Shown here: positions 1-64,000 of the stretch, one piece after another
How positions within the stretch are numbered: the first letter of the stretch is position 1
Layout: every line of letters begins with the position of its first letter
Source: Thioclava marina
Lineage (GTDB): Bacteria > Pseudomonadota > Alphaproteobacteria > Rhodobacterales > Rhodobacteraceae
NCBI RefSeq assembly: GCF_002020135.1
Contig: NZ_MPZS01000001.1
Span: 930,001-994,000 of the forward strand
DNA: 64,000 bases
Reading direction: 5' to 3'
Notes under the pieces: generated by a model
The model's input: only the letters and a program-made list of their open reading frames with translations
Told to the model about the DNA's origin: nothing
The model's database searches: none
Made by a program: the position numbers and the translations under genes

Positions 1-1
1 G

Positions 2-1489
2 TGCTACGCGGTGCAATTCCCCGTGCAGCTGATCACCTCACTCGTGCCTGAAGGCGCGGGGTGGATCCTCGCGGTGCTCGTTGCTTTGGCCTATGTCGCG
101 CTCGTCTGGATCGCCGCCAAGGCGCCCGAGCTGGAACCCGACGACCCGAATTCGGAAATCGTCAAGCTGCCCGACATCAAGGAGATCTACACCGCGGGCC
201 TCTATTACCTGCTGCCGATCGTGGTTCTCGTCTACTTCCTGATGATCGAGCGCAAGTCTCCCGGCCTCTCCGCCTTCTGGGCGTCCTTCCTGCTGTTCTT
301 CATCCTGCTGACCCAGAAACCGCTCAAGGCAATGTTCCGCGGCGAGAGCGCCCCGATGAGTCGCTTCAAGGAGGGTCTGTTCGACCTGATCGGCGGCATG
401 ATCGACGGCGCACGCAATATGATCGGGATCGGCCTTGCCACCGCCACCGCAGGGATCATCGTGGGCACCGTCTCGCTAACCGGGATCGGTCAGGTGATGG
501 CGGACTTCGTCGAGTTCCTTTCGGGCGGCAACCTGATCCTGATGCTGATCTTCGTGGCGATCCTGTCGCTGATCCTCGGCATGGGCCTCCCGACCACGGC
601 GAACTACATCGTGGTCTCCTCGCTGATGGTGGGCGTCGTCGTCCATCTGGGCGCGCAATCGGGCCTGATCGTACCTCTGATCGCGGTGCACCTGTTCGTG
701 TTCTATTTCGGCATCATGGCCGATGTGACACCACCGGTGGGCCTGGCCTCTTTCGCGGCCGCGGCCGTGTCGGGCGGCGACGCGATCAAGACCGGTTTCA
801 CCGCCTTCTTCTACAGCCTGCGTACCGTCGCTCTGCCCTTCGTGTTCATCTTCAACACCGACCTGCTGCTGATCAACGTGACCTGGTATCAGGCGATCTT
901 CGTTTTCATCATCGCCACGATCGGCATCCTCGTCTTCACCGCAGGCACGATGAACTGGTTCATCACTCGCTCGAAGCTCTGGGAAACGGTAGCGCTGCTT
1001 CTGGTCGCCTTCACCCTGTTCCGTCCCGGCTATTTCATGAACATGGTCGAGCCGCCCTATACCGAGATCCCGCCCGCCAACATCGTGCAGCGTCTCGAAA
1101 AGGCGCCGGTCGGGCGAGAGCTGCGTCTCGTCTTCTCGGGCCCGGATTACGACACGGGTGTTGCGAAGGACACGACTGTCCTGGTGAAGGTGCCCGAGGG
1201 TACCAACGGTCAGGAAAAGCTCGACAAGCTTGGCCTGAGCGTGACCGATACCGATGGCAAGATGGTCGCGGACGAGCCGATGTTCGGCACGGAACTGCAA
1301 CAGAAACTGCAGGGCTTCGACTTCTATGGCGATACGCCGGTGACCCTGTCGAATGTGAAGGTGCCCAATGACCAGCTCCCGAAAGAGCTGATGTTCATTC
1401 CCGCCTTCCTGCTGCTCGGCCTCGTCGCCTTCCTGCAATATCGCCGCAAGGAAGACGACGAGGCCTTTGCCCAAGGAGAAACCGCATGA
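2..1489 (+). CDS. TRAP transporter fused permease (DctQM-type), C-terminal part
   Basis: This is the C-terminal part of an inner-membrane TRAP permease; the frame is open to the left window edge, so the gene begins outside. TRAP systems import organic acids or similar solutes using a sodium gradient and a periplasmic binding protein. The visible 495 residues hold many hydrophobic helices, the DctM-type segment GMGLPTTANYI near 590-620, and DVTPPVGLASFAAAAVSGGD near 720-780. After the transport core comes a soluble stretch of roughly 100 residues and a last helix near the C-terminus (ELMFIPAFLLLGLVAFLQY). This resembles the extra C-terminal domain (DUF3394) of the 4TM/12TM fused TAXI-type permeases. 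The stop overlaps the next start (ATGA). Substrate unknown; no binding-protein gene is in view. Confidence 0.9.
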   Translation, partial: CYAVQFPVQLITSLVPEGAGWILAVLVALAYVALVWIAAKAPELEPDDPNSEIVKLPDIKEIYTAGLYYLLPIVVLVYFLMIERKSPGLSAFWASFLLFFILLTQKPLKAMFRGESAPMSRFKEGLFDLIGGMIDGARNMIGIGLATATAGIIVGTVSLTGIGQVMADFVEFLSGGNLILMLIFVAILSLILGMGLPTTANYIVVSSLMVGVVVHLGAQSGLIVPLIAVHLFVFYFGIMADVTPPVGLASFAAAAVSGGDAIKTGFTAFFYSLRTVALPFVFIFNTDLLLINVTWYQAIFVFIIATIGILVFTAGTMNWFITRSKLWETVALLLVAFTLFRPGYFMNMVEPPYTEIPPANIVQRLEKAPVGRELRLVFSGPDYDTGVAKDTTVLVKVPEGTNGQEKLDKLGLSVTDTDGKMVADEPMFGTELQQKLQGFDFYGDTPVTLSNVKVPNDQLPKELMFIPAFLLLGLVAFLQYRRKEDDEAFAQGETA

Positions 1490-1917
1490 CCAAGACCATT
1501 CTCTGCGCGATCGACATCAACCGCCCCAAGACCGAACGCAAGGTTCTCGAATGGGCGGAGAAACTGGCCACGATGGAGGGCGCCCAGCTCGACGTGATCA
1601 CCGTGGTGCCCGATTACGGATCGGCGGTCGTGGGCGCGTTCTTCTCGGACGATCACACCGCCAAGGCCAAGGAACACGCCCATGACTTGCTCGCAAAATT
1701 CGTGAGCGAGGTGATCGGCGCCGAAGCAAATTCGAAAGTGCGCCATATCGTCGGCGTCGGCACCGCCTATCACGAGATCATCAGCGTCGCGGAAAAGGAC
1801 GGCGCGGATCTGATCGTGCTCGGCGCGCATCGCCCGGATCTCAGCGACTACCTGCTCGGCCCGAATGCCGCGCGCGTGGTGCGCCACTCGAACTGCTCGG
1901 TCTTCGTGGTCCGCTGA
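1486..1917 (+). CDS. UspA-family universal stress protein, TRAP-coupled
   Basis: A 143-residue single-domain UspA protein, predicted cytoplasmic. The N-terminal beta strand TILCAIDINRP and the C-terminal segment LIVLGAHRPDLSDYLLGPNA are typical. The usual G-x2-G-x9-G-(S/T) nucleotide-binding motif is degenerate here: the second glycine is absent and GPN replaces GS, so ATP binding cannot be assumed. It overlaps the TRAP permease by four bases, so the two are probably translationally coupled. A Usp encoded next to a TRAP transporter recalls TeaD of Halomonas, which modulates the ectoine TRAP transporter TeaABC. A similar regulatory role is an inference from context. Confidence 0.9.
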   Translation: MTKTILCAIDINRPKTERKVLEWAEKLATMEGAQLDVITVVPDYGSAVVGAFFSDDHTAKAKEHAHDLLAKFVSEVIGAEANSKVRHIVGVGTAYHEIISVAEKDGADLIVLGAHRPDLSDYLLGPNAARVVRHSNCSVFVVR

Positions 1918-1937
1918 GGTTTCCAGCGACGGCAATT

Positions 1938-1971
1938 GACGGGGCGCAGCGCGAAAGCGTTGCGCCCCGTC
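1938..1971. terminator. strong palindromic hairpin between uspA and luxI
   Basis: A 15-bp stem (1938-1952 with 1957-1971, one G-T pair) closes on a GAAA tetraloop. It lies between the convergent uspA and luxI genes and can fold on either transcript. Neither side has a clean T-run, so it may stabilise 3' ends or terminate weakly. Confidence 0.6.
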
Positions 1972-1996
1972 CGCGTTCTGGCCATCGGTGCACCAG

Positions 1997-2662
1997 CTAG
2001 GCTGCGGGCTGATAGACCGCGGCCTCGCCTCGCCCGGCAAGCACGCAGGCTCCGGCCAGCTCGGCGCGGCGATGGTTCGAATACTCCGCCGGCATCCGCA
2101 ACGCCGCATATTGGCGCCCGTCCTCATCGTTGCGATAGGTTGGCCCCATGCGGCTCACATCATAGCCGAGCTGGCGCAGAGCCCGCATCAATGCAAGCGA
2201 CGACAGGCAGATCAGCTCGCTCGCACCGCGTGCAAGCGCCCGTTCCACCAATCCGTCGACGATCATCCGCAGGCAGGCGGCACGCTCGGCATGGGTCGTC
2301 AGCGTCTCCGAAATCACGAGGCGGGTACATTCCCAGACCTCGGGGCTGGCGATCTCGTCGGGCAGGATCTCTGGCGGGATATGAGGCAGCTTGCCCAGAT
2401 GCGCGTCGCGCAGCATGTAGGTGCTGCCGCCCCAGATCGCAGCCGTCGACATCGCCCGCGCCCCGCCGACCACCCGCCCATCCTTCAGAACGAGCGAGTA
2501 ATGGGCAAGCGGCGTGTCGTACTGGTCCATTTCCACGTCGTCGTTATGGGGTACATCCCAGCCCAGTTCGTCGACGAAGACTTGCTTGCGCAGCCGCAGG
2601 AAATCGTAAAACGCGGTGCCGAAGCGGTGAAGTTCCGAAAATTCAAAGGTGCAGTTTTGCAT
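1997..2662 (-). CDS. luxI: LuxI-family acyl-homoserine lactone synthase
   Basis: Predicted to make an N-acyl-homoserine lactone signal from S-adenosylmethionine and an acyl-ACP in the cytoplasm. The 221-residue protein has the LuxI signature residues: R25, F29 and W35 in RKQVFVDELGW, then E44, D46 and D49, R69 in GGARAM, and E111 and R114 in WECTRLV. The start was placed at the ATG at 2662 because AAGGAG lies just upstream; an in-frame ATG 16 codons earlier (2710) has no comparable site. It follows luxR on the same strand after a 72-base gap that contains an inverted repeat (2719-2739). Acyl chain length cannot be predicted. Confidence 0.93.
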   Translation of the reverse strand: MQNCTFEFSELHRFGTAFYDFLRLRKQVFVDELGWDVPHNDDVEMDQYDTPLAHYSLVLKDGRVVGGARAMSTAAIWGGSTYMLRDAHLGKLPHIPPEILPDEIASPEVWECTRLVISETLTTHAERAACLRMIVDGLVERALARGASELICLSSLALMRALRQLGYDVSRMGPTYRNDEDGRQYAALRMPAEYSNHRRAELAGACVLAGRGEAAVYQPAA

Positions 2663-2718
2663 TGGGTTCTCCTTCTGGATACCCAATCGAAACCATGAAT
2701 TTATGAACAATACACCAT

Positions 2719-2739
2719 TTTAGGTTGCGTTTACCTAAA
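2719..2739. promoter_or_regulatory. inverted repeat upstream of luxI (candidate operator)
   Basis: Perfect 7-bp arms TTTAGGT (2719-2725) and ACCTAAA (2733-2739) are separated by 7 bases. The repeat begins 57 bases upstream of the luxI start and overlaps the luxR stop codon. Size and place suit a LuxR-type operator, but the arms run AGGT...ACCT, opposite to the classical ACCTG...CAGGT lux box. Binding by LuxR is therefore only a possibility. A weak luxR terminator is the alternative, though no T-run follows. Confidence 0.45.
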
Positions 2740-3340
2740 TCAATCGCCTCGAAGTGGCAATAGCCAGCATCTCGATGGCATTCTTTGCACCAAGCTTGCG
2801 CGAAGCCGATGTCAACCGCGCCTTCACCCCGCTTTCACTGATGTCGAGCTCTGCCGCTATCTGCTTGATCAGAAGCCCGTCCGCCCGGTAGCGGATGGCC
2901 TCCAGCTCAGCCGCGGTGAGCGAGCGGTGCGAAGCATCGAGATGCAGCTCGCGCAGCATCGCGAACACCTCGTCGAGTTCCTCATCGGTGAAATCACGAT
3001 CCGAGCGGAACAGCACGGCATAGCTGCGTCGGCCAACGTCATGGGGATCGTTGAAAGAGACCGTCGCACCGAAACGCAGCCCCATCTGCCGTGCCATCTG
3101 GCGCACGCCACGCGGATCTTCGAGCCTCATGTCATCCCAGCGCACCCAGCCGAGATTGCCGTAGACCCAGCGCATCGAGGGATCCTGGACCACCAGCCCT
3201 TCCTGGGTGTAGCGATCCACCCATGTGCTATCCAGTCGGTTGAGCTCGGACTCGGGAAAAGCATAACCTACGCGCAGCGCAACATAAAAGCCGGCTGGTG
3301 CGATGGCCTGTAGACGTGTATCGCAGTCCCTGATGTCCAT
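2735..3340 (-). CDS. luxR: LuxR-family autoinducer-binding transcription regulator
   Basis: The 201-residue protein has an N-terminal autoinducer-binding domain (about 1-130) and a C-terminal LuxR/GerE helix-turn-helix (about 140-195, containing KQIAAELDISESGVKARL). Ligand-pocket residues of the family are in place: W40, Y44, D53, P54 and W68. It lies immediately upstream of luxI in the same direction, the layout of a cognate signal receptor and synthase. It is shorter than TraR or LuxR (about 235-250 residues). Upstream and divergent is a gene for a related protein that has only the ligand-binding domain. Confidence 0.92.
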   Translation of the reverse strand: MDIRDCDTRLQAIAPAGFYVALRVGYAFPESELNRLDSTWVDRYTQEGLVVQDPSMRWVYGNLGWVRWDDMRLEDPRGVRQMARQMGLRFGATVSFNDPHDVGRRSYAVLFRSDRDFTDEELDEVFAMLRELHLDASHRSLTAAELEAIRYRADGLLIKQIAAELDISESGVKARLTSASRKLGAKNAIEMLAIATSRRLI

Positions 3341-3437
3341 CAGTTGGTCAAATCACTTGCGCTCCGAATGCACTCGCCCTACCGTTCCGGGGTCGCAGTC
3401 GGGCCAGACAGGAACAACCTAAAGACGAAAGTCGGCG

Positions 3438-3869
3438 ATGAAAACAGCAAACCGTAAAGAAATAGCGGCAACACTCGACGAGTTGAGTGCGATCTGCGAC
3501 ACCGGCTTCGCGCTCGCCCTGCACATTCGCTTCACGCGCCCGAACATCCTCTATCGCACCTATCCGCAGAAATGGCTCGACCATTACAGCGAACACGGAA
3601 TGATGATCGAAGATCCCGTGGTGCTCTGGGGGCTGCGCGAAACGGGCATGGTCCGCTGGGCTGACCTGCCCGACCCGCTGGGCATCGTCTCTCAGGCGGA
3701 GGCCTTCGGATTGCGCAACGGGCTGACCTGCTCTGTCGGCCCGAACAGCTCGCGCTCGATTTCGGGTTTCACCCGGAGTTCGGGCCCGTTCAGCGACAGC
3801 GAGGCCGAACATCTTCTGGCCCTGACCCAGAGGCTGCACGACATGACGGAAAACCTCTCCGATCTCTGA
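3438..3869 (+). CDS. autoinducer-binding-domain protein without HTH (LuxR-like, possible antiactivator)
   Basis: A 143-residue protein that aligns over its whole length with the N-terminal ligand-binding domain of the neighbouring LuxR. The pocket residues W46, Y50, D59, P60 and W74 all remain, in motifs such as WLDHYSEHGMMIEDP and GMVRWADL. The protein ends where the linker to the DNA-binding domain would start, and the downstream 150 bases hold no HTH-like frame, so this is a short gene and not a frameshift. TrlR of Ti plasmids, a truncated TraR, blocks TraR by forming inactive dimers; a similar role, or signal buffering, is inferred. It is divergent from luxR with 97 bases between them. 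A terminator lies at 4008-4040. Confidence 0.85.
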   Translation: MKTANRKEIAATLDELSAICDTGFALALHIRFTRPNILYRTYPQKWLDHYSEHGMMIEDPVVLWGLRETGMVRWADLPDPLGIVSQAEAFGLRNGLTCSVGPNSSRSISGFTRSSGPFSDSEAEHLLALTQRLHDMTENLSDL

Positions 3870-4247
3870 GTGCCGCTGCCGCGCGCATCCCGAAAAGTTC
3901 CGGCTTTCAGCCGCTTGCGGCGTGTCGCGCGGATCAGGCCAACTCGTGCGTTCCGCAGCGCCGCGAATCGTTAAGGGGCGCCGGGAAGGAAAATCGAAAC
4001 ACGATGGCGCTCAGACAATACAACCTGAGCGTGTTTTTTTCATCATTCCGAATACCACTTTCAGACAATCCCACGTGATTGCACCCGAGCGCCCTCTGTT
4101 TTCCTTGATCTGCATTAAAGACGTTACCTACCCTATTGAATATTGTTAACTCAGGGATTTTACGGAGACGCCGTTATCCTCCTTTGCTGCCAGCAGGAGT
4201 GGCGTTTATTCTGTGGGGTACCTGTTCTTTCTGTGGGGGGAAGGACA
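3870..4247. other. intergenic region between the LuxR-like gene and the polysaccharide operon
   Basis: About 380 bases without a convincing gene. It contains the terminator at 4008-4040 and then an AT-richer stretch (about 4040-4200) that presumably carries the promoter of the polysaccharide operon. I could not assign -35 and -10 boxes with confidence. The reading frame of the next gene is open back to 4143, but the better start is at 4248. Confidence 0.5.
4008..4040 (+). terminator. Rho-independent terminator after the HTH-less LuxR-like gene
   Basis: Stem CGCTCAG (4008-4014) pairs with CTGAGCG (4025-4031), with a 10-base loop. It is followed by TG and a run of seven T (4034-4040). It lies 139 bases after the stop of the upstream gene and insulates the polysaccharide operon. 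Confidence 0.8.
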
Positions 4248-5276
4248 ATGACGGAACTGCCGCGTTTCAACGCGCGAGATCGCGCGCGACGTGAAAGAGG
4301 GATGGCGCTGCGCTGTCTCGTAACGGGTGGGGCGGGTTTTCTCGGATCTCATCTCAGCGATCGGTTGATAGAGAGGGGGCATTCGGTGATCTGCGTCGAC
4401 AACCTCCAGACGGGCCGGTTGAGCAACATCGCCCATCTGCTGGGAAATCCCGCATTCGAGTACCGACAGCACGACGTGATCGCGCCGCTCGAGATCTCGG
4501 GCCGGATCGACCGGATCTACAATCTCGCCTGCGCGGCCTCGCCGCCGAAGTACCAGCGTGATCCGATCCATACCTTCCAGACCTGCGTGTTCGGCATCCT
4601 GAACATGCTCGGGCTGGCCCAGCGCGAAGGTGCGCGTATCCTGCAAGCGTCGACGTCAGAGGTCTATGGCGACCCCGAGATCAGCCCGCAGCCCGAAAGC
4701 TATCGCGGCGTGGTCAATACGGTCGGCCCGCGCTCTTGTTACGACGAGGGCAAGCGCGCCGCCGAAACGTTGATGCATGATTTCCACGAGGCGCGCGGCG
4801 TCGATATCCGCATCGCGCGGATCTTCAACACCTACGGCCCGCGCATGGACCCGGGCGACGGGCGCGTGGTGTCGAACTTCGTCACCCAAGCGCTCTCGGA
4901 CAAGCCGATCACCATTTACGGTGACGGCATGCAAACCCGCTCGCTGTGCTTCATGGACGACCTGATCGAGGGGCTGATTGCGCTGATGGAAAGCGAAACG
5001 GTTGGCCCCGAGCCGGTCAATCTCGGCAATCCCGGCGAGTTCAGTGTCGGCGAGATCGCACGGATCGTGCGCGACATGTGCAATTCGCGCTCGCAGATCG
5101 TCCATTCTGAACGCCCTGTTGACGATCCGCACCAGCGCTGTCCAGATATCGGTCGCGCCAGGCGCATGCTAGGCTGGGCGCCGACGGTCAGTCTGACCGA
5201 GGGGCTTGCCCCGACGATCGCCTATTTCCGCTCGGAGTTGGGTCTCGTCGGGAGGGAGATTGGAGGCGTTGCGTGA
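4248..5276 (+). CDS. uxs: UDP-glucuronate decarboxylase (UDP-xylose synthase-like SDR)
   Basis: An extended short-chain dehydrogenase/reductase of 342 residues, predicted to convert UDP-glucuronate to UDP-xylose in the cytoplasm. The Rossmann motif GGAGFLG is near residues 26-32 (27-33 counting from an alternative register). The UXS-type STSEVYGDP segment carries the expected catalytic Ser/Thr and Glu, and SCYDEGK provides the YxxxK pair. Further family motifs are [13 protein letters not shown] and [10 protein letters not shown]. The start was set at the ATG at 4248, preceded by GGGGGGAAGGA; the frame is open back to 4143 and an ATG at 4302 is a shorter option. It overlaps the next gene by four bases (GTGA), indicating an operon with the glycosyltransferase. 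A related epimerase or dehydratase is less likely. Confidence 0.85.
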
Positions 5277-7090
5277 TATTAAGGCCTGAGATACGCGCCG
5301 CGCAGGCGGCAGGTTATCTCGCTCCGGTACTGAACCGGTCGCAATCCATGCGATACCGCACGCTGATCGCTCTGTGGCTTCTCGCAACCGTCTATTTCTG
5401 GAGCTGGTGGCTCGACCCGGTTCACATCCTAAGTTGGCCACCCTTCCTGATCATCACGGCAACGCTGGCGTGGCTGCTGGCGATGCAGCTCTATTTCATG
5501 GTCGTCTTCCTGCAGGCGCAGCGCGCCGTCTCTCCGGACCCTGAGCCGGGCAGATGGCGGGTTGCGATGATCACGACGAAGACGCCCTCCGAGCCGTTCG
5601 ACGTGGTGCGCAAGACGCTGGAGGCGATGCTGGCGCAGGACTATCCGCATGACACATGGCTTGCCGATGAAGACCCGGCGCCGGAAACTCTCGCATGGTG
5701 TGCGGCGCATGGGGTGAAAGTCTCGTCGCGCAAGGGTGTGGACGCCTATCATCAGGCGACATGGCCACGTCGCACGCGATGCAAGGAAGGCAACCTCGCC
5801 TATTTCTATGATCATTGGGGCTATCGTGACTACGACATCGTCAGTCAGCTCGACGCCGATCACGTGCCAAGCCCGGGCTATCTCCTTGAAATGTTGCGCC
5901 CCTTCGCCGATCCCGACGTGGGCTATGTCAGCGCGCCTTCGATCTGTGCGGCCAATGCCGACAAGAGCTGGGCCGCGCGCACGCGCCTCTATTTCGAAGC
6001 CGCCTTCCATGGCGTGTTCCAGGCTGGTTACACCGGCGCGCTGGCCCCGATGTGCATCGGCTCGCATTACGCGGTGCGCACGACGGCTTTGAAAGAGGCC
6101 GGCGGTCTCGGGCCGGAATTGGCCGAGGATCACTCGACCACGATGCTCATGAACGCAGCGGGCTGGCGCGGTGTGCACGCGATCGACGCGATCGCGGTGG
6201 GAGACGGGCCCGCCACCGTGACCGATCTCGTGACGCAGGAGTTCCAGTGGTCGCGCTCGCTGCTCAGCCTGCTTCTGCGCTACACGCCCTGCTATCTCGG
6301 CAAAATGCCGTTCCGGCTCAAGTTCCTGTTCGTGCTTTGCCAGAGCTGGTACGTCTTTTTCGCGTTGTCGATGTCGATGATGTATATAGCACCGATCATC
6401 GCCGTGACCTTCGACCTGCGCTTCGCGGATGTGACCTATCCCGCCTTCATCGGCCATGTGCTGCCTGCGGGCATTCTCACCCTGATCTTCGCCTTCATGC
6501 TGCGCCACGATCAGTTTTTCCGCCCCAAGGACGCCAAGATCATCGCCTGGGAGAAAGCCCTCTTCGTGATGATGCAATGGCCCTGGGTTCTGTCAGGGGT
6601 CCTAATGGCAGTGTACGATCGGCTCTCGGGGAAATTCGTCGACTTCCGCATCACGCCAAAGGGCGAAGCGGCGTCGCTCGTACTGCCCGAGAGGATCATC
6701 GCAGTCTATGGCGGGCTCGCCCTTGGCGCCCTGCTTCCGGTGCTGCTCGTCGGCAATGTGACCGAAGCGCGGGGGTTCTACCTGCTCTCGTTTTTCAACG
6801 CGGCTTTCTACTTTGTCCTGCTCAGCGTCATCTTCGGCGCGCGCGCACGGCATGTGCAGATCGATTGGCGGGGCTGGCCCCGTGACATGGCGGTCCAGAT
6901 GGGCACGTTGAGCATGATCGTCGCACTCGGCTTCAGCGCGCTTTGGCTGCGCGGCAGCGAGAGCCTTTATGCATTGATGGTCGGACTGAAATCGGTTCAG
7001 CTGGCCAAAGTCGAATACATCGTTTCGGGCGCCGGAATGGGCGCGCCGGGACAACCGAAATTTCGCGTAAGCCCTGCTTGGAAAGACTAG
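5273..7090 (+). CDS. membrane glycosyltransferase, cellulose-synthase-like GT2
   Basis: A 605-residue inner-membrane GT2 enzyme, probably polymerising a polysaccharide from a UDP-sugar and exporting it. Two N-terminal helices (about 30-48 and 54-80) precede a cytoplasmic catalytic domain, which is followed by several more helices. Catalytic markers are LADEDP (D132/D134), KEGN (171-174), DADH (D194/D196), AEDHST (E285/D286) and QEFQW (322-326). The last corresponds to QxxRW of processive synthases but has Gln in place of Arg. The start is GTG at 5273, overlapping the UXS stop; an ATG further in (residue 26) is a possible alternative. Its neighbours, a UDP-xylose synthase and a secreted hydrolase, suggest an exopolysaccharide operon. 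No PilZ domain is seen. Confidence 0.85.
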
Positions 7091-7122
7091 GTGGGGACGC
7101 GAATTTGAAGGAGGGAAATGGT

Positions 7123-8037
7123 ATGAAACACCACAACATAACGCGCCGAGGCGTGATGGCCGGAGCGGCGGCTCTGGGTCTGTCCCTGTCAATGCGACAG
7201 GCACAGGCAGCAGCCCCCGTCGAGGTCCCGCCCGGCACCCTCCCCTTTGGCGTCTATGACCCCGACGGGGATTTCGCCGACAAGACGGGCGTCGTCATCG
7301 AACACCTCTTCCTGCCGTGGGAAGACGTATACCTGCCCTCGCTCAACGATGCGGACGAATATGCGCTCGCGCGGAACCGCGCGCTTCTCGTTACGCTCGA
7401 GCCCTGGACCTGGTCGCGCTCCGAGCGCAACACCGCGCAATATCTGCGCCGTGGCATCGAGCGCGGCGAATACGATCCGAACATGATCGCGATCGCGGAA
7501 GTTCTGGCGACGCTCAAAAGCCCCGTCACGCTGCGTTTCGCCCATGAGATGGATGACAAGACCGGGCAGTTCATCTGGTCGGATTGGAAACCCGATGATT
7601 ACATCTCGGCCTATCGCCGGATGACCGATCTCGCCAAGCAATACGCGCCCGACATCTCACTGATGTGGTCGCCGCTCGGTGACGAGAACATGGCCGATTA
7701 CTATCCGGGTGACGAATATGCCGACATCATCGGCCTGACCGTTTTCGGCCTTCAGGCCTGGGACAAGGCGAAATACGGCCGCGACCGGACCTTCGACGAC
7801 ATCTTCCGTCCGCGCTACGAGCGCGCCGCGGCCTTCGGCAAGCCCGTTGCGGTGGCCGAGCTCGGTTATGTGGGCGATCAGGCCTATGTCGACATGTGGA
7901 AGAACCGCATACGCGAAGAGAAGCCCGATTACCCGAGCCTCGTCGGTGTCAGCTATTTCAACCAGATCGAGGTTTATCCCTGGCCGGAGGGCTTCGGCAC
8001 GCCGGATTGGCGAATCAAGAACCAGGTCCTGAGCTGA
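7123..8037 (+). CDS. Tat-exported glycoside hydrolase, GH26-like
   Basis: A 304-residue secreted protein. The N-terminus has a twin-arginine signal (TRRGVMAG, R8-R9, then a hydrophobic stretch ending near AQAA at 30). The mature part looks like a GH26 beta-mannanase/endoglucanase TIM barrel: RFAHEMDD supplies the likely acid/base E142, and VAVAELGYV the likely nucleophile E246, with ITLEPW-like and MWSPLGDEN segments between. The start follows an excellent AAGGAGGG site. It sits 32 bases after the membrane glycosyltransferase, so it probably trims or releases the polymer that enzyme makes, as cellulase partners do in cellulose operons. The substrate is not determinable here. Confidence 0.7.
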   Translation: MKHHNITRRGVMAGAAALGLSLSMRQAQAAAPVEVPPGTLPFGVYDPDGDFADKTGVVIEHLFLPWEDVYLPSLNDADEYALARNRALLVTLEPWTWSRSERNTAQYLRRGIERGEYDPNMIAIAEVLATLKSPVTLRFAHEMDDKTGQFIWSDWKPDDYISAYRRMTDLAKQYAPDISLMWSPLGDENMADYYPGDEYADIIGLTVFGLQAWDKAKYGRDRTFDDIFRPRYERAAAFGKPVAVAELGYVGDQAYVDMWKNRIREEKPDYPSLVGVSYFNQIEVYPWPEGFGTPDWRIKNQVLS

Positions 8038-8051
8038 CCTACCACCCCTAG

Positions 8052-8067
8052 CGGCAATTTTTTGCCG
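8052..8067. repeat. short hairpin after the GH26-like gene
   Basis: CGGCAA (8052-8057) and TTGCCG (8062-8067) enclose a TTTT loop, 14 bases after the hydrolase stop. It may act as a weak terminator, but no T-run follows the stem. Confidence 0.35.
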
Positions 8068-8285
8068 ACACGGGGCGATCACGACAAGATGTTGATGCCG
8101 CGCAGGAAATCCAGCTGCGCGGCATTTTCAGTTTGCGCCATCAAAGCGCCACCTTTGCGCCGCGGGAATAACAACCTTGACCGGTAACGTTTGATTAACC
8201 AAACCTGCGCCTAATGAGAACGGAACGGACCGGGCTCGCGCGACGCGGGACTGGCCTAGTGATCGCAACTCGGCAGAGCAGGACA

Positions 8286-8585
8286 ATGATGCAGAACACG
8301 ATCTTTCGTGCCGCAGCCGCCGGCCTTTTCGCGGCTACTCTGGTGATCGCCGCGCCTTTCGGCGCAGCCAATGCACAGCAGGCGGGGATGCTCGAAATCT
8401 CTCCGATCAAGGTCGCGGTGAAAAGCGTCGCCGGCAAGGGAAGCGCTCGTTTCGACTGGCTCGCAGGCGGCAAGAGCGATGACCGACCCGCGGAGCGCGT
8501 CGCAAGCCGTCGTTCGCCCGGCACCGGCAGCTGGATCTGCTCGCCTTCGGGCTTCGGTTCGAAATCGCGCTGCTATCAGCGCTGA
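8286..8585 (+). CDS. small secreted protein of unknown function
   Basis: A protein of 99 residues (98 if the second of two adjacent ATGs is used). AGGAC precedes the start. A clear Sec signal peptide (residues 1 to about 27) ends at GAANA before QQA. The mature part of about 70 residues is basic and ends in the segment GSWICSPSGFGSKSRCYQR. Its two cysteines, nine or ten residues apart, could form a disulfide in the periplasm. I do not recognise a characterised family. It is monocistronic, with a strong terminator 30 bases after the stop. Confidence 0.7.
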   Translation: MMQNTIFRAAAAGLFAATLVIAAPFGAANAQQAGMLEISPIKVAVKSVAGKGSARFDWLAGGKSDDRPAERVASRRSPGTGSWICSPSGFGSKSRCYQR

Positions 8586-8614
8586 TCCGGCTCCCCACAG
8601 CACCATCAGCTTTG

Positions 8615-8637
8615 CGGCCCCCTCGGGGCCGTTTTGC
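8615..8637 (+). terminator. Rho-independent terminator
   Basis: A perfect 7-bp GC stem (8615-8621 with 8625-8631) with a three-base loop, followed by TTTT (8632-8635). It lies directly downstream of the small secreted protein gene. Confidence 0.8.
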
Positions 8638-8649
8638 ATTCCCCCTCAG

Positions 8650-9065
8650 GGTTGGGGGGAAACTGACCGTGCAATCGATCCCGGCGGGTAGCTTGCCCTC
8701 GGGATTGGCCGGCACCAGACGCACCCCGAACGTATCCGAGCCCGCGTCGAAGACCTTGTCCCCCACGATCACCATCGCGTCGTATTCCCCGCTCAGAGGC
8801 GCCGCTGGACAGACCTTTTCCACCTGCCCTTTCGCGACCTGGTCATACATCGCGGTCGGCAGGAACACCTCGACATGAAGCGGGTCGATCTGCGCAAGCT
8901 GCGCCACGGGCGATTACGAAGAGACATATTCCCCCGGCCCCATCATCCGCGTGATGACGAACCCGTCGATGGGCGAGCGGATCTCGCGTCGTTCGAGCTG
9001 CGCCTGCACCCGTGCGAGATCGCGCTTGGCAAGGTTCTGGTCGAGCTCGGCCGCGCGATGGTGGC
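8650..9065 (-). pseudogene. remnant of an HlyD/RND periplasmic adaptor gene
   Basis: Read on the minus strand, this stretch encodes typical membrane-fusion-protein sequence: AAELDQNLAKRDLARVQAQL (hairpin end), then REIRSPIDGFVITR, PGEYV, and IDPLHVEVFLP followed by a beta-barrel part ending at GIDCTVSF. A TAA stop (8916-8914) interrupts the frame just after PGEYVSS. The N-terminal signal, most of the coiled-coil hairpin and the C-terminus are missing. No transporter partner gene lies beside it. It is a decayed, doubly truncated gene and not a simple frameshift. The remaining bases up to 9248 show nothing I can assign. Confidence 0.8.
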
Positions 9066-9248
9066 CTTGCCGGTTCCGCACACCTTATGACGAGGGGCGC
9101 GAGAGGAGGTTTGCGAGGTCTCGTGACCATGTCGAGAGGCATCTTCCCAAGGCGCGATCCGCCCTCTTTCAGGGAGAGAGGAGCGCATTGCGGGTCATCG
9201 ACATGCCACTGCGCGGGGGCCCTTCTGCCCTTCCGTTCAGATTGGCGA

Positions 9249-12200
9249 TCAGTGGAAGTCCCGACTGGGGAACAGCCGTTTTGCCTGTTCTCTGGGATGG
9301 CGTGCGGTGGTCTGCGGGCGGGGGCGCGGAGCATCGTCGGCCTGCGGTGCGGTCAGCCCCAGAACATCGTCGAGCGGGTGTCCCAGATCGGCCAGCCGGG
9401 GCGAGAGATCCTCGATCCTCTCGGCGATCAGATGGACCACGATCCCCTCGCGCTCCAGCCGCCCCGAGACGCACAACAATCGCCCGCCCATGACCGCCCG
9501 GCGGAAGCGTTCGTAAAGCTTCGGCCAGACCACGACATTGCTCACGCCGGTCTCGTCCTCGAGCGTGATGAAGATCACCCCCGAGGCGGTTCCGGGGCGC
9601 TGGCGCGTAATCACGAGACCGCAGACGGTGACCCGGTTCTGCCCCGTCCCGACCAGTTCGCAATGCGGCGTAAGGCCGGGGATCGAGGGGCGCAGCAGCT
9701 CCATCGGATGGGCGCGCAGGCTCAGGCGCAGGGCCACGTAATCCTCGACGACCTCTTCGCCCAGATGCATCGCGGGCAGCTCCACCACAGGTTCGCGCCC
9801 GCCTTCGCCATCCATCGGATCGCTGAACAAGGGCAGCGGCGCGGGTGCCCGGATCGCCTTGACCGCCCAGAGCGCATCGCGGCGCGTCAGCCCGATCCCG
9901 GCGAACCCGTCCGCCTCGGCGAGCCGTTCGAGCACATGCGGCGGCGTGCCAGCGCGCAGCCAGAGGCTCTCCGGGTCGGGGTAACCATTCCCGCGCGCCG
10001 CCACGATCCAGCCCGCATCCTCTTCGCGAAACCCTTTGATCTGGCGAAAGCCCAGGCGCAGCGCCAAGGCCCCGTCGGCGCGGCGCTCGAGGCTGTTGTC
10101 CCAGCCCGAATGGTTCACGCAGACGGGCCGCACCTCGACCCCGTGTTCGCGGAGGTCGCGCACGATCTGGGCAGGCGCGTAGAAGCCCATCGGCTGTGAA
10201 TTCAGCAGCGCGCAGGCGAAGATCGCGGGGTGGTGGCATTTGAGCCAGGACGAGACATAGGTGAGATGCGCGAAGGCCGCGGCATGGCTCTCGGGAAAAC
10301 CGTATTCGCCGAACCCCTCGATCTGGGAAAAGCAGCGATCGGCGAAATCGGGCGTGTAGCCGCGCGCCAGCATCCCTTCCACGAACCGGTCGCGGAAGGT
10401 GCCGATCGTGCCCATCTTGCGGAAGGTCGCAAGCGAGCGGCGCAGGCGGTCGGCCTCTTCGGGGGTGAAGCCAGCCGCGACCACGGCGATCTGCATCGCC
10501 TGCTCCTGAAAGAGCGGGACGCCGAGGGTCTTGCCCAGCACCCCCTCCAGTTCCCTGGAGGGGAAATCCACCTTCTCGCGCCCCTGACGGCGGTTGATAT
10601 AGGGGTGCACCATCCCGCCCTGAATGGGACCGGGGCGGACGATGGCGACCTCGATCACGAGGTCGTAGAAGGTCTGCGGGCGCATCCGGGGCAGGAAGTT
10701 CATCTGCGCGCGGCTCTCGACCTGAAACACCCCCACCGCATCGGCCCGGCAAAGCATGTCATAGGTCGGCGCGTCCTCCTGCGGCACCGTGGCGAGCGAC
10801 ATCTCCAGCTTCTCGTGTCCGGCCAGCAGATCGAACGACTTGCGGATGCAGGTCAGCATCCCGAGACTCAGCACATCGATCTTGAGGATGCCCAGCGTGT
10901 CGATATCGTCCTTGTCCCATTCGATGCAGGTCCGCCCCTCCATCGCCGCGTTCTCGATCGGGCAGAGCGCATCGAGCCGCCCCTTGGTGATCACGAAGCC
11001 GCCGACATGCTGGCTGAGATGGCGCGGAAAGCCGATGATCTCGCCGATGAGCCGGAGCGTCTGCGCCAGCCGTCGGTCGGTCGGGTCGAGACCCAGTTCA
11101 CCCAGCCGCGCGTGATCCGGCCCCTTGCCGGAGATGCCCCAGATCTGCCCTGCGAGCCCCGCCGTCACATCCGCACTCAGCCCCATCACCTTGCCCACCT
11201 CGCGGATCGCGGCGCGGGTGCGGAAATGAATGACGGTGGCGCAAAGGCCCGCGCGGTCGCGACCGTAGCGCTCGTAGATCCACTGGATCACCTCCTCGCG
11301 GCGCTCATGTTCGAAATCGACGTCGATATCGGGCGGCTCGCCACGGTATTTCGAGATGAAGCGCTCGAAGACCATGCCGATCTGATCGGGGCTGACATCG
11401 GTGATCCCGAGCGCCCAGCAGATGATCGAATTGGCCGCGGAGCCCCGCCCCTGACACAGGATCGCGCGGCTGCGCGCAAAGCTCACGATGTCATGGACGG
11501 TGAGGAAATAGGCGGCGAATCCCAGTTCGGAGACGAGGCGCAATTCCTTTTCCAGAAGGGCCGCGTGACGCTCGGGGATGCCGCCCTTGCTGCGCCGCGC
11601 CAGCCCCCCGCGGGCGAGCCGCTCGAGCCGGTCCTGCGCGGCCTCCCCTTGCGCGACCTCGTCGGGATATTCGTAGCTGAGTTCCGACAGCTCGAAGCCG
11701 CAACGCGCCGCGATCTCGCAGCTGCGGCGCAGCGCGGCGGGATGGCGGCGGTAGAGCCGCGCCATGTCCTCGGGCCCTTTCAGGCGGCGTTCGGCATTGG
11801 GCAGCGCACGGGTGCCGAGGCTGTCGATCGTGCAGCCTTCGCGCAGGCAGGTCAGCACATCGGCCAGTTGCCGGCGCGCGCCGCGATGCATCAGCACGTC
11901 ACCCACCGCCACCATCGGGGTCGAGGCCCTCAGCGCCAGCGCGGCGCAGGCATCGAACCAGCGCTGATCCGAGCCGTCATAGCGCGGCGGCGCGCCAAGA
12001 AAGACCTGTCCCGGATAGCGCCGCCGCATCTCTTGCAGCGGCGGGAAAGCGCGTGCCAGATCGGCGGGGGGAAGCGCGATCAGGATCATCCCCTCGCAGC
12101 TCTCCAGCAGATCGGCGCGGGTCAGATGGCACTCCCCCTTCCCCGCCCGGCGCTTGCCACGGGTCAGCAGCTGGCTCAGCCGGTGATAGGCCGCGCGATC

Positions 12201-12632
12201 GGTCGGCAGCGCCACCCATTCGACCGGGCAATCGCCCAGCACCAGTCGTGCGCCGGTGATCAGTTTCGGCAGCCGCGCGGTGACGGGACGCAGCAGCTCC
12301 TGCGGTGAGCCGATGGGCTGGCGGGAGCTTTCATCGCGTTGCAGTTCCGAGCGGATGCGCAGCGCCTCATCCGCCGCGCGCCTCAGCTCCTTCAGCGCCG
12401 AATAGGCCCGCACCACGCCCGCGAGCGAGTTGCGATCGGTGATCGCGATTGCCTCCAGCCCCAGTTCGGCGGCGCGCACGATCAGCTCCTCGGGATGCGA
12501 AGCGCCGGTGAGGAAGGTGAAGTTGGACGTTGTGCAAAGCTCGGCATAGCCGGTCGGGAGGGAGGGGGCGCTGCCCCCGCGCCCGTCGGGCGTCCCCCGA
12601 GATATTTTCGTCAAGAAGAAGGGGCGGCTCAT
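9249..12632 (-). CDS. dnaE2: error-prone DNA polymerase III alpha subunit DnaE2
   Basis: A 1127-residue C-family polymerase that performs SOS-induced translesion synthesis together with ImuB. It has an N-terminal PHP domain (TGYAELCTTSNFTFLTGASH), a catalytic palm with PDIDVDF near residues 433-439, a helix-hairpin-helix/tau-like region, and a C-terminal OB fold (VCGLVITRQRPGTA). The start was set at the ATG at 12632, which overlaps the imuB stop (ATGA), so the two are translationally coupled. Unusually, residues about 5-24, ahead of the PHP domain, are encoded by a copy of the dispersed intergenic repeat (12562-12621, antisense to the repeat's usual orientation). Expression should follow the LexA box upstream of imuB. 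Confidence 0.95.
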   Translation of the reverse strand: MSRPFFLTKISRGTPDGRGGSAPSLPTGYAELCTTSNFTFLTGASHPEELIVRAAELGLEAIAITDRNSLAGVVRAYSALKELRRAADEALRIRSELQRDESSRQPIGSPQELLRPVTARLPKLITGARLVLGDCPVEWVALPTDRAAYHRLSQLLTRGKRRAGKGECHLTRADLLESCEGMILIALPPADLARAFPPLQEMRRRYPGQVFLGAPPRYDGSDQRWFDACAALALRASTPMVAVGDVLMHRGARRQLADVLTCLREGCTIDSLGTRALPNAERRLKGPEDMARLYRRHPAALRRSCEIAARCGFELSELSYEYPDEVAQGEAAQDRLERLARGGLARRSKGGIPERHAALLEKELRLVSELGFAAYFLTVHDIVSFARSRAILCQGRGSAANSIICWALGITDVSPDQIGMVFERFISKYRGEPPDIDVDFEHERREEVIQWIYERYGRDRAGLCATVIHFRTRAAIREVGKVMGLSADVTAGLAGQIWGISGKGPDHARLGELGLDPTDRRLAQTLRLIGEIIGFPRHLSQHVGGFVITKGRLDALCPIENAAMEGRTCIEWDKDDIDTLGILKIDVLSLGMLTCIRKSFDLLAGHEKLEMSLATVPQEDAPTYDMLCRADAVGVFQVESRAQMNFLPRMRPQTFYDLVIEVAIVRPGPIQGGMVHPYINRRQGREKVDFPSRELEGVLGKTLGVPLFQEQAMQIAVVAAGFTPEEADRLRRSLATFRKMGTIGTFRDRFVEGMLARGYTPDFADRCFSQIEGFGEYGFPESHAAAFAHLTYVSSWLKCHHPAIFACALLNSQPMGFYAPAQIVRDLREHGVEVRPVCVNHSGWDNSLERRADGALALRLGFRQIKGFREEDAGWIVAARGNGYPDPESLWLRAGTPPHVLERLAEADGFAGIGLTRRDALWAVKAIRAPAPLPLFSDPMDGEGGREPVVELPAMHLGEEVVEDYVALRLSLRAHPMELLRPSIPGLTPHCELVGTGQNRVTVCGLVITRQRPGTASGVIFITLEDETGVSNVVVWPKLYERFRRAVMGGRLLCVSGRLEREGIVVHLIAERIEDLSPRLADLGHPLDDVLGLTAPQADDAPRPRPQTTARHPREQAKRLFPSRDFH
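12562..12621 (+). repeat. dispersed structured repeat, copy A, inside dnaE2 coding sequence
   Basis: It shows the order seen in other copies: hairpin GGGGGCGCTGCCCCC, a second small hairpin (GCGCCCGTCGGGCGT), then CCCCCGAGATATTTTCGTCA with an AAGAAGAAG tail. Copies at 29512, 34632 and 44062 share this layout. Here the element is read antisense as DnaE2 codons. Confidence 0.75.
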
Positions 12633-14110
12633 GCGAAGACCCCTTCCACATACCAGCCCGGATCCTGCGGGGTATGGAACATCCAGAGCCGCCAGCCCTG
12701 CCCGGTCTCGACCCGCCAATAGTCGCGCATTCCGCCGCGCCAGTTCGGATCGTCGAACCACCATTCGGGCAAGAGCCGCTCCGGTCCTTCGATCCGTTCG
12801 GCGGTGAGCGACTGGCGGCGCCAGCGGAAGCGGCGCGGCGGGTCGGGGGTGTCCGCGTCGACCGGTTCGGGCGGGAAAAGCCGGAGCGGGCGGGGATGCG
12901 GCTGGTGCCAGTGACCCTCGGGATCGGCAAAGGCGGCAGGCGCGATCAGGAAGCTGCGTTCGGGAATGTGGCTGTCGGCGGGCAGGTAGCGCTGGACGTT
13001 GTCGAGCCCGATGCGCAGCCCGATCCGGGTGATCAGATCGCCCAGCCTGTCACGCCGCTCGGTTGCGATGGCGCCGATCTGGCGGGCGGGCAGCGGCTCG
13101 ACCTGGGTGGCGGCGAGGCGCAGCTGGTCGATGCCGAAGCCTGCATCGATATCCTCGATCCCGCGCGCGAAGAGGGCCGCGATCCGGGCCGGATCGCTGA
13201 GGGGGGCGGCAAGGCGCAGCTCGACCTGCTGGCTGGCCTGATCGACCCGGCGCAACGTGAGACTGAGCACCCGCGCACCAGCCTCGTTCTCCCTGAGTTT
13301 GGCACAGAGCCGCGCAAGAAGCCGCTCGATCCCGGCCATCACATCCGCCTGCTGACCGATCGGTTCGGGCAATGTCAGGCGGGTGCCGTAATGGGGAGGA
13401 TCGGGTTCGGGGGAGATCTGTTCGGGCAGATCGCCCAAGGCCTGATCGAGCCGCGCCATCAGCCCCGCCCCGAACCGTCGCGCAAGCGGCGCGCGAGGCG
13501 TGCGGATGAGATCGCCGATCTCGCGCAGCCCCAGACGTTGCAACCCTGTCACCGTCTCATGTGGCAGGCGCAGCGCGGCGACGGGCAGCTTTGCGAGCGC
13601 CGACAACCGCGCGCCCGGCGCGGCCGCCCGACCAGGGGCAAAATGCGCCAGCGCCCAGGCTGCGCCCCGGGTATCGGCCAACCCCAGACGCGCCGCGATC
13701 CCGGCGCGCTCGAGCCGCGCGGCCATCTCGGCCATCATCGCCTCTTCCCCGCCCCACAGATGATCCGATCCGGTGATGTCGAGCACCAGACCATCCTCGC
13801 CATCCAGTCCCACCCAAGGGCAATAGCGTGTGGCCCAGCGGCGCAGGGTCTCCAGAAATTGCGTCTCGCGGGCGGGGTCGGCAGGGGCGGTTTGCAGGTC
13901 GGGGCAGAAGGCGCGGGCCTCCGAGAGCGCCATGCCGCGGCCGAGACCCTGCGCCTCAGCCGCGGCGTTCAGGCAATGCAGCCGGTCTGTATTTCCCTCG
14001 CGCAGGACCAGCGCGAAGGGGGCCTCAATGGGCCGCGCGCGCAGAACCCGGTCGCTGGCCAGCCGGGGAAACCAGAGGGAGAGGATACGCCGCGCGCGCC
14101 CGTCGAACAT
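12629..14110 (-). CDS. imuB: ImuB, Y-family polymerase-like mutagenesis accessory protein
   Basis: A 493-residue catalytically deficient Y-family polymerase homologue that brings DnaE2 to the beta clamp during SOS mutagenesis. The N-terminus ILSLWFPRLASDRVLR replaces the usual D-x-D metal-binding strand. The second carboxylate motif is also altered (LDITGSDHLWGG). These changes agree with ImuB rather than DinB. The C-terminal part has the family-typical PLRLFPPEP and DYWRVETGQGWRLW segments. The stop overlaps the dnaE2 start. A LexA box lies 29 bases upstream of the start. The usual first gene of the cassette, imuA, is not present: the next gene upstream is a glycosyltransferase. Confidence 0.93.
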   Translation of the reverse strand: MFDGRARRILSLWFPRLASDRVLRARPIEAPFALVLREGNTDRLHCLNAAAEAQGLGRGMALSEARAFCPDLQTAPADPARETQFLETLRRWATRYCPWVGLDGEDGLVLDITGSDHLWGGEEAMMAEMAARLERAGIAARLGLADTRGAAWALAHFAPGRAAAPGARLSALAKLPVAALRLPHETVTGLQRLGLREIGDLIRTPRAPLARRFGAGLMARLDQALGDLPEQISPEPDPPHYGTRLTLPEPIGQQADVMAGIERLLARLCAKLRENEAGARVLSLTLRRVDQASQQVELRLAAPLSDPARIAALFARGIEDIDAGFGIDQLRLAATQVEPLPARQIGAIATERRDRLGDLITRIGLRIGLDNVQRYLPADSHIPERSFLIAPAAFADPEGHWHQPHPRPLRLFPPEPVDADTPDPPRRFRWRRQSLTAERIEGPERLLPEWWFDDPNWRGGMRDYWRVETGQGWRLWMFHTPQDPGWYVEGVFA

Positions 14111-14138
14111 CTCGCAGAGCCCAGGATTCGAGTCATTT

Positions 14139-14153
14139 GTTCACATTTTGTTC
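14139..14153. promoter_or_regulatory. LexA (SOS) box upstream of imuB
   Basis: The sequence matches GTTC-N7-GTTC exactly (GTTC at 14139-14142 and 14150-14153), which is the established alphaproteobacterial LexA operator. It lies in the 90-base gap before imuB, 29 bases upstream of its start. LexA should therefore repress imuB-dnaE2 until DNA damage. Confidence 0.88.
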
Positions 14154-14200
14154 TTTTTAATTCCGCCCCCTTTCGGAGTCGAGTCTGCAAAGCCGGCGGA

Positions 14201-15423
14201 TCAGTCTTGCGCCACCGCCCCTTCCACGAAGGCGATCAGCCGCGGCAGGCAATGGGTGCGCAGATCGTAGCGATCGAGGATATGGGCGCGGGCGGCGGCA
14301 CGCATCGGCGCGAAACGCTCGGGCGCTGCCAACCCCTCGGTCAGCGCGCGTGACCAGCCGGGGATATCGAAGAAATCCACCAGCCGCCCGGTTTGGCCAT
14401 CGGTGATCACCTCGCGCACGGGGGCGGTGTCGGAGGCCACGACCGCGCAGCCCGCCGCCATCGATTCCATCAGCGACCAGCTCAGCACGAACGGATAGGT
14501 CAGGTAGGCATGGGTGCGGCTGACATGGAGCATGTCGATAAAATCGGCATAGGGGATGCGACCGAGGAAATGCACGCGGCTGAGATCGAGACGGTCGCGC
14601 ACCTCGTCGAGGAATTTCTGTTTCCAGCTCGTCGCATCCTTGGGGGCGCCGCCGTAGCTCTGGCCTTCCTCGCCCACGATCAGCACATGGGCGTCGGGCC
14701 GCGCGGCCAGCACATCGGGCAGCGCGCGCATGAAGGAGTGATAGCCCCGATAGGGTTCGAGCGAGCGGTTCACGAAGGTCAGGACCTCGTCGCCGGGGCG
14801 GAAGGTGAGCGTGGTTTCGGGCACGCAAAACCGCGCGTCCGGGTTCGGCGCGAGACGCGCGCAATCGATCCCGTCATGGCAGACGGTCAGCTTGGCGCGC
14901 AGCTCCGGGGGGAAGGTCGCGGCCTGAAACCCGGTCGGAGAAAGACCGGCATCGGCCTGCACCATCGCCTGGATCAGATGGGCCGAGCGCGCGGTGGTCG
15001 AGATACGGCTCTCAAGGCCGGGATTCTGGAATTCCGCGTCGAAATCGGTATCCATCCCGGTCGTGCGATACATCAGCTCGGCATAGATCAGCAGTTTCGC
15101 TTCGGGCCAGACCTCGCGCAGGAACAACGTCTCGCCCCAGCCGGAATGGCCGAAGATCACGTCCGGCACGAAACCGTGCGTATCGCGCAGCTGCCGCGCG
15201 GCGAAGGCCACGCGCGCGCCGCGCTGCGCGCTTTCGGCATAAAGACGGGTGAGCCGCGACGAGAGTTTCACCTCCTCGGGCTTGCGGTACTTCATGACCT
15301 TCACCGGCGAGGGGCGCTGGTTCGTCTCCACCGTCAGCGCGAGCACCTCATGCCCGCGCGCGGCCAGCGCCGGGGCGAGATGCACGAATTGTGCCGGAAA
15401 GTTCTGGTGGACGAAGAGGATCT

Positions 15424-15427
<4 letters not shown>
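14201..15427 (-). CDS. glycosyltransferase family 4-like protein
   Basis: A 408-residue GT-B fold glycosyltransferase, predicted cytoplasmic. The N-terminal half opens with MKILFVHQNFPAQF and a Gly-rich segment. The C-terminal half has the nucleotide-sugar part (VHFLGRIPYADF, then SWSLMESMAAGCAVVAS, the family E-x7-E region). The start at 15427 overlaps the stop of yejF by four bases, so it is the last gene of the yejABEF operon, an unusual partner for a peptide importer. A larger frame extends upstream but only by reading through yejF in another phase. Acceptor and donor are unknown. The next gene, imuB, has its own promoter. Confidence 0.85.
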
Positions 15428-17030
<1,603 letters not shown>

Positions 17031-17034
<4 letters not shown>

Positions 17035-18143
17035 CGGAACACCTTTCTGGGGTCGAACGCGTCGCGGATGCCCTCGAAGACGAAGACCAGAAGCGAGAGC
17101 ATGATGGCGAAGGTGAAGAAGGCCGAGAAGGCGAGCCACGGCGCCTGCAGGTGCTGTTTGCCCTGCAGCGCGAGTTCGCCGAGGCTGGGTGCGGAGGACG
17201 GCAACCCGTAGCCCAGATAGTCGAGCGAGGCGAGCGCCCCGATCGCGCCGGTGATCACGAAAGGCAGCATCGTCAGGGTCGCCACCATCGCGTTCGGCAG
17301 GATGTGGCGGAACATGATCACGCGGTCCGACACGCCCAAGGCGCGCGCCGCCCGGACATATTCGAAATTGCGCGCGCGCAGGAACTCGGCGCGCACCACG
17401 CCCACCAGCGCGGGCCAGCCGAAGAGGATCGAGACGAAGACCAGCAGCCAGAAACTGCGCCCGAGGATCGCGAAGAGAATGATGATGACGTAGAGCGACG
17501 GCGTGGAGGACCAGATCTCGAGGATACGCTGGAAAATCAGGTCCGTCTTGCCGCCGAAATAGCCCTGAACGGCCCCCGCCGCGATCCCGATCACCGAGCC
17601 GATCCCGGTCACGATCAGCGCGAACAGAACCGAGGTGCGGAAGCCGTAGATCACGCGGGCCAGCACGTCGCGCGCGGTGTCATCCGTGCCCAGCCAGTGC
17701 GCGGCATCGGGGGCCGAGGGCGCGGTGCCCACATCGTTGATCGTGTTGTAGCTGTAAGGGATCGGCGGCCAGAGCATCCAGCCCTTGTCGATCTTTTCGC
17801 CGTCGATCTCGCCGGTCTTCAGCGCCTCTTGCGCCAGCGCCTGCGGGTCGTCGGCATCGAAACAGGTCTCGCTCCCGCCGGTCTCGATCAGGCATTGCAC
17901 GACCGGGTCGCGATAGATCGCCTCGGTGCGGAAATCGCCGCCGAAAGCGGTCTCGGGGTAGAATTTGTAGATCGGGAAATAGAGCTCGCCACGATAGCTG
18001 ACGACGATCGGTTTGTCGTTCGCGATGAACTCCGCGAACATCGAGGCGACGAACAGGACCGAGAAGATGATCGCCGACCAGAAGGCGCGCTTGTTGGTCT
18101 TGAAATTGCGCCAGCGGCGTTGGTTGAGAGGGGAAAGCGCCAT
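17031..18143 (-). CDS. yejE: peptide ABC transporter permease YejE
   Basis: A 370-residue inner-membrane permease of the oligopeptide (DppC/OppC) class. One N-terminal helix (FWSAIIFSVLFVASMFAEF) is followed by a long periplasmic insert of about 110 residues typical of YejE, with the segment HWLGTDDTARDVLARVIYG at its end. Five further helices follow, and the EAA coupling loop includes RAARALGVSDRVIMFRHILP. It starts at 18143, sharing one base with the yejB stop (TGATG), and ends overlapping yejF. Confidence 0.94.
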
Positions 18144-19300
18144 CAGCCCGCCCTCTTCTCGAAGTCGATGCGCGGATCGACGAAGACATACATCATGTCC
18201 GACAGGATATTAACCACGAGCGAGATCAGCCCGAACATGTAAAGCGTGCCGAAGATCACCGGGTAATCCCGCTCGACCGCCGCCTGGAAGCCCAAGAGGC
18301 CCAGCCCGTCGAGCGAGAAGATCGTCTCGACGATGATCGAGGCGCCGAAGAAAATCCCGAGGAACTGCGCCGGGAAACCCGCGATCACGATCAGCATCGC
18401 GTTGCGGAAGACATGGCCGTAAAGCACCTTCTTTTCCGCGAGGCCCTTGGCGCGGGCGGTCATCACATATTGCTTGTTGATCTCGTCGAGGAAGGAGTTC
18501 TTCGTCAGCAACGTCATCGTGGCGAAGCTCGCGATCGTCGTTGCCGTGACCGGCAGCGCGATATGCCAGAGGTAATCGAGCGCCTTGCCCACCATCGTGA
18601 GCTGATCGAAATTGTCCGAGGTCAGGCCGCGTAGCGGGAAGATCTTGAAATAGCTGCCGCCTGCAAACAGCACCATCAGCATCACCGCGAACAGGAAGCC
18701 GGGGATCGCGTAGCCCACGATGATCGCGCCCGACGTCCAGGTGTCGAACGGCGTGCCGTCGCGCACCGCTTTGCGGATGCCGAGCGGGATCGAGATGATA
18801 TAGGCGAGGATCGTCGACCACAGCCCCAGCGTGATCGAGACCGGCATCTTGTCGAGCACGAGGTTCACCACGCTTTCATTGCGGAAGAAACTCGTGCCGA
18901 AATCGAAGGTCAGATAGCCCTTCATCATCAGCGCGAAACGCTTCCAGGCGGGGATCTTCTCCTTGTGGCAGGCGGGGTCCTTCAGGTCGGGCGTGCCGGT
19001 GAAGCCCTCGTCGCAGACGACGCGCGCAAAGCCCATCTGCACTTCCAGCTGATTGAGCAGTTCGGGAGAGATCCCGCGTGCGCCCTGATAGCCGCTATCC
19101 TCCACGCCGCCCTGGTTCTGCGTGCCAGCATCGCCGCCGCCCGAGATGTTGCGCATCGAATCCGCCTCGCCCTGCACGCGGGCGATGACCTGTTCGATCG
19201 GCCCGCCGGGGACGAATTGCGTCAGCGTGAAATTGATGATCATGATCCCCAGCAACGTGGGGATCACCATCAGCAATCGCCGCAGGATATAGGCACCCAT
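18143..19300 (-). CDS. yejB: peptide ABC transporter permease YejB
   Basis: A 385-residue inner-membrane permease of the DppB/OppB class. It begins MGAYILRRLLMVIPTLLGIM and has the classic FTLTQFVPGGP segment. A periplasmic insert of about 80 residues precedes the remaining helices. The coupling loop is YVMTARAKGLAEKKVLYGHV, and the protein ends DPRIDFEKRAG. It lies 32 bases downstream of yejA and overlaps yejE by one base. It forms the import channel with YejE. Confidence 0.95.
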   Translation of the reverse strand: MGAYILRRLLMVIPTLLGIMIINFTLTQFVPGGPIEQVIARVQGEADSMRNISGGGDAGTQNQGGVEDSGYQGARGISPELLNQLEVQMGFARVVCDEGFTGTPDLKDPACHKEKIPAWKRFALMMKGYLTFDFGTSFFRNESVVNLVLDKMPVSITLGLWSTILAYIISIPLGIRKAVRDGTPFDTWTSGAIIVGYAIPGFLFAVMLMVLFAGGSYFKIFPLRGLTSDNFDQLTMVGKALDYLWHIALPVTATTIASFATMTLLTKNSFLDEINKQYVMTARAKGLAEKKVLYGHVFRNAMLIVIAGFPAQFLGIFFGASIIVETIFSLDGLGLLGFQAAVERDYPVIFGTLYMFGLISLVVNILSDMMYVFVDPRIDFEKRAG

Positions 19301-19332
19301 GTCCGGCCCTCTGCTCGTTTATCGGCGGTCGC

Positions 19333-21243
19333 TCAGAGCGCGCCGCTCGCTTTCAGTTTCTTGGCCTTCTCGGCGTCATACCACCAGAAATCCAGCTCTC
19401 CCAGCGAATAGGGCGGCAGGGTCTGGGGGTGATCATACATGTCGTAGTACGCGACGGTATAGGTGGGCTTGAACCATTGCGGCACCCAGAAGCGCATCGC
19501 GCGCAGGGCGCGGTCGAGCGCATGGACGCGCGGCAGCAGTTCTTCCTGCGTTTTGGCCTCCTCGACCATGCGGATCATCTTGTCGACGGCCGGGTTCTTC
19601 AGCCCCATCGCGTTGAACACGTCATCCGCGCCGCCCGAGCCGAAATATTGCTGGAGATCGGCGCCCGGAATGTAGTCCTGCCCGAGATGGGTCGTGATCA
19701 TGTCGAAGTCGTGGCTGCGGCGGCGGTTCTCATATTGGCTGTCGTCGACACGCTCCATCTTCGCGTCGACACCCAGCGCGCGCAGGTTCTGGACGTAAGG
19801 GTTGATGACCCGGTCGAAGGTCTGGCTGTCATTGAGGATCGAGACGGTGAGGGTCTCGCCCTTCGCATTGCGCCGCATTCCGTCATCGCCCACGACCCAG
19901 CCGGCCTCTTCGAGAAGGGCGGCCGCCTTGCGCATGTTCTTGCGGTCGAGCTGACGTTTGCCCGAAATCGGCGGGATCACCGCATCCTCGGTCAGGACGC
20001 CCTCGGGCAGATCCTTGGCGAGCGGTTCGAGGATCTTCAACTCCTCGGGCGACGGCTTGCCCTGCGCCTGAAGCTCCGAGTTTTCCCAGATACTCTCGAC
20101 CCGGTCATAGAGGCCGTAGAATAGGGTCTCGTTCGACCATTCGAAGTTGAACATCAGCCCCAGCGCCTCGCGCACGCGGATGTCGTCGAATTTCGCCCGG
20201 CGCAGGTTGATCGCGAAGCCCTGCCCCGAGGCGATATTGCCATTGGGCAGTTCCGCCTTGACGATTTCGCCCGTCTGCATCGCGGGGAAATCATAGCCCG
20301 TGGCCCAGATGATCGAGCTCGCCTCGTTGCGGAAGGTGTAGGTGCCCGATTTGAACCCCTCGAAGGCGGATTGGTAATCACCGAAATACTCGATCCGGAT
20401 CTTGTCGAAGTTCGCGCGGCCCTTGTTGATCGGCAGATCCTTTCCCCAGTAATCGGGATTGCGCGTCCAGGTGATCGAGCGGTTGTCCTTCACGCTGCCG
20501 AACATGTAGGGCCCCGAGCCGATGAAGGGCACATCGGAGGTCTGCGACAGGTCGATCTTGTCGCGTTCGAACTGCGCCTTGGAGAAAACCGGAAGACCGG
20601 CGACCGACTGGATGATGTCGCGGCGCGGGTAATCGGGCTGGAACTCGAAGCGCACATGCTTGTCGTCGAGCGCCTCGGCCGATTTGACCTGCTGGGCGAT
20701 CACGGCGCGAAACGAGCTCAGCCCCTTGTCGCGCAGCTGCTCGTAGGAAAAGACCACGTCCTGCGCGGTCAGCGGCGAGCCGTCCGAGAACTTGATCCCG
20801 TCGCGGAGGGTAAACACCACCCAATCCTTCGACCCGGGATATTCGAGGCTTTCGCAGAGAAGACAGTAAAGCTCGCCTACCGTATCGGCGGTGCCTTCCA
20901 TCAGCGATTCCATCGGGGCCGAGGAGAGTGCCGCCGCGCGTCCCTGAATCGAATAGGGGTTGTAATTGTCGAAACCGCCCGGCGCCCATTCGGAAATTTC
21001 GCCGCCCTTGGGTGCATCCGGGTTGGCGTAATCGAGATGGGCGAAATCGGCCGGGTATTTCAGAGAGCCCAGCGTCGCGATGCCGTAAGAGGTGATCGTG
21101 TCTTGCGACGTGTCCTGGGCATGGGCTCCGAAGGCCAGCGCCGCCCAGATCATCCCCGCCGCGATCAGACCGTTCAGGGCGCGCGGCCCCTGATCCAGCC
21201 AATTCGCCCCGATCGCCCTGCTCGCCACGCACGTCTCACCCAT
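19333..21243 (-). CDS. yejA: peptide ABC transporter periplasmic binding protein YejA
   Basis: A 636-residue extracellular solute-binding family 5 protein that delivers peptides to YejBE. The start at 21243 was preferred over an in-frame ATG at 21285: AGG precedes it and the signal peptide then begins after a fairly long N-terminal region (LIAAGMIWAALAFGAHAQ as the hydrophobic and cleavage segment, about residues 26-43). Family features include SYGIATLGSLKYPADF, APKGG near the mature N-terminus, and VYTLR-like WVVFTLRDGIKFSDGSPLTA. The C-terminal end KLKASGAL is typical in length. It is the first gene of the operon. Confidence 0.93.
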   Translation of the reverse strand: MGETCVASRAIGANWLDQGPRALNGLIAAGMIWAALAFGAHAQDTSQDTITSYGIATLGSLKYPADFAHLDYANPDAPKGGEISEWAPGGFDNYNPYSIQGRAAALSSAPMESLMEGTADTVGELYCLLCESLEYPGSKDWVVFTLRDGIKFSDGSPLTAQDVVFSYEQLRDKGLSSFRAVIAQQVKSAEALDDKHVRFEFQPDYPRRDIIQSVAGLPVFSKAQFERDKIDLSQTSDVPFIGSGPYMFGSVKDNRSITWTRNPDYWGKDLPINKGRANFDKIRIEYFGDYQSAFEGFKSGTYTFRNEASSIIWATGYDFPAMQTGEIVKAELPNGNIASGQGFAINLRRAKFDDIRVREALGLMFNFEWSNETLFYGLYDRVESIWENSELQAQGKPSPEELKILEPLAKDLPEGVLTEDAVIPPISGKRQLDRKNMRKAAALLEEAGWVVGDDGMRRNAKGETLTVSILNDSQTFDRVINPYVQNLRALGVDAKMERVDDSQYENRRRSHDFDMITTHLGQDYIPGADLQQYFGSGGADDVFNAMGLKNPAVDKMIRMVEEAKTQEELLPRVHALDRALRAMRFWVPQWFKPTYTVAYYDMYDHPQTLPPYSLGELDFWWYDAEKAKKLKASGAL

Positions 21244-21339
21244 GCACACCTGCTCCCTGATCCAAACCGCTTTCCGTCCGACCAAGCTAAAAGCCTATGG
21301 CCCTGTCCGGCAAGTTACGAATCTGTAAAGGGGCGCGCG

Positions 21340-21375
21340 GAAATGTGAAAGGGCCGCCCCGAAGGACGGCCCTTT
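21340..21375 (-). terminator. cycM terminator
   Basis: A 9-bp stem (21348-21356 with 21367-21375) with a 10-base loop lies 21 bases after the cycM stop. On the minus strand the stem ends in TTT and is followed by CACATTT, a modest T-rich tail. The AAA/TTT arms also permit termination from the other side. Confidence 0.7.
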
Positions 21376-21395
21376 ATCTGCCGATGCAACTGCGC

Positions 21396-21941
21396 TCAGT
21401 TCGAGTGCTCTTGCAGATAGGCGATCACGTCGTTGCGGTCCTCGGCCTTTTTCAGACCAGCGAAGGACATCTTGTTGCCCGGGATGTAATCTTTCGGGTT
21501 CGCAAGCCATTCGTTGAGTGCTTCGAGAGTCCACTCGCCGCCATGGGCCTTGATCGCGTCGGAATAGCCAAAGCCGTCGACCGAAGCGACTGCGCGGTTG
21601 ACCACGCCATCAAGATGCGGACCGACGCCGTTCTTGCCTTCGAGGCTGTGGCAGGCCTTGCACTTGCCAAAGATCTTCGCGCCCTTGGCCGCATCGCCGG
21701 TGCCCAGCTCGACCGTTGCGACCTGCTCTTCGGCGCCCGCGTTGCCGCCTTCTTCCTGAGCATCCAGAAGCCCGCCCGGAGCCGCGGACATCATGTCGGC
21801 CTGCGCATGTTCGCCGCCCGAGTGATCCTCGGCTTCGCCCACCGTGTAGAGCGCGCTCGAGGCCCAGGCCATGAGAAGGAAGAACAGCAGGCTGCCCAGA
21901 AGCGCGCCGGCTGCCTTTGTGAGGGTCATGGTGTTGAACAT
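21396..21941 (-). CDS. cycM: membrane-anchored cytochrome c552 (CycM type)
   Basis: A 181-residue c-type cytochrome tethered to the inner membrane. An uncleaved N-terminal helix ([20 protein letters not shown], about 10-29) is followed by an acidic, flexible linker and a class I cytochrome c domain. The domain has the heme site CKACH (C94, C97, H98) and a likely methionine ligand in IPGNKMSF near residue 160. The family, known from Paracoccus c552, passes electrons from the bc1 complex to cytochrome oxidase. The bc1 genes petABC lie 18 kb away in this window. It stands alone with its own terminator. Confidence 0.92.
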
Positions 21942-22146
21942 GTCTCGTCCCTAGATATGCGTCGTCGTCCCGCGCATCTATCCGCACGGACCCCTTTAGA
22001 TCAAGGGAACTTTACCGAAAGTGAACGGAATTCCCAAGCGCCGTTGTGATAACGCCGCGTGAGCGATGCGCGCCCCTGCCCTCTTCCCTTCGCGCCCCTC
22101 ACGGGCTAGGCAGTCGCAACGGGACTGATGGTCGGAGGGTGAAGCG

Positions 22147-23004
22147 ATGAGCGGGACAAGTCAGGCAGGACGCACGGGCCGCATCGCCTTTCAGGGCGAA
22201 CCCGGCGCTTACTCGCATCAGGCCTGCCGCGACGCGCGCCCCGGTCTCGAGGCCGTGCCTTGCCACACCTTCGAGGATGTCATCGACACGGTGAAGCGCG
22301 GCGAGGCCGATCTCGCGATGCTGCCGGTCGAGAATTCGACCTATGGCCGGGTGGCCGACATTCACCGCCTTCTCCCCGAGTCGGGGCTGCATATCCTCGA
22401 CGAAGCCTTCGTGCGCGTCCACATTAGCCTGATGGCCCTGCCCGGCGTCCAGATCGAGGAACTCGAGAAGGTGCGCGCGCATCTGGTGCTGTTGCCGCAA
22501 GCGGCGAGCTTCCTGTCGAAATACGGCATCAAGGGCGAGGCCGCAGCCGACAGCGCAGGCGCTGCTGCAGAGCTTGCGCAGACACAGACGCGCTCGGTGG
22601 GCGTGCTCGCCTCCGACATGGCGGCCGAAACCTACGGGCTCAACATCCTCGCGCGCCACATCGAGGATCACGCCCACAACACCACACGCTTCCTGATCAT
22701 GGGCAAACAACCCGACCGGACGCGGCGCGCCGACAAGATGATGACCACGTTCGTCTTCCGCGTGCGCAACATTCCGGCCGCGCTCTACAAGGCGATGGGC
22801 GGGTTTGCGACGAATGGCGTGAACATGACCAAGCTCGAAAGCTACATGGTGGGCGGCAACTTCACCGCGACCCAGTTCTATGCCGATGTCGAGGGCCATC
22901 CCGACGATCCGGCGCTCCAGCGTGCGCTCGAAGAGCTCGATTATTTCACCAGCTATCTCGAGATTCTCGGGGTCTACCCGGCCGATCCCCAACGCGAGGA
23001 CTGA
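22147..23004 (+). CDS. pheA: prephenate dehydratase
   Basis: A 285-residue monofunctional enzyme converting prephenate to phenylpyruvate in phenylalanine synthesis. The catalytic domain starts RIAFQGEPGAYSH and includes LPVENSTYGRV and the NTTRFLIMG motif whose Thr-Arg-Phe is catalytic. From about residue 200 a C-terminal ACT domain follows, with NMTKLESYMV in the place of the usual ESRP allosteric site. No chorismate mutase domain is attached. The start follows GGAGGG. It is monocistronic; aroC, an earlier pathway gene, is elsewhere in the window. Confidence 0.95.
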   Translation: MSGTSQAGRTGRIAFQGEPGAYSHQACRDARPGLEAVPCHTFEDVIDTVKRGEADLAMLPVENSTYGRVADIHRLLPESGLHILDEAFVRVHISLMALPGVQIEELEKVRAHLVLLPQAASFLSKYGIKGEAAADSAGAAAELAQTQTRSVGVLASDMAAETYGLNILARHIEDHAHNTTRFLIMGKQPDRTRRADKMMTTFVFRVRNIPAALYKAMGGFATNGVNMTKLESYMVGGNFTATQFYADVEGHPDDPALQRALEELDYFTSYLEILGVYPADPQRED

Positions 23005-23028
23005 TCGGACGCGCGCGGTTCCGACGTA

Positions 23029-23493
23029 TCAGGCCTTCTCGGCCTGACGCTCGATATCCTCGGCGAAAAGATCGACGCGCTCCTTGAAGCGGCGTTCGAG
23101 ATTGCCCTTGCCGAGCTTGGCCGATTGCACCATGAGCCGCGCGCCGAGCGAGCGCGGTTTCACCTCGAGCCCGACCATGAGGCGCGTGCGGCTTTTCGAA
23201 AGTTCGGTCAGTGCGCATTCGAGCACCGCCTCGAAACTCTTGGAGGCGCCGGCATATTCGATCATTTCCGGATGCTCGAAGCGGCGGATATCCGTGATCA
23301 GCTGGCGCTGCTTGCCGCGAAAGCGAAAGCCGATATCCCAGGACATGCCCGCCCCCGGCTCGGTCAGCGCATCAAGGCGCTGGAGCGTGATCCCGCGACG
23401 CAGCGCCACCCGCTCGAAAGACCCGAAATCGGCCAGACGCTCGAAGACGAACTCCGCAGGCGCTGCGATGTCGGTGCGGGTCGAGAATTTCAT
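23029..23493 (-). CDS. SRPBCC (START/COQ10-like) family protein
   Basis: A 154-residue single-domain protein with the helix-grip fold signature: KFSTRTDIAAPAEFVFERL at the N-terminus and a C-terminal amphipathic helix (LERRFKERVDLFAEDIERQ). Such proteins bind hydrophobic ligands such as quinones or lipids. There is no signal peptide. It is transcribed with nudC upstream on the same strand (56-base gap) and converges on pheA. A specific function cannot be given; COQ10-like quinone binding is one option. Confidence 0.75.
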   Translation of the reverse strand: MKFSTRTDIAAPAEFVFERLADFGSFERVALRRGITLQRLDALTEPGAGMSWDIGFRFRGKQRQLITDIRRFEHPEMIEYAGASKSFEAVLECALTELSKSRTRLMVGLEVKPRSLGARLMVQSAKLGKGNLERRFKERVDLFAEDIERQAEKA

Positions 23494-23549
23494 CGGCGGG
23501 CTCCTTGCGCGTCAGTGCGGGGCATCCCCCTTCGGACGGCAAAGTGGCG

Positions 23550-24566
23550 TCAATCGAGCCGGTCCGCAAGCCACTCGCGCATCAGCCATCCCGCAATCGC
23601 ACCGGCGCGCGGCGGACTGATCTCCGGATCACGCCCGGCCAGCACGCACAGAAGCCGCTCGCGCGAAATCCAGCGCGCATCGGCGATCTCGACCGGGTCG
23701 ATGGTGATCTCGGAACTGGTGGCGATGCCGTGACAGCCCAGCATCAGCGAGGCCGGGAAGGGCCAGGGCTGCGAGGCGACGAAGCGCACCGGCCCGACAT
23801 GCACGCCCGCCTCCTCGAACACCTCGCGGCGCACGGCCGCCTCAAAGGTCTCGCCCGGCTCCATGAAGCCCGCAAGCGCCGAATACATGGTCTCGGGCCA
23901 ATGCGGACCGCGCCCCAACAGCACTTCGTTGCCGCGCGTGATCAGCATGATCACCACCGGGTCGGTGCGCGGAAAATGCGGCCGCTCGCAATCGGGGCAA
24001 CGGCGTTGCCAGCCCGACTGCTCGGGCACGCTCGCGGCACCGCAAAATGAACAGAAGCTGTGTGAGCGGTGCCACTCCAGCATCGCCCGAGCGGTCGCGG
24101 CGATTTCGGCCTCGGCCGGGGTCAGCAATCCCATCCGGCCGCGCAGCTCGGCGAAGACGACGCCTTCGGGCAGGTCCGGATGGCGCTGCTCGCTCGGATC
24201 GAAGAAAGCCGCGCCGTCGGGACGCTCTCCCTCGGGCTCGAACGCCGAGAGATCCCGGGCGAAAATCGCGCGGCCATCGGCGAGCCCCACGAACAGCTCC
24301 AGCCCATCAATCCCGGCAAGGACCGGATCGGCACAGGGCAACAGATGAAGCCCCTGCGCATCGAACAGCGGCCGCCCACGCCAGAGCCCGATCACCCGCG
24401 ATTGCGGATCCGCGCGAAACGCCGCAAGCGCCTCGGCGTCCCCGCGCAGATGGGCGGCTCGGTCCAGCCCGCCTTGTGGATTGACGAAAGCCAGCCCCCT
24501 CGGGTCGAGACGCCCTCCCCTTGCGGGCGGCATGGCAGAGGCGGCGGCGGGGCGAGGATCGGTCAT
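23550..24566 (-). CDS. nudC: NAD(H) pyrophosphatase / NAD-capped RNA decapping hydrolase
   Basis: A 338-residue Nudix enzyme hydrolysing NADH to NMNH and AMP and, in NudC homologues, removing NAD caps from RNA. A four-cysteine zinc site is formed by CSFC and CPDC. The Nudix box runs from GFMEPGETFEAA to REVFEEAGV and is complete. The NADH-specific motif SQPWPFPAS follows it. The start at 24566 has AAGGAG upstream; the frame is open further back to 24653 without a good site. The long N-terminal domain is normal for NudC. Confidence 0.93.
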   Translation of the reverse strand: MTDPRPAAASAMPPARGGRLDPRGLAFVNPQGGLDRAAHLRGDAEALAAFRADPQSRVIGLWRGRPLFDAQGLHLLPCADPVLAGIDGLELFVGLADGRAIFARDLSAFEPEGERPDGAAFFDPSEQRHPDLPEGVVFAELRGRMGLLTPAEAEIAATARAMLEWHRSHSFCSFCGAASVPEQSGWQRRCPDCERPHFPRTDPVVIMLITRGNEVLLGRGPHWPETMYSALAGFMEPGETFEAAVRREVFEEAGVHVGPVRFVASQPWPFPASLMLGCHGIATSSEITIDPVEIADARWISRERLLCVLAGRDPEISPPRAGAIAGWLMREWLADRLD

Positions 24567-24783
24567 GGGAGGCTCTCCTTTATCCAAAGGCTTCTCACAG
24601 CACAGACGGCGAAGCCAGAGCGCAATCGACATACAAGCACCCCGCTCGCGCAAAAGAGAAAATCAATGTTGCGCGCAATTTAGCTACTAGCGAAGTGCAA
24701 ACCTCTACTTTAGGTTGACTCGAAGAATGTTGGCCTATTTCGGTCAGGGCGCGATCGCGGCAAACCGCGACTAAGGGAAGAAG

Positions 24784-26706
24784 ATGGGGCAACGACCTCA
24801 CCGGGCAACCGGGCAGAATGCTGATCTGCGTTGTGCGACGCTTTCGCTGAGGCTTCTTGAAACCACGGACCTCCACGGCCAGCTGCGCGCCTACGACTAT
24901 TTTGCCGACCGGCCCGCGCCCCATACAGGGCTTGCCGCTCTTGCGCCCGAAATCGCGCAGGCACGCTCCGAGGTCTCCAACTGCCTTCTCTTCGATTGCG
25001 GCGATTTCCTGCAGGGCACGCCGATCACGCAGATCTGGGGCGATGGCGATCCCGCCCTCGCAGACAGCCCGAACCCGATGATCGCGGCGATGAACGCGGT
25101 GGGATATGACGCGGCTGCGCTTGGAAATCACGAGTTCGATTTCGGCCTCGCCCAGCTCGAAAGGGCCGTGGCCGAGGCGAATTTCCCGCTCGTCTGCGCC
25201 AATCTCGAACGCGCCCCCCACAGCGAGAGCCCCGAAGCCCGGGGCAAGGTCGTACCCTGGCTGATGATCGAGCGCGAGATGCAAGACGACGCAGGCCAGC
25301 CGCAGCCAATGCGCATCGCGGTGATCGGCGTGCTGCCGCAACCGACGCTGGGCTGGATGCAGAAACGTCAGTCCAATGAGATGACGACGACCTGCCTCGA
25401 GCAGGCCTTGCGCCACCATCTCGTGCATATCCGCGAAACTCGCCCCGATCTGGTGATCGTGCTGGCCCACACGGGGATTGCGCCGCTCGAAGCGGGCGAG
25501 CACGACCGCGCTCGCGACGCCGAGCATGCAGCGCTGGCAGTGGCAGAACTGGACGGGGTCGATGTCGTGCTCGCAGGCCATGACCACCGTCTCTTCCCTG
25601 ATCGCACCCGCCCCGCCACTCCCGGAATCGATCCGATCGGAGCGACACTCGCCGGAAAACCCGCGATCAACGCCGGCGCGGCAGGAACCCGTCTGGGCGT
25701 GCTCGATCTGACGCTGGAGCGCCGCGACGGGCGCTGGCAGATCGTCCGACACACCGCAGCCCTGCGCCGCGTCCGCCCCGGCGAGCCACGCGAATGCACC
25801 GAGATCCTGAACGCGAGCGCCCCCGCCCATGCCGCGACGCTTGCCCATATGCGCCGCGAGATCGGCGAGAGCACGGTGCCGCTGCACAGCTATTTCAGCA
25901 TGATCGCCCCGGACCGCAGCCTCTCCTTGAAGGCGCGCGCGGGCTTTTCCCATGCCGCCGAACGGTTGCGCGGGCACCCGCTCGAAGCACTCCCGCGTCT
26001 GGCCGCCGTCTCGATTTTCAAATCCGGCGGGCTTGGCGGTGCGGGCAATTTCATCGACATTCCCGCGGGCAAGCTGCGGGTGAGCCATATTGACGATCTC
26101 TACCTGTTCAACAACGGCATCGGCGCGGTCGAGATCACCGGCGCGGAACTGCTCGACTGGCTTGAACAATCGGCCTCGGTTTTCGTCCAGCTCACCCCGG
26201 GCGAGGATGCGCCGCGCCTGCGAGACCCAAGTTTCGCGAGCTACCAGTTCGACGTGATCTCGGGGCTGCGCTACGAGATCGACCTGAGCCAGCCGCCCCG
26301 CTACGCCGCCGACGGGCGTTGCATCGCGCCCAGCGCCACGCGCATTCGCAACCTCACCCATGCGGGCCGCCCCATCGCCCCGGCCGACCGCTTCGTCTTG
26401 CTGAGCAACGATTTCCGGCTCTCGGGTGGCAACGGCTTCCAGCTCCGAGGGCGACCGATCGGACTTGATCCAGAACCGGTTCTGGTTCGCGAACTCCTGC
26501 AACGCGAAATTCGGGCCGCGACACCCGCCCTCGAAATCGAGGCCGAGCCGATATGGCGCTTCGCGCCGATGCCGGGCACGCGGGTCATCTGCCTTACAGG
26601 GCCGGGCGCGCAGGCCCATCTGCACGAGCTTGCGGCCCACGGGGTGCGTGCCACCCCCCTGCCTCTCGATACTGACGGCTTCCTGCCACTGCAGATCGCT
26701 CTGTGA
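24784..26706 (+). CDS. cpdB: 2',3'-cyclic-nucleotide 2'-phosphodiesterase/3'-nucleotidase-like (CpdB family)
   Basis: A 640-residue two-domain metallophosphoesterase. The calcineurin-like N-terminal domain has the metal ligands in TTDLHG (D29, H31), CGDFLQG (D74), GNHEFD (N115, H116) and AGHDH. The C-terminal 5'-nucleotidase domain includes FKSGGLGGAGNFIDI and the substrate-stacking region LSNDFRLSGGNGF. The family is normally periplasmic and scavenges nucleotides, but this N-terminus (MGQRPHRATGQNADLR) has no hydrophobic signal. Either the enzyme is cytoplasmic or the start lies elsewhere; no upstream in-frame signal was found. AAGGGA precedes the ATG. Confidence 0.85.
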   Translation: MGQRPHRATGQNADLRCATLSLRLLETTDLHGQLRAYDYFADRPAPHTGLAALAPEIAQARSEVSNCLLFDCGDFLQGTPITQIWGDGDPALADSPNPMIAAMNAVGYDAAALGNHEFDFGLAQLERAVAEANFPLVCANLERAPHSESPEARGKVVPWLMIEREMQDDAGQPQPMRIAVIGVLPQPTLGWMQKRQSNEMTTTCLEQALRHHLVHIRETRPDLVIVLAHTGIAPLEAGEHDRARDAEHAALAVAELDGVDVVLAGHDHRLFPDRTRPATPGIDPIGATLAGKPAINAGAAGTRLGVLDLTLERRDGRWQIVRHTAALRRVRPGEPRECTEILNASAPAHAATLAHMRREIGESTVPLHSYFSMIAPDRSLSLKARAGFSHAAERLRGHPLEALPRLAAVSIFKSGGLGGAGNFIDIPAGKLRVSHIDDLYLFNNGIGAVEITGAELLDWLEQSASVFVQLTPGEDAPRLRDPSFASYQFDVISGLRYEIDLSQPPRYAADGRCIAPSATRIRNLTHAGRPIAPADRFVLLSNDFRLSGGNGFQLRGRPIGLDPEPVLVRELLQREIRAATPALEIEAEPIWRFAPMPGTRVICLTGPGAQAHLHELAAHGVRATPLPLDTDGFLPLQIAL

Positions 26707-26878
26707 CGCCGCAACGCGGCGCCCAATTTTCTTGCAATAGCAAAACTCACCGCCCAAAACTTAATCACACAACCGTGAGCCCGCGCTCCGAGCCCGCGCC
26801 GTGTCCGGTTTCGATTTACCCTCCGGCGCGCGTGGAGAGGATCGGGCTCGACATCCGATCAGATCAGTGAGGGACACC

Positions 26879-27892
26879 ATGCTGCATATCAAACCGGGCC
26901 TCTTCGCGGCCCTCGCGCTCGGCCTCTCGGCCACGTTCGCGCAAGCTGAAACCAAGATGCCTTTCGCGCTCGACTGGAAATTCGAAGGCCCCTCGGCGCC
27001 CTACTTCCTCGCCGTTGACGAAGGCTTCTACGGCAATGCCGGGCTCGACGTGGAGATTGCCGAAGGCAAGGGCTCGCTCGACGCGATCCCGAAAGTCGCG
27101 ACCGGCGCTTATCCGGTTGGCTTTGCCGATATCAACTCGCTGATGAAATTCCTAGACCAGAACCCCGGCGCGCCGGTCACGGCGGTGATGATGGTCTATG
27201 ACAAGCCGCCTTTCGCCGTCGTGGGCCGCAAGTCGCTGGGTGTGAACGAACCCAAGGATCTCGAAGGCAAGGTGTTGGGGGCCCCGCCGCCGGACGGCGC
27301 CTGGGCGCAATTCCCGATCTTCGCCAAGGAAACCGGCCTCGACATGGACAAGATCAAGGTCGAGCCCGTCGGCTTCCCGACCCGCGAGCCGATGCTGGCC
27401 GAAGGCAAGGTCGATGCGGTCACCGGCTTCTCCTTCTCCTCGACGCTCAACCTCAAGCGCCTCGGCGTGGCGATGGACGACCAGTCGGTGCTCTTGATGG
27501 CCGATTACGGCGTGGCGCTTTACGGCAACGCGATCATCGTGAACACCGATTACGCAAAAGCCCATCCCGAAGAGATCACCGGCTTCATCAAGGCCACTGC
27601 CGAGGGCTGGAAAGCCGCCATCGCCGATCCGGGCAAGGCGGTCGACTCGCTTCTCAAGCGCAACCCGGCAGCCGACAAGGCGCTGGAGACCGAGCGCCTG
27701 CAGATGGCGATCGACGCGAACGTGCTGACCGATTACGTCAAGGCCAACGGCATGGGCGGGATCGACGCGGACCGCATGGCCACCGCGATCGAGCAGACGA
27801 AAACCGTCTACGAGTTCCAGAACGCGCCCGACGCGGCCGCTTATTTCGACAGCGAATACCTGCCCGACGCGGCGGATCTGAAGATCGACTGA
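26879..27892 (+). CDS. ABC transporter substrate-binding protein (SsuA/TauA/ThiY-like)
   Basis: A 337-residue periplasmic binding protein of the NMT1/SsuA-like superfamily. The signal peptide (residues 1-23, ending TFAQA) is followed by FALDWKFEGPSAPYFLAVDE, typical of the group. The ATG at 26879 was chosen over a frame opening at 26801 because the signal peptide begins there and GAGGGA precedes it. Two partner genes follow in order, an ATPase and a permease. Likely substrates in this superfamily are sulfonates, taurine, nitrate or pyrimidine precursors. The CCCFC motif of ThiY is absent. I cannot choose between the others. Confidence 0.85.
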   Translation: MLHIKPGLFAALALGLSATFAQAETKMPFALDWKFEGPSAPYFLAVDEGFYGNAGLDVEIAEGKGSLDAIPKVATGAYPVGFADINSLMKFLDQNPGAPVTAVMMVYDKPPFAVVGRKSLGVNEPKDLEGKVLGAPPPDGAWAQFPIFAKETGLDMDKIKVEPVGFPTREPMLAEGKVDAVTGFSFSSTLNLKRLGVAMDDQSVLLMADYGVALYGNAIIVNTDYAKAHPEEITGFIKATAEGWKAAIADPGKAVDSLLKRNPAADKALETERLQMAIDANVLTDYVKANGMGGIDADRMATAIEQTKTVYEFQNAPDAAAYFDSEYLPDAADLKID

Positions 27893-27963
27893 TCCTTCCT
27901 CTTGGGGGCGGACCTCCTCCCGTATCGTCCGCCCCCTCTTTTTCTTTCTCTTCCCGGCCCCTC

Positions 27964-28752
27964 ATGGAAAACCTCATCGACATTCGCGGCGTCACCCACG
28001 CCTACAAGACCAAGCATGGGGCGCTGCCGGTGCTCGACAATCTCGACATCCAGGTGCCGCAGGGCGAGTTCTGCGCCGTCGTCGGCCCATCGGGCTGCGG
28101 CAAGTCCACGCTGACGCGGCTCGTCGCCGGGCTGATGAAACCCGATCAGGGCGAAGTCTGGTTGCATGGCGAGAAGGTCACCTCCCCGCGCAAGACCGTC
28201 GGCATGGCCTTCCAGAACCCGGTGATGCTGGAATGGCGCTCGATCATCGACAACGTGATCCTGCCGCTCGAGATCGTCGCCCCCTCGATGTCCAAGGCCG
28301 AGAAATACGCCCGCGCCGAACACCTGCTCGAGATGGTCGGCCTCAAGGGGTTCAGCAACAAGCGCCCCTCTGAACTGTCGGGCGGCATGCGTCAGCGCGC
28401 CTCGCTGTGCCGCGCCATCGTGCACAAACCGGACGTGCTGATCATGGATGAACCCTTCGGCGCGCTCGACAATTTCACCCGCGAGGACCTGTGGCAGACG
28501 ATGCGCGACCTGCGCGCCGCCGAACCCTTCACCGCCGTTCTCATCACCCACGACCTGCGCGAGAGCGTGTTCCTCGGCGATCAGGTCATCGTGCTCTCGG
28601 GCCGCCCCGCCCATACGCAATATGTGCTGGATGTGGACCTGCCCGCAGATCGCACGATCGACATTCTCTACGAGCCGAAAGCCGTCGACATGCTGCACCT
28701 GCTGCGCGACCAGATCCGGATCGCACAGGGCCGCGACGGGGAGGTGCACTGA
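27964..28752 (+). CDS. ABC transporter ATP-binding protein (SsuB/TauB-like)
   Basis: A 262-residue ATPase. Walker A is GPSGCGKST, the signature is LSGGMRQRASL, Walker B is VLIMDEPFGALD, and the switch histidine is in ITHDLRESVF. These motifs match the nitrate/sulfonate/taurine group. It couples ATP hydrolysis to the permease that follows; the two share a TGATG overlap at 28750-28754. It is the second gene of a three-gene import operon. Confidence 0.92.
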   Translation: MENLIDIRGVTHAYKTKHGALPVLDNLDIQVPQGEFCAVVGPSGCGKSTLTRLVAGLMKPDQGEVWLHGEKVTSPRKTVGMAFQNPVMLEWRSIIDNVILPLEIVAPSMSKAEKYARAEHLLEMVGLKGFSNKRPSELSGGMRQRASLCRAIVHKPDVLIMDEPFGALDNFTREDLWQTMRDLRAAEPFTAVLITHDLRESVFLGDQVIVLSGRPAHTQYVLDVDLPADRTIDILYEPKAVDMLHLLRDQIRIAQGRDGEVH

Positions 28753-29513
28753 TGGACTTCAAGAAAATCCTCACCCCGATCCTGTCGATCATCGCCTTCC
28801 TCGCGCTCTGGGAGTTCATCGTTTGGGTCAATGGCTGGCCAAATTACGTGATGGCCTCGCCCTCGGATCTGCCCGCCGCCTATATCCGCTACTGGCAGCT
28901 GTTCCTGATCGACAGCTGGCAGACGCTCTGGCGCACCGTCGCGGGGCTCGCGCTGGCCATCGTCTTCGGCACGTTCCTCGGCATGGTGATGGGCTTTTCC
29001 AAGACCGCCCGCGACGCGCTCTACCCGCTGCTGGTGGGCTTCAACGCGATCCCGAAGGCGACCGTGGTGCCGGTTCTGGCGCTCCTTTTCATCGGCGCGC
29101 ATGACTTCAACACCGTGCTGATGGCCTTCATGATCTCTTTCTTTCCGATCGCGGTGTCGGTGGGGATTGGCCTGTCGACACTCGAGCCCGAATATCGCGA
29201 CATCCTCGGCGCGCTCGGCGCGTCGAAATTCACCATCTTCCGCAAGATCGCCCTGCCGAAGACGCTTCCCGAATTCTTCGGCGCGCTGAAGGTCTCGGTG
29301 ACGCTGGCCTTCATCGGCACCAACCTCGTCGAGATCATCTCGCCACACGGAAAAGGCCTCGGCGCGCTGTTTCTCTCGGGCCAGACCAACGGGGATTACC
29401 CGCTGATGTTCGCGGTCCTCATCGCCTTGGCCTTCCTCGGCATCCTTCTTTATTACGCCGTCGTCGCGCTGGAGAAGATCTTCGCCGGCTGGGCCGAGCG
29501 GCAACCGGGCTGA
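28752..29513 (+). CDS. ABC transporter permease (SsuC/TauC-like)
   Basis: A 253-residue inner-membrane permease with about six helices. The coupling loop reads DILGALGASKFTIFRKIALP, which fits the EAA motif of the group. The ATG overlaps the ATPase stop. After the gene the first half of an inverted repeat doublet begins within the stop codon region (29512), and its first hairpin could serve as a terminator for the operon. Confidence 0.92.
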   Translation: MDFKKILTPILSIIAFLALWEFIVWVNGWPNYVMASPSDLPAAYIRYWQLFLIDSWQTLWRTVAGLALAIVFGTFLGMVMGFSKTARDALYPLLVGFNAIPKATVVPVLALLFIGAHDFNTVLMAFMISFFPIAVSVGIGLSTLEPEYRDILGALGASKFTIFRKIALPKTLPEFFGALKVSVTLAFIGTNLVEIISPHGKGLGALFLSGQTNGDYPLMFAVLIALAFLGILLYYAVVALEKIFAGWAERQPG

Positions 29514-29573
29514 GGGGGCGCTGCCCCCTCTGGCTTTGCCATTCACCCCCGGGATATTTGAGCCAAGAGGAAG
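29512..29573 (+). repeat. dispersed structured repeat, copy B (left half of an inverted doublet)
   Basis: It starts with hairpin GAGGGGGC-GCT-GCCCCCTC (29512-29530). After a short spacer comes CCCCCGGGATATTTGAGCCA followed by AGAGGAAG. Copy C follows in inverted orientation after about seven bases. Confidence 0.8.
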
Positions 29574-29580
29574 TAACCGG

Positions 29581-29640
29581 TCTTCATCTGGCCGAAAATA
29601 CTCCAGGGGGAGGTGCGGCGCGCACCGGGGGCAGAGCCCC
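29581..29640 (-). repeat. dispersed structured repeat, copy C (right half of the doublet)
   Basis: Inverted relative to copy B: CTTCATCTGGCCGAAAATAC then CCAGGGGG, a small GGTGCGGCGCGCACC hairpin and GGGGGCAGAGCCCC. The two halves face each other tail to tail, as in REP doublets. Confidence 0.7.
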
Positions 29641-29655
29641 ATTCACGCTCCGCGC

Positions 29656-29684
29656 TTGCGAATCTGGTTCGGGTTTCCTATATC
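29656..29684 (+). promoter_or_regulatory. sigma-70-like promoter of the SRP RNA gene
   Basis: TTGCGA (29656-29661) and TATATC (29679-29684) are spaced by 17 bases. Transcription would begin around 29690, which matches the 5' end predicted from the RNA's terminal stem. Confidence 0.65.
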
Positions 29685-29689
29685 GCCTC

Positions 29690-29790
29690 TCGAGAGGTTG
29701 GCGCGGGCGAGCGCCTCGCCAACCCGGTCAGGTCCGGAAGGAAGCAGCCGCAACGAGCCCCGCTTGGGTCGCTGTCCAGCCTCTCACCTT
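29690..29790 (+). ncRNA. ffs: signal recognition particle RNA (4.5S, small bacterial type)
   Basis: The universally conserved SRP domain IV sequence GGTCAGGTCCGGAAGGAAGC is present at 29726-29745 and is followed by the matching return strand. The terminal stem is GAGAGG (29692-29697) with CCTCTC (29780-29785), giving an RNA of about 95-100 nt. The RNA binds Ffh and targets nascent membrane proteins to FtsY. A good promoter lies just upstream. The exact ends are estimated from the pairing. Confidence 0.93.
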
Positions 29791-29877
29791 ATCCCCCCGA
29801 AATGGCGCCGCGTCACCATGCCAGCTTGTGAGCGCTCGCCTCTTCGCTAATCTTCGCGTCAAATGGGAGGATTTGCC

Positions 29878-30789
29878 ATGTTCCGTATCGCTTTGGCCGC
29901 TCTGGCCTTTCTGCCTGCGCCGCTCTTCGCGGGCACGCTCACCACGGTCGAGGTCGCGCCGAATATTTATGCCATCGAAGGCCCGTTCGGGCAGCGCGAC
30001 GCCGAGAACCTCGGCAACAACGCAACCTTCGGGCTGATCGTGACGGAGGAGGGCGCGGTTCTGGTCGATGCGGGGGGCTCCTACAAGGGGGCAGCGGCGC
30101 TTGACGCGGTGATCGGCACGCTGACCGATCAGCCGGTGAAATACGTCATCGACACGGGCGGGCAGGATCACCGCTGGCTCGGCAATGGCTACTGGAAAGA
30201 GCACGGGGCCGAGATCATCACTTCGGAGGACGCGCTCGCCGATCAGAAGGCCCGCGCCTCGATGGAGCTGACGATGCTCGACGCGCTGCTGGGCAAGGAG
30301 GCGCTTGCGGGAACCGAGCCGGTCTATGCCGGAACCACTTTCGACGAGAGCTACACGCTTACCCTGGGCGGGCGCGAGATCGCGATCACCCATCCCGGCC
30401 CCGCCCATACGCCCGGCGACAGTTTCGTCTGGCTGCCTGCGGAGAAGGTGATGTTCACCGGCGATATCGTCTTCGTCGGCCGTATCCTTGGCGTGCTCGA
30501 CATGTCCTCGTCGAAAGGCTGGGTCGAGGCGTTCGAAGCCATGGCCGCGCATGAGCCCACCCATGTCGTGCCCGGTCACGGCCCAGCCACCGATCTCGCC
30601 ACAGCCACCCGCGACACCTATGATTACCTGACCAATCTGCGTGCCCGGATGGCCGAGTATATCGATGGCGGCGGCGATATCATCGGCTCGGTCGACGTGG
30701 ACCAGTCGCAATTCGAATACCTTCAGGATTTCGACACGCTCTCCAAGCGCAACGCGCAGGCTGTGTTCAGCCAGATGGAATGGGAATGA
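29878..30789 (+). CDS. metallo-beta-lactamase-fold protein, exported, with altered metal site
   Basis: A 303-residue protein with a signal peptide (1-18, LAALAFLPAPLFAG). The start at 29878 has GGGAGGA seven bases upstream; an ATG at 29863 lacks this. The fold is recognisable from AVLVDAGGS, HPGPAHTPGD, VMFTGDIVF and VVPGHG. In the key HxHxDH motif the two leading histidines are absent: the segment reads DTGGQDHRWLGN, so only the Asp-His pair remains. Metal site 1 would lose two ligands, leaving either a single-metal enzyme or a non-catalytic protein. It resembles the SoxH/quinoprotein-relay group. Function not assigned. Confidence 0.8.
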   Translation: MFRIALAALAFLPAPLFAGTLTTVEVAPNIYAIEGPFGQRDAENLGNNATFGLIVTEEGAVLVDAGGSYKGAAALDAVIGTLTDQPVKYVIDTGGQDHRWLGNGYWKEHGAEIITSEDALADQKARASMELTMLDALLGKEALAGTEPVYAGTTFDESYTLTLGGREIAITHPGPAHTPGDSFVWLPAEKVMFTGDIVFVGRILGVLDMSSSKGWVEAFEAMAAHEPTHVVPGHGPATDLATATRDTYDYLTNLRARMAEYIDGGGDIIGSVDVDQSQFEYLQDFDTLSKRNAQAVFSQMEWE

Positions 30790-30852
30790 GCCGGGTGGAC
30801 GCCGGAGGCGCGGGGGCCTAATCTGGCGCCTGCGCAAGACACCGGAGCCCCG

Positions 30853-32589
30853 ATGACCGACACCCAATACCAGGTTCTCGCCCGCAAATACCGCCCCGCC
30901 ACCTTTGCCGACCTGATCGGTCAGGATGCCATGGTGCGCACGTTGAAGAACGCCTTCGCCGCCGACCGGATCGCGCAGGCCTTCATCATGACGGGGATTC
31001 GCGGCACGGGGAAAACGACCACGGCGCGGATCATCGCGAAGGGGCTCAATTGCGTGGGCCCCGATGGTCAGGGCAACCCCACCACCGAGCCCTGCCTGCA
31101 ATGCGAGCATTGCAAGGCCATCGCCGAGGGCCGCCATGTCGACGTGATGGAGATGGACGCCGCCTCGCGCACGGGCGTCGGCGATATCCGCGAGATCATC
31201 GAGTCAGTGCATTACCGGGCGGCCTCGGCGCGCTACAAGGTCTATATCATCGACGAGGTTCACATGCTCTCCACGAGCGCGTTCAACGCGCTTCTGAAGA
31301 CGCTGGAGGAACCGCCCGCCCATGTGAAATTCATCTTCGCCACGACCGAGATCCGCAAGGTCCCGGTGACGGTGCTCAGCCGCTGCCAGCGCTTCGATCT
31401 GAAGCGGATCGAGCCCGAGGTGATGATCGACCATCTCAAACGGATCGCGGAAAAGGAAAACGCGCAGATCGCGCATGACGCGCTGGCGCTGATCACCCGT
31501 GCGGCAGAAGGCTCGGTGCGCGATGCGATGTCGCTGCTCGATCAGGCCATTGCCCACGGTGCAGGCGAGACCACGGCCGAGCAGGTCCGCGCGATGCTGG
31601 GCCTTGCCGATCGCGGCCGGGTGCTCGATCTTTTCGACATGATCCTGCACGGGCAGGCCGCCGAGGCTCTGACGGAACTCGCCGCGCAATATGCCGACGG
31701 GGCCGACCCGATGGCGATCCTGCGCGATCTGGCCGAGATCACGCATTGGGTCTCGGTGATCAAGGTGACGCCCGAAGCCGCCGAAGATCCGACCGTCCCC
31801 CCCGAGGAGCGCAATCGCGGCCAGGAGATGGCCGCCGCCCTGCCGATGCGGGTCCTGTCGCGGCTCTGGCAGATGCTCCTGAAGGCGCTGGAAGAGGTCG
31901 CGGGGGCACCCAATGCGATGATGGCGACCGAGATGGCGGTGATCCGCATGACCCATGTGGCCGACCTGCCCGACCCTGAAACGCTGATCAAGAAGATCCA
32001 GCAGGGCAGCGCGCAGACGCAAGCTGCGGGCCGTGGCCCCGCGCCCTCGACCGGCCCTGTCCATGGCGCGACGCTGCGCGCCCGGCGCGCCGGTGGCGGC
32101 GCGGTCGCCGCCGCAGCCCCTGCCCCGCAGCACGACCCGATGGCCGATGCGCTCGCGCGCTTTGCCAGCTTCGACGACGTGGTCGACCTGATCGCCCGGA
32201 TGCGCGACATGACCCTGCTGCTCGAGGTCGAGAGCAACCTGCGCCTCGTGAGCTACCGCCCCGGCCGGATCGAGTTCGAACCGACCCCGCGGGCCTCGCG
32301 CGATCTCGCCGCGACCCTTTCGGCACGGCTGCAAGGCTGGACCGGCGCGCGCTGGGGGGTCTCCGTGGTCTCCGAAGGCGGCGCGCCCACCATAGCCGAG
32401 GTGAAAGCCGCCGAGATGGCCAAGGCGCAATCCGAGGCGATGGCGAACCCGCTAGTCGCCGCGATCTTCGAAGCCTTCCCGCAAGCGCAATTCGACGAGA
32501 TTGCAACCGCCGAGGACCTGGCCGCCGAGATCGAGACCGAGGCACTGCCCGAGGTCGAGGATGAATGGGATCCCTTCGAGGAAGGGTGA
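30853..32589 (+). CDS. dnaX: DNA polymerase III subunit gamma/tau
   Basis: A 578-residue clamp-loader ATPase. The N-terminal AAA+ module has Walker A GIRGTGKTT, a zinc knuckle (CVGP...CLQCEHC), the VYIIDEVHMLS Walker B and the sensor ATTEIRKVPVTVLSRC. A Pro/Ala-rich linker near residues 390-430 leads to a C-terminal tau part that contacts the polymerase. It is followed by ybaB and recR, the widely conserved dnaX-ybaB-recR order, here with a 250-base gap before ybaB that holds only a small AGCCGC/GCGGCT hairpin just after the stop. Confidence 0.96.
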   Translation: MTDTQYQVLARKYRPATFADLIGQDAMVRTLKNAFAADRIAQAFIMTGIRGTGKTTTARIIAKGLNCVGPDGQGNPTTEPCLQCEHCKAIAEGRHVDVMEMDAASRTGVGDIREIIESVHYRAASARYKVYIIDEVHMLSTSAFNALLKTLEEPPAHVKFIFATTEIRKVPVTVLSRCQRFDLKRIEPEVMIDHLKRIAEKENAQIAHDALALITRAAEGSVRDAMSLLDQAIAHGAGETTAEQVRAMLGLADRGRVLDLFDMILHGQAAEALTELAAQYADGADPMAILRDLAEITHWVSVIKVTPEAAEDPTVPPEERNRGQEMAAALPMRVLSRLWQMLLKALEEVAGAPNAMMATEMAVIRMTHVADLPDPETLIKKIQQGSAQTQAAGRGPAPSTGPVHGATLRARRAGGGAVAAAAPAPQHDPMADALARFASFDDVVDLIARMRDMTLLLEVESNLRLVSYRPGRIEFEPTPRASRDLAATLSARLQGWTGARWGVSVVSEGGAPTIAEVKAAEMAKAQSEAMANPLVAAIFEAFPQAQFDEIATAEDLAAEIETEALPEVEDEWDPFEEG

Positions 32590-32839
32590 AGCCGCTCCCT
32601 GCGGCTCGGGCGACCAGCCCGGACCGCTCCCGACCGGCCTCCGGAAAGGCTCATTCGCAAGAAAACGCGGGTACGCGCGCCTTCACGACAAAGCGCCAGA
32701 CCACATCTACCAGCCATGCACCCCAGAGGATCGGGCGAGAAGCATACGGACTTCGCCAATCGTTTTCCCGCCTTCTCCCTTGTCCGTCCCCGCGCCGATG
32801 CGTATCTCTGGACCCAAGCCAAACGTGACGGAGTGAGCG

Positions 32840-33184
32840 ATGTTCAAGGGATTGGGCGCCATGGGCGACATGGCCAAGATGATGAAGGCCGCCAAGGAAA
32901 TGCAGGAGAAGATGGGCCAGCTCCAGGAGGAGCTGAAATCCATCGTGGTCATCGGCGAGGCCGGGGCCGGCCTCGTGCAGGCGCGCGCTACCGCCAAGGG
33001 TGAGCTGACCGGCCTCTCCATCGACCCCTCGATCCTTCAGGCCTCGGAAAAGGAAGTCGTCGAGGATCTGATCCTCGCCGCGATCAAGGACACGCAGGCC
33101 AAGGCGAAGATCCGCGAGCAGGAAGAACAAAAGCGCCTCCTGCGCGAGCTCGGCCTGCCCGAGAACATGGACCTGCCGGTCTGA
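32840..33184 (+). CDS. ybaB: YbaB/EbfC nucleoid-associated protein
   Basis: A 114-residue DNA-binding protein. The family features are an N-terminal helix ([20 protein letters not shown]), the [16 protein letters not shown] core, and a Lys/Glu-rich C-terminal helix. It forms dimers that bind DNA. The gene lies one base upstream of recR, so the two are cotranscribed and probably coupled in translation. Confidence 0.94.
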
Positions 33185-33185
33185 G

Positions 33186-33785
33186 ATGACGGGCGGGCGC
33201 GACGAGATCGAGGCGCTGATCGCCCTGATGGCGCGGCTGCCGGGGCTCGGGCCCCGCTCGGCGCGCCGGGCGGTGCTGCACCTGATTTCGAAACGCGCCC
33301 AGTTGATGGGACCCTTGGCCGAATCCATGGCCGGGGTCGCCCGCACGGCGCGTGAATGCGCGCGCTGCGGCAATATCTCGACCTCCGCCATCTGCGACAT
33401 CTGCGAAGACGAGCGCCGTGCCACGGGCGAGATCTGCGTGATCGAAGACGTGGCCGATCTCTGGGCGATGGAACGCGGCCACGCCTTCAAGGGTCGCTAC
33501 CATGTGCTGGGCGGCACGCTTTCCGCGCTCGACGCGATCGGGCCCGAAGACCTGCGCATCCCCGATCTTTTGGAACGGGTCGCGGCCGAGGGGATCTCGG
33601 AAGTGATCCTCGCGCTCAACGCGACCGTCGAAGGCCAGACGACCGCTCATTACATCGCCGAAGCGCTCGAGGGGCGCGGCGTCACGGTCACCAGCCTCGC
33701 GCAAGGCGTGCCGATCGGGGGCGAGCTCGACTATCTCGACGATGGCACGATCCAGGCAGCCCTTCGCGCCCGCAAGGCGTTCTGA
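33186..33785 (+). CDS. recR: recombination mediator RecR
   Basis: A 199-residue protein of the RecFOR gap-repair pathway that helps load RecA on SSB-coated DNA. An N-terminal HhH ([20 protein letters not shown]) is followed by a four-cysteine zinc site (CARC...CDIC), and then a Toprim domain with [13 protein letters not shown] and [13 protein letters not shown]. Length is normal. It directly follows ybaB. A reversed copy of the dispersed repeat begins nine bases after its stop. Confidence 0.96.
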
Positions 33786-33792
33786 ACGCCTC

Positions 33793-33826
33793 CTTCCTCT
33801 TGGCTGAAATATCCCCGCCGGAGGCT
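33793..33826 (-). repeat. dispersed structured repeat, copy D (partial, reversed)
   Basis: CTTCCTCTTGGCTGAAATAT followed by CCCCGCCGGAGG gives the core and tail of the repeat in reverse orientation. The GGGGCGCTGCCCC hairpin is not evident, so this copy is truncated or diverged. It lies between recR and the GST gene. Confidence 0.65.
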
Positions 33827-33954
33827 CCTGCCCCGGCCTGCTCGCACTATCGTCAGGCAGGAGCTTGCCGGGTTGCGGCTGCCCACCATTGAACCCGCGC
33901 GCGGCCCTCGCTATCAGGGATGAAACCCCAACGAGAGATGAGAACTTCGAGCCG

Positions 33955-34620
33955 ATGATCCGCCTCTATCATGTCGCCCTCTCCCCGTTCTGCCGCAAGG
34001 TCCGCCTGACGCTGGCCGAGAAGAAGCTCGAAGTCGAACTCGTCGAGGAGCGCTACTGGGAGCAGCAGCCCGATTTCCTGCGCCGCAACCCGGCGGGCAA
34101 GGTGCCGGTGCTGAAGATGGACGGGATGGTCATGGCCGAGAGCCAGGCGATCTGCGAATATATCGAGGAAACCCACCCCGAGGCCCCACTGATGCCGCGC
34201 GATCCCGCCGCGCGCTACGAAGTGCGCCGTCTTTGCGCCTGGTTCGACGACAAGTTCAACGACGAGGTTACCGCGAAGGTGATGGGCGAGCGGGTCTGGA
34301 AGAAGGTCCGCAAGGAAGGCTATCCCGACAGCAAGACCGTGAAGGCGGGGCTTTCGGCGATCAAGTATCACCTCGACTACATGGGCTGGCTGCTCGATCA
34401 GCGCCGCTGGCTCGCAGGCGATGTGATGACGCTCGCCGATTTCGCCGCCGCCGCGCATCTGAGCTGCCTCGACTATATCTCGGATGTGGACTGGAACCGT
34501 CAGGAGGCGGTGAAGGACTGGTATGCGAAGATCAAGTCGCGCCCGGCCTTCCGTTCGCTTCTGGCCGATCAACTGCCGGGCATGCCGCCCGCGCCGCAAT
34601 ATGCGGAGCTGGATTTCTGA
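33955..34620 (+). CDS. glutathione S-transferase family protein
   Basis: A 221-residue two-domain protein. The thioredoxin-like N-terminus has [14 protein letters not shown] with a candidate catalytic Cys13, then [13 protein letters not shown] and the glutathione-binding [12 protein letters not shown]. The C-terminal helical domain includes [17 protein letters not shown]. The Cys-containing active site suggests a beta- or omega-like class rather than the Ser/Tyr classes. The ATG at 33955 was chosen as the start of the fold; the frame opens at 33865. Substrate unknown. Confidence 0.9.
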
Positions 34621-34631
34621 GATCCGGCGTC

Positions 34632-34688
34632 GAGGGGCGCTGCCCCGCTCCCTGCGGGAGCCCCCGGGATATTTTCGCCAAGAGGAAG
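34632..34688 (+). repeat. dispersed structured repeat, copy E, feeding the queG RBS
   Basis: Hairpin 1 GAGGGGC-GCT-GCCCC, hairpin 2 GCTCCCTGCGGGAGC, then CCCCCGGGATATTTTCGCCA and AGAGGAAG. Its last bases (AGAGGAAG) fall 9-16 bases ahead of the queG start codon and are the only purine-rich site there. Confidence 0.8.
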
Positions 34689-34696
34689 AGGCCGCC

Positions 34697-35722
34697 GTGG
34701 ACGATCTGAAGACACGGTTGGTCGCGAGGGCCCTCGAAGAAGGGTTCTCGAAGGCGCGGGTGACCACGCCCGATGCGATCCCGCAGGCCGCCGAGCGGTT
34801 GGAAGCCTTTGTGGATGCCGGGATGCATGGTCAGATGGGGTGGATGGAGGAGCGCCGGAACTGGCGTGGCAATCCGGCGGCGCTCTGGCCCGAGGCGCGC
34901 TCGGTCGTGATGCTGGCCGAGGCCTATACGCCGGATTACGACCCGCTGGACTTACTGGCGAGGCGCGACCGTGGCGTGATCTCGGCCTATGCGCAGGGCA
35001 AGGACTATCATGATCTGGTGAAGAAGCGACTCAAGCGGGTCGGGCGTTGGCTGCTCGATCAGGTCGAGGGCGAGGAGATCAAGGTCTTCGTGGATACCGC
35101 GCCGGTGATGGAGAAGCCCTTGGGACAGGCGGCGGGACTTGGCTGGCAGGGCAAGCACACGAACCTTCTGGCGCGCGATCTGGGGAGCTGGTTTTTTCTC
35201 GGTGCGATCTTCACCACCGTCGAACTGCCGCCCGACACGCCTGAGATCAGCCATTGCGGGTCCTGCACGGCCTGCCTCGACATCTGCCCGACCGACGCCT
35301 TCCCCGCGCCCTATCAACTCGATGCGCGGCGCTGCATCTCCTACCTGACGATCGAGCACAAGGGGCAGATTGCGCCGGAGCTTCGCACGAAACTCGGCAA
35401 CCGGATCTATGGCTGCGACGATTGCCTGGCGGCCTGCCCGTGGAACAAGTTCGCCGCCGAAGCGCGGGAGTTGCGCTATCACGGGGGCGTCGGCGCGCCG
35501 CCGCTGGCGGAGCTCGCGGCCCTTGACGATATGGCGTTCCGGGCACGTTTCGCGGGCTCGCCGATCAAGCGGATCGGGCGGGATCGGTTCTTGCGCAATG
35601 TGCTTTATGCGATCGGAAATTCCGGCGATCCGACGCTGCGCGACGCGGCCCGCCCCCATCAGAACGACCCCGACCCGGTGGTGGCCGAAGCGGCCGCCTG
35701 GGCCCTGATGCGACTGGCGTAA
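34697..35722 (+). CDS. queG: epoxyqueuosine reductase
   Basis: A 341-residue cobalamin-dependent iron-sulfur enzyme that performs the last step of tRNA queuosine synthesis. Two [4Fe-4S] motifs are visible: [17 protein letters not shown] and [32 protein letters not shown] is a family hallmark, and a C-terminal HEAT-like part follows. The start was set at GTG 34697, with AGAGGAAG upstream supplied by the dispersed repeat; the frame is open farther back to 34523 through the GST gene. No other queuosine genes are in view. Confidence 0.92.
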
Positions 35723-35764
35723 AATCGCGATTGCAAGCCCGGCGCGCCGCGCTAGCTTGGCGGC

Positions 35765-36706
35765 ATGACCAGTTCTGCGCTTCCCACACCTTCGCCGATG
35801 ACCGGCATCAGCCTCAAGCTCGGAGCCGTGATCGGTTTCGTGGTGATGCAGGCGATGATCAAGGCCGTGGCCTCGGAGGTGCCTCCGGGCGAAGCGGTCT
35901 TCTTCCGGTCGTTCATCGGGATTCTCCCGATCCTGATCTGGCTGGCCTGGCGACACGAGCTGGGACAAGGGCTGCGCGTGGCCAAGCCGATCAATCACGT
36001 GATGCGCGGGGTGATCGGGACGACGGCTATGGGCATGGGCTTTGCCGCGCTTGCCTTCCTTCCCCTGCCCGAAGCGACCGCGCTCGGCTATGCGGCCCCG
36101 CTTCTCACCGTGGTCTTCGCGGCGCTCTTGCTGAAGGAAACGGTGCGCGTTTTCCGGATTTCGGCGGTGGGGCTCGGCCTTCTGGGCGTGCTGATCGTGC
36201 TCTGGCCCAAACTCGGCGGCGAGGGCCCCGATGCCGGCGCCGAAGCGTTCGGCGCGGCGCTGGCATTGTCCGGGGCCACCTGCGCGGCGCTGGCACAGAT
36301 CCAGATCCGGCGCATGGTCGGCACCGAGCGTGCCTCGGCCATCGTGTTCTGGTTCTCGGCCACCGCGAGCGTGCTGTCGCTTCTCTCCCTGCCCTTCGGC
36401 TGGGTGATGCCCGGACCACGTGAGGCGGCGCTTTTGATCGGGGCGGGGCTGCTGGGCGGGACGGCGCAGATTCTGCTCACCTCGGCCTATCGCTTTGCGG
36501 ATGCCTCGGTCGTGGCCCCCTTCGATTACGCCTCGATGATCTTCGCGCTGGCGATCGGTTATTCGGTCTTCGACGAGATCCCGACGGCGGCGACGCTTTG
36601 GGGGGCCGCGCTGATCATCGCGGCGGGGATTGCGATTATCCTGCGCGAACATTGGCTTGGACTGGAACGACGCCGAGCGCGCAAGGCTGGCACACCCCAA
36701 GGTTGA
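35765..36706 (+). CDS. EamA/DMT-family transporter
   Basis: A 313-residue inner-membrane protein with two EamA repeats and about ten helices. Repeat one includes FFRSFIGILPILIWLAW and PLPEATALGYAAPLLTVVF; repeat two ends near APFDYASMIFALAIGY. Members export amino acids or other small metabolites; the substrate is unknown. It has a Lys/Arg-rich C-terminal tail. A small hairpin (GCGACG, AAAAAA loop, CGTCGC) lies 15 bases after the stop but has no T-run. Confidence 0.88.
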   Translation: MTSSALPTPSPMTGISLKLGAVIGFVVMQAMIKAVASEVPPGEAVFFRSFIGILPILIWLAWRHELGQGLRVAKPINHVMRGVIGTTAMGMGFAALAFLPLPEATALGYAAPLLTVVFAALLLKETVRVFRISAVGLGLLGVLIVLWPKLGGEGPDAGAEAFGAALALSGATCAALAQIQIRRMVGTERASAIVFWFSATASVLSLLSLPFGWVMPGPREAALLIGAGLLGGTAQILLTSAYRFADASVVAPFDYASMIFALAIGYSVFDEIPTAATLWGAALIIAAGIAIILREHWLGLERRRARKAGTPQG

Positions 36707-36808
36707 GCCGCTTTCCGCCTGCGACGAAAAAACGTCGCCCCAAGCATCCCCGACTCATTACAAATCTGTTATAAACACGGCGTAGCGATGAAGAGAGGAG
36801 GAAGATCC

Positions 36809-36994
36809 ATGTCCCGTCACATCATCGACCACGCCAAGCCGAATTCCGACGGTTCGCGTCTCAAGCGGTTCCTCGAACTGCAGCGGCGTGAGGGCATCCA
36901 TCCCGCGATCAAGGAGCTCAGCAAACGCGAGCAGCCCGTCAACGGTGCGCGCATGAAGCAGTTCCTCAAGATCGAGCGGGCCGAAGCGACCTGA
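36809..36994 (+). CDS. small basic protein with an internal motif duplication
   Basis: A 61-residue protein. The ATG at 36809 is preceded by AGGAGGAAGATCC, a near-perfect ribosome binding site, whereas the ATG at 36788 is not. A TATAAA box at 36770-36775 may be its -10. Two segments resemble each other: GSRLKRFLELQRREG (about 15-29) and GARMKQFLKIERAEA (about 46-60), with the shared pattern G-(S/A)-R-x-K-x-F-L-x-x-x-R. This suggests two short amphipathic helices joined by a linker. No signal peptide or membrane segment. I do not recognise a named family. A strong terminator follows. Confidence 0.75.
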   Translation: MSRHIIDHAKPNSDGSRLKRFLELQRREGIHPAIKELSKREQPVNGARMKQFLKIERAEAT

Positions 36995-37035
36995 GCACCG
37001 CACGACAGGGCCTTCTGCGGAAGACCGGCATAGCA

Positions 37036-37067
37036 AAAAGGGCGCGCCCGATCCGGTGCGCCCTTTT
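37036..37067. terminator. bidirectional Rho-independent terminator
   Basis: A 10-bp stem AAAAGGGCGC (37036-37045) with GCGCCCTTTT (37058-37067) and a 12-base loop. It lies between the convergent small protein gene and ilvE and provides T-tracts in both directions. Confidence 0.88.
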
Positions 37068-37091
37068 CCGTTTGTCTGGCGTTGAGGCGCG

Positions 37092-37961
37092 TCAGGCGCG
37101 CACGAGTTTCTCGTAGGTCTCGGCGATATCGCGGGTGAGCGCACCGACCTCGAAGTTGAACTCGCGGATCTGGCTCACGGGCGTGACCTCGGCGGCGGTC
37201 CCGGTCAGCCAGCACTGTTCGAACTCGGCCAGTTCGGTCGGCTCGATCAGGCGTTCATGAACGGTGACGCCCTTCTCCTTGAGCAGCCCGATCACGGTCT
37301 GGCGGGTGATGCCGTTGAGGAACACGTCGGCCTTGGGCGTATGCACTTCGCCATCCTTCACGAAGAAGATGTTCGCGCCGGTCGCCTCGGCCACGTAGCC
37401 GCGCCAATCCATGAAGAGCGCGTCCGAATAGCCACGATCCTCGGCCGCGTGCTTGGACATGGTGCAGATCATGTAGAGACCGGCGGCTTTCGCCTCGGCC
37501 GGGATCGTGCGCGGGTCGGGGCGGCGCCATTTCGCGATGTCGAGCTTGGCGCCCTTCATCTTCGCGTCACCGTAGTAGTTGCCCCATTCCCAGCCGGCCA
37601 CGGCCAGACGGACCGGGTTCTTGCGCGCCGAGACACCCATGTCCTCGCCCGCACCGCGCCATGCCACCGCGCGCACATAGGCGTCGGTCCAGCCATTGGC
37701 CTTGAGCATGTCGTATTTCGCCTTTTCGATCTCTTCGACCGAATAGGGGATCTCCATGTCGAGCAGGTTGGCGGACTTGCGCAGGCGCTCGGAATGCTCG
37801 ACGCCTTTGAAGATCTTGCCATTGTAGCAACGCTCGCCCTCGAATACCGAGGAGGCATAATGCAGCGCGTGGGTCAGAATGTGGACATTGGCGTCGCGCC
37901 ATTCCACCAGTTTGCCATCCATCCAGATCTTGCCATCACGATCCTCATACGACCCGGCCAT
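37092..37961 (-). CDS. ilvE: branched-chain amino acid aminotransferase
   Basis: A 289-residue class IV PLP-dependent enzyme for the last step of valine, leucine and isoleucine synthesis. Family motifs are YASSVFEGERCYNG, the probable PLP-lysine segment AEAKAAGLYMIC, and YVAEATGANIFFV, followed by GITRQTVIGLL. Two adjacent ATGs occur at 37964 and 37961. AAGGAGG lies two bases from the first and five from the second, so the second is favoured. The gene is divergent from petP, with a palindrome-bearing gap of 153 bases. Confidence 0.93.
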   Translation of the reverse strand: MAGSYEDRDGKIWMDGKLVEWRDANVHILTHALHYASSVFEGERCYNGKIFKGVEHSERLRKSANLLDMEIPYSVEEIEKAKYDMLKANGWTDAYVRAVAWRGAGEDMGVSARKNPVRLAVAGWEWGNYYGDAKMKGAKLDIAKWRRPDPRTIPAEAKAAGLYMICTMSKHAAEDRGYSDALFMDWRGYVAEATGANIFFVKDGEVHTPKADVFLNGITRQTVIGLLKEKGVTVHERLIEPTELAEFEQCWLTGTAAEVTPVSQIREFNFEVGALTRDIAETYEKLVRA

Positions 37962-37992
37962 CATACCCTCCTTGCGGCTATGCCGATTTACG

Positions 37993-38022
37993 AATATTGC
38001 GCAATATTAGTCCGGTTCGGAC
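37993..38022. promoter_or_regulatory. palindromes in the ilvE-petP intergenic region
   Basis: A perfect 16-bp palindrome AATATTGCGCAATATT (37993-38008) is followed at once by GTCCG-GTT-CGGAC (38010-38022). Both sit in the promoter gap between divergent ilvE and petP. Their size and symmetry suit a dimeric regulator; PetP itself (MarR family) is a natural candidate. This is inference. Confidence 0.5.
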
Positions 38023-38114
38023 ATATTCTTGCGCGAAAACTGTCGCTCGGTAACAGTTGAGTCTTGGAAAGTCAACAAGGCTGACATAAAGTCACGCAAA
38101 AGAGAGGGAGAGAG

Positions 38115-38612
38115 ATGGCCGAAAGCGGAAGCCCCGGGGGCGAAACCCTTCTGTTTCTGACCGACGAGCAACTGCGCAAGGGAATCGAGGCGATGTTCTT
38201 CGCCTATCGCGCCTTTACCGCGGATCCCGACCGGCTTCTCGAGGAACACGGCTATGGCCGCGCTCATCACCGGGCGCTGCACTTCATCAACCGCCAGCCG
38301 GGCCTGACCGTGACCACGCTGCTCGCGGTGCTCGGCGTGACCAAGCAATCGCTCAACCGAGTGCTGCGCACCCTGATCGAGGACGGGCTCGTCGAAAGCC
38401 GGGTCGGCAAACGCGACAAGCGCGAACGCCGGCTGCATCTCACCGAAGAGGGCGAGGCGCTGGAGCGGGCGCTCTCGGAGGCCCAGCGTGGTCGGATGCG
38501 CGCCGCCTATCGCGCGGCGGGGCCGCAGGCGGTGGCCGGCTTCCGGCAGGTTCTCGAGGCAATGATGGGGCCGGACCTGCACAAGCTCTACCAGATGATG
38601 AAAGACGAGTGA
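38115..38612 (+). CDS. petP: MarR-family regulator PetP
   Basis: A 165-residue winged-helix protein. The HTH region is TVTTLLAVLGVTKQSLNRVL and the wing is RVGKRDKRERRLHLTEEG. The identification as PetP rests on position: it overlaps petR by one base (TGATG) and both lie upstream of petABC. In Rhodobacter capsulatus petP and petR have this arrangement and are needed for growth that depends on the bc1 complex. AGAGAGGGAGAG precedes the ATG. Confidence 0.88.
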   Translation: MAESGSPGGETLLFLTDEQLRKGIEAMFFAYRAFTADPDRLLEEHGYGRAHHRALHFINRQPGLTVTTLLAVLGVTKQSLNRVLRTLIEDGLVESRVGKRDKRERRLHLTEEGEALERALSEAQRGRMRAAYRAAGPQAVAGFRQVLEAMMGPDLHKLYQMMKDE

Positions 38613-39325
38613 TGCCCTACTCTGCCGATCCTCACCTGCTCATAATCGATGACGACGAGCGCATCCGCACGCTGCTGAAAAGCTTCTTGCAGCGTAACGG
38701 CTTTCTGGTGACGGCCGCGCGCGATGCCACGCACGCGCGAGCGCTTCTGGCGGGGCTCGAGTTCAGCCTGATCGTGATGGATGTGATGATGCCCGGCGAG
38801 GACGGCCTGAGCCTGACGCGCGACCTGCGCAGGACGATCGCGACACCGATCCTGCTGCTGACCGCGCGCGGCGAGACCCGCGACCGGATCGAGGGGCTCG
38901 AGGCGGGCGCGGATGACTACCTGCCCAAGCCTTTCGAGCCCAAGGAACTCTTGCTGCGGATCAACGCGATCCTGCGCCGCGTGCCGCAAGAGGCCGAGAC
39001 GGGGCCGAAATTCCTCTCGCTGGGCCCGCTGAAATACGATCAGGACCGGGGCGAGCTCTGGGACGGCGAAACCCCGGTGAAATTGACCGCGACCGAGGTC
39101 CAGCTGATGAAAATCTTCGCCTCCCATGCCGGAGAGGTCGTCAGCCGAACCGCATTGATCGAAGAGCTCGGGCGCGAACGCACGGCGAGCGAGGATGGCG
39201 CGGGCGGCGACCGCGCGGTCGACGTGCAGATCACCCGCCTGCGCCGCAAGATCGAGCGCGATCCACGCGAGCCGCGCTACCTTCAGACCGTACGCGGGCT
39301 GGGCTATATGCTTGCGCCGGACTGA
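38612..39325 (+). CDS. petR: OmpR-family response regulator PetR
   Basis: A 237-residue two-domain response regulator. The receiver domain has the acidic pocket IIDDDE, the phosphoacceptor D57 in LIVMDVMMPGEDG, and the conserved lysine in LPKPFEP. A C-terminal winged helix (LTATEVQLMKIF...VQITRLRRKIE...TVRGLGYML) binds DNA. The ATG at 38612 overlaps the petP stop; a GTG at 38609 is also possible. No histidine kinase gene is beside it, as in R. capsulatus petPR. It lies 319 bases upstream of petA. Confidence 0.93.
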   Translation: MPYSADPHLLIIDDDERIRTLLKSFLQRNGFLVTAARDATHARALLAGLEFSLIVMDVMMPGEDGLSLTRDLRRTIATPILLLTARGETRDRIEGLEAGADDYLPKPFEPKELLLRINAILRRVPQEAETGPKFLSLGPLKYDQDRGELWDGETPVKLTATEVQLMKIFASHAGEVVSRTALIEELGRERTASEDGAGGDRAVDVQITRLRRKIERDPREPRYLQTVRGLGYMLAPD

Positions 39326-39644
39326 GTTTTCGGCAGCGCCCCGCCAAAGATGTGAAATCGCTGTATGATTTCACAAGATTGATTCGTTTTGTCGCAGAGC
39401 GCAAAGGTCGCAGACCGGACCGCTCAAGGCAGTTGGTGCTCGCAGTCGCCTATTCACTCGAATGACCCGGCGTGACGTGTTGCAAGAGCGTCATTTACCT
39501 TGGTTGAGCCGACGTTGAGACCGAATGACTTCTGGACTGACAAATTCGTGATTGCTATGAGAGCGGCCATGTTGGGCGGCACTTCGCACGTGCCCCGGCA
39601 CGTCACTATCGGCCCATCCCACGGGCCCGGGAAGGAGAGACAAC
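39326..39644. other. petR-petA intergenic region
   Basis: A gene-free gap of 319 bases. It contains a perfect inverted repeat at 39351-39375, and a GGCCC/GGGCC inverted repeat just ahead of the petA ribosome binding site (about 39611-39630). It must carry the petABC promoter, but I cannot place -35 and -10 boxes with confidence. Confidence 0.55.
39351..39375. promoter_or_regulatory. perfect inverted repeat between petR and petA
   Basis: Arms TGTGAAATC (39351-39359) and GATTTCACA (39367-39375), 7-base spacer. It lies 25 bases after petR and 270 before petA. It could be a regulator site or a weak petR terminator; no T-run follows directly. Confidence 0.5.
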
Positions 39645-40205
39645 GTGTCCCACGCAGATAATAACGCAGGCTCCCGGAGGGATTTCCTCTACTACGCCAC
39701 CGCCGGCACCGGCGCGGTCGTCACCGGGGCGGCCGTTTGGCCGCTGGTGAACCAGATGAACGCCTCTGCCGACGTCAAGGCGCTCTCGTCGATCTTTGTG
39801 GACGTTTCGGGCGTCGAGACCGGCACCCAGCTCACGGTGAAATGGCGCGGCAAGCCCGTCTTCATCCGCCGCCGGACCGAAGAAGAGATCAACATGGCGC
39901 GTGAAGTCCCGCTCGACGAGCTGACGGACCGTTCCGCCGAGAACGCCAACAAACCGGGCGCGGACGCCTCCGACGAGAACCGCGCGCTCGACGAGGCGGG
40001 CGAGTGGCTGGTGATGATCGGCGTGTGCACCCACCTGGGCTGCGTGCCGATCGGCAATGGCTCGGGCGACTACCATGGCTGGTTCTGCCCCTGCCACGGC
40101 TCGCATTACGACACTGCCGGGCGGATCCGCAAAGGTCCCGCACCGCGCAACCTCGATATCCCGGTGGCGCAGTTCACCGACGAAACCACGATCCTGCTGG
40201 GCTGA
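39645..40205 (+). CDS. petA: ubiquinol-cytochrome c reductase Rieske iron-sulfur subunit
   Basis: A 186-residue subunit of the bc1 complex. The N-terminus has a Tat-like [11 protein letters not shown] segment and a single membrane anchor (about 14-36), followed by a periplasmic [2Fe-2S] domain. Cluster ligands are CTHLGC (C128, H130, C133) and CPCHGS (C148, C150, H151), where C133 and C150 form the stabilising disulfide. AAGGAGAG precedes the start. First gene of petABC. Length matches the Rhodobacter protein. Confidence 0.97.
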
Positions 40206-40217
40206 GGAGGCACTGAG

Positions 40218-41534
40218 ATGTCGGGCATTCCCCACGACCATTACAAGCCCAAGACGGGCGCCGAGAAATGGGTGCATTCGCGCCTTCCGATCATCGGGCT
40301 GATCTATGACACGATCATGATCCCCACCCCCAAGAACCTGAACTGGTGGTGGATCTGGGGTATCGTGCTGGCTTTCTGCCTGGTGCTGCAAATCGTCACC
40401 GGCATCGTCCTGGTGATGCATTACACCCCGCATGTTGACCTGGCCTTCGCCTCGGTCGAGCACATCATGCGTGACGTGAATGGCGGCTACGCGCTGCGTT
40501 ACATCCACGCGAACGGCGCCTCGCTGTTCTTCCTCGCCGTCTATATCCACATCTTCCGCGGCCTGTATTACGGCTCCTACAAGGCGCCCCGCGAGATCAC
40601 CTGGATCGTCGGCATGATCATCTACCTGTGCATGATGGGCACGGCGTTCATGGGCTACGTGCTGCCCTGGGGCCAGATGTCCTTCTGGGGCGCGACCGTG
40701 ATCACCGGCCTGTTCGGCGCGATCCCGGGCATCGGTCCGGACATCCAGGCCTGGCTGCTCGGCGGCCCGGCGGTGGACAACGCGACGCTGAACCGCTTCT
40801 TCTCGCTGCACTACCTGCTGCCCTTCGTGATCGCCGCGCTGGTCGTGGTCCACATCTGGGCCTTCCACACCACAGGCAACAACAACCCGACCGGCGTTGA
40901 CGTCCGCAAGGGCTCGAAGGCGGAAGCCGAGAAAGACACCCTGCCCTTCTGGCCCTACTTCGTGATCAAGGACCTGTTCGCGCTGGCCGTCGTGCTGCTG
41001 ATCTTCGCCGCGGTCGTGGGCTTCATGCCGAACTATCTCGGCCACCCCGATAACTACATCGAGGCGAACCCGCTGGCGACGCCTGCGCATATCGTGCCCG
41101 AATGGTACTTCCTGCCCTTCTACGCGATCCTGCGCGCCTTCACCGCCGATGTCTGGGTCGTGATGCTCGTGAACTGGATCACCTTCGGCATCGTCGACGC
41201 GAAGTTCTTCGGCGTGCTCGCGATGTTCGGTGCGATCATCGTGATGGCGCTGGCACCGTGGCTCGACACCTCCAAAGTGCGTTCGGGCGCCTATCGCCCG
41301 ATGTTCAAATGGTGGTTCTGGCTGCTCGCGATCGACTTCGTGGTGCTGATGTGGGTGGGCGCGATGCCGACCGACGGGATCTACCCCTACATCTCGCTGA
41401 TCGGCGCGACCTACTGGTTCGTCTACTTCCTGGTCATCCTGCCGCTGCTGGGCCTGATCGAGAAGCCGGCGCCGTTGCCCGCGACGATCGAAGAAGACTT
41501 CAATCATCACTACGACATCAAACCGGCCGAGTGA
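40218..41534 (+). CDS. petB: cytochrome b of the bc1 complex
   Basis: A 438-residue inner-membrane subunit with eight helices that holds hemes bL and bH and both quinone sites. Landmarks are the [20 protein letters not shown] segment, heme histidines in RYIHANGAS and [15 protein letters not shown], the [20 protein letters not shown] helix of the Qo site, and [14 protein letters not shown] (PEWY motif). It lies 12 bases after petA with GAGGAG before its ATG. Confidence 0.97.
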
Positions 41535-41554
41535 GTAAGGAAGAGGGACGCAAA

Positions 41555-42361
41555 ATGAAAAATCTTCTGATCTCCGCCATTTCGGCACTGGCCATCGGCA
41601 CCGGCTTCTTCGCCGGTCCCGCTCTGGCCGCGGGCGGTGGCGAAAGCCATGTCGAGAATATCGACTTCTCTTTCGAGGGCCCCTTCGGAACCTTCGACCA
41701 GCAGCAGCTGCGTCGCGGCTTCCAGGTCTACCGGGAGGTCTGCTCGGCCTGCCACGGCATGAAGTTCGTGCCCTTCCGCACGCTGGCCGATGAAGGCGGC
41801 CCGATGATGGACCCGGCTTGGGTTCGTGCCTACGCCGCCGAGTTCGACATGGTCGACAAGGAAACCGGCGAGGACCGTCCCGGCAAGGAAACCGACCACT
41901 TCCCGAAAGTGACCGGCGAGGGCATGGGCCCGGACCTGTCGCTGATGGCGAAGGCGCGGGCGGGCTTCCACGGCCCCTACGGCCTCGGCCTCAACCAGCT
42001 CTTCCGCGGCATGGGCGGCCCCGAGTACATCTTCTCGATCCTGACCGGCTATACCGGCGAGGAAAAGGAAGAGGCGGGCTCGATCTTCTACGGAAACCAC
42101 ACCTTCGCGGGTGGCTGGATCGCGATGCCGCCTCCGCTTTCGGAAGACCTCATCGAGTATGAGGACGGCACCCCCGCGACCGTCGAGCAGATGGCGCAGG
42201 ACGTCGCGGCCTTCCTGATGTGGACCGCGGAACCCAAGCTCGAGGCGCGCAAGCGCTGGGGCTTCGTGGCCGTGATCATGCTCGTGCTGCTCAGCTCGCT
42301 TCTCTACCTGACGAACAAGAAGCTCTGGGCCCCGCACAAGGGCAAACATGTCGATCTGTGA
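41555..42361 (+). CDS. petC: cytochrome c1
   Basis: A 268-residue heme protein of the bc1 complex. The cleaved signal peptide ends near ALAAGGG (about residue 26). The heme site is CSACH (C63, C66, H67), and the axial methionine is probably in [12 protein letters not shown]-terminal membrane anchor ([16 protein letters not shown]) is followed by a basic tail. The start is 20 bases after petB, with GAAGAGGGA upstream. A strong terminator ends the operon. Confidence 0.97.
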
Positions 42362-42384
42362 TCGCTGCTAAATCGAGATGAGAG

Positions 42385-42414
42385 ACGCCCCCTCGGACAC
42401 GAGGGGGCGTTTTT
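42385..42414 (+). terminator. petABC terminator
   Basis: A 10-bp stem ACGCCCCCTC (42385-42394) with GAGGGGGCGT (42401-42410), a 6-base loop and a TTTT tail. It lies 23 bases after petC. Confidence 0.9.
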
Positions 42415-42523
42415 CGTTGGAATACTGCAGGTCGCCGCCGCCCCGCCACGCGATCCGCACCACGAACGGTTGCCAAGCAAGGGGCAGCGCCTTACCTCAC
42501 AGGGGACAACGTCAGGAGAGACA

Positions 42524-43297
42524 ATGCCCGAGCTGCCCGACTTCCCCCACGCCTCGCCCGCCGCCCGCGCGCCACGGCTCTGCGTGCTGATCGACGCTGA
42601 CAACGTGCCTGCCTCCTACGCCGAGGCGATCTTCGAGGAGATCGCCTCGCTGGGCGAGGCCTCGGTACGCCGGATCTATGGCGACTGGTCGGCGCAGCGC
42701 CTGGCGGGTTGGGCAAAGCGCGTGGCCGAGCTCGGCCTGGTCGCGGACCAGCAATTCGCCAATACCAAGGGCAAGAACGCCTCCGATATCGGCCTCGTCA
42801 TCGCGGCGATGGATTTCCTGCATTCCGGCCTCTTCGACGGGTTCGTGCTGGTCTCCTCCGACAGCGATTTCACCCGGCTCGCCGCGCGCATCCGCGAGCA
42901 GGGTCTCGATGTCTACGGCATCGGCGAGCAGAAAACCCCCGAGGCCTTCCGCAAGGCCTGCAAACGCTTCATCTATGTCGAGAACCTCGGCAATGGCGAG
43001 ACGCCCGGCCCCAGCGCGAAACCCAGCCCCGGTAAAGGCAGCGCACCGAAATCCACCGGCGGCAAGCAGGAGCCGAAAGAGGCGATCCCGATCATCACCA
43101 ACGCGATGAAGGCGATCGGCCTGGAAGAGGAATGGTATTCGCTCGGCCAGCTCGGCCAGTTCATCACCCAGGCGAACCCGGATTTCGACACCCGCACCTA
43201 TGGCAGCGCGAAACTCTCGGACCTGCTGATCAAGACGGGTCGGTTCCAGCTCCAGCGCGGCGAAGGCAATCAGTGGATGGTGCGCGACCTGGCCTGA
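42524..43297 (+). CDS. NYN-domain protein with C-terminal LOTUS/OST-HTH domain
   Basis: A 257-residue protein. The N-terminal NYN (PIN-like) domain has the acidic residues of a metal-dependent RNase: VLIDADNVPA, NASDIGLVIAAMDF and VLVSSDSDFTRLA. A linker rich in Gly, Pro, Ser and Lys (about 165-200) leads to a LOTUS/OST-HTH domain (IPIITNAMKAIG to GRFQLQRG) that binds RNA in other proteins. The start at 42524 follows AGGAGAG. RNA cleavage or turnover is inferred from the domains. It converges on the TetR gene, 16 bases away. Confidence 0.85.
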   Translation: MPELPDFPHASPAARAPRLCVLIDADNVPASYAEAIFEEIASLGEASVRRIYGDWSAQRLAGWAKRVAELGLVADQQFANTKGKNASDIGLVIAAMDFLHSGLFDGFVLVSSDSDFTRLAARIREQGLDVYGIGEQKTPEAFRKACKRFIYVENLGNGETPGPSAKPSPGKGSAPKSTGGKQEPKEAIPIITNAMKAIGLEEEWYSLGQLGQFITQANPDFDTRTYGSAKLSDLLIKTGRFQLQRGEGNQWMVRDLA

Positions 43298-43313
43298 CCA
43301 GCCCCGCGCGCCG

Positions 43314-43931
43314 TCAGCCTTTCGTGCCGTAGCGCGCGAGGAACATCTCGACCGCGCCCTTGATCACGCGCTCCTTGTCGAGAGAGGAACAAGAGCCCAT
43401 CCCGAAAAGCAGCTTGGCATGCAGCTCGGCCTTGCACAGCTCTGCGAAAAGATGCGCCGCAAGATCGAGATCGTCGATCTCCAGCTCCCCCCGTGCGACC
43501 GCCTGCTCGAGATAGGCGCAGATCTTGTCATGCACGAGCTGCGGGCCCGAGGCATAAAAGGCCCGGCCCAGATCGGGGAAGCGTTCGACCTCGGCCACGC
43601 AGAGCCGGTAGATCCCCTGCCCCAGATCGGAGGCCATGAAATCGATGATCTGCTCGGCCGCCAGAGGCAGCACCACTTCGGGCGGCTGGCTGAAATCGAT
43701 CGTCTCGCTCGCCTGCTCGGCCTGACGCTGGCACTCGGTTCGCGCCACCTCGAGAAACATCAGCCGCTTGTCGGGGAAATAGCTGTAGAGCGTGGCCTTG
43801 GAGACGCCCGCCTCCTTCGCGATATCGTCGACCGAGGCACCGTCAAAACCGTCGCGCAGGAAGATCTCGCGCGCGCCTTCAAGCACCTGATCGAATTTGC
43901 GTCCGCGATGGATCTGATCTGCGTCGGCCAT
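43314..43931 (-). CDS. TetR-family transcriptional regulator
   Basis: A 205-residue regulator. The N-terminal HTH is clear (AREIFLRDGFDGASVDDIAK with AGVSKATLYSYFPDK). The C-terminal ligand-binding domain, from about residue 75, has an AefR-like appearance (VARGELEIDDLDLAAHLF). The ligand and target are unknown, and no divergent target gene is present: aroC lies upstream on the same strand. The frame could start slightly earlier but this ATG opens the HTH in the usual way. Confidence 0.88.
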   Translation of the reverse strand: MADADQIHRGRKFDQVLEGAREIFLRDGFDGASVDDIAKEAGVSKATLYSYFPDKRLMFLEVARTECQRQAEQASETIDFSQPPEVVLPLAAEQIIDFMASDLGQGIYRLCVAEVERFPDLGRAFYASGPQLVHDKICAYLEQAVARGELEIDDLDLAAHLFAELCKAELHAKLLFGMGSCSSLDKERVIKGAVEMFLARYGTKG

Positions 43932-44061
43932 TCACCTCTCCACTCCCGGGCGAAGCGGCCCGGACCTTCAGAATAAACCGTCCCGTTCAGTCCCTGCAAG
44001 GCGGCGCAACGTCACGTCATGCCTGCCATGCATCAGACCGGCGGGAGGTGGCGCTTTTCGC

Positions 44062-44126
44062 GCCTTCGAATTGGCAGAAATATCCCGGGGTGAGGCGCGC
44101 AAGCGCCGAGGGGCAGCGCCCCTCTC
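44062..44126 (-). repeat. dispersed structured repeat, copy F (reversed)
   Basis: In reverse: CTTCGAATTGGCAGAAATAT, CCCGGGG, a small hairpin (GGCGCGCAAGCGCC) and GAGGGGC-AGC-GCCCCTC. It fills most of the gap between aroC and the TetR gene and could terminate aroC, whose stop lies three bases away. Confidence 0.8.
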
Positions 44127-44129
44127 CCT

Positions 44130-45230
44130 TTACCCGATCGTGCCGCGAATCCCGCCCGTCTGGGCGCGGTCCATCAAGAACTGATCGAGGATCACGCAGG
44201 CCATCATCGCCTCGGCCACCGGCACCGCGCGGATACCGACACAAGGGTCGTGGCGGCCCTTGGTGATCACTTCCACCTCTTCGCCCGCGACATTGACCGA
44301 GCGGCGGGGCGTCAGGATCGACGAGGTCGGCTTGACCGCGAAGCGCACGAGGATCGGCTGGCCGGTCGTGATCCCTCCGAGGATGCCGCCGGCGTGGTTC
44401 GACAGATATTCCACCCCGTTCGGCCCCATCACCATCTCGTCGGCATTGTCGACGCCGGTCAGCGCCGCTGCCGCCATCCCCTCGCCGATCTCGACACCTT
44501 TCACCGCGTTGATCGACATCATCGCCGCGGCGAGTTCGGTATCCATCTTCGCATAGATCGGCGCGCCGAGACCCGCCGGGCAGCCTTCCGCCACAACCTC
44601 GATCGCGGCGCCCACCGAGTTCTGCCCCTTGCGGATCGCGGCGAGGTAATCGGCCCATTCGTCGACCGCCTCGGCATCGGGAATGAAGAAGGGGTTTTGC
44701 AGGATCTGGCTGCGGTCGAAGCGCGCGCGGTTTATATGCTTCGCACCCATCTGGACCATGTAGCCGTAGATCTTCAGATTAGGGACCAGCTGGCGCAGCA
44801 CCGCGTGCGCCACACCGCCAGCGGCAACACGGGCCGCCGTCTCGCGGGCGCTCGAGCGCCCGCCGCCGCGATAATCGCGCACACCGTATTTCTGGTGGTA
44901 GGTGATGTCTGCATGACCGGGGCGGAACTGCCGCGCGATCTCGCCGTAATCCTTAGACCGCTGGTCGGTATTCTCGATCATCAGCTGGATCGTGGTGCCT
45001 GTCGTCTTGCCCTCGAACACGCCCGAGAGGATGCGCACCGCATCGGGCTCCTTGCGCTGGGTCGTCTCCTTCGACTGGCCCGGACGGCGGCGGTCGAGGA
45101 ATTGCTGGATGAACCCCTCGTCGATCTCGATCCCCGGAGGGCAACCATCCACCGTCGCGCCCAGAGCGGGCCCGTGGCTTTCGCCCCAGGTGGTGACGCG
45201 AAACAGGTGACCAAATGTGTTGAAGGACAT
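44130..45230 (-). CDS. aroC: chorismate synthase
   Basis: A 366-residue FMN-dependent enzyme that makes chorismate from EPSP in aromatic amino acid synthesis. Signatures are [18 protein letters not shown] near the N-terminus, [31 protein letters not shown] and [18 protein letters not shown]. The C-terminal [13 protein letters not shown] is also conserved. Length and ends are normal. It is divergent from the thiBPQ riboswitch. Confidence 0.97.
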
Positions 45231-45447
45231 GGGCGCGGCCTCGATCGGGTATGTTTGGCGTCTGCTTTAGCAACCGGGGCGTGGCGAGGCAACGCGGATG
45301 GTGGTGCGCAACATAGGAAAGGCGCGCCACGAGGCGCCGCCGCGGAGCGCTTGGCGAATGCCCTCTCACCACTCTATCGCACCATGACCTGCGCCGGCGC
45401 CCTCGCCTTCATACTTGCACCGCCCTGCGCCTGCCCTTAGGTTGCGC

Positions 45448-45541
45448 CTCACCTCGGGGTGCCGGCGCAAGGCTGGCTGAGATGCGATCTTCGCGAACCC
45501 GTTGAACCTGAACCGGTTAAGACCGGCGGAGGGAAGGTAGC
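45448..45541 (+). promoter_or_regulatory. TPP (THI-box) riboswitch
   Basis: The aptamer has the conserved TPP elements in order: CGGGGTGCC, GGCTGAGATG, CCGTTGAACCTGAACCGGTT and ACCGGCGGAGGGAAGG. P1 is probably ACCT (45451-45454) with AGGT (45536-45539). It controls thiBPQ. Downstream, CACTCC (45557-45562) can pair with GGAGTG (45578-45583), which contains the thiB Shine-Dalgarno, so control of translation initiation is likely. Confidence 0.95.
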
Positions 45542-45587
45542 CGGATCCCCCGGCCCCACTCCGCCCGGCAAGCCCAAGGAGTGAGGC

Positions 45588-46580
45588 ATGAAAACCCACC
45601 TGATGCTTGCGGGAGCCCTGAGCCTGATCGCCACGATGGCGGCGGCCGAGGACAAGCCCGTGCTCACCGTCTACGCGCCCGACTACTTCACGAGCGAATG
45701 GGGCCCCGGCCCCGCGATCGAGAAGGGGTTCGAGGCGATCTGCGACTGCGATCTGAAATTCGTGGCAGGCGATGTGCTGCCGCGCATCCTGCTCGAAGGC
45801 GACAAGACCCAAGCCGATATCGCGATTGGTCTCAATACCGACGTGACCGCCAAGGCGCGCGCCACCGGCCTCTTTGCACCGCATAACGAGGATACTTCCG
45901 ATCTGACCATGCCGGTCAAATGGGACGATCCGATCTTCCTGCCCTTCGACTGGTCCGAGCTCGCTTTCATCTATGACAAGACGAAGCTGCAAAACCCGCC
46001 CAAAAGCTTCGAGGAACTGCTCGACGCTCCGAAAGACGCCTACAAGATCGTCATCGAGGATCCGCGCAGCTCGATCGCGGGCCTGTCGCTGCTGCTCTGG
46101 GTGAAGGATATCTACGGCGACAAGGCCGAGGCTGCCTGGGAAAAGATGGCCCCCAAGGTGCTGACCGTGACGCCGGGCTGGTCCGAAGCCTACGGGATGT
46201 TCACCGATGGCGAAGCGGACATGGTTATGAGCTACGTCACCTCGCCCGCCTATCACATCATGGCGGAAGAAGATGACAGCAAGGTCGCGGCGATCTTCCC
46301 CGAGGGGCATTACTTCTCCCCCGAACTGGTCGCGCAGCTCAAGACCTCGAAGCACCCGGAGCTGGCGCAGAAATTCCTCGATTACGTGCTGAGCCCCGAT
46401 TTTCAGGGCATGATCGCGACGGCCAACTGGTCCTTCCCGGCGAAGCTGCCGCATGCCCAGCTGCCCGAGGTCTTCCAGACCCTGCCGATGCCCGACAAGA
46501 CGCTCTATCTGGGCGAGGACGAGGCTGAGAAACTGCGCGGACCGGCGCTGGAAGAATGGCAGCGCGCCTTCGCGAAATAA
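45588..46580 (+). CDS. thiB: thiamine ABC transporter substrate-binding protein
   Basis: A 330-residue periplasmic protein that captures thiamine or its phosphates. A signal peptide (1-20, ending TMAAA) precedes VLTVYAPDYFTSEWGPG. The segments ADIAIGLNTD, FDWSELAFIYDKTKL and YMTSPAYH-like MSYVTSPAYHIM are typical of ThiB. AAGGAGTG precedes the start and is the target of the riboswitch hairpin. It overlaps thiP by 25 bases. Confidence 0.95.
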   Translation: MKTHLMLAGALSLIATMAAAEDKPVLTVYAPDYFTSEWGPGPAIEKGFEAICDCDLKFVAGDVLPRILLEGDKTQADIAIGLNTDVTAKARATGLFAPHNEDTSDLTMPVKWDDPIFLPFDWSELAFIYDKTKLQNPPKSFEELLDAPKDAYKIVIEDPRSSIAGLSLLLWVKDIYGDKAEAAWEKMAPKVLTVTPGWSEAYGMFTDGEADMVMSYVTSPAYHIMAEEDDSKVAAIFPEGHYFSPELVAQLKTSKHPELAQKFLDYVLSPDFQGMIATANWSFPAKLPHAQLPEVFQTLPMPDKTLYLGEDEAEKLRGPALEEWQRAFAK

Positions 46581-48106
46581 CGCCTGCGGCCCTGGCGAGC
46601 GCGGCTCTGGTCGCGCTCGTTCTGGGCACGCTGGCGGCGGTGGCGATCCGAGCAGGCGGGCTGACCGGGCTGCGCGCAACCGATCTCGCCGCGATCCGCT
46701 TCACGCTTTGGCAGGCGGCGCTTTCGGCGCTGATCTCCTGCGTGCTCGCGATCCCGGTCGCGCGCGCGCTTCACCGCCGCCGCTTTCCCGGGCGCGGGGC
46801 GCTGATCTCGCTGCTTGGCGCACCCTTCATCCTGCCGGTGATCGTCGCCGTCTTCGGCCTGATCGCGGTTTTCGGGCGGCGCGGGCTGGTCAACGCCATG
46901 CTTGCGCCTCTGGGGATCGAGCCGATCACGATCTACGGGGCGCAGGGGGTGATCATCGCCCATGTCTTCTTCAACCTGCCGCTGGCGACGCGGATGATCC
47001 TACATGGCTGGCAGGCGATCCCTGCCGAGCGCTTCCGCCTTGCCGCGACGCTTGGCTTCGGCCCGTCCGAGGTCACCCGCCATCTCGAACGCCCGATGTT
47101 GCGCTCTGTCCTGCCCGGCGCGTTCCTCGCGATCTTCCTCGTCTGCCTGACCTCTTTCGCGGTGGCACTGACCCTTGGCGGCGGCCCGCGCGCCACCACG
47201 GTGGAGCTTGCGATCTATCAGGCCTTCCGCTTCGATTTCGACATGGGCCGCGCCGCGAGCCTCGCGCTGGTGCAGGTCGCGATCTCGGTCACGGCGCTGC
47301 TGATCGCGGCGCGCGTAACGATGCCCGCGAGCTTCGGCGCGGGCCATGACCGCACAACGCGACCCATCCCGCAACTCGCAGGTGGTGCGGGGCGCACCTC
47401 CCTCGACGCGCTCGCGATCGTGCTCGCCGCCGCCTTCCTGCTCGCCCCGATCGGCGCGGTCTTCGCGCGTGGTCTGCCCGCCCTGCCCGAGCTGCCCGCG
47501 ATGATCTGGCCCGCGACGCTGACCTCACTTGTGATCGCGCTCGCCTCCACCCTCGTCACGCTCATCATCGCCCTGCCGCTGGCGCTGGCCGCCACCCGCC
47601 ACCGCTGGGCCGAGATCGCGGCGATGCTGCCGATGACGGCCTCGGCGCTGGTGATGGGCACGGGCGCGTTTCTCATTGCGCGGCCCTTCATCAACCCCAC
47701 GAGCCTCGCCCTGCCGATGGTACTGCTGACGAATGCCGCGCTGTCGATCCCCTTTGCGACCCGCATCCTGATGCCCGAGATCCGCACGCTGCAATCCGAC
47801 TACGACCGGCTCGCCGCCTCGCTGGGGATGCGCGGGATCGCGCGGCTGCGCCTGCTGACGCTGCCGCGTCTCGCCCGGCCTCTGGGTTTCTCGGCAGGGC
47901 TCGCGGCGGCGTTTTCGATGGGTGATCTCGGCGTCATCACGCTTTTCTCCGATGGCCAGACCCGCACGTTGCCGCTGGCGCTGTTCCAGCTGATGGGCTC
48001 CTATCGGATGGATCAGGCGGCGGGCGCGGCGACGCTCTTGCTGTCACTTACATTCGCGCTCTTCTGGGCGCTCGACCGCGCAGGACATCATGCTGACTCT
48101 CGATAA
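46556..48106 (+). CDS. thiP: thiamine ABC transporter permease
   Basis: A 516-residue inner-membrane protein made of two fused permease halves, as is normal for ThiP, with about twelve helices. Each half has a coupling loop: FRLAATLGFGPSEVTRHLE and YDRLAASLGMRGIARLRLLT. The ATG lies inside the 3' end of thiB and the 3' end overlaps thiQ by 17 bases, so the three are translated as a unit. Confidence 0.94.
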   Translation: MAARLREITPAALASAALVALVLGTLAAVAIRAGGLTGLRATDLAAIRFTLWQAALSALISCVLAIPVARALHRRRFPGRGALISLLGAPFILPVIVAVFGLIAVFGRRGLVNAMLAPLGIEPITIYGAQGVIIAHVFFNLPLATRMILHGWQAIPAERFRLAATLGFGPSEVTRHLERPMLRSVLPGAFLAIFLVCLTSFAVALTLGGGPRATTVELAIYQAFRFDFDMGRAASLALVQVAISVTALLIAARVTMPASFGAGHDRTTRPIPQLAGGAGRTSLDALAIVLAAAFLLAPIGAVFARGLPALPELPAMIWPATLTSLVIALASTLVTLIIALPLALAATRHRWAEIAAMLPMTASALVMGTGAFLIARPFINPTSLALPMVLLTNAALSIPFATRILMPEIRTLQSDYDRLAASLGMRGIARLRLLTLPRLARPLGFSAGLAAAFSMGDLGVITLFSDGQTRTLPLALFQLMGSYRMDQAAGAATLLLSLTFALFWALDRAGHHADSR

Positions 48107-48803
48107 ACTGGCCATCGAACAGGGCGACTTCCGCCTGAGCGCCGATCTTGAGATCGAAACCGGCGCGAGCGTCGCCGTGATCGGCCCGTCGGGCGCGGGC
48201 AAATCGACGCTGCTTTCGGTGATCGCCGGATTTCTTGCGCCGAGTGCGGGACGGGTGCTCTGGGACAGTGCAGAGATCACCGGCACTGCGCCGGGAGAAC
48301 GCCCGCTGTCGATCCTGTTTCAGGATCAGAACCTCTTTCCGCATCTGACGCTTGAAACGAACCTCGCCCTCGGCCTGAACCCGAAAGGCAAAATCGACCG
48401 CGCGGCACGCGCGCAGATCGAGGGAGCCCTTGCCCGCGTCGGATTGGAAGGGTTGGGCAAGCGCAAGCCGGGGCAGATCTCGGGGGGACAGCAAAGCCGG
48501 GCGGGCCTTGCGCGCGCTCTGCTGCGGGCGCGACCGATGCTGCTGCTCGACGAACCTTTCGCCGCCCTCGGTCCCGCGCTGAAGACGGAGATGCTTGCGC
48601 TGGTGGCCGAGATCGCGCGCGAACAGGGAACGACCGTTCTGATGGTCAGTCACGATCCCGAGGACGCGCGCGTGCTCTGCCCGCAAACCGTTCTCGTGGC
48701 CGAAGGCAAGGCGCATCCGCCGCAGGACACGACCGCGCTGCTGGCCGATCCGCCGCCAGTGCTGAGAGAATATCTGGGCGAAGGGGCGCGGCCGCGCGAT
48801 TAG
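48090..48803 (+). CDS. thiQ: thiamine ABC transporter ATP-binding protein
   Basis: A 237-residue ATPase of the thiamine importer. Walker A is GPSGAGKST, the signature is ISGGQQSRAGLARAL, Walker B is MLLLDEPFAAL and the switch histidine is in MVSHDPEDA. LSILFQDQNLFPHLT is the usual Q-loop. It overlaps thiP upstream. Its stop overlaps the end of the convergent irr gene by four bases. Confidence 0.95.
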   Translation: MLTLDKLAIEQGDFRLSADLEIETGASVAVIGPSGAGKSTLLSVIAGFLAPSAGRVLWDSAEITGTAPGERPLSILFQDQNLFPHLTLETNLALGLNPKGKIDRAARAQIEGALARVGLEGLGKRKPGQISGGQQSRAGLARALLRARPMLLLDEPFAALGPALKTEMLALVAEIAREQGTTVLMVSHDPEDARVLCPQTVLVAEGKAHPPQDTTALLADPPPVLREYLGEGARPRD

Positions 48804-49225
48804 GTCTTGCGGACCCGGATCACCACATCGACGCGGGTGATTTCTGCGCCTTCGGGAGGCTTGGGCACCGAGAGAAGTTTGAGTTCCTCGGCAGGCGCGT
48901 CCGACAGGCGGTTGTCATCTTCCCAGAAGAAATGCGGGTGATCGTCCATCCGGGTGTCGAAATAGCTCCGCGATGCATCCACGGCGATCTCATACATCAG
49001 CCCCGCCTCGCAAAAGGCCTTGAGGGTGTTGTAGACGGTCGCGAGGGAAACTTTCTCGCCGCGCTCAAGTGCGGAGGCATAAAGGCTCTCGGCAGTGACG
49101 TGACGGTTGTTGCCATCGCCCACGAGAAGCGTCGCCAGCGCAAGACGCTGACGGGTCGGGCGCAGCCCGCCCTTGGCGAGCCATTCCTGCCCGCGACGCT
49201 GTTCTGTCGAGCTTTTCACAGCCAT
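48800..49225 (-). CDS. irr: Irr/Fur-family iron-responsive regulator
   Basis: A 141-residue Fur-family protein. The winged helix holds [13 protein letters not shown] and [13 protein letters not shown]; the regulatory segment [11 protein letters not shown] lies where Irr proteins bind heme or metal. The four-cysteine zinc site of true Fur is absent, which favours Irr. The start at 49225 has GGAGG six bases upstream; the ATG at 49243 is a less likely alternative. Irr controls iron and heme genes in alphaproteobacteria. It is divergent from fabA. Confidence 0.88.
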
Positions 49226-49374
49226 GTTGGCCCTCCTCGTCATCTTATATGCGACTTTTCGCCTCGGGTTTCAATGGAACCGTTCGGATGCGCCCGCGCC
49301 GTTACCCTTGCGCCGCTCAGCCGCGCGGTGATAGAGGGTTTTCAAAAGCACGCCAAAACCGGGAAGGAGCGCCA

Positions 49375-49884
49375 ATGGCAGGGTTTCCGACGAGCTTCGG
49401 GAAAGAGGATCTTCTGAAATGCGCACGCGGGGAGCTGTTCGGCCCCGGCAACGCGCAGCTTCCGGCTCCTCCGATGCTGATGATGGATCGCATCACCGAG
49501 ATCTCGGGCGATGGCGGTCTGCACGGCAAGGGCCATGTGGTCGCCGAGTTCGATATCACCCCCGACCTGTGGTTCTTCGAGTGCCATTTCCCCGGCAACC
49601 CGATCATGCCCGGCTGTCTCGGCCTCGATGGCCTGTGGCAGCTCACCGGGTTCAACCTAGGCTGGCGTGGCTGGCAGGGCCGCGGCTATGCGCTCGGCGT
49701 GGGCGAAGTGAAGCTCACCGGCATGGTCCGTCCCGATCGTAAAATGCTGACTTACAAGGTCGATTTCACCAAGGCCGTGCAGACCCGCCGGCTGACCATG
49801 GGCGTCGCCGACGGGATCGTCGAGGCCGATGGCGAAGTGATCTACCAGGTCAAGGACATGAAGGTCGCTCTCTCCGAGAGCTGA
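49375..49884 (+). CDS. fabA: 3-hydroxydecanoyl-ACP dehydratase/isomerase
   Basis: A 169-residue hot-dog-fold enzyme that dehydrates 3-hydroxydecanoyl-ACP and isomerises the product to the cis-3-enoyl form, starting unsaturated fatty acid synthesis. Catalytic residues are H71 in [12 protein letters not shown] and D85 in [16 protein letters not shown] precedes the ATG at 49375, although the frame is open back to 49249. It is the first gene of fabA-fabB-fabI. Confidence 0.96.
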
Positions 49885-49916
49885 CCCCCATTCGAGACAA
49901 AGACAGGAGGCCAGCC

Positions 49917-51146
49917 ATGCGCCGCGTCGTCATCACCGGGTTGGGCATCGTCTCGCCCATCGGCAACAATGCCAAAGAAGTCACCGCCAGTCTGAAGGCC
50001 GGCAAGTCCGGCATCGTCTTCGCCGAGGACTACGCCGAACGCGGGTTCCGCAGCCAGGTCAAGGGCCAGCCGCAGATCACGCTCGAGGACCATATAGATA
50101 AGCGCAACCTGCGCTTCATGGGCCCCGGCGCCGCTTATAACTTCATCGCGATGGAGCAGGCGCTGGCCGATAGCGGCCTGGAAGACGGCGACATCTCGAA
50201 CCCCCGCACCGGCCTCATCATGGGCTCGGGCGGTCCGTCGACCTCGAACTTCTTCGAAGCGCACCGCATCGTCATGGAGAAGGGCTCGCCCAAGCGCATG
50301 GGGCCGTTCATGGTCACGCGCTGCATGAGCTCGACCAACTCGGCCTGCCTCGCGACGCCGTTCAAGATCAAGGGCGTGAACTACTCGATCACCTCGGCCT
50401 GCTCGACCTCGGCGCATTGCATCGGCAACGCCGCCGAACTGATCCAGATGGGCAAGCAGGACATCATCTTCGCCGGTGGCGGCGAAGAGCTCGACTGGAC
50501 GCTGAGCTGCCTCTTCGACGCGATGGGCGCGATGTCGTCCAAGTATAACGACACCCCCGAGACCGCCTCGCGCGCCTTCGACGCGACCCGCGACGGCTTT
50601 GTCATCGCGGGCGGCGGCGGCGTTGTCGTGCTCGAAGAGCTCGAGCACGCCAAGGCGCGTGGCGCGAAGATCTACGCCGAAGTCACCGGCTACGGCGCGA
50701 CCTCGGACGGCTATGACATGGTGGCCCCCTCGGGCGAGGGTGGCGAACGTTCGATGAAGCTCGCCGTCTCGACGCTGCCCGAAGGCCGCAAGATCTCCTA
50801 TATCAACGCGCATGGCACCTCGACGGTGGCAGGCGACGTGACAGAGATCGAGGCCGTACGCCGCGTCTTCGGCGAAGGCAACGTTCCGAAGATCTCGTCC
50901 ACCAAGTCGCTGACCGGCCACTCGCTCGGCGCGACCGGCGTGCATGAGGCGATCTATTCGCTGCTGATGATGGAGAACAACTTCATCGCGGCTTCGGCCA
51001 ACATCACCGAGCTCGACCCGGCGATCAAACCGGAAGAGATCGCCATGCAGCGCATCGACGATATCGAGCTCGACTCGGTCCTGTCGAACAGCTTCGGCTT
51101 CGGCGGCACCAATGCGTCGCTCGTGATGAGCAAATATCGCGACTAA
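49917..51146 (+). CDS. fabB: 3-oxoacyl-ACP synthase I
   Basis: A 409-residue condensing enzyme that elongates the cis-enoyl product of FabA. The Cys-His-His triad is in SACSTSAHC (C162), [11 protein letters not shown] and [23 protein letters not shown] closes the fold. It lies 32 bases after fabA with AGGAGG upstream of the ATG. FabA and FabB together define the anaerobic route to vaccenate. Confidence 0.96.
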
Positions 51147-51173
51147 CGGCAAGAAACGGCGGCAGGGACGGGA

Positions 51174-51962
51174 ATGGCGGAACTGATGAAGGGTAAGCGC
51201 GGCCTCGTGATGGGCGTCGCCAACGAACGTTCGATTGCCTGGGGCATCGCGAAGGCGCTGGCCGACGAGGGCGCGGAGCTTGCATTCTCCTATCAGGGCG
51301 AGGCCTTCGGCAAGCGGGTCGAACCGCTCGCCGAGAGCGTCGGGTCGACCCTGCTGCTCGATGTGGACGTGAATGACGACGCCTCCATGGATGCCGCCTT
51401 CGCCAAGCTGAAGGCGGAATGGGGCTCGATCGACTTCGTGATCCATGCAATCGCCTATTCCGACAAGAACGAGCTTGCGGGCCGCTTCATCAACACCACC
51501 CGCGACAACTTCAAGAACTCGCTGACGATCTCGTGCTACAGCTTCATCGACGTGGCCAAGCGCGCGTCCGAGCTGATGACCGAAGGCGGCTCAATGATCA
51601 CGCTGACCTATATGGGTTCGCAGCGCGTGACGCCGTTCTACAACGTGATGGGCGTGGCCAAGGCCGCGCTGGAATCGGCGGTGCGCTACCTCGCGGCCGA
51701 TCTCGGCCCCGATGGCATTCGCGTGAACGCGATCTCGCCCGGTCCGATGAAAACGCTCGCGGGCGCGGCCATCGGCGGCGCGCGCAAGACCTTCCGCCAC
51801 ACCGAGGCCAACGCGCCCTTACGCCACAACGCGACGCTCGAGGCGATCGGCGGTACGGCTGTCTATCTGTGCTCTGACTATGGGGCCTGCACGAGCGGCG
51901 AAATCATCTCCGTCGACAGCGGCTATCACGTGCTGGGCATGCCTGCGGCCGAAAACCTGTAA
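51174..51962 (+). CDS. fabI: NADH-dependent enoyl-ACP reductase
   Basis: A 262-residue SDR enzyme for the last step of each fatty acid elongation cycle and the target of triclosan-type inhibitors. The cofactor segment is GVANERSIAWGIA, and catalytic residues are Y146 (TLTYMGS), Y156 and K163 in YNVMGVAK. Length and spacing match FabI, not FabL or FabV. It is the third gene of the fab operon, 27 bases after fabB. Confidence 0.95.
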   Translation: MAELMKGKRGLVMGVANERSIAWGIAKALADEGAELAFSYQGEAFGKRVEPLAESVGSTLLLDVDVNDDASMDAAFAKLKAEWGSIDFVIHAIAYSDKNELAGRFINTTRDNFKNSLTISCYSFIDVAKRASELMTEGGSMITLTYMGSQRVTPFYNVMGVAKAALESAVRYLAADLGPDGIRVNAISPGPMKTLAGAAIGGARKTFRHTEANAPLRHNATLEAIGGTAVYLCSDYGACTSGEIISVDSGYHVLGMPAAENL

Positions 51963-52098
51963 GGGGCGGACCTCCAGCAGGGCGCGCGCCCTGCGGCTTC
52001 GCCGCGCATCGGGCGCGAGCGCATGCTTGAAGACACCTCTCTCTTTCGTCCGTCGATCCCCCACGCTAGGCTCGCCCAGATCCATCAGGGAGGCGCGC

Positions 52099-52878
52099 AT
52101 GGCACTCGATTTCACCATCGGCATCATCGGCTCGGGCATGCTGGGCGCGGCCATCGCAGAGGCGCTGAGGCGGGCGAAGCCGCAGGCGCTGTTCGTGGCG
52201 AACCGCTCGGGCAAGGCGCCCGACATCCCCGGCTTTCCCGCTGAGAACGTGCTGACCGACCCGCAGGCTCTAGCGGATCGTTGCGATGTGGTGATCCTCT
52301 GCGTGCCGCCCGCCGCCGCGCGCGACCTGACGATAGACGCCCCGGACAAGCTGGTGATTTCGGTCATGGCGGGCGTGCCCCTGGCCGAACTCACCCGCAT
52401 CTCGCGCAGCCCCCGCGTGATCCGCGCCATGTCCAGCCCCGCGGCGGCCCGTGCTCTCGCCTATTCCCCATGGATCGCAAGCGAAGCTGTCACTGACACG
52501 GACCGCACCCGCACGCGCGCCCTATTCGAGACCTGCGGGCAGACCGACGAGATCCACGACGAGGCCCAGATCGACCTCTTCACGGCGCTGATCGGCCCGG
52601 TTCCGGGCTTCGTCGCCGCCTGCGCGGCGGCCATGGCGCGCCATGCCGAAGCCGAGGGTGTGCCGCCCGAGGTGGCCGATCGGGCCGTGCGCCAGCTGTT
52701 TCGCGCGTCAGGGGCGATGATGGCCGAGGGGCCGCGCCCCGAGGCGCATGTGCAGGAGATGATCGATTATGCGGGCACCACCGCCGCAGGCCTCATCGCC
52801 TTGCAAGATGCCGGGTTCGACGGGCTGATTGCGAGGGGGCTAAAGGCGGCCACGAAAGCATCGCGCGAGATCTACTGA
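52099..52878 (+). CDS. NAD(P)-binding pyrroline-5-carboxylate reductase-like protein
   Basis: A 259-residue protein with a Rossmann N-terminus (TIGIIGSGMLGAAIAEAL) and an all-helical C-terminal half resembling the ProC dimerisation domain. LVISVMAGVPLAEL and RVIRAMSSPAAA match the ProC pattern, but the usual PN pair in the latter is replaced by SSP. GPVPGFVAA stands where ProC has GSGPAY. It may be a true ProC or a paralogue with another imine substrate. The ATG at 52099 follows AGGGAGG. Confidence 0.72.
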   Translation: MALDFTIGIIGSGMLGAAIAEALRRAKPQALFVANRSGKAPDIPGFPAENVLTDPQALADRCDVVILCVPPAAARDLTIDAPDKLVISVMAGVPLAELTRISRSPRVIRAMSSPAAARALAYSPWIASEAVTDTDRTRTRALFETCGQTDEIHDEAQIDLFTALIGPVPGFVAACAAAMARHAEAEGVPPEVADRAVRQLFRASGAMMAEGPRPEAHVQEMIDYAGTTAAGLIALQDAGFDGLIARGLKAATKASREIY

Positions 52879-52943
52879 CCCTTGCGGCGCGGCGCCCCTT
52901 CGCTAGGTTGGAGCCCGCGACGATTACGGGGAGGATCACCACC

Positions 52944-53615
52944 ATGTCCATTCAGCTTTGCGTCTTCGATGCCTATGGCACGCTCTTCGATGTCGATGCC
53001 GCCGCACGCGAACTGGCGCTGGAAGAGCCGCGCCTGAGCGAGATCTGGCCGCGTCTCGCCGCTGACTGGCGGCGCAAGCAGCTCGAATACAGCTGGCTGC
53101 GCGAGGTGATGGGCGATTACGTCGATTTCTGGCAGCTCACCCGCGACGGGCTCGACTGGGCGATGGAGGCGCAGAGCCTCGACGATCCCGATCTGGCCGA
53201 TCGTCTGATGGCGCTCTATCGCGAACTGCCCGCCTATCCCGAAGTCCCTGAAATGTTCGACGCTCTGCATCATCGCGGCATCGGGCGCGCGATCTTGTCG
53301 AATGGCGCGCCGGAGATGCTCGACGCGGCAGTGCATGCGGCGGGCGTGGGGCACCTGCTCGACGAGGTGATCTCGATTCACGCGCTCGGCCACTACAAGC
53401 CGCGCGGCACAGTCTATGAGCTGATTGCGCAGAAGATGGGTGTCGCACCCGAACAGACCTGTTTCGTGTCCTCGAACGGCTGGGACGCGGCCGGTGCGGC
53501 CAAGGCCGGGTTCCGGGTGCTCTGGGTCAACCGCGCGGGCTTGCCGGTGGATCGGCTGCCCTACAAACCCGCGGCCGTGCTCAAGGATCTGCGCGCCGTT
53601 CCCGATTGGGTGTGA
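52944..53615 (+). CDS. HAD-superfamily haloacid dehalogenase type II
   Basis: A 223-residue cytoplasmic hydrolase. Landmarks of L-2-haloacid dehalogenases are present: nucleophile D9 in VFDAYGTLFD, Arg in RRKQLEYSWL, ILSNGAPEML, the lysine in HYKPRGTVYEL, and CFVSSNGWDAAGA. These would hydrolyse the C-halogen bond of short 2-haloacids, but many members of this group act on other substrates. The ATG at 52944 is preceded by GGGGAGGA. It may share a transcript with the upstream ProC-like gene (65-base gap). Confidence 0.85.
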   Translation: MSIQLCVFDAYGTLFDVDAAARELALEEPRLSEIWPRLAADWRRKQLEYSWLREVMGDYVDFWQLTRDGLDWAMEAQSLDDPDLADRLMALYRELPAYPEVPEMFDALHHRGIGRAILSNGAPEMLDAAVHAAGVGHLLDEVISIHALGHYKPRGTVYELIAQKMGVAPEQTCFVSSNGWDAAGAAKAGFRVLWVNRAGLPVDRLPYKPAAVLKDLRAVPDWV

Positions 53616-53635
53616 GGCCCCTGCCCGCCCCGACG

Positions 53636-53660
53636 ATGGCCCGGGCACATCCCGGGCCAT
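53636..53660. terminator. palindromic hairpin between convergent genes
   Basis: Perfect 10-bp arms ATGGCCCGGG (53636-53645) and CCCGGGCCAT (53651-53660) with a 5-base loop, 20 bases after the dehalogenase stop and 4 bases before the end of the opposing gene. The following GTCTTCATTC is only moderately T-rich. Confidence 0.65.
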
Positions 53661-53664
53661 GTCT

Positions 53665-54255
53665 TCATTCCTTCATCTGCCGCAATGCCTCGCGCAGCCG
53701 CATGGTTTGCGACTGGAACGCCTCTGCATCGGCATAATCCACGAAATCGCGATAACGCAGATGCGGGCCCTTCACCCGCCGCGAATGCTTGATCGGGCAC
53801 CAGTATTGCTCGGTCCGCCCGGCGATCTCACGCACGTAACTCAGCAGCCCGTTGCAATAGCCGCAATAGATGCAGTTGAGCTTTTGCAGCCCGTTCAGAT
53901 AGGCCAGATGCTGGCGGTCGATCGCGATGTGGCTGGACCGCTTCACCTTCGCGATCTTGTAGATCGGAAAACAGATCCCCTGATAGACCGTCACGAAGAG
54001 ATCGAGCAGCGCGAAGGGCACGATCAGCGAATAGATCACCGGCGCGCTCAGAACCACCGTCGGCCGGGTGTATTTCAGGAATTGCCACAACCGCACCCGC
54101 GCCTTGCGATGGGCCTCGCGCACGTTTTGCTCGAACACCACCTTGTTGCGGTCGAGGTGAAACTGCATCGCCTCGCGCCGGCGATCCCATTCCTGCTCGA
54201 TCTCATCCTCAAGCGCGTTGAGCCTGGCTTGCAATTTGTCGAGCGTTTCAGACAT
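53665..54255 (-). CDS. membrane protein of unknown function with a Cys cluster
   Basis: A 196-residue protein. The start at 54255 has AGGAG six bases upstream. Residues 1-60 are charged and helical, probably a coiled coil (LDKLQARLNALEDEIEQEWD). One or two membrane segments span about 66-100. A conserved-looking C-terminal part has CIYCGYC (C128, C131, C134) and WCPIKH (C153, H157), which could bind a metal or form disulfides. No enzyme family was recognised. It converges on the dehalogenase and is divergent from the alpha/beta hydrolase, 61 bases away. Confidence 0.7.
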   Translation of the reverse strand: MSETLDKLQARLNALEDEIEQEWDRRREAMQFHLDRNKVVFEQNVREAHRKARVRLWQFLKYTRPTVVLSAPVIYSLIVPFALLDLFVTVYQGICFPIYKIAKVKRSSHIAIDRQHLAYLNGLQKLNCIYCGYCNGLLSYVREIAGRTEQYWCPIKHSRRVKGPHLRYRDFVDYADAEAFQSQTMRLREALRQMKE

Positions 54256-54316
54256 GGCGATCTCCTTCGCGAGCACTATGATCGCACGAAGAGCAGCAAT
54301 CCAGAGGAGACGCGCA

Positions 54317-55138
54317 ATGAAGTTCTTCACGGCAGATGACGGGGCGAAGCTGGCCTATCTCGACGAGGGAGAGGGTGTGCCGGTGCTCGCGCTGTCAGGT
54401 CTGACCCGCAATGTGCAGGATTTCGACTATGTCGCCCCGTATCTGGGCGGTGTGCGTTTCATCCGCATGGATTATCGCGGGCGCGGGCAAAGTGCATGGA
54501 CGGGCGAGGCGAGCTATACCGTACCGCGTGAAGGGGCCGATGCGCTTCAATTGCTCGACCATCTGGGGGTTGAGAAAGTCGCGATCCTCGGCACATCGCG
54601 CGGTGGTCTCATCGGGATGTATCTCGCCGCGACCGCGAAGGACCGGTTGACGGGGCTGTGCCTGAACGATGTCGGTCCGGTGCTGGAGATGGACGGTCTG
54701 AACAAGATCTTCGACTATATCGGGCGCAACCCCGCGGCGAAGAACTATGCGGATATGGTGGCGAAGCTGCCTGCCGCGATGAAGGGGTTCGAGGGTGTGC
54801 CGGAAAGCCGCTGGATGGAGGAAGTCCGCCACCATTACCTCGAGACCGAAACAGGGCTGAAGATCAATTACGACCCGGAGCTGCGCGAGGCGTTCCTTGC
54901 CGCCTTCAAGGGCGGCGTGAGCGAGGCCTGGCCGCTCTTCGAAGCAGCCGAAGGCCTACCGCTCGCGCTGATCCACGGAGCGAATTCCGATCTGCTGAGC
55001 GACGCCGCCGCGCAGGAGATGCAGCGCCGCCGCCCCGATATGATCTATGCAAAGGTGCCCGGCCGCGCGCATATCCCCTTCCTCGACGAACCCGAGGCGC
55101 TTGCTGCGCTCAAAGCCTGGATCGCGAAGCTCGGCTGA
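54317..55138 (+). CDS. alpha/beta hydrolase
   Basis: A 273-residue single-domain hydrolase. The nucleophile elbow is GTSRGG, the oxyanion loop is ALSGLTRNVQDF, and the histidine is in GRAHIPFLDEPEA. DYRGRGQSAW is typical. There is no signal peptide. Substrate unknown; such enzymes cleave esters, lactones or other bonds, and lactonase activity on acyl-homoserine lactones cannot be excluded or claimed. GAGGAGA precedes the ATG. It is three bases upstream of the transporter gene. Confidence 0.85.
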   Translation: MKFFTADDGAKLAYLDEGEGVPVLALSGLTRNVQDFDYVAPYLGGVRFIRMDYRGRGQSAWTGEASYTVPREGADALQLLDHLGVEKVAILGTSRGGLIGMYLAATAKDRLTGLCLNDVGPVLEMDGLNKIFDYIGRNPAAKNYADMVAKLPAAMKGFEGVPESRWMEEVRHHYLETETGLKINYDPELREAFLAAFKGGVSEAWPLFEAAEGLPLALIHGANSDLLSDAAAQEMQRRRPDMIYAKVPGRAHIPFLDEPEALAALKAWIAKLG

Positions 55139-55141
55139 AGG

Positions 55142-56038
55142 ATGCGCGAGGGGCGGACGATTTTTCTGGCAAGCGTCATCACCCTTCTCACCGGGGCTTT
55201 CTGGGGGCTCTACTGGCTGCCCGTCCGGGCGCTCGATGCGCGAGGGCTGGCAGGCGCGTGGGGGACGGTGGGGGTCACGCTCGCGGCGCTTGTACTTCTC
55301 GGCCCCTTTGCCTGGCGGAGGAGGCACGAGATCGCGGTGACCTCGCCGGTGGCGCTGGCTTCGATCGCGCTGGGGGGCGGGGCCTTCGCGCTCTACTCCA
55401 TCGGCTTCGTCTATGGGCGCGTGGCGCTGGTGATCCTGCTGTGGTTTCTCACCCCGGTCTGGTCGACGCTGATCGGCCGCTTCGTCATGGGCTGGCCGAC
55501 GCCGCGCCTGAGGCTCTATGCGATCGCGCTCGGGCTGGCCGGGCTGGCGCTGATACTGGGCGCGGGGGGCGGGTTGCCGCTGCCGCGAGACTTAGGCGAA
55601 TGGATGACACTGGCGGGCGGAGTACTCTGGTCGATCTCGACCACCGGCATCCGGGCGACTTCGCGACTTTCCCCCGCCCCTTCGGCCTTTGTCTTTTCGT
55701 TGGGGGCAGCACTGGCGAGCCTGATCCTCGCGCCGATCCTCGCGCCTCTGCCATCCGTGGTCGAGGCCTTACCCGCCACGCTCGCCCTCACGCTCGGGAC
55801 CGGGGCGATCTGGTGGGGGCTGTCGCTCGCGGCACTGATGTGGGCGACGGTGCGGCTGGAGCCCGCGCGCGTCGGCATCCTTCTGATGACCGAGGTCGTG
55901 GTCGGGGCGATCTCTGCCGCGCTGCTCGCTCATGAGATGCTCTCGCCGATGGAACTGGCGGGCGGGCTTCTGGTGCTGGGCGCTGGCGTGCTGGAGCTGT
56001 GGCCGGTAAAGGGCACGAACGCCGAAAGCCGTCCCTGA
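55142..56038 (+). CDS. EamA/DMT-family transporter
   Basis: A 298-residue inner-membrane protein with ten predicted helices in two EamA repeats. It opens FLASVITLLTGAFWGLYWLP, and the second half begins at GEWMTLAGGVLWSISTTGIR. It is probably an exporter of an amino acid or related metabolite. It lies three bases after the alpha/beta hydrolase, so the hydrolase product may be its substrate; this is inference. Confidence 0.85.
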   Translation: MREGRTIFLASVITLLTGAFWGLYWLPVRALDARGLAGAWGTVGVTLAALVLLGPFAWRRRHEIAVTSPVALASIALGGGAFALYSIGFVYGRVALVILLWFLTPVWSTLIGRFVMGWPTPRLRLYAIALGLAGLALILGAGGGLPLPRDLGEWMTLAGGVLWSISTTGIRATSRLSPAPSAFVFSLGAALASLILAPILAPLPSVVEALPATLALTLGTGAIWWGLSLAALMWATVRLEPARVGILLMTEVVVGAISAALLAHEMLSPMELAGGLLVLGAGVLELWPVKGTNAESRP

Positions 56039-56044
56039 GCCTCG

Positions 56045-57097
56045 TCAGGCTGTCGGGGTCAGCGTCGTTGCTTCGGAAATAACGCGCTCTGCCAAACCGA
56101 CAATCGCCTCGGGCGCAAGACTGTCAGCCTCGATCAGCCGTTCCGTGTCGACATGGCGCGCGCGGTGCTTTTCATAACGCGGGTCGTAATGGTCGCGCAT
56201 CAGCTCTCCGGCGAGCGCCGCATATTCCCCGGCGACGGCCTGCGCCTGCCACGCGGCGATCCGCTCGGCCGGCTGGAAAGGGCGCAGCTGGTCGATCACC
56301 GACAGGAGCCGCTCGGGATCGGCGGTGATATCGGCATAGGCGCGCGCGAGATAGGCGGCGCGTTCGGCCAGAGGCGCCTTGACCCGAATGCGTGGCGCAT
56401 CCTTGATCGCGGCCCAGATTCCCTTGGGCAATTGCAGATCGCCGATCTTCGAGCTTTCCGCCTCCAGCAGCACCGGGCGCGACGGGTCAAGCGCCGCAAT
56501 CTCCATCGCCAGCCGGGTCTCGAAATCCTTTTGGCTCGACTGTCCGCCCGCCATCGCGCCGAACAGCGAGCCGCGATGATTGGCGAGCCCTTCGAGGTCG
56601 ATCACCTGTGCGCCCTGCGCCTTCGCCGCTTTCAGGATGTCGGTCTTCGCGCTGCCGGTATTGCCGTCGAGAACGACCACCGGGCAGGGCATCGGCGCAT
56701 TGCCCGCCTCGACGACAAGCGCACGGAACGCCTTGTAGCCGCCTTCGACCAGCTCCACCCGCCAGCCGATCTGCTTGAGGATCGTCGCGAAACTCCCCGA
56801 GCGTTGCCCGCCGCGCCAGCAATAGACGAGTGGACGCCAGCCGCCCTCCTTGTCCGCGAGCGGCCCGCGCAGGTGCTTCGCCGCGTTCGCGGCCACGATC
56901 GCCGCCCCGATCTTGCGCGCATCGAACGGCGAGACCTGCTTGTAGATCGTGCCGACCTCGGCGCGCTCGGCATCGTCCATCACCGGCAGGTTGATCGCCC
57001 CGGGAATGTGATCCTCGGCGAATTCCGAAGGCGAGCGCACGTCGATGATCGTGTCGAAATCGAGCGCAGCGACCCCGGCCAGAGAGGTGAGTTGCAT
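56045..57097 (-). CDS. selU: tRNA 2-selenouridine/geranyl-2-thiouridine synthase
   Basis: A 350-residue enzyme that modifies the wobble thiouridine of certain tRNAs. A rhodanese domain (1 to about 130) has the catalytic C93 in VYCWRGGQRSGSF. It is followed by a P-loop domain with GNTGSAKT (145-152). This is the SelU/MnmH layout and length. It usually needs selenophosphate from SelD, which is not in the window. The start shares one base with the stop of the L,D-transpeptidase gene upstream. Confidence 0.93.
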   Translation of the reverse strand: MQLTSLAGVAALDFDTIIDVRSPSEFAEDHIPGAINLPVMDDAERAEVGTIYKQVSPFDARKIGAAIVAANAAKHLRGPLADKEGGWRPLVYCWRGGQRSGSFATILKQIGWRVELVEGGYKAFRALVVEAGNAPMPCPVVVLDGNTGSAKTDILKAAKAQGAQVIDLEGLANHRGSLFGAMAGGQSSQKDFETRLAMEIAALDPSRPVLLEAESSKIGDLQLPKGIWAAIKDAPRIRVKAPLAERAAYLARAYADITADPERLLSVIDQLRPFQPAERIAAWQAQAVAGEYAALAGELMRDHYDPRYEKHRARHVDTERLIEADSLAPEAIVGLAERVISEATTLTPTA

Positions 57098-57675
57098 CAG
57101 TAGACGGTGACCTGCGTGCCTACGGGAACCGAGTTGAAGAGCTCGATCACATGGTCATTGACCATGCGGATGCAGCCGTTCGATACCGCATGGCCGATCG
57201 AGCTCGGCGCGGTCGTGCCGTGGATGCGGATCGCGGTGTCGCGGCCGTTCTGGTAGAGATACATCGCCCGCGCGCCCAACGGGTTCTTCGGACCACCCGG
57301 CATCCCGTCGGCATATTTCGCATAAGAGCCCGGATCGCGCTCGATCATCTCGGGCGTGGGCTTCCAGCTGGGCCATTCGACCTTGCGGCCGACGGTCGCG
57401 GTGCCGCGGAACGTCAGCTCGGCCTTGCCGACGGCCACGCCATAGCGCATCGCCTCGCCCGGTGCGACGATGTGGTAAAGGAAGAACTTGTCCGACAGCA
57501 CGATGATCGAGCCCACCGGCAGATCAGGTTTCACACGCACCTTGGTCGGGTAATATTGCGAGCCGATCGGCCAGCGTTTCGCGGACTCGGCTTCGGGTTC
57601 GACCTCGAGGGCGAAAGCGGGCAGCCCCGCGAAAGGCAATGCGGCCAGCGACAGCACAAAGGCACGACGATCCAT
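57097..57675 (-). CDS. L,D-transpeptidase (YkuD domain), exported
   Basis: A 192-residue periplasmic enzyme. The signal peptide (1-23, MDRRAFVLSLAALPFAGLPA) begins with a possible twin arginine. The YkuD domain ends with the catalytic HGTTAPSSIGHAVSNGCIRM, with the nucleophile Cys in SNGC. It should form 3-3 crosslinks in peptidoglycan or attach proteins to it. GAGGAGC precedes the ATG at 57675. It overlaps selU by one base. Confidence 0.92.
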   Translation of the reverse strand: MDRRAFVLSLAALPFAGLPAFALEVEPEAESAKRWPIGSQYYPTKVRVKPDLPVGSIIVLSDKFFLYHIVAPGEAMRYGVAVGKAELTFRGTATVGRKVEWPSWKPTPEMIERDPGSYAKYADGMPGGPKNPLGARAMYLYQNGRDTAIRIHGTTAPSSIGHAVSNGCIRMVNDHVIELFNSVPVGTQVTVY

Positions 57676-57786
57676 CGGCAGCTCCTCGTAAAAATGACTA
57701 AGGGCGAAGCTAGCAAAGCCGCTCCGCCCCCTCAAGCTTATGCGTCGCCCCCGCACGAATGCGGGACCAAGCGTTGCGCCTCTGCC

Positions 57787-57996
57787 TTACTTGTCGCCGA
57801 AGGCGCAGCCGGCCTTGATGCCGAACAGACCGAAGATCTTGGCAGCCGGGCAGAAGCCGGTGAAGGCCGATTGCAGCAGGTTCACACCGATGAAGGCGGT
57901 GAACCACAGCCAGTAGATGGAGACATAGACGGCCAGCGCGAGGCTGATCAGGATCATCACGCCGGCGAAGGCGAAGATGGCGCGGTCGAGATTCAT
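57787..57996 (-). CDS. DUF2892 (YgaP-type) small membrane protein
   Basis: A 69-residue protein with two membrane helices (AIFAFAGVMILISLALAVYV and WFTAFIGVNLLQSAFTG) and the family ending FCPAAKIFGLFGIKAGCAF. The C-x-P-A segment is characteristic of DUF2892, which is often fused to rhodanese domains. The start was set at 57996 after CCGGAGC; the frame is open back to 58074. Function unknown. It is divergent from copA. Confidence 0.85.
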   Translation of the reverse strand: MNLDRAIFAFAGVMILISLALAVYVSIYWLWFTAFIGVNLLQSAFTGFCPAAKIFGLFGIKAGCAFGDK

Positions 57997-58135
57997 GGGA
58001 TCGCTCCGGGAAAAAAGAAGTTTGTCGTTGCGCGCTCCATACCATTCCCTCACAACAAATTCAATCCTGCGCATATGTCACGCGGCGCTTGACCACCGCC
58101 CCCTTTCCCCCAGATCTGGAGACAGGAGAGACGCG

Positions 58136-60568
58136 ATGACGAAAACCAGCTTTACCATCGACGCGATGCATTGCGGCGCCTGCACGGGCCGGGTGGAACG
58201 TGCGCTTCTGGCCGAGCCGGGGGTAAAAACGGCCGCTGCGAACCTGATGGCACGCAGCGCCAGCGTCGAATTCGAGGCCCCCGCCACCCCGGCGAGCCTG
58301 CGCGCGGCGCTCGAAAAGGCGGGCTACCCGGCCTCGGGCGGCACCGCGCGGCTGGAAATCGAGGGTATGACCTGCGCCAGTTGCACCGGCCGCGTCGAGC
58401 GCGCGCTGACCGCCCTGCCCGGCGTCACCTCGGCCAGCGTCAATCTCGCGACGCAAAGCGCGCAGGTCTCCTTCGACGAAGCGACGCTCACGCCCGAGGA
58501 TCTCGCCCGCACCGTGACCGAGGCCGGATATCCCGCCCGCATCGCCGACCGCAGCGCGCCCACGGCGCCCGCCGCCGAACGCCAGGCCGCCGAGGCGCGC
58601 AAGCTCAAGCATCAGTTCCTGCTCTCGCTCGTCCTGACCTTTCCGGTCTTCGTACTCGCGATGGGCGCGCATATGATCCCCGGCGTGCATCACCTGATCG
58701 CGTCCAGCATCGGCGAGCGCGCGAGCTGGTGGATTCAGTTCATCCTGACGGCCGCCGTTCTCGCCTTCCCGGGGCGCATGTTCCTGCGCATCGGCATCCC
58801 CGCCCTTCTGCGTGGAGCGCCCGAGATGAATTCGCTCGTCGCGATGGGGTCGCTCGCGGCATTCCTCTATTCCGCGCTGGTGACCCTCGCCCCCGGCCTG
58901 CTGCCCGAAAGCGCCCGCGCCGTCTATTTCGAAGCCGCCGCCACCATCGTCACGCTGATCCTGCTGGGCCGCTGGCTTGAGGCGCGCGCGAAGGGCCGTG
59001 CGGGCGAAGCGATCTCGCGGCTGATCGGCTTGCAGCCCAAGACCGCCCGCGTGCAGACAGAGACCGGCGTCGAGGAACGTTCCATCGCGGAACTCGCCCC
59101 GGGCGACGTGCTGCTGCTTGCCCCGGGCGAGCGGGTGGCGCTCGACGGGGTGATCACCGAAGGCGCGGGCCATGTCGATGAAAGCATGCTCACGGGTGAG
59201 CCCCTGCCCGTCTCGAAATCCGAGGGCGACAAGATCACCGGGGGCACTGTGAATGGCGAGTCCGCACTCAGCTACCGCGTCACCGCCACCGGCGCCGATA
59301 CCGTACTCGCCCGCATCATCGCGATGGTCGAGGAGGCACAGGGCGCGAAACTCCCCGTTCAGGCCTTGGTGGACAAGGTCACACGCGTCTTCGTGCCGGT
59401 GGTGATGGCGCTGTCGCTTCTGACCTTCGCGATCTGGATGGTTGCGGGGATGGGCTTCACCCATGCTTTCGTCGCCGCGATCTCGGTGATGATCATCGCC
59501 TGTCCCTGCGCGATGGGGCTGGCCACGCCCGTATCGATCCTCGTGGGCACCGGGCGCGGCGCCGAGCTGGGCTTGCTGTTCCGCCGCGGCGACGCGCTGC
59601 AACGGCTTTCCGAGGTCACGCTGGTGGGCTTTGACAAGACCGGCACGCTGACCGAAGGCCGGCCCGCGCTGACCGATCTGGAGCCGCTCGCGGAGCTTTC
59701 GGAAGGCGACATACTCGCGCTCGCCGCCGGTGCCGAGAGCCGGTCCGAACACCCGCTCGCCCGCGCGATCCTCGCCGAGGCCGAGGCGCGCGGCATCCCC
59801 CATGCCCCGGTCAAACGCGTGAAGGCGCTCTCGGGCAAGGGGCTGCGCGCGCAGGCCGAGGCGGGCAAGCTCTGGATCGGCAATGCCGCCGCGATGGCGG
59901 AGGCCGAGGCCGATATCGCGCCTTTCGCGGAGCGCGCCGCCGCCCTCGCCGCCAAAGGCCGCACCCCGGTCTGGATGGCGCTCGAGGACCGGCCCGTCGC
60001 GCTGATGGCGCTGTCGGACCCGATCAAAGCCGAGGCGCGCGAGGCTATCGCGGCGCTGCACAAGGCGGGCGTGCAGGTCGCGATGGTGACCGGTGACACC
60101 CGCGCCACCGCGCAAGCCGTGGCCAACGCGCTCGGCATCGACCGGGTCGAAGCCGAAGTGCTCCCCGAGGGCAAACGCGACGCGGTCGAGAGCCTGCGCG
60201 CAACCGGCGCCGTGGCCTTCGTCGGCGACGGGATCAACGACGCGCCCGCTCTGGCCACCGCCGATGTCGGCCTCGCGATCGGCACCGGCACCGATGTCGC
60301 GATCGAGGCGGCCGAGGTGGTGCTGATGCGCGGCGATCCGACGGGCGTGGCCAAGGCGCTCGATCTGTCGCGCGCGGTGATGCGCAACATCAAGCAGAAC
60401 CTGTTCTGGGCCTTTGCCTATAACGTCGCGCTGATCCCGGTCGCGATGGGTATCCTCGTGCCCTTCGGCGGCACCGGCCTGTCGCCGATGCTGGCGGCGG
60501 GCGCGATGGCGTTTTCCTCGGTCTTCGTGGTCTCGAACGCGCTGCGCCTGCGCCGCGCGGCCCGCTGA
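58136..60568 (+). CDS. copA: copper-translocating P-type ATPase
   Basis: An 810-residue P1B-type pump that exports Cu(I) across the inner membrane. Two N-terminal metal-binding domains carry MHCGAC and MTCASC. The membrane CPC motif is in IIACPCAMGLATPVS. The phosphorylation loop has FDKTGTLTEG, the nucleotide domain has the HP of SEHPLARAI, and the hinge is VGDGINDAPAL. AGACAGGAGAG precedes the ATG. No CueR operator was recognised in the 140-base gap upstream. Confidence 0.96.
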   Translation: MTKTSFTIDAMHCGACTGRVERALLAEPGVKTAAANLMARSASVEFEAPATPASLRAALEKAGYPASGGTARLEIEGMTCASCTGRVERALTALPGVTSASVNLATQSAQVSFDEATLTPEDLARTVTEAGYPARIADRSAPTAPAAERQAAEARKLKHQFLLSLVLTFPVFVLAMGAHMIPGVHHLIASSIGERASWWIQFILTAAVLAFPGRMFLRIGIPALLRGAPEMNSLVAMGSLAAFLYSALVTLAPGLLPESARAVYFEAAATIVTLILLGRWLEARAKGRAGEAISRLIGLQPKTARVQTETGVEERSIAELAPGDVLLLAPGERVALDGVITEGAGHVDESMLTGEPLPVSKSEGDKITGGTVNGESALSYRVTATGADTVLARIIAMVEEAQGAKLPVQALVDKVTRVFVPVVMALSLLTFAIWMVAGMGFTHAFVAAISVMIIACPCAMGLATPVSILVGTGRGAELGLLFRRGDALQRLSEVTLVGFDKTGTLTEGRPALTDLEPLAELSEGDILALAAGAESRSEHPLARAILAEAEARGIPHAPVKRVKALSGKGLRAQAEAGKLWIGNAAAMAEAEADIAPFAERAAALAAKGRTPVWMALEDRPVALMALSDPIKAEAREAIAALHKAGVQVAMVTGDTRATAQAVANALGIDRVEAEVLPEGKRDAVESLRATGAVAFVGDGINDAPALATADVGLAIGTGTDVAIEAAEVVLMRGDPTGVAKALDLSRAVMRNIKQNLFWAFAYNVALIPVAMGILVPFGGTGLSPMLAAGAMAFSSVFVVSNALRLRRAAR

Positions 60569-60669
60569 TCCGGGCGCTGATCGGCGGGAGCGCGCCGAGG
60601 CGGAATTTCCCGACTTCCCAAGCGCGCCGCCGCCCGGTTAGCTGCATGCGACCCGACCGGAGAGCATGC

Positions 60670-61131
60670 ATGCTGACACGCCGCCTTTTCCTTCTCTCGC
60701 TGAGTGCGCTCGCCGCATGCGGCGGCTCTCCCCGCCCGATGGCGAAGCCCGATTACAACCCACCGCTTCATCCCGGCGAAACGCCCGAACTGCGCGTGTT
60801 GATCAACCACTATTCCGATCACTACGGCGTGCCGCGCAGCCTCACGCACCGGGTGATCCAGCGCGAGAGCCGCTACCGCGCGAACGCCCGCAACGGCCCC
60901 TATTACGGGCTGATGCAAATCCTGCCCCAAACCGCGCGGGGGATGGGCTTCAAGGGAAAGCCGAACGACCTGCTTGATGCCGAGACGAACCTCAAATACG
61001 CGGTGAAATACCTGCGCGGCGCCTGGCTTCTGGCCGATGGCTCGGAGGATCGCGCGGTGATGTGGTATGCGAAGGGCTATTATTACGAGGCCAAGAGGCG
61101 CGGGATGCTGAAGGCGACCGGATTGCGCTGA
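60670..61131 (+). CDS. lytic transglycosylase (SLT domain) lipoprotein
   Basis: A 153-residue cell-wall enzyme. The N-terminus is a lipoprotein signal (RRLFLLSLSALAAC, lipid-modified Cys at about residue 17). The SLT domain has the catalytic glutamate in VIQRESRYRANAR, then YGLMQILPQTARGMG and the closing AVMWYAKGYYYEAKR. It would cleave peptidoglycan strands from the inner face of the outer membrane. The ATG at 60670 was chosen because the signal peptide begins there. It ends ahead of the long hairpin at 61172. Confidence 0.92.
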   Translation: MLTRRLFLLSLSALAACGGSPRPMAKPDYNPPLHPGETPELRVLINHYSDHYGVPRSLTHRVIQRESRYRANARNGPYYGLMQILPQTARGMGFKGKPNDLLDAETNLKYAVKYLRGAWLLADGSEDRAVMWYAKGYYYEAKRRGMLKATGLR

Positions 61132-61171
61132 CCCGGCGCGCGCGCCTGTGGCGGGATGAGGACGCTCCGCG

Positions 61172-61230
61172 GGGGATATTTGGAGCAGTTGGAAACGAGA
61201 ACCCGTCTTCCAACTGCTCCAAATATCCCC
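61172..61230. terminator. long perfect hairpin formed by two inverted repeat cores
   Basis: Left arm 61172-61194 and right arm 61208-61230 are perfect 23-base inverted repeats around a 13-base loop. Each arm starts from the GGGGATATTT core of the dispersed repeat and runs into GGAGCAGTTGGAA. It sits between the convergent transglycosylase and ABC permease genes and should stop both transcripts. Confidence 0.8.
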
Positions 61231-61263
61231 GCCGGAGGCATCCGCCCTCTCAACCCGCGCGCC

Positions 61264-63771
61264 TTATTCCGGAGCGCGCAACACCCCCGCAGGCCGCGCC
61301 GCCAGCGGGCGCAGCGCGAAGACCAGCCCCGCAAGCAGCGTCGCGATCACCCCGCCCGCCACGATCAAAAGCGCGGGGATCGGCGCGAAGCGGAACTCCG
61401 CCCCCATCACCAGATCGACCACGGCCCAGCCCGCGAGCCCGCCGAAGAGGATCGCGACGAGACCCGCCGCCGCTCCCATCAGGGCCGAGCGCAGGGCAAA
61501 ACTTGCCAGGATCGCGCCGCGGGTGGCGCCCAGCGTTTTCAGCATCGCGGCTTCCCAGGCGCGCTCGCGCTCGCCGGCCGCCGCGGCTCCGATCAGCACG
61601 ACGAAACCGGTCAGCAGCGTCACGCCTGCCGCAAGCGAGGTGGCGCGCGCGATGGCCGAGAGGGCCTCGGTCACACGGGCGATGGCGTCGCGCACGCGGA
61701 TCGCGGTGATATTGGGGAAGCGCTCGGCCAGATCGCGCATCACCTGTGCTTCGGCCTTGGGCGGGGCGTAAATCGTCGCGAGCCAAGTATGGGGCGCGCC
61801 GCGCAGGGCCGCCGGGTCGAGGGTCAGCACGAAACCGATCCCGCCGGTCGAGAAATCCACATCGCGGAAGGAGGTGACCTTCGCGGTGATGTCGCGCCCG
61901 AGGATATTCACGGTGATGTCGTCGCCGAGGTTGAGCCCGATCTCCTGCGCTTCCTTGGCGGAAAAACTGGCAAGCGGCGGGCCGTTGTAATCCGCGGGCC
62001 ACCATTCGCCCGCCGTAAGTTTCTCACGTGGGCTATCCGCATAGGTCACGCCGCGATCGCCGCGCAGCACCCAATGCTCGCCATGGGTCTTGCGCGCATC
62101 CTCGCCGTTGATCTTGGTGATAACGCCGCGCAGCATCGGCACGCTTTCGACCTTGGAGACCTCCGGCATACCCGCCAGCAGATCCTTGAAGGGCTGGATC
62201 TGGTCGGGCTGGATGTCGATGACGAAATAGGCGGGGGCAACCTTCGGCAGGTCGCGGTCGATGGCGCCGCGCAAGCCGCTATCGACCTGGCCGACGGCGG
62301 CCAGAACCGAGAGGCCGAGGCCGAGCGAGAGGATCACCGAGCGCGCCTCGGAGCGTGGCCCGCCGATCGCCGCAAGGGCTGCACGCAGGACCGGGCGGCC
62401 GCGGGCAAGGCGCTGGCCTGCACGCGCGGCGCGGCGGATCACCGAAGCCGCAAGCGTCAGGATCAGCAGCGCGAAGGCGATGCCGCCAAGGCTCGCGAGC
62501 GTCAGAGTCCAGAGGCCGGAGAACCAGGCGGAGACGCCCACGATCACCGCCAGAAGCACGACCGTCAGTGTCAGGGTCGGCCAGCCCGGCAGGCGACGGC
62601 CCGCGCCGGTGTCACGATAGAGCGTGGCCGCGCGCATCCTCGACATGCGCGAGAGCGGCCAGAGCGCGAAGAGCGCGGCGACCAGCGCGCCGTAAAGGGC
62701 GGCCTCGCCCAGCGGGCCGGGATCGAGGGTGATCGCGACGGGCAAGGGCAGCGCGCGCTCGATCAGGCTCGAGGCGCCGAGCACCAGCCCCGCCCCAAGC
62801 ACGAGCCCCGCGAGAATGCCGATCGCGCCGAGGGCCGCAAGCTGGATGAGGAAGGCCGCACGGATCGTGCGGCCGGTTGCGCCAAGCGCGCGCAGCGTGG
62901 CGATGGTGGGGGCCTTGCGCTCGATCCAGGCGGCCACCGTGGCAGAGATACCGACGCCGCCCACAGCGAGGCCCGCGAGCCCCACCAGCACGAGGAACGA
63001 ACCCAGCCGCTGCACGAAACGCTCGGCGCCCGGTGCGGCCCGCCTGCGATCCGACCAGCGCATGCCCGCACCTTCGAACCGCGCCTCGGCCTGTGCCTGC
63101 ATCGCGGCGAGATCGGTCTGGGCCGGAAGGGTCACGCGATACTGCGTCTCGAACAGCGAGCCCGGCGCGAGCAGCGGCGTTTGCGCGATGGCCGAGAGCG
63201 CAACGATGGAATGCGGCCCAAGCCCCATCCCTGCCCCGGTCGAATCCGGCTCGCGCAGGATCCGGGCCATCATCACGAAATCCTGCCCGCCCAGCTGGAC
63301 CTTGTCGCCCGGCTTGAGACCAAGGCGGTCGGCCAGGATCGGATCAAGGAAAATCCCCGGAACGCCCCCCTCGCCTTTCAGCGCCTGAGGCGTCACGGGC
63401 GGATCGAGTTGCAGCTTTCCGGTCAGCGGATAGGCCCCGTCCACCGCCTTCACCTGCGTCAACGCTCGGTCGGCGGGATCGATGCCGGTCGAAAGCATCG
63501 AGCGGAAGTCGATCACCTCGGACACGGCCGTCGCGTGATCGGTGATCCATTGCAGCTCGTCGGGTTTGGCGCGACGATAGGTGAATTCGTATTGCGCATC
63601 GCCGCCGAGCAGCACCGCGCCCTGATCGGACAGCGCGCGCTCGATCGCGGAACGCACCAGCCCGACCGAGGCGATCGCGGCAACCCCCAGCATCAGGCAG
63701 AGCAGCATCACCCAGAAGCCGCGAATGCCGCCGCGCAGCTCGCGCCGGGCGATGGTCAGCGACAGGCTCAT
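61264..63771 (-). CDS. FtsX/MacB-type ABC transporter permease (YbbP-like)
   Basis: An 835-residue inner-membrane protein with about ten helices. One N-terminal helix (GFWVMLLCLMLGVAAIASV) is followed by a large periplasmic domain. A FtsX core (VGGVGISATVAAWIERKAPT, then ATLRALGAT) and a second periplasmic region follow, and a second FtsX core ends the protein. This two-core layout matches YbbP. Such complexes handle lipoproteins or membrane lipids, or extract hydrophobic molecules; the substrate is unknown. It overlaps the stop of its ATPase gene by four bases. Confidence 0.88.
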   Translation of the reverse strand: MSLSLTIARRELRGGIRGFWVMLLCLMLGVAAIASVGLVRSAIERALSDQGAVLLGGDAQYEFTYRRAKPDELQWITDHATAVSEVIDFRSMLSTGIDPADRALTQVKAVDGAYPLTGKLQLDPPVTPQALKGEGGVPGIFLDPILADRLGLKPGDKVQLGGQDFVMMARILREPDSTGAGMGLGPHSIVALSAIAQTPLLAPGSLFETQYRVTLPAQTDLAAMQAQAEARFEGAGMRWSDRRRAAPGAERFVQRLGSFLVLVGLAGLAVGGVGISATVAAWIERKAPTIATLRALGATGRTIRAAFLIQLAALGAIGILAGLVLGAGLVLGASSLIERALPLPVAITLDPGPLGEAALYGALVAALFALWPLSRMSRMRAATLYRDTGAGRRLPGWPTLTLTVVLLAVIVGVSAWFSGLWTLTLASLGGIAFALLILTLAASVIRRAARAGQRLARGRPVLRAALAAIGGPRSEARSVILSLGLGLSVLAAVGQVDSGLRGAIDRDLPKVAPAYFVIDIQPDQIQPFKDLLAGMPEVSKVESVPMLRGVITKINGEDARKTHGEHWVLRGDRGVTYADSPREKLTAGEWWPADYNGPPLASFSAKEAQEIGLNLGDDITVNILGRDITAKVTSFRDVDFSTGGIGFVLTLDPAALRGAPHTWLATIYAPPKAEAQVMRDLAERFPNITAIRVRDAIARVTEALSAIARATSLAAGVTLLTGFVVLIGAAAAGERERAWEAAMLKTLGATRGAILASFALRSALMGAAAGLVAILFGGLAGWAVVDLVMGAEFRFAPIPALLIVAGGVIATLLAGLVFALRPLAARPAGVLRAPE

Positions 63772-64000
63772 GCGGGCGCGCCCTCGGGGGTGACGACCTT
63801 GCCGTCGCGCAGCTCCACGATCCGGTCGCAGCGCGCTGCGAGATCGGGCGCATGGGTCACGAGAACCAGCGTCGCGCCGTGTTTTTCCTGAAGGCCGAAC
63901 AGCAATTCGATGATCGTTTCGCCCGTCGCGCTATCGAGGTTCCCCGTGGGTTCATCGGCCAGAAGGATCGCGGGGCGCGGCGCGACGGCACGGGCCAAGG
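63768..64000 (-). CDS. ABC transporter ATP-binding protein (YbbA/LolD-like), partial
   Basis: Only the C-terminal 77 residues or so are inside the window; the gene runs off the right edge. Visible are the end of the signature helix (ARAVAPRPAILLADEP), Walker B with DEPTGNLD, and the switch histidine in LVTHAPDLA. The GNLD after DEPT is typical of LolD/MacB/YbbA ATPases. It partners the permease that follows and overlaps it by four bases. Confidence 0.9.
   Translation of the reverse strand, partial: LARAVAPRPAILLADEPTGNLDSATGETIIELLFGLQEKHGATLVLVTHAPDLAARCDRIVELRDGKVVTPEGAPA

Follow-up and report, generated by a model that had tools for sequence, protein, structure and literature searches.

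LuxR receptors are usually described as single proteins that both sense the signal and bind DNA. A quorum-sensing locus of Thioclava marina, located in a window of 64,000 nucleotides (the whole stretch of DNA analysed here), raises the question of what a protein with an autoinducer-binding domain and without an HTH is doing beside a complete LuxR-type regulator and a luxI-type gene. Hereafter the HTH-less protein is called A and its complete neighbor R (Table 1).

The locus and its HTH-less gene

The open frame of A extends from an ATG start to a TGA stop, and Pfam detects in its product a single domain, Autoind_bind (E-value 9.6e-16, residues 37-135). R possesses both Autoind_bind (2.6e-10) and GerE (4.3e-9), while the open frame downstream of R on the same strand matches Autoind_synth (4.4e-14) and is thus luxI-type. 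These results agree with the sequence-only reading, according to which A ends before any HTH, the neighboring LuxR is complete and a gap of 97 bases separates R and A. The ligand-pocket residues listed there for A (W46, Y50, D59, P60 and W74) are all present, and A additionally has Y42, A87, G91 and G95, i.e. all nine pocket positions are kept. As the start of luxI, the ATG at 2665, which has a Shine-Dalgarno sequence, appears more likely than the TTG at 2710 of the longest open frame. The reading had also assigned A its own promoter in the common gap; the promoter scan found no sigma-70-like promoters in 1900-4300 (0.6 expected), so the argument for it is purely positional. The Thioclava marina genome contains four Autoind_bind matches: A, R, a GtaR-type LuxR (G000:C1:1404818-1405390) encoded next to another luxI, and a further LuxR at a separate place.

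Table 1. Features of the locus and its surroundings (positions in the window)
Feature	Position	Strand	Basis
A: CerN-type HTH-less autoinducer-binding protein, 143 aa	3438..3869	+	Autoind_bind only; HTH-less tree group
R: CerM-type complete LuxR-type regulator, 201 aa	2735..3340	-	Autoind_bind + GerE
luxI-type AHL synthase gene	1997..2665	-	Autoind_synth; SD + ATG 2665
Hairpin across luxI Shine-Dalgarno and start codon	2661..2687	-	fold z -2.6 (35, 43 bases), -1.8 (65 bases)
CAACCTAAA upstream of luxI, candidate operator	2719..2727	-	3 window copies vs 0.04 expected
CAACCTAAA upstream of A, candidate operator	3415..3423	+	window, genome and Thioclava counts
Gap common to divergent R and A, 97 bases	3341..3437	.	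ORF coordinates
NAD-dependent epimerase/dehydratase, starts sugar-polymer gene cluster beside the module	4248..5276	+	synteny, 8 Thioclava genomes including that of the window
Context: glycosyltransferase family 2	5273..7090	+	neighborhood comparison
Context: glycosyl hydrolase family 26	7126..8037	+	neighborhood comparison

Orthologues of A (60-100% identity, open frame of 148-182 codons) are found in 11 of 16 Thioclava genomes, in all 11 divergent to an R-type gene with luxI next after it; the closest named records come from T. pacifica (93%) and T. atlantica (77%). Against the nearest genome, A, R and LuxI have dN/dS values of 0.060, 0.077 and 0.070, respectively, which indicates purifying selection on A. 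A search for an HTH remnant 3' of the A stop in the three forward frames returned none (best E-value 0.2). AlphaFold single-chain models built from three-row alignments (mean pLDDT 44 for A and 46 for R) were too poor to use.

The CerN-type family and its partner

The closest studied pair is CerN/CerM of Cereibacter sphaeroides: according to the available text of PMC11655674, CerN, which has no HTH, needs AHL to bind CerM and then removes it from DNA, while CerM binds DNA without AHL. Mutation of either cerN or cerI abolishes swimming, and the cerN mutant is rescued by loss of cerM (PMC11655674). AHL alone weakened CerM-DNA binding somewhat in vitro (PMC11655674), hence CerM may bind some AHL. 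In genome G061, taken here for C. sphaeroides, locus L096 shows the order CerN, CerM, CerR, LuxI, and its CerM-type protein has F at the position of W57, as in PMC11655674. A is 41% identical to the CerN-type protein of L096 and R is 40% identical to the CerM-type one, against 34% between A and R and 30% between CerM and CerN; A shares 43% with the GtaR-type LuxR encoded in the same genome.

A profile of 19 HTH-less proteins was compared with 296 Rhodobacteraceae genomes, about one per genus, at a cut-off of 1e-20. Among these genomes 137 matched, full-length LuxRs included, and CerN-type genes were identified in at least 60 of the 296, roughly one in five; a class-wide sample of 289 genomes yielded two with matches, both from Rhodobacteraceae. 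Gene neighborhoods were taken for 60 family matches (short open frames and ambiguous long ones), for 40 further regions whose matches have open frames of at least 204, and for 30 Thioclava stretches. Sorting of the ORFs by profiles revealed the HTH to be absent from 78/78 CerN-type ORFs and present in 75/75 CerM-type, 54/54 GtaR-type and 11/11 CerR-type ones, with 0-42 residues following the binding domain in the CerN-type and at least 60 in the other three types. A fusion of this gene to an HTH in other genomes, the case that the sequence-only reading had named against itself, was searched for and occurs in none of the 78 CerN-type ORFs.

Because sorting by full-length profiles favors HTH-bearing proteins for the non-CerN groups, the trees were restricted to the binding domain. 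In the FastTree run, which used 214 unique rows out of 218, the 76 HTH-less rows formed one group (support 0.86) and the 73 CerM-type rows another (1.0). A quick IQ-TREE run with 94 rows (36 HTH-less; a sample without CerR-type rows) gave supports of 96, 99 and 88 for the HTH-less, CerM and GtaR groups, and a careful run with 90 rows (34 HTH-less; four long-branch rows of L143 and L153 also dropped) gave 100/96, 100/99 and 94/87, respectively. The CerR-type rows, alignable only in part, formed no group able to root the FastTree tree; the trees have no reliable root and the HTH-less rows are accordingly presented as one side of one branch. On the binding domain, A groups with the CerN-type protein of L096 and R with the CerM-type proteins. 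A TrlR-style recent truncation of R is thereby out, given the A/R identity of 34% and the single group of HTH-less rows. Judged from its sequence, A is a member of an old HTH-less group and no recent truncation. By its features (lack of the HTH, grouping, pocket, CerM-type neighbor) it can be assigned to the CerN family, and R, as a complete LuxR type in the CerM tree group, to the CerM family. In L096 the CerN-type protein has a tail that can be aligned with the first part of the GtaR-type HTH, in agreement with a scenario in which the HTH would have been lost once, long ago, from a full-length ancestor.

That alignment, together with the absence from A of a domain that its relatives have, could also be taken as a sign that A is a degenerate gene without function. 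We regard this as extremely improbable in view of the dN/dS of 0.06, the five pocket positions kept in 76/76 CerN-type proteins, the retention of A in 11/16 Thioclava genomes and the occurrence of the family in at least 60/296 genomes.

The three-gene arrangement for which the sequence-only reading had proposed a genome survey turned out to be common: a CerM-type gene faces 73 of the 78 CerN-type ORFs, with binding-domain starts 47-167 bases apart (median 110), and luxI follows the CerM-type gene in 62 of the 78 loci, of which 9 also contain a CerR-type gene and 53 do not. So that counting would not start from CerN, a reverse search was carried out with a CerM profile (67 matches of at least 209 bits, a cut chosen by us; the next match, at 200.5, is GtaR-type). 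A CerN-type gene lies within two genes of 62 of the 67 matches, divergently in 59; 58 of the matches were already in the set, and among the nine new ones four have a CerN-type gene near and five have none. The pairing of A-type with R-type genes is near-obligate. Within-family distances of CerN-type and CerM-type proteins are correlated over 69 loci (r 0.715, permutation maximum 0.113), a value that includes ordinary shared ancestry.

CerN-type ORFs without a CerM-type gene are those of L055, L056, L064 and L139. The first three (L055 4237-4710, L056 4165-4917, L064 4145-4837) are extra CerN-type genes of three Thioclava genomes, with the CerM-type gene and luxI absent within 9 kb. In Thioclava genome G003, an R-type gene (L057 3870-4478, 58% identical to R) adjoins neither A nor luxI. 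In L143, L205 and L208 the CerN-type and CerM-type genes are found in tandem on one strand, with luxI between them in L143 and L205.

The pairing bears on two other interpretations of A. The signal sink offered by the sequence-only reading leaves the near-obligate pairing unexplained. In the form of an AHL buffer that sets a threshold and has no protein partner, it would agree with a complete pocket under strong selection and with the sequestration proposed in PMC4338825; however, a buffer needs neither a fixed divergent pairing with one LuxR group (73/78) nor correlated divergence, and CerN physically binds CerM (PMC11655674), which makes such a role for A quite improbable. We likewise see little chance that A acts on the second, GtaR-type LuxR of the genome or links both systems: of the two complete LuxRs compared the GtaR-type one is nearer to A (43% vs 34% for R), but the gene pairing is with R and not with gtaR.

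The ligand pocket and a predicted two-protein receptor

TraR Y53 is in direct contact with the ligand (PMC3821632). The alignment column that best parts CerM-type proteins from CerN- and GtaR-type ones corresponds to this residue, which is Y42 in A and L36 in R: Y is found there in 72/76 CerN-type and 52/54 GtaR-type proteins, but in 2/73 CerM-type ones, and the nine pocket residues are all kept in 68/76, 49/54 and 1/73, respectively. In an alignment with RhlR, Y42 of A falls on Y64 (residue numbers counted by hand). R keeps eight of the nine pocket residues, with W57 retained and L36 replacing the tyrosine. Substitution W57F has been proposed as the cause of weaker CerM binding (PMC11655674). 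The family comparison reveals W at this position in 72/73 CerM-type proteins, F being exceptional; because W is kept so widely, loss of Y53 would be the better family-wide candidate. Relative to the literature searched, the loss of the ligand tyrosine in partner-type proteins is new.

Altogether, A and R probably constitute a CerN/CerM-type pair working as a two-protein quorum receptor, and A is more likely its signal-sensing half than a TrlR-like brake or a sink. R, which carries the DNA-binding domain, would act on DNA without signal, like CerM. AHL made by the neighboring LuxI would accumulate and bind the fully conserved pocket of A; the A-AHL complex would then join R through the autoinducer-binding domains and, by analogy with CerN, take it off its sites, presumably the CAACCTAAA sites before luxI and A. 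Since CerM binds DNA without AHL, CerN mediates the signal response rather than damping it. A stops right after the binding domain and is devoid of the tail of 14-42 residues found in 64/78 CerN-type ORFs, hence the mechanistic details may differ from those of CerN.

The sequence-only reading had cast A as a native antiactivator on the model of TrlR, an HTH-less LuxR relative that antagonizes a complete LuxR via heterodimers (PMC13043044, PMC4338825). The general notion of an HTH-less relative acting on a LuxR-type partner holds by comparison with CerN/CerM; the TrlR-like detail does not, since TrlR nearly duplicates TraR (88% identity, a figure quoted in PMC11655674), whereas A and R share 34% and belong to separate groups. 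Moreover, AHL is required for DNA binding by TraR and not by CerM. A TrlR-like dominant negative would form dead heterodimers with R, an ordinary AHL-activated LuxR, and delay induction. The TrlR precedent and the position of an HTH-less binding domain beside a LuxR are in its favor, as is R, which with eight of nine pocket residues may still bind AHL. We nonetheless consider it unlikely: A is no copy of R, the closest studied pair works in reverse (PMC11655674), the ligand tyrosine is found in only 2/73 CerM-type proteins, and a plain brake would be expected, by reasoning, to be lost oftener than a pairing seen in 62/67 cases.

The predicted A/R receptor can be further delimited by comparison with known systems. 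It resembles CerN/CerM in that the gene of an HTH-less binding protein stands beside that of a complete LuxR-type partner near luxI, with the proteins in the same two tree groups, and it differs in that luxI in Thioclava directly follows the CerM-type gene with no CerR between, and in that R keeps W57 but has L for Y53, whereas CerM has F at W57. The GtaR/GtaI-type systems of Rhodobacteraceae possess related full-length LuxRs with the same pocket (the sister relations being unsettled in unrooted trees), all 54 of which carry the HTH. The canonical LuxR, with the binding domain and the HTH in one protein, is a description that A fails and R fits, except for the tyrosine. Subramoni et al. (2015) reported binding-domain-only proteins, often near a complete LuxR gene, and suggested sequestration or interaction; the accessible part of that survey (PMC4338825) names neither a family nor a single origin for them, and neither a partner group nor a mechanism. 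Likewise, in the available text of the open-access papers searched (including PMC3824088, PMC3386692, PMC13345283 and PMC10134790), no survey of CerN is wider than the five genomes of the 2024 paper (PMC11655674).

We tentatively propose a broader scenario, speculative as a whole, in which a Rhodobacteraceae AHL receptor was split once, long ago, into a sensor (A/CerN) with the whole pocket and a partner (R/CerM) without the ligand residue and active in the apo form; its common CerR-less form would be wired directly to luxI, with the CAACCTAAA word (in Thioclava) ahead of both luxI and the sensor gene and with a luxI-gating hairpin, combining de-repression with post-transcriptional control of signal synthesis. 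In the open-access literature searched we found no description of an old split receptor, near-obligate as a pair, together with a hairpin-bearing luxI variant in modules without CerR. If a split receptor of this kind is real, many plain-looking luxR-luxI circuits of Rhodobacteraceae would be misread: the main sensor may be a protein other than the HTH protein beside luxI, whose own response to AHL may be inverted. The loss of Y53, the common CAACCTAAA sites and the hairpin at the luxI ribosome site make the idea directly and cheaply testable.

Candidate operators, the luxI leader and the neighboring cluster

The word CAACCTAAA occurs three times in the window, vs 0.04 expected (before luxI, before A and at 24709-24717), and these are its three copies in the whole 3.65-Mb genome, in which the reversed word is found nine times. 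The copy before luxI forms the left arm and the first spacer bases of the inverted repeat TTTAGGT-N7-ACCTAAA (2719-2739). Both module copies are found in 7/16 Thioclava genomes, i.e. in 7 of the 11 with A, with three to five copies per genome; G002 has only the copy of A, and G001, G005 and G015 have neither. CAACCT was found in 23/71 distinct CerN-CerM gaps, Thioclava included, vs 2.2 expected. The published CerM motif TNT(N5)AAGACA(N2)T gave no match when searched for across the module, even allowing one mismatch; we do not hold this motif as defining, and it may differ at 40% identity. CAACCTAAA is thus a candidate operator of R, distinct from the published motif, and its presence upstream of both luxI and A is new relative to the literature searched.

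The third copy in the window, on the minus strand, is situated between divergent ORFs (a long one from 24784 on the plus strand and 23550-24653 on the minus strand); it probably lies outside the circuit, because no additional copy within 40 kb of the module is listed for any of the other six genomes in which both module copies are present. In genome G001, whose CerM/CerN module has no copy, the word is found at L045 12704-12712 (G001:C17:39203-39211); this site lies roughly 8 kb from the module and some 30 bases ahead of a GtaR-type gene.

In CerR-less modules, the fold z falls below -1.5 for 36 of 52 luxI leaders (mean -2.45). A Shine-Dalgarno sequence was identified in 50 of these leaders, and in 43 of them most of it is paired. 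None of 51 other luxI leaders reaches z<-1.5: 0/42 of the GtaI-type, a set that includes the L178 leader with a doubtful GTG start, and 0/9 in CerR modules, under either of two start choices, 57 bases apart, in two of the nine. The hairpin sets the A/R module apart from both the GtaR/GtaI-type systems and the CerR-bearing modules. Leaders of the other genes seldom reach z<-1.5 (CerN 1/74, CerM 7/72, GtaR 3/54, CerR 2/11). The CerR-less total comprises Thioclava with 10/10 and 42 remaining leaders, 26 of which are below the threshold.

Six Thioclava leaders other than that of the window, whose register is shifted and which was left outside this count, can be aligned in one register: 95% of the cells are paired, vs 80.6% in shuffled alignments, and nine cells change on both sides, vs 4.0 (each with 0/500 shuffles as high). 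The pairs with two-sided change (4 vs 2.7; 95/500 shuffles) and the pair types (6 vs 6.5; 419/500) are not above shuffles, and since the six leaders are two sets of near relatives, the two-sided changes amount to about one or two events. In 13 leaders with a five-base loop the stem is conserved in sequence, with no excess of covariation (0.68 vs 0.65 shuffled). In a scan of five sources the leader hairpin matched no curated Rfam family, the three sub-threshold matches falling elsewhere, and the open-access literature, so far as searched, does not describe a hairpin at the luxI ribosome site of CerM/CerN-type modules. The Shine-Dalgarno hairpin of CerR-less luxI is therefore new relative to that literature. 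In Pseudomonas aeruginosa, the lasI RNA thermometer covers the ribosome site of a gene of the luxI family, and the Thioclava luxI leader is similar to it at the level of general description. It is possible that the hairpin is a translational switch of signal synthesis, in which case it would limit luxI translation.

In eight Thioclava genomes, including that of the window, the module is positioned between a transporter/Usp pair and the epimerase-glycosyltransferase-glycoside hydrolase cluster; in three other Thioclava genomes with A it lies outside that setting, within the stretches compared. CerM and CerN affect polysaccharide genes in C. sphaeroides (PMC11655674), which makes the sugar-polymer cluster a natural candidate target. 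No conserved operator was detected before it: CCTAAA is found in 0/8 gaps and AAAGACG in 3/8, two of them at like places. A CAAC...CGTG block before the cluster, invariant in seven aligned genomes, was dropped as a candidate, since in the window it lies inside a stem that by eye is terminator-like. Downstream of A, at 4009-4045, GCTCAG...CTGAGC followed by a T run, unreported by the promoter scan, also appears terminator-like by eye.
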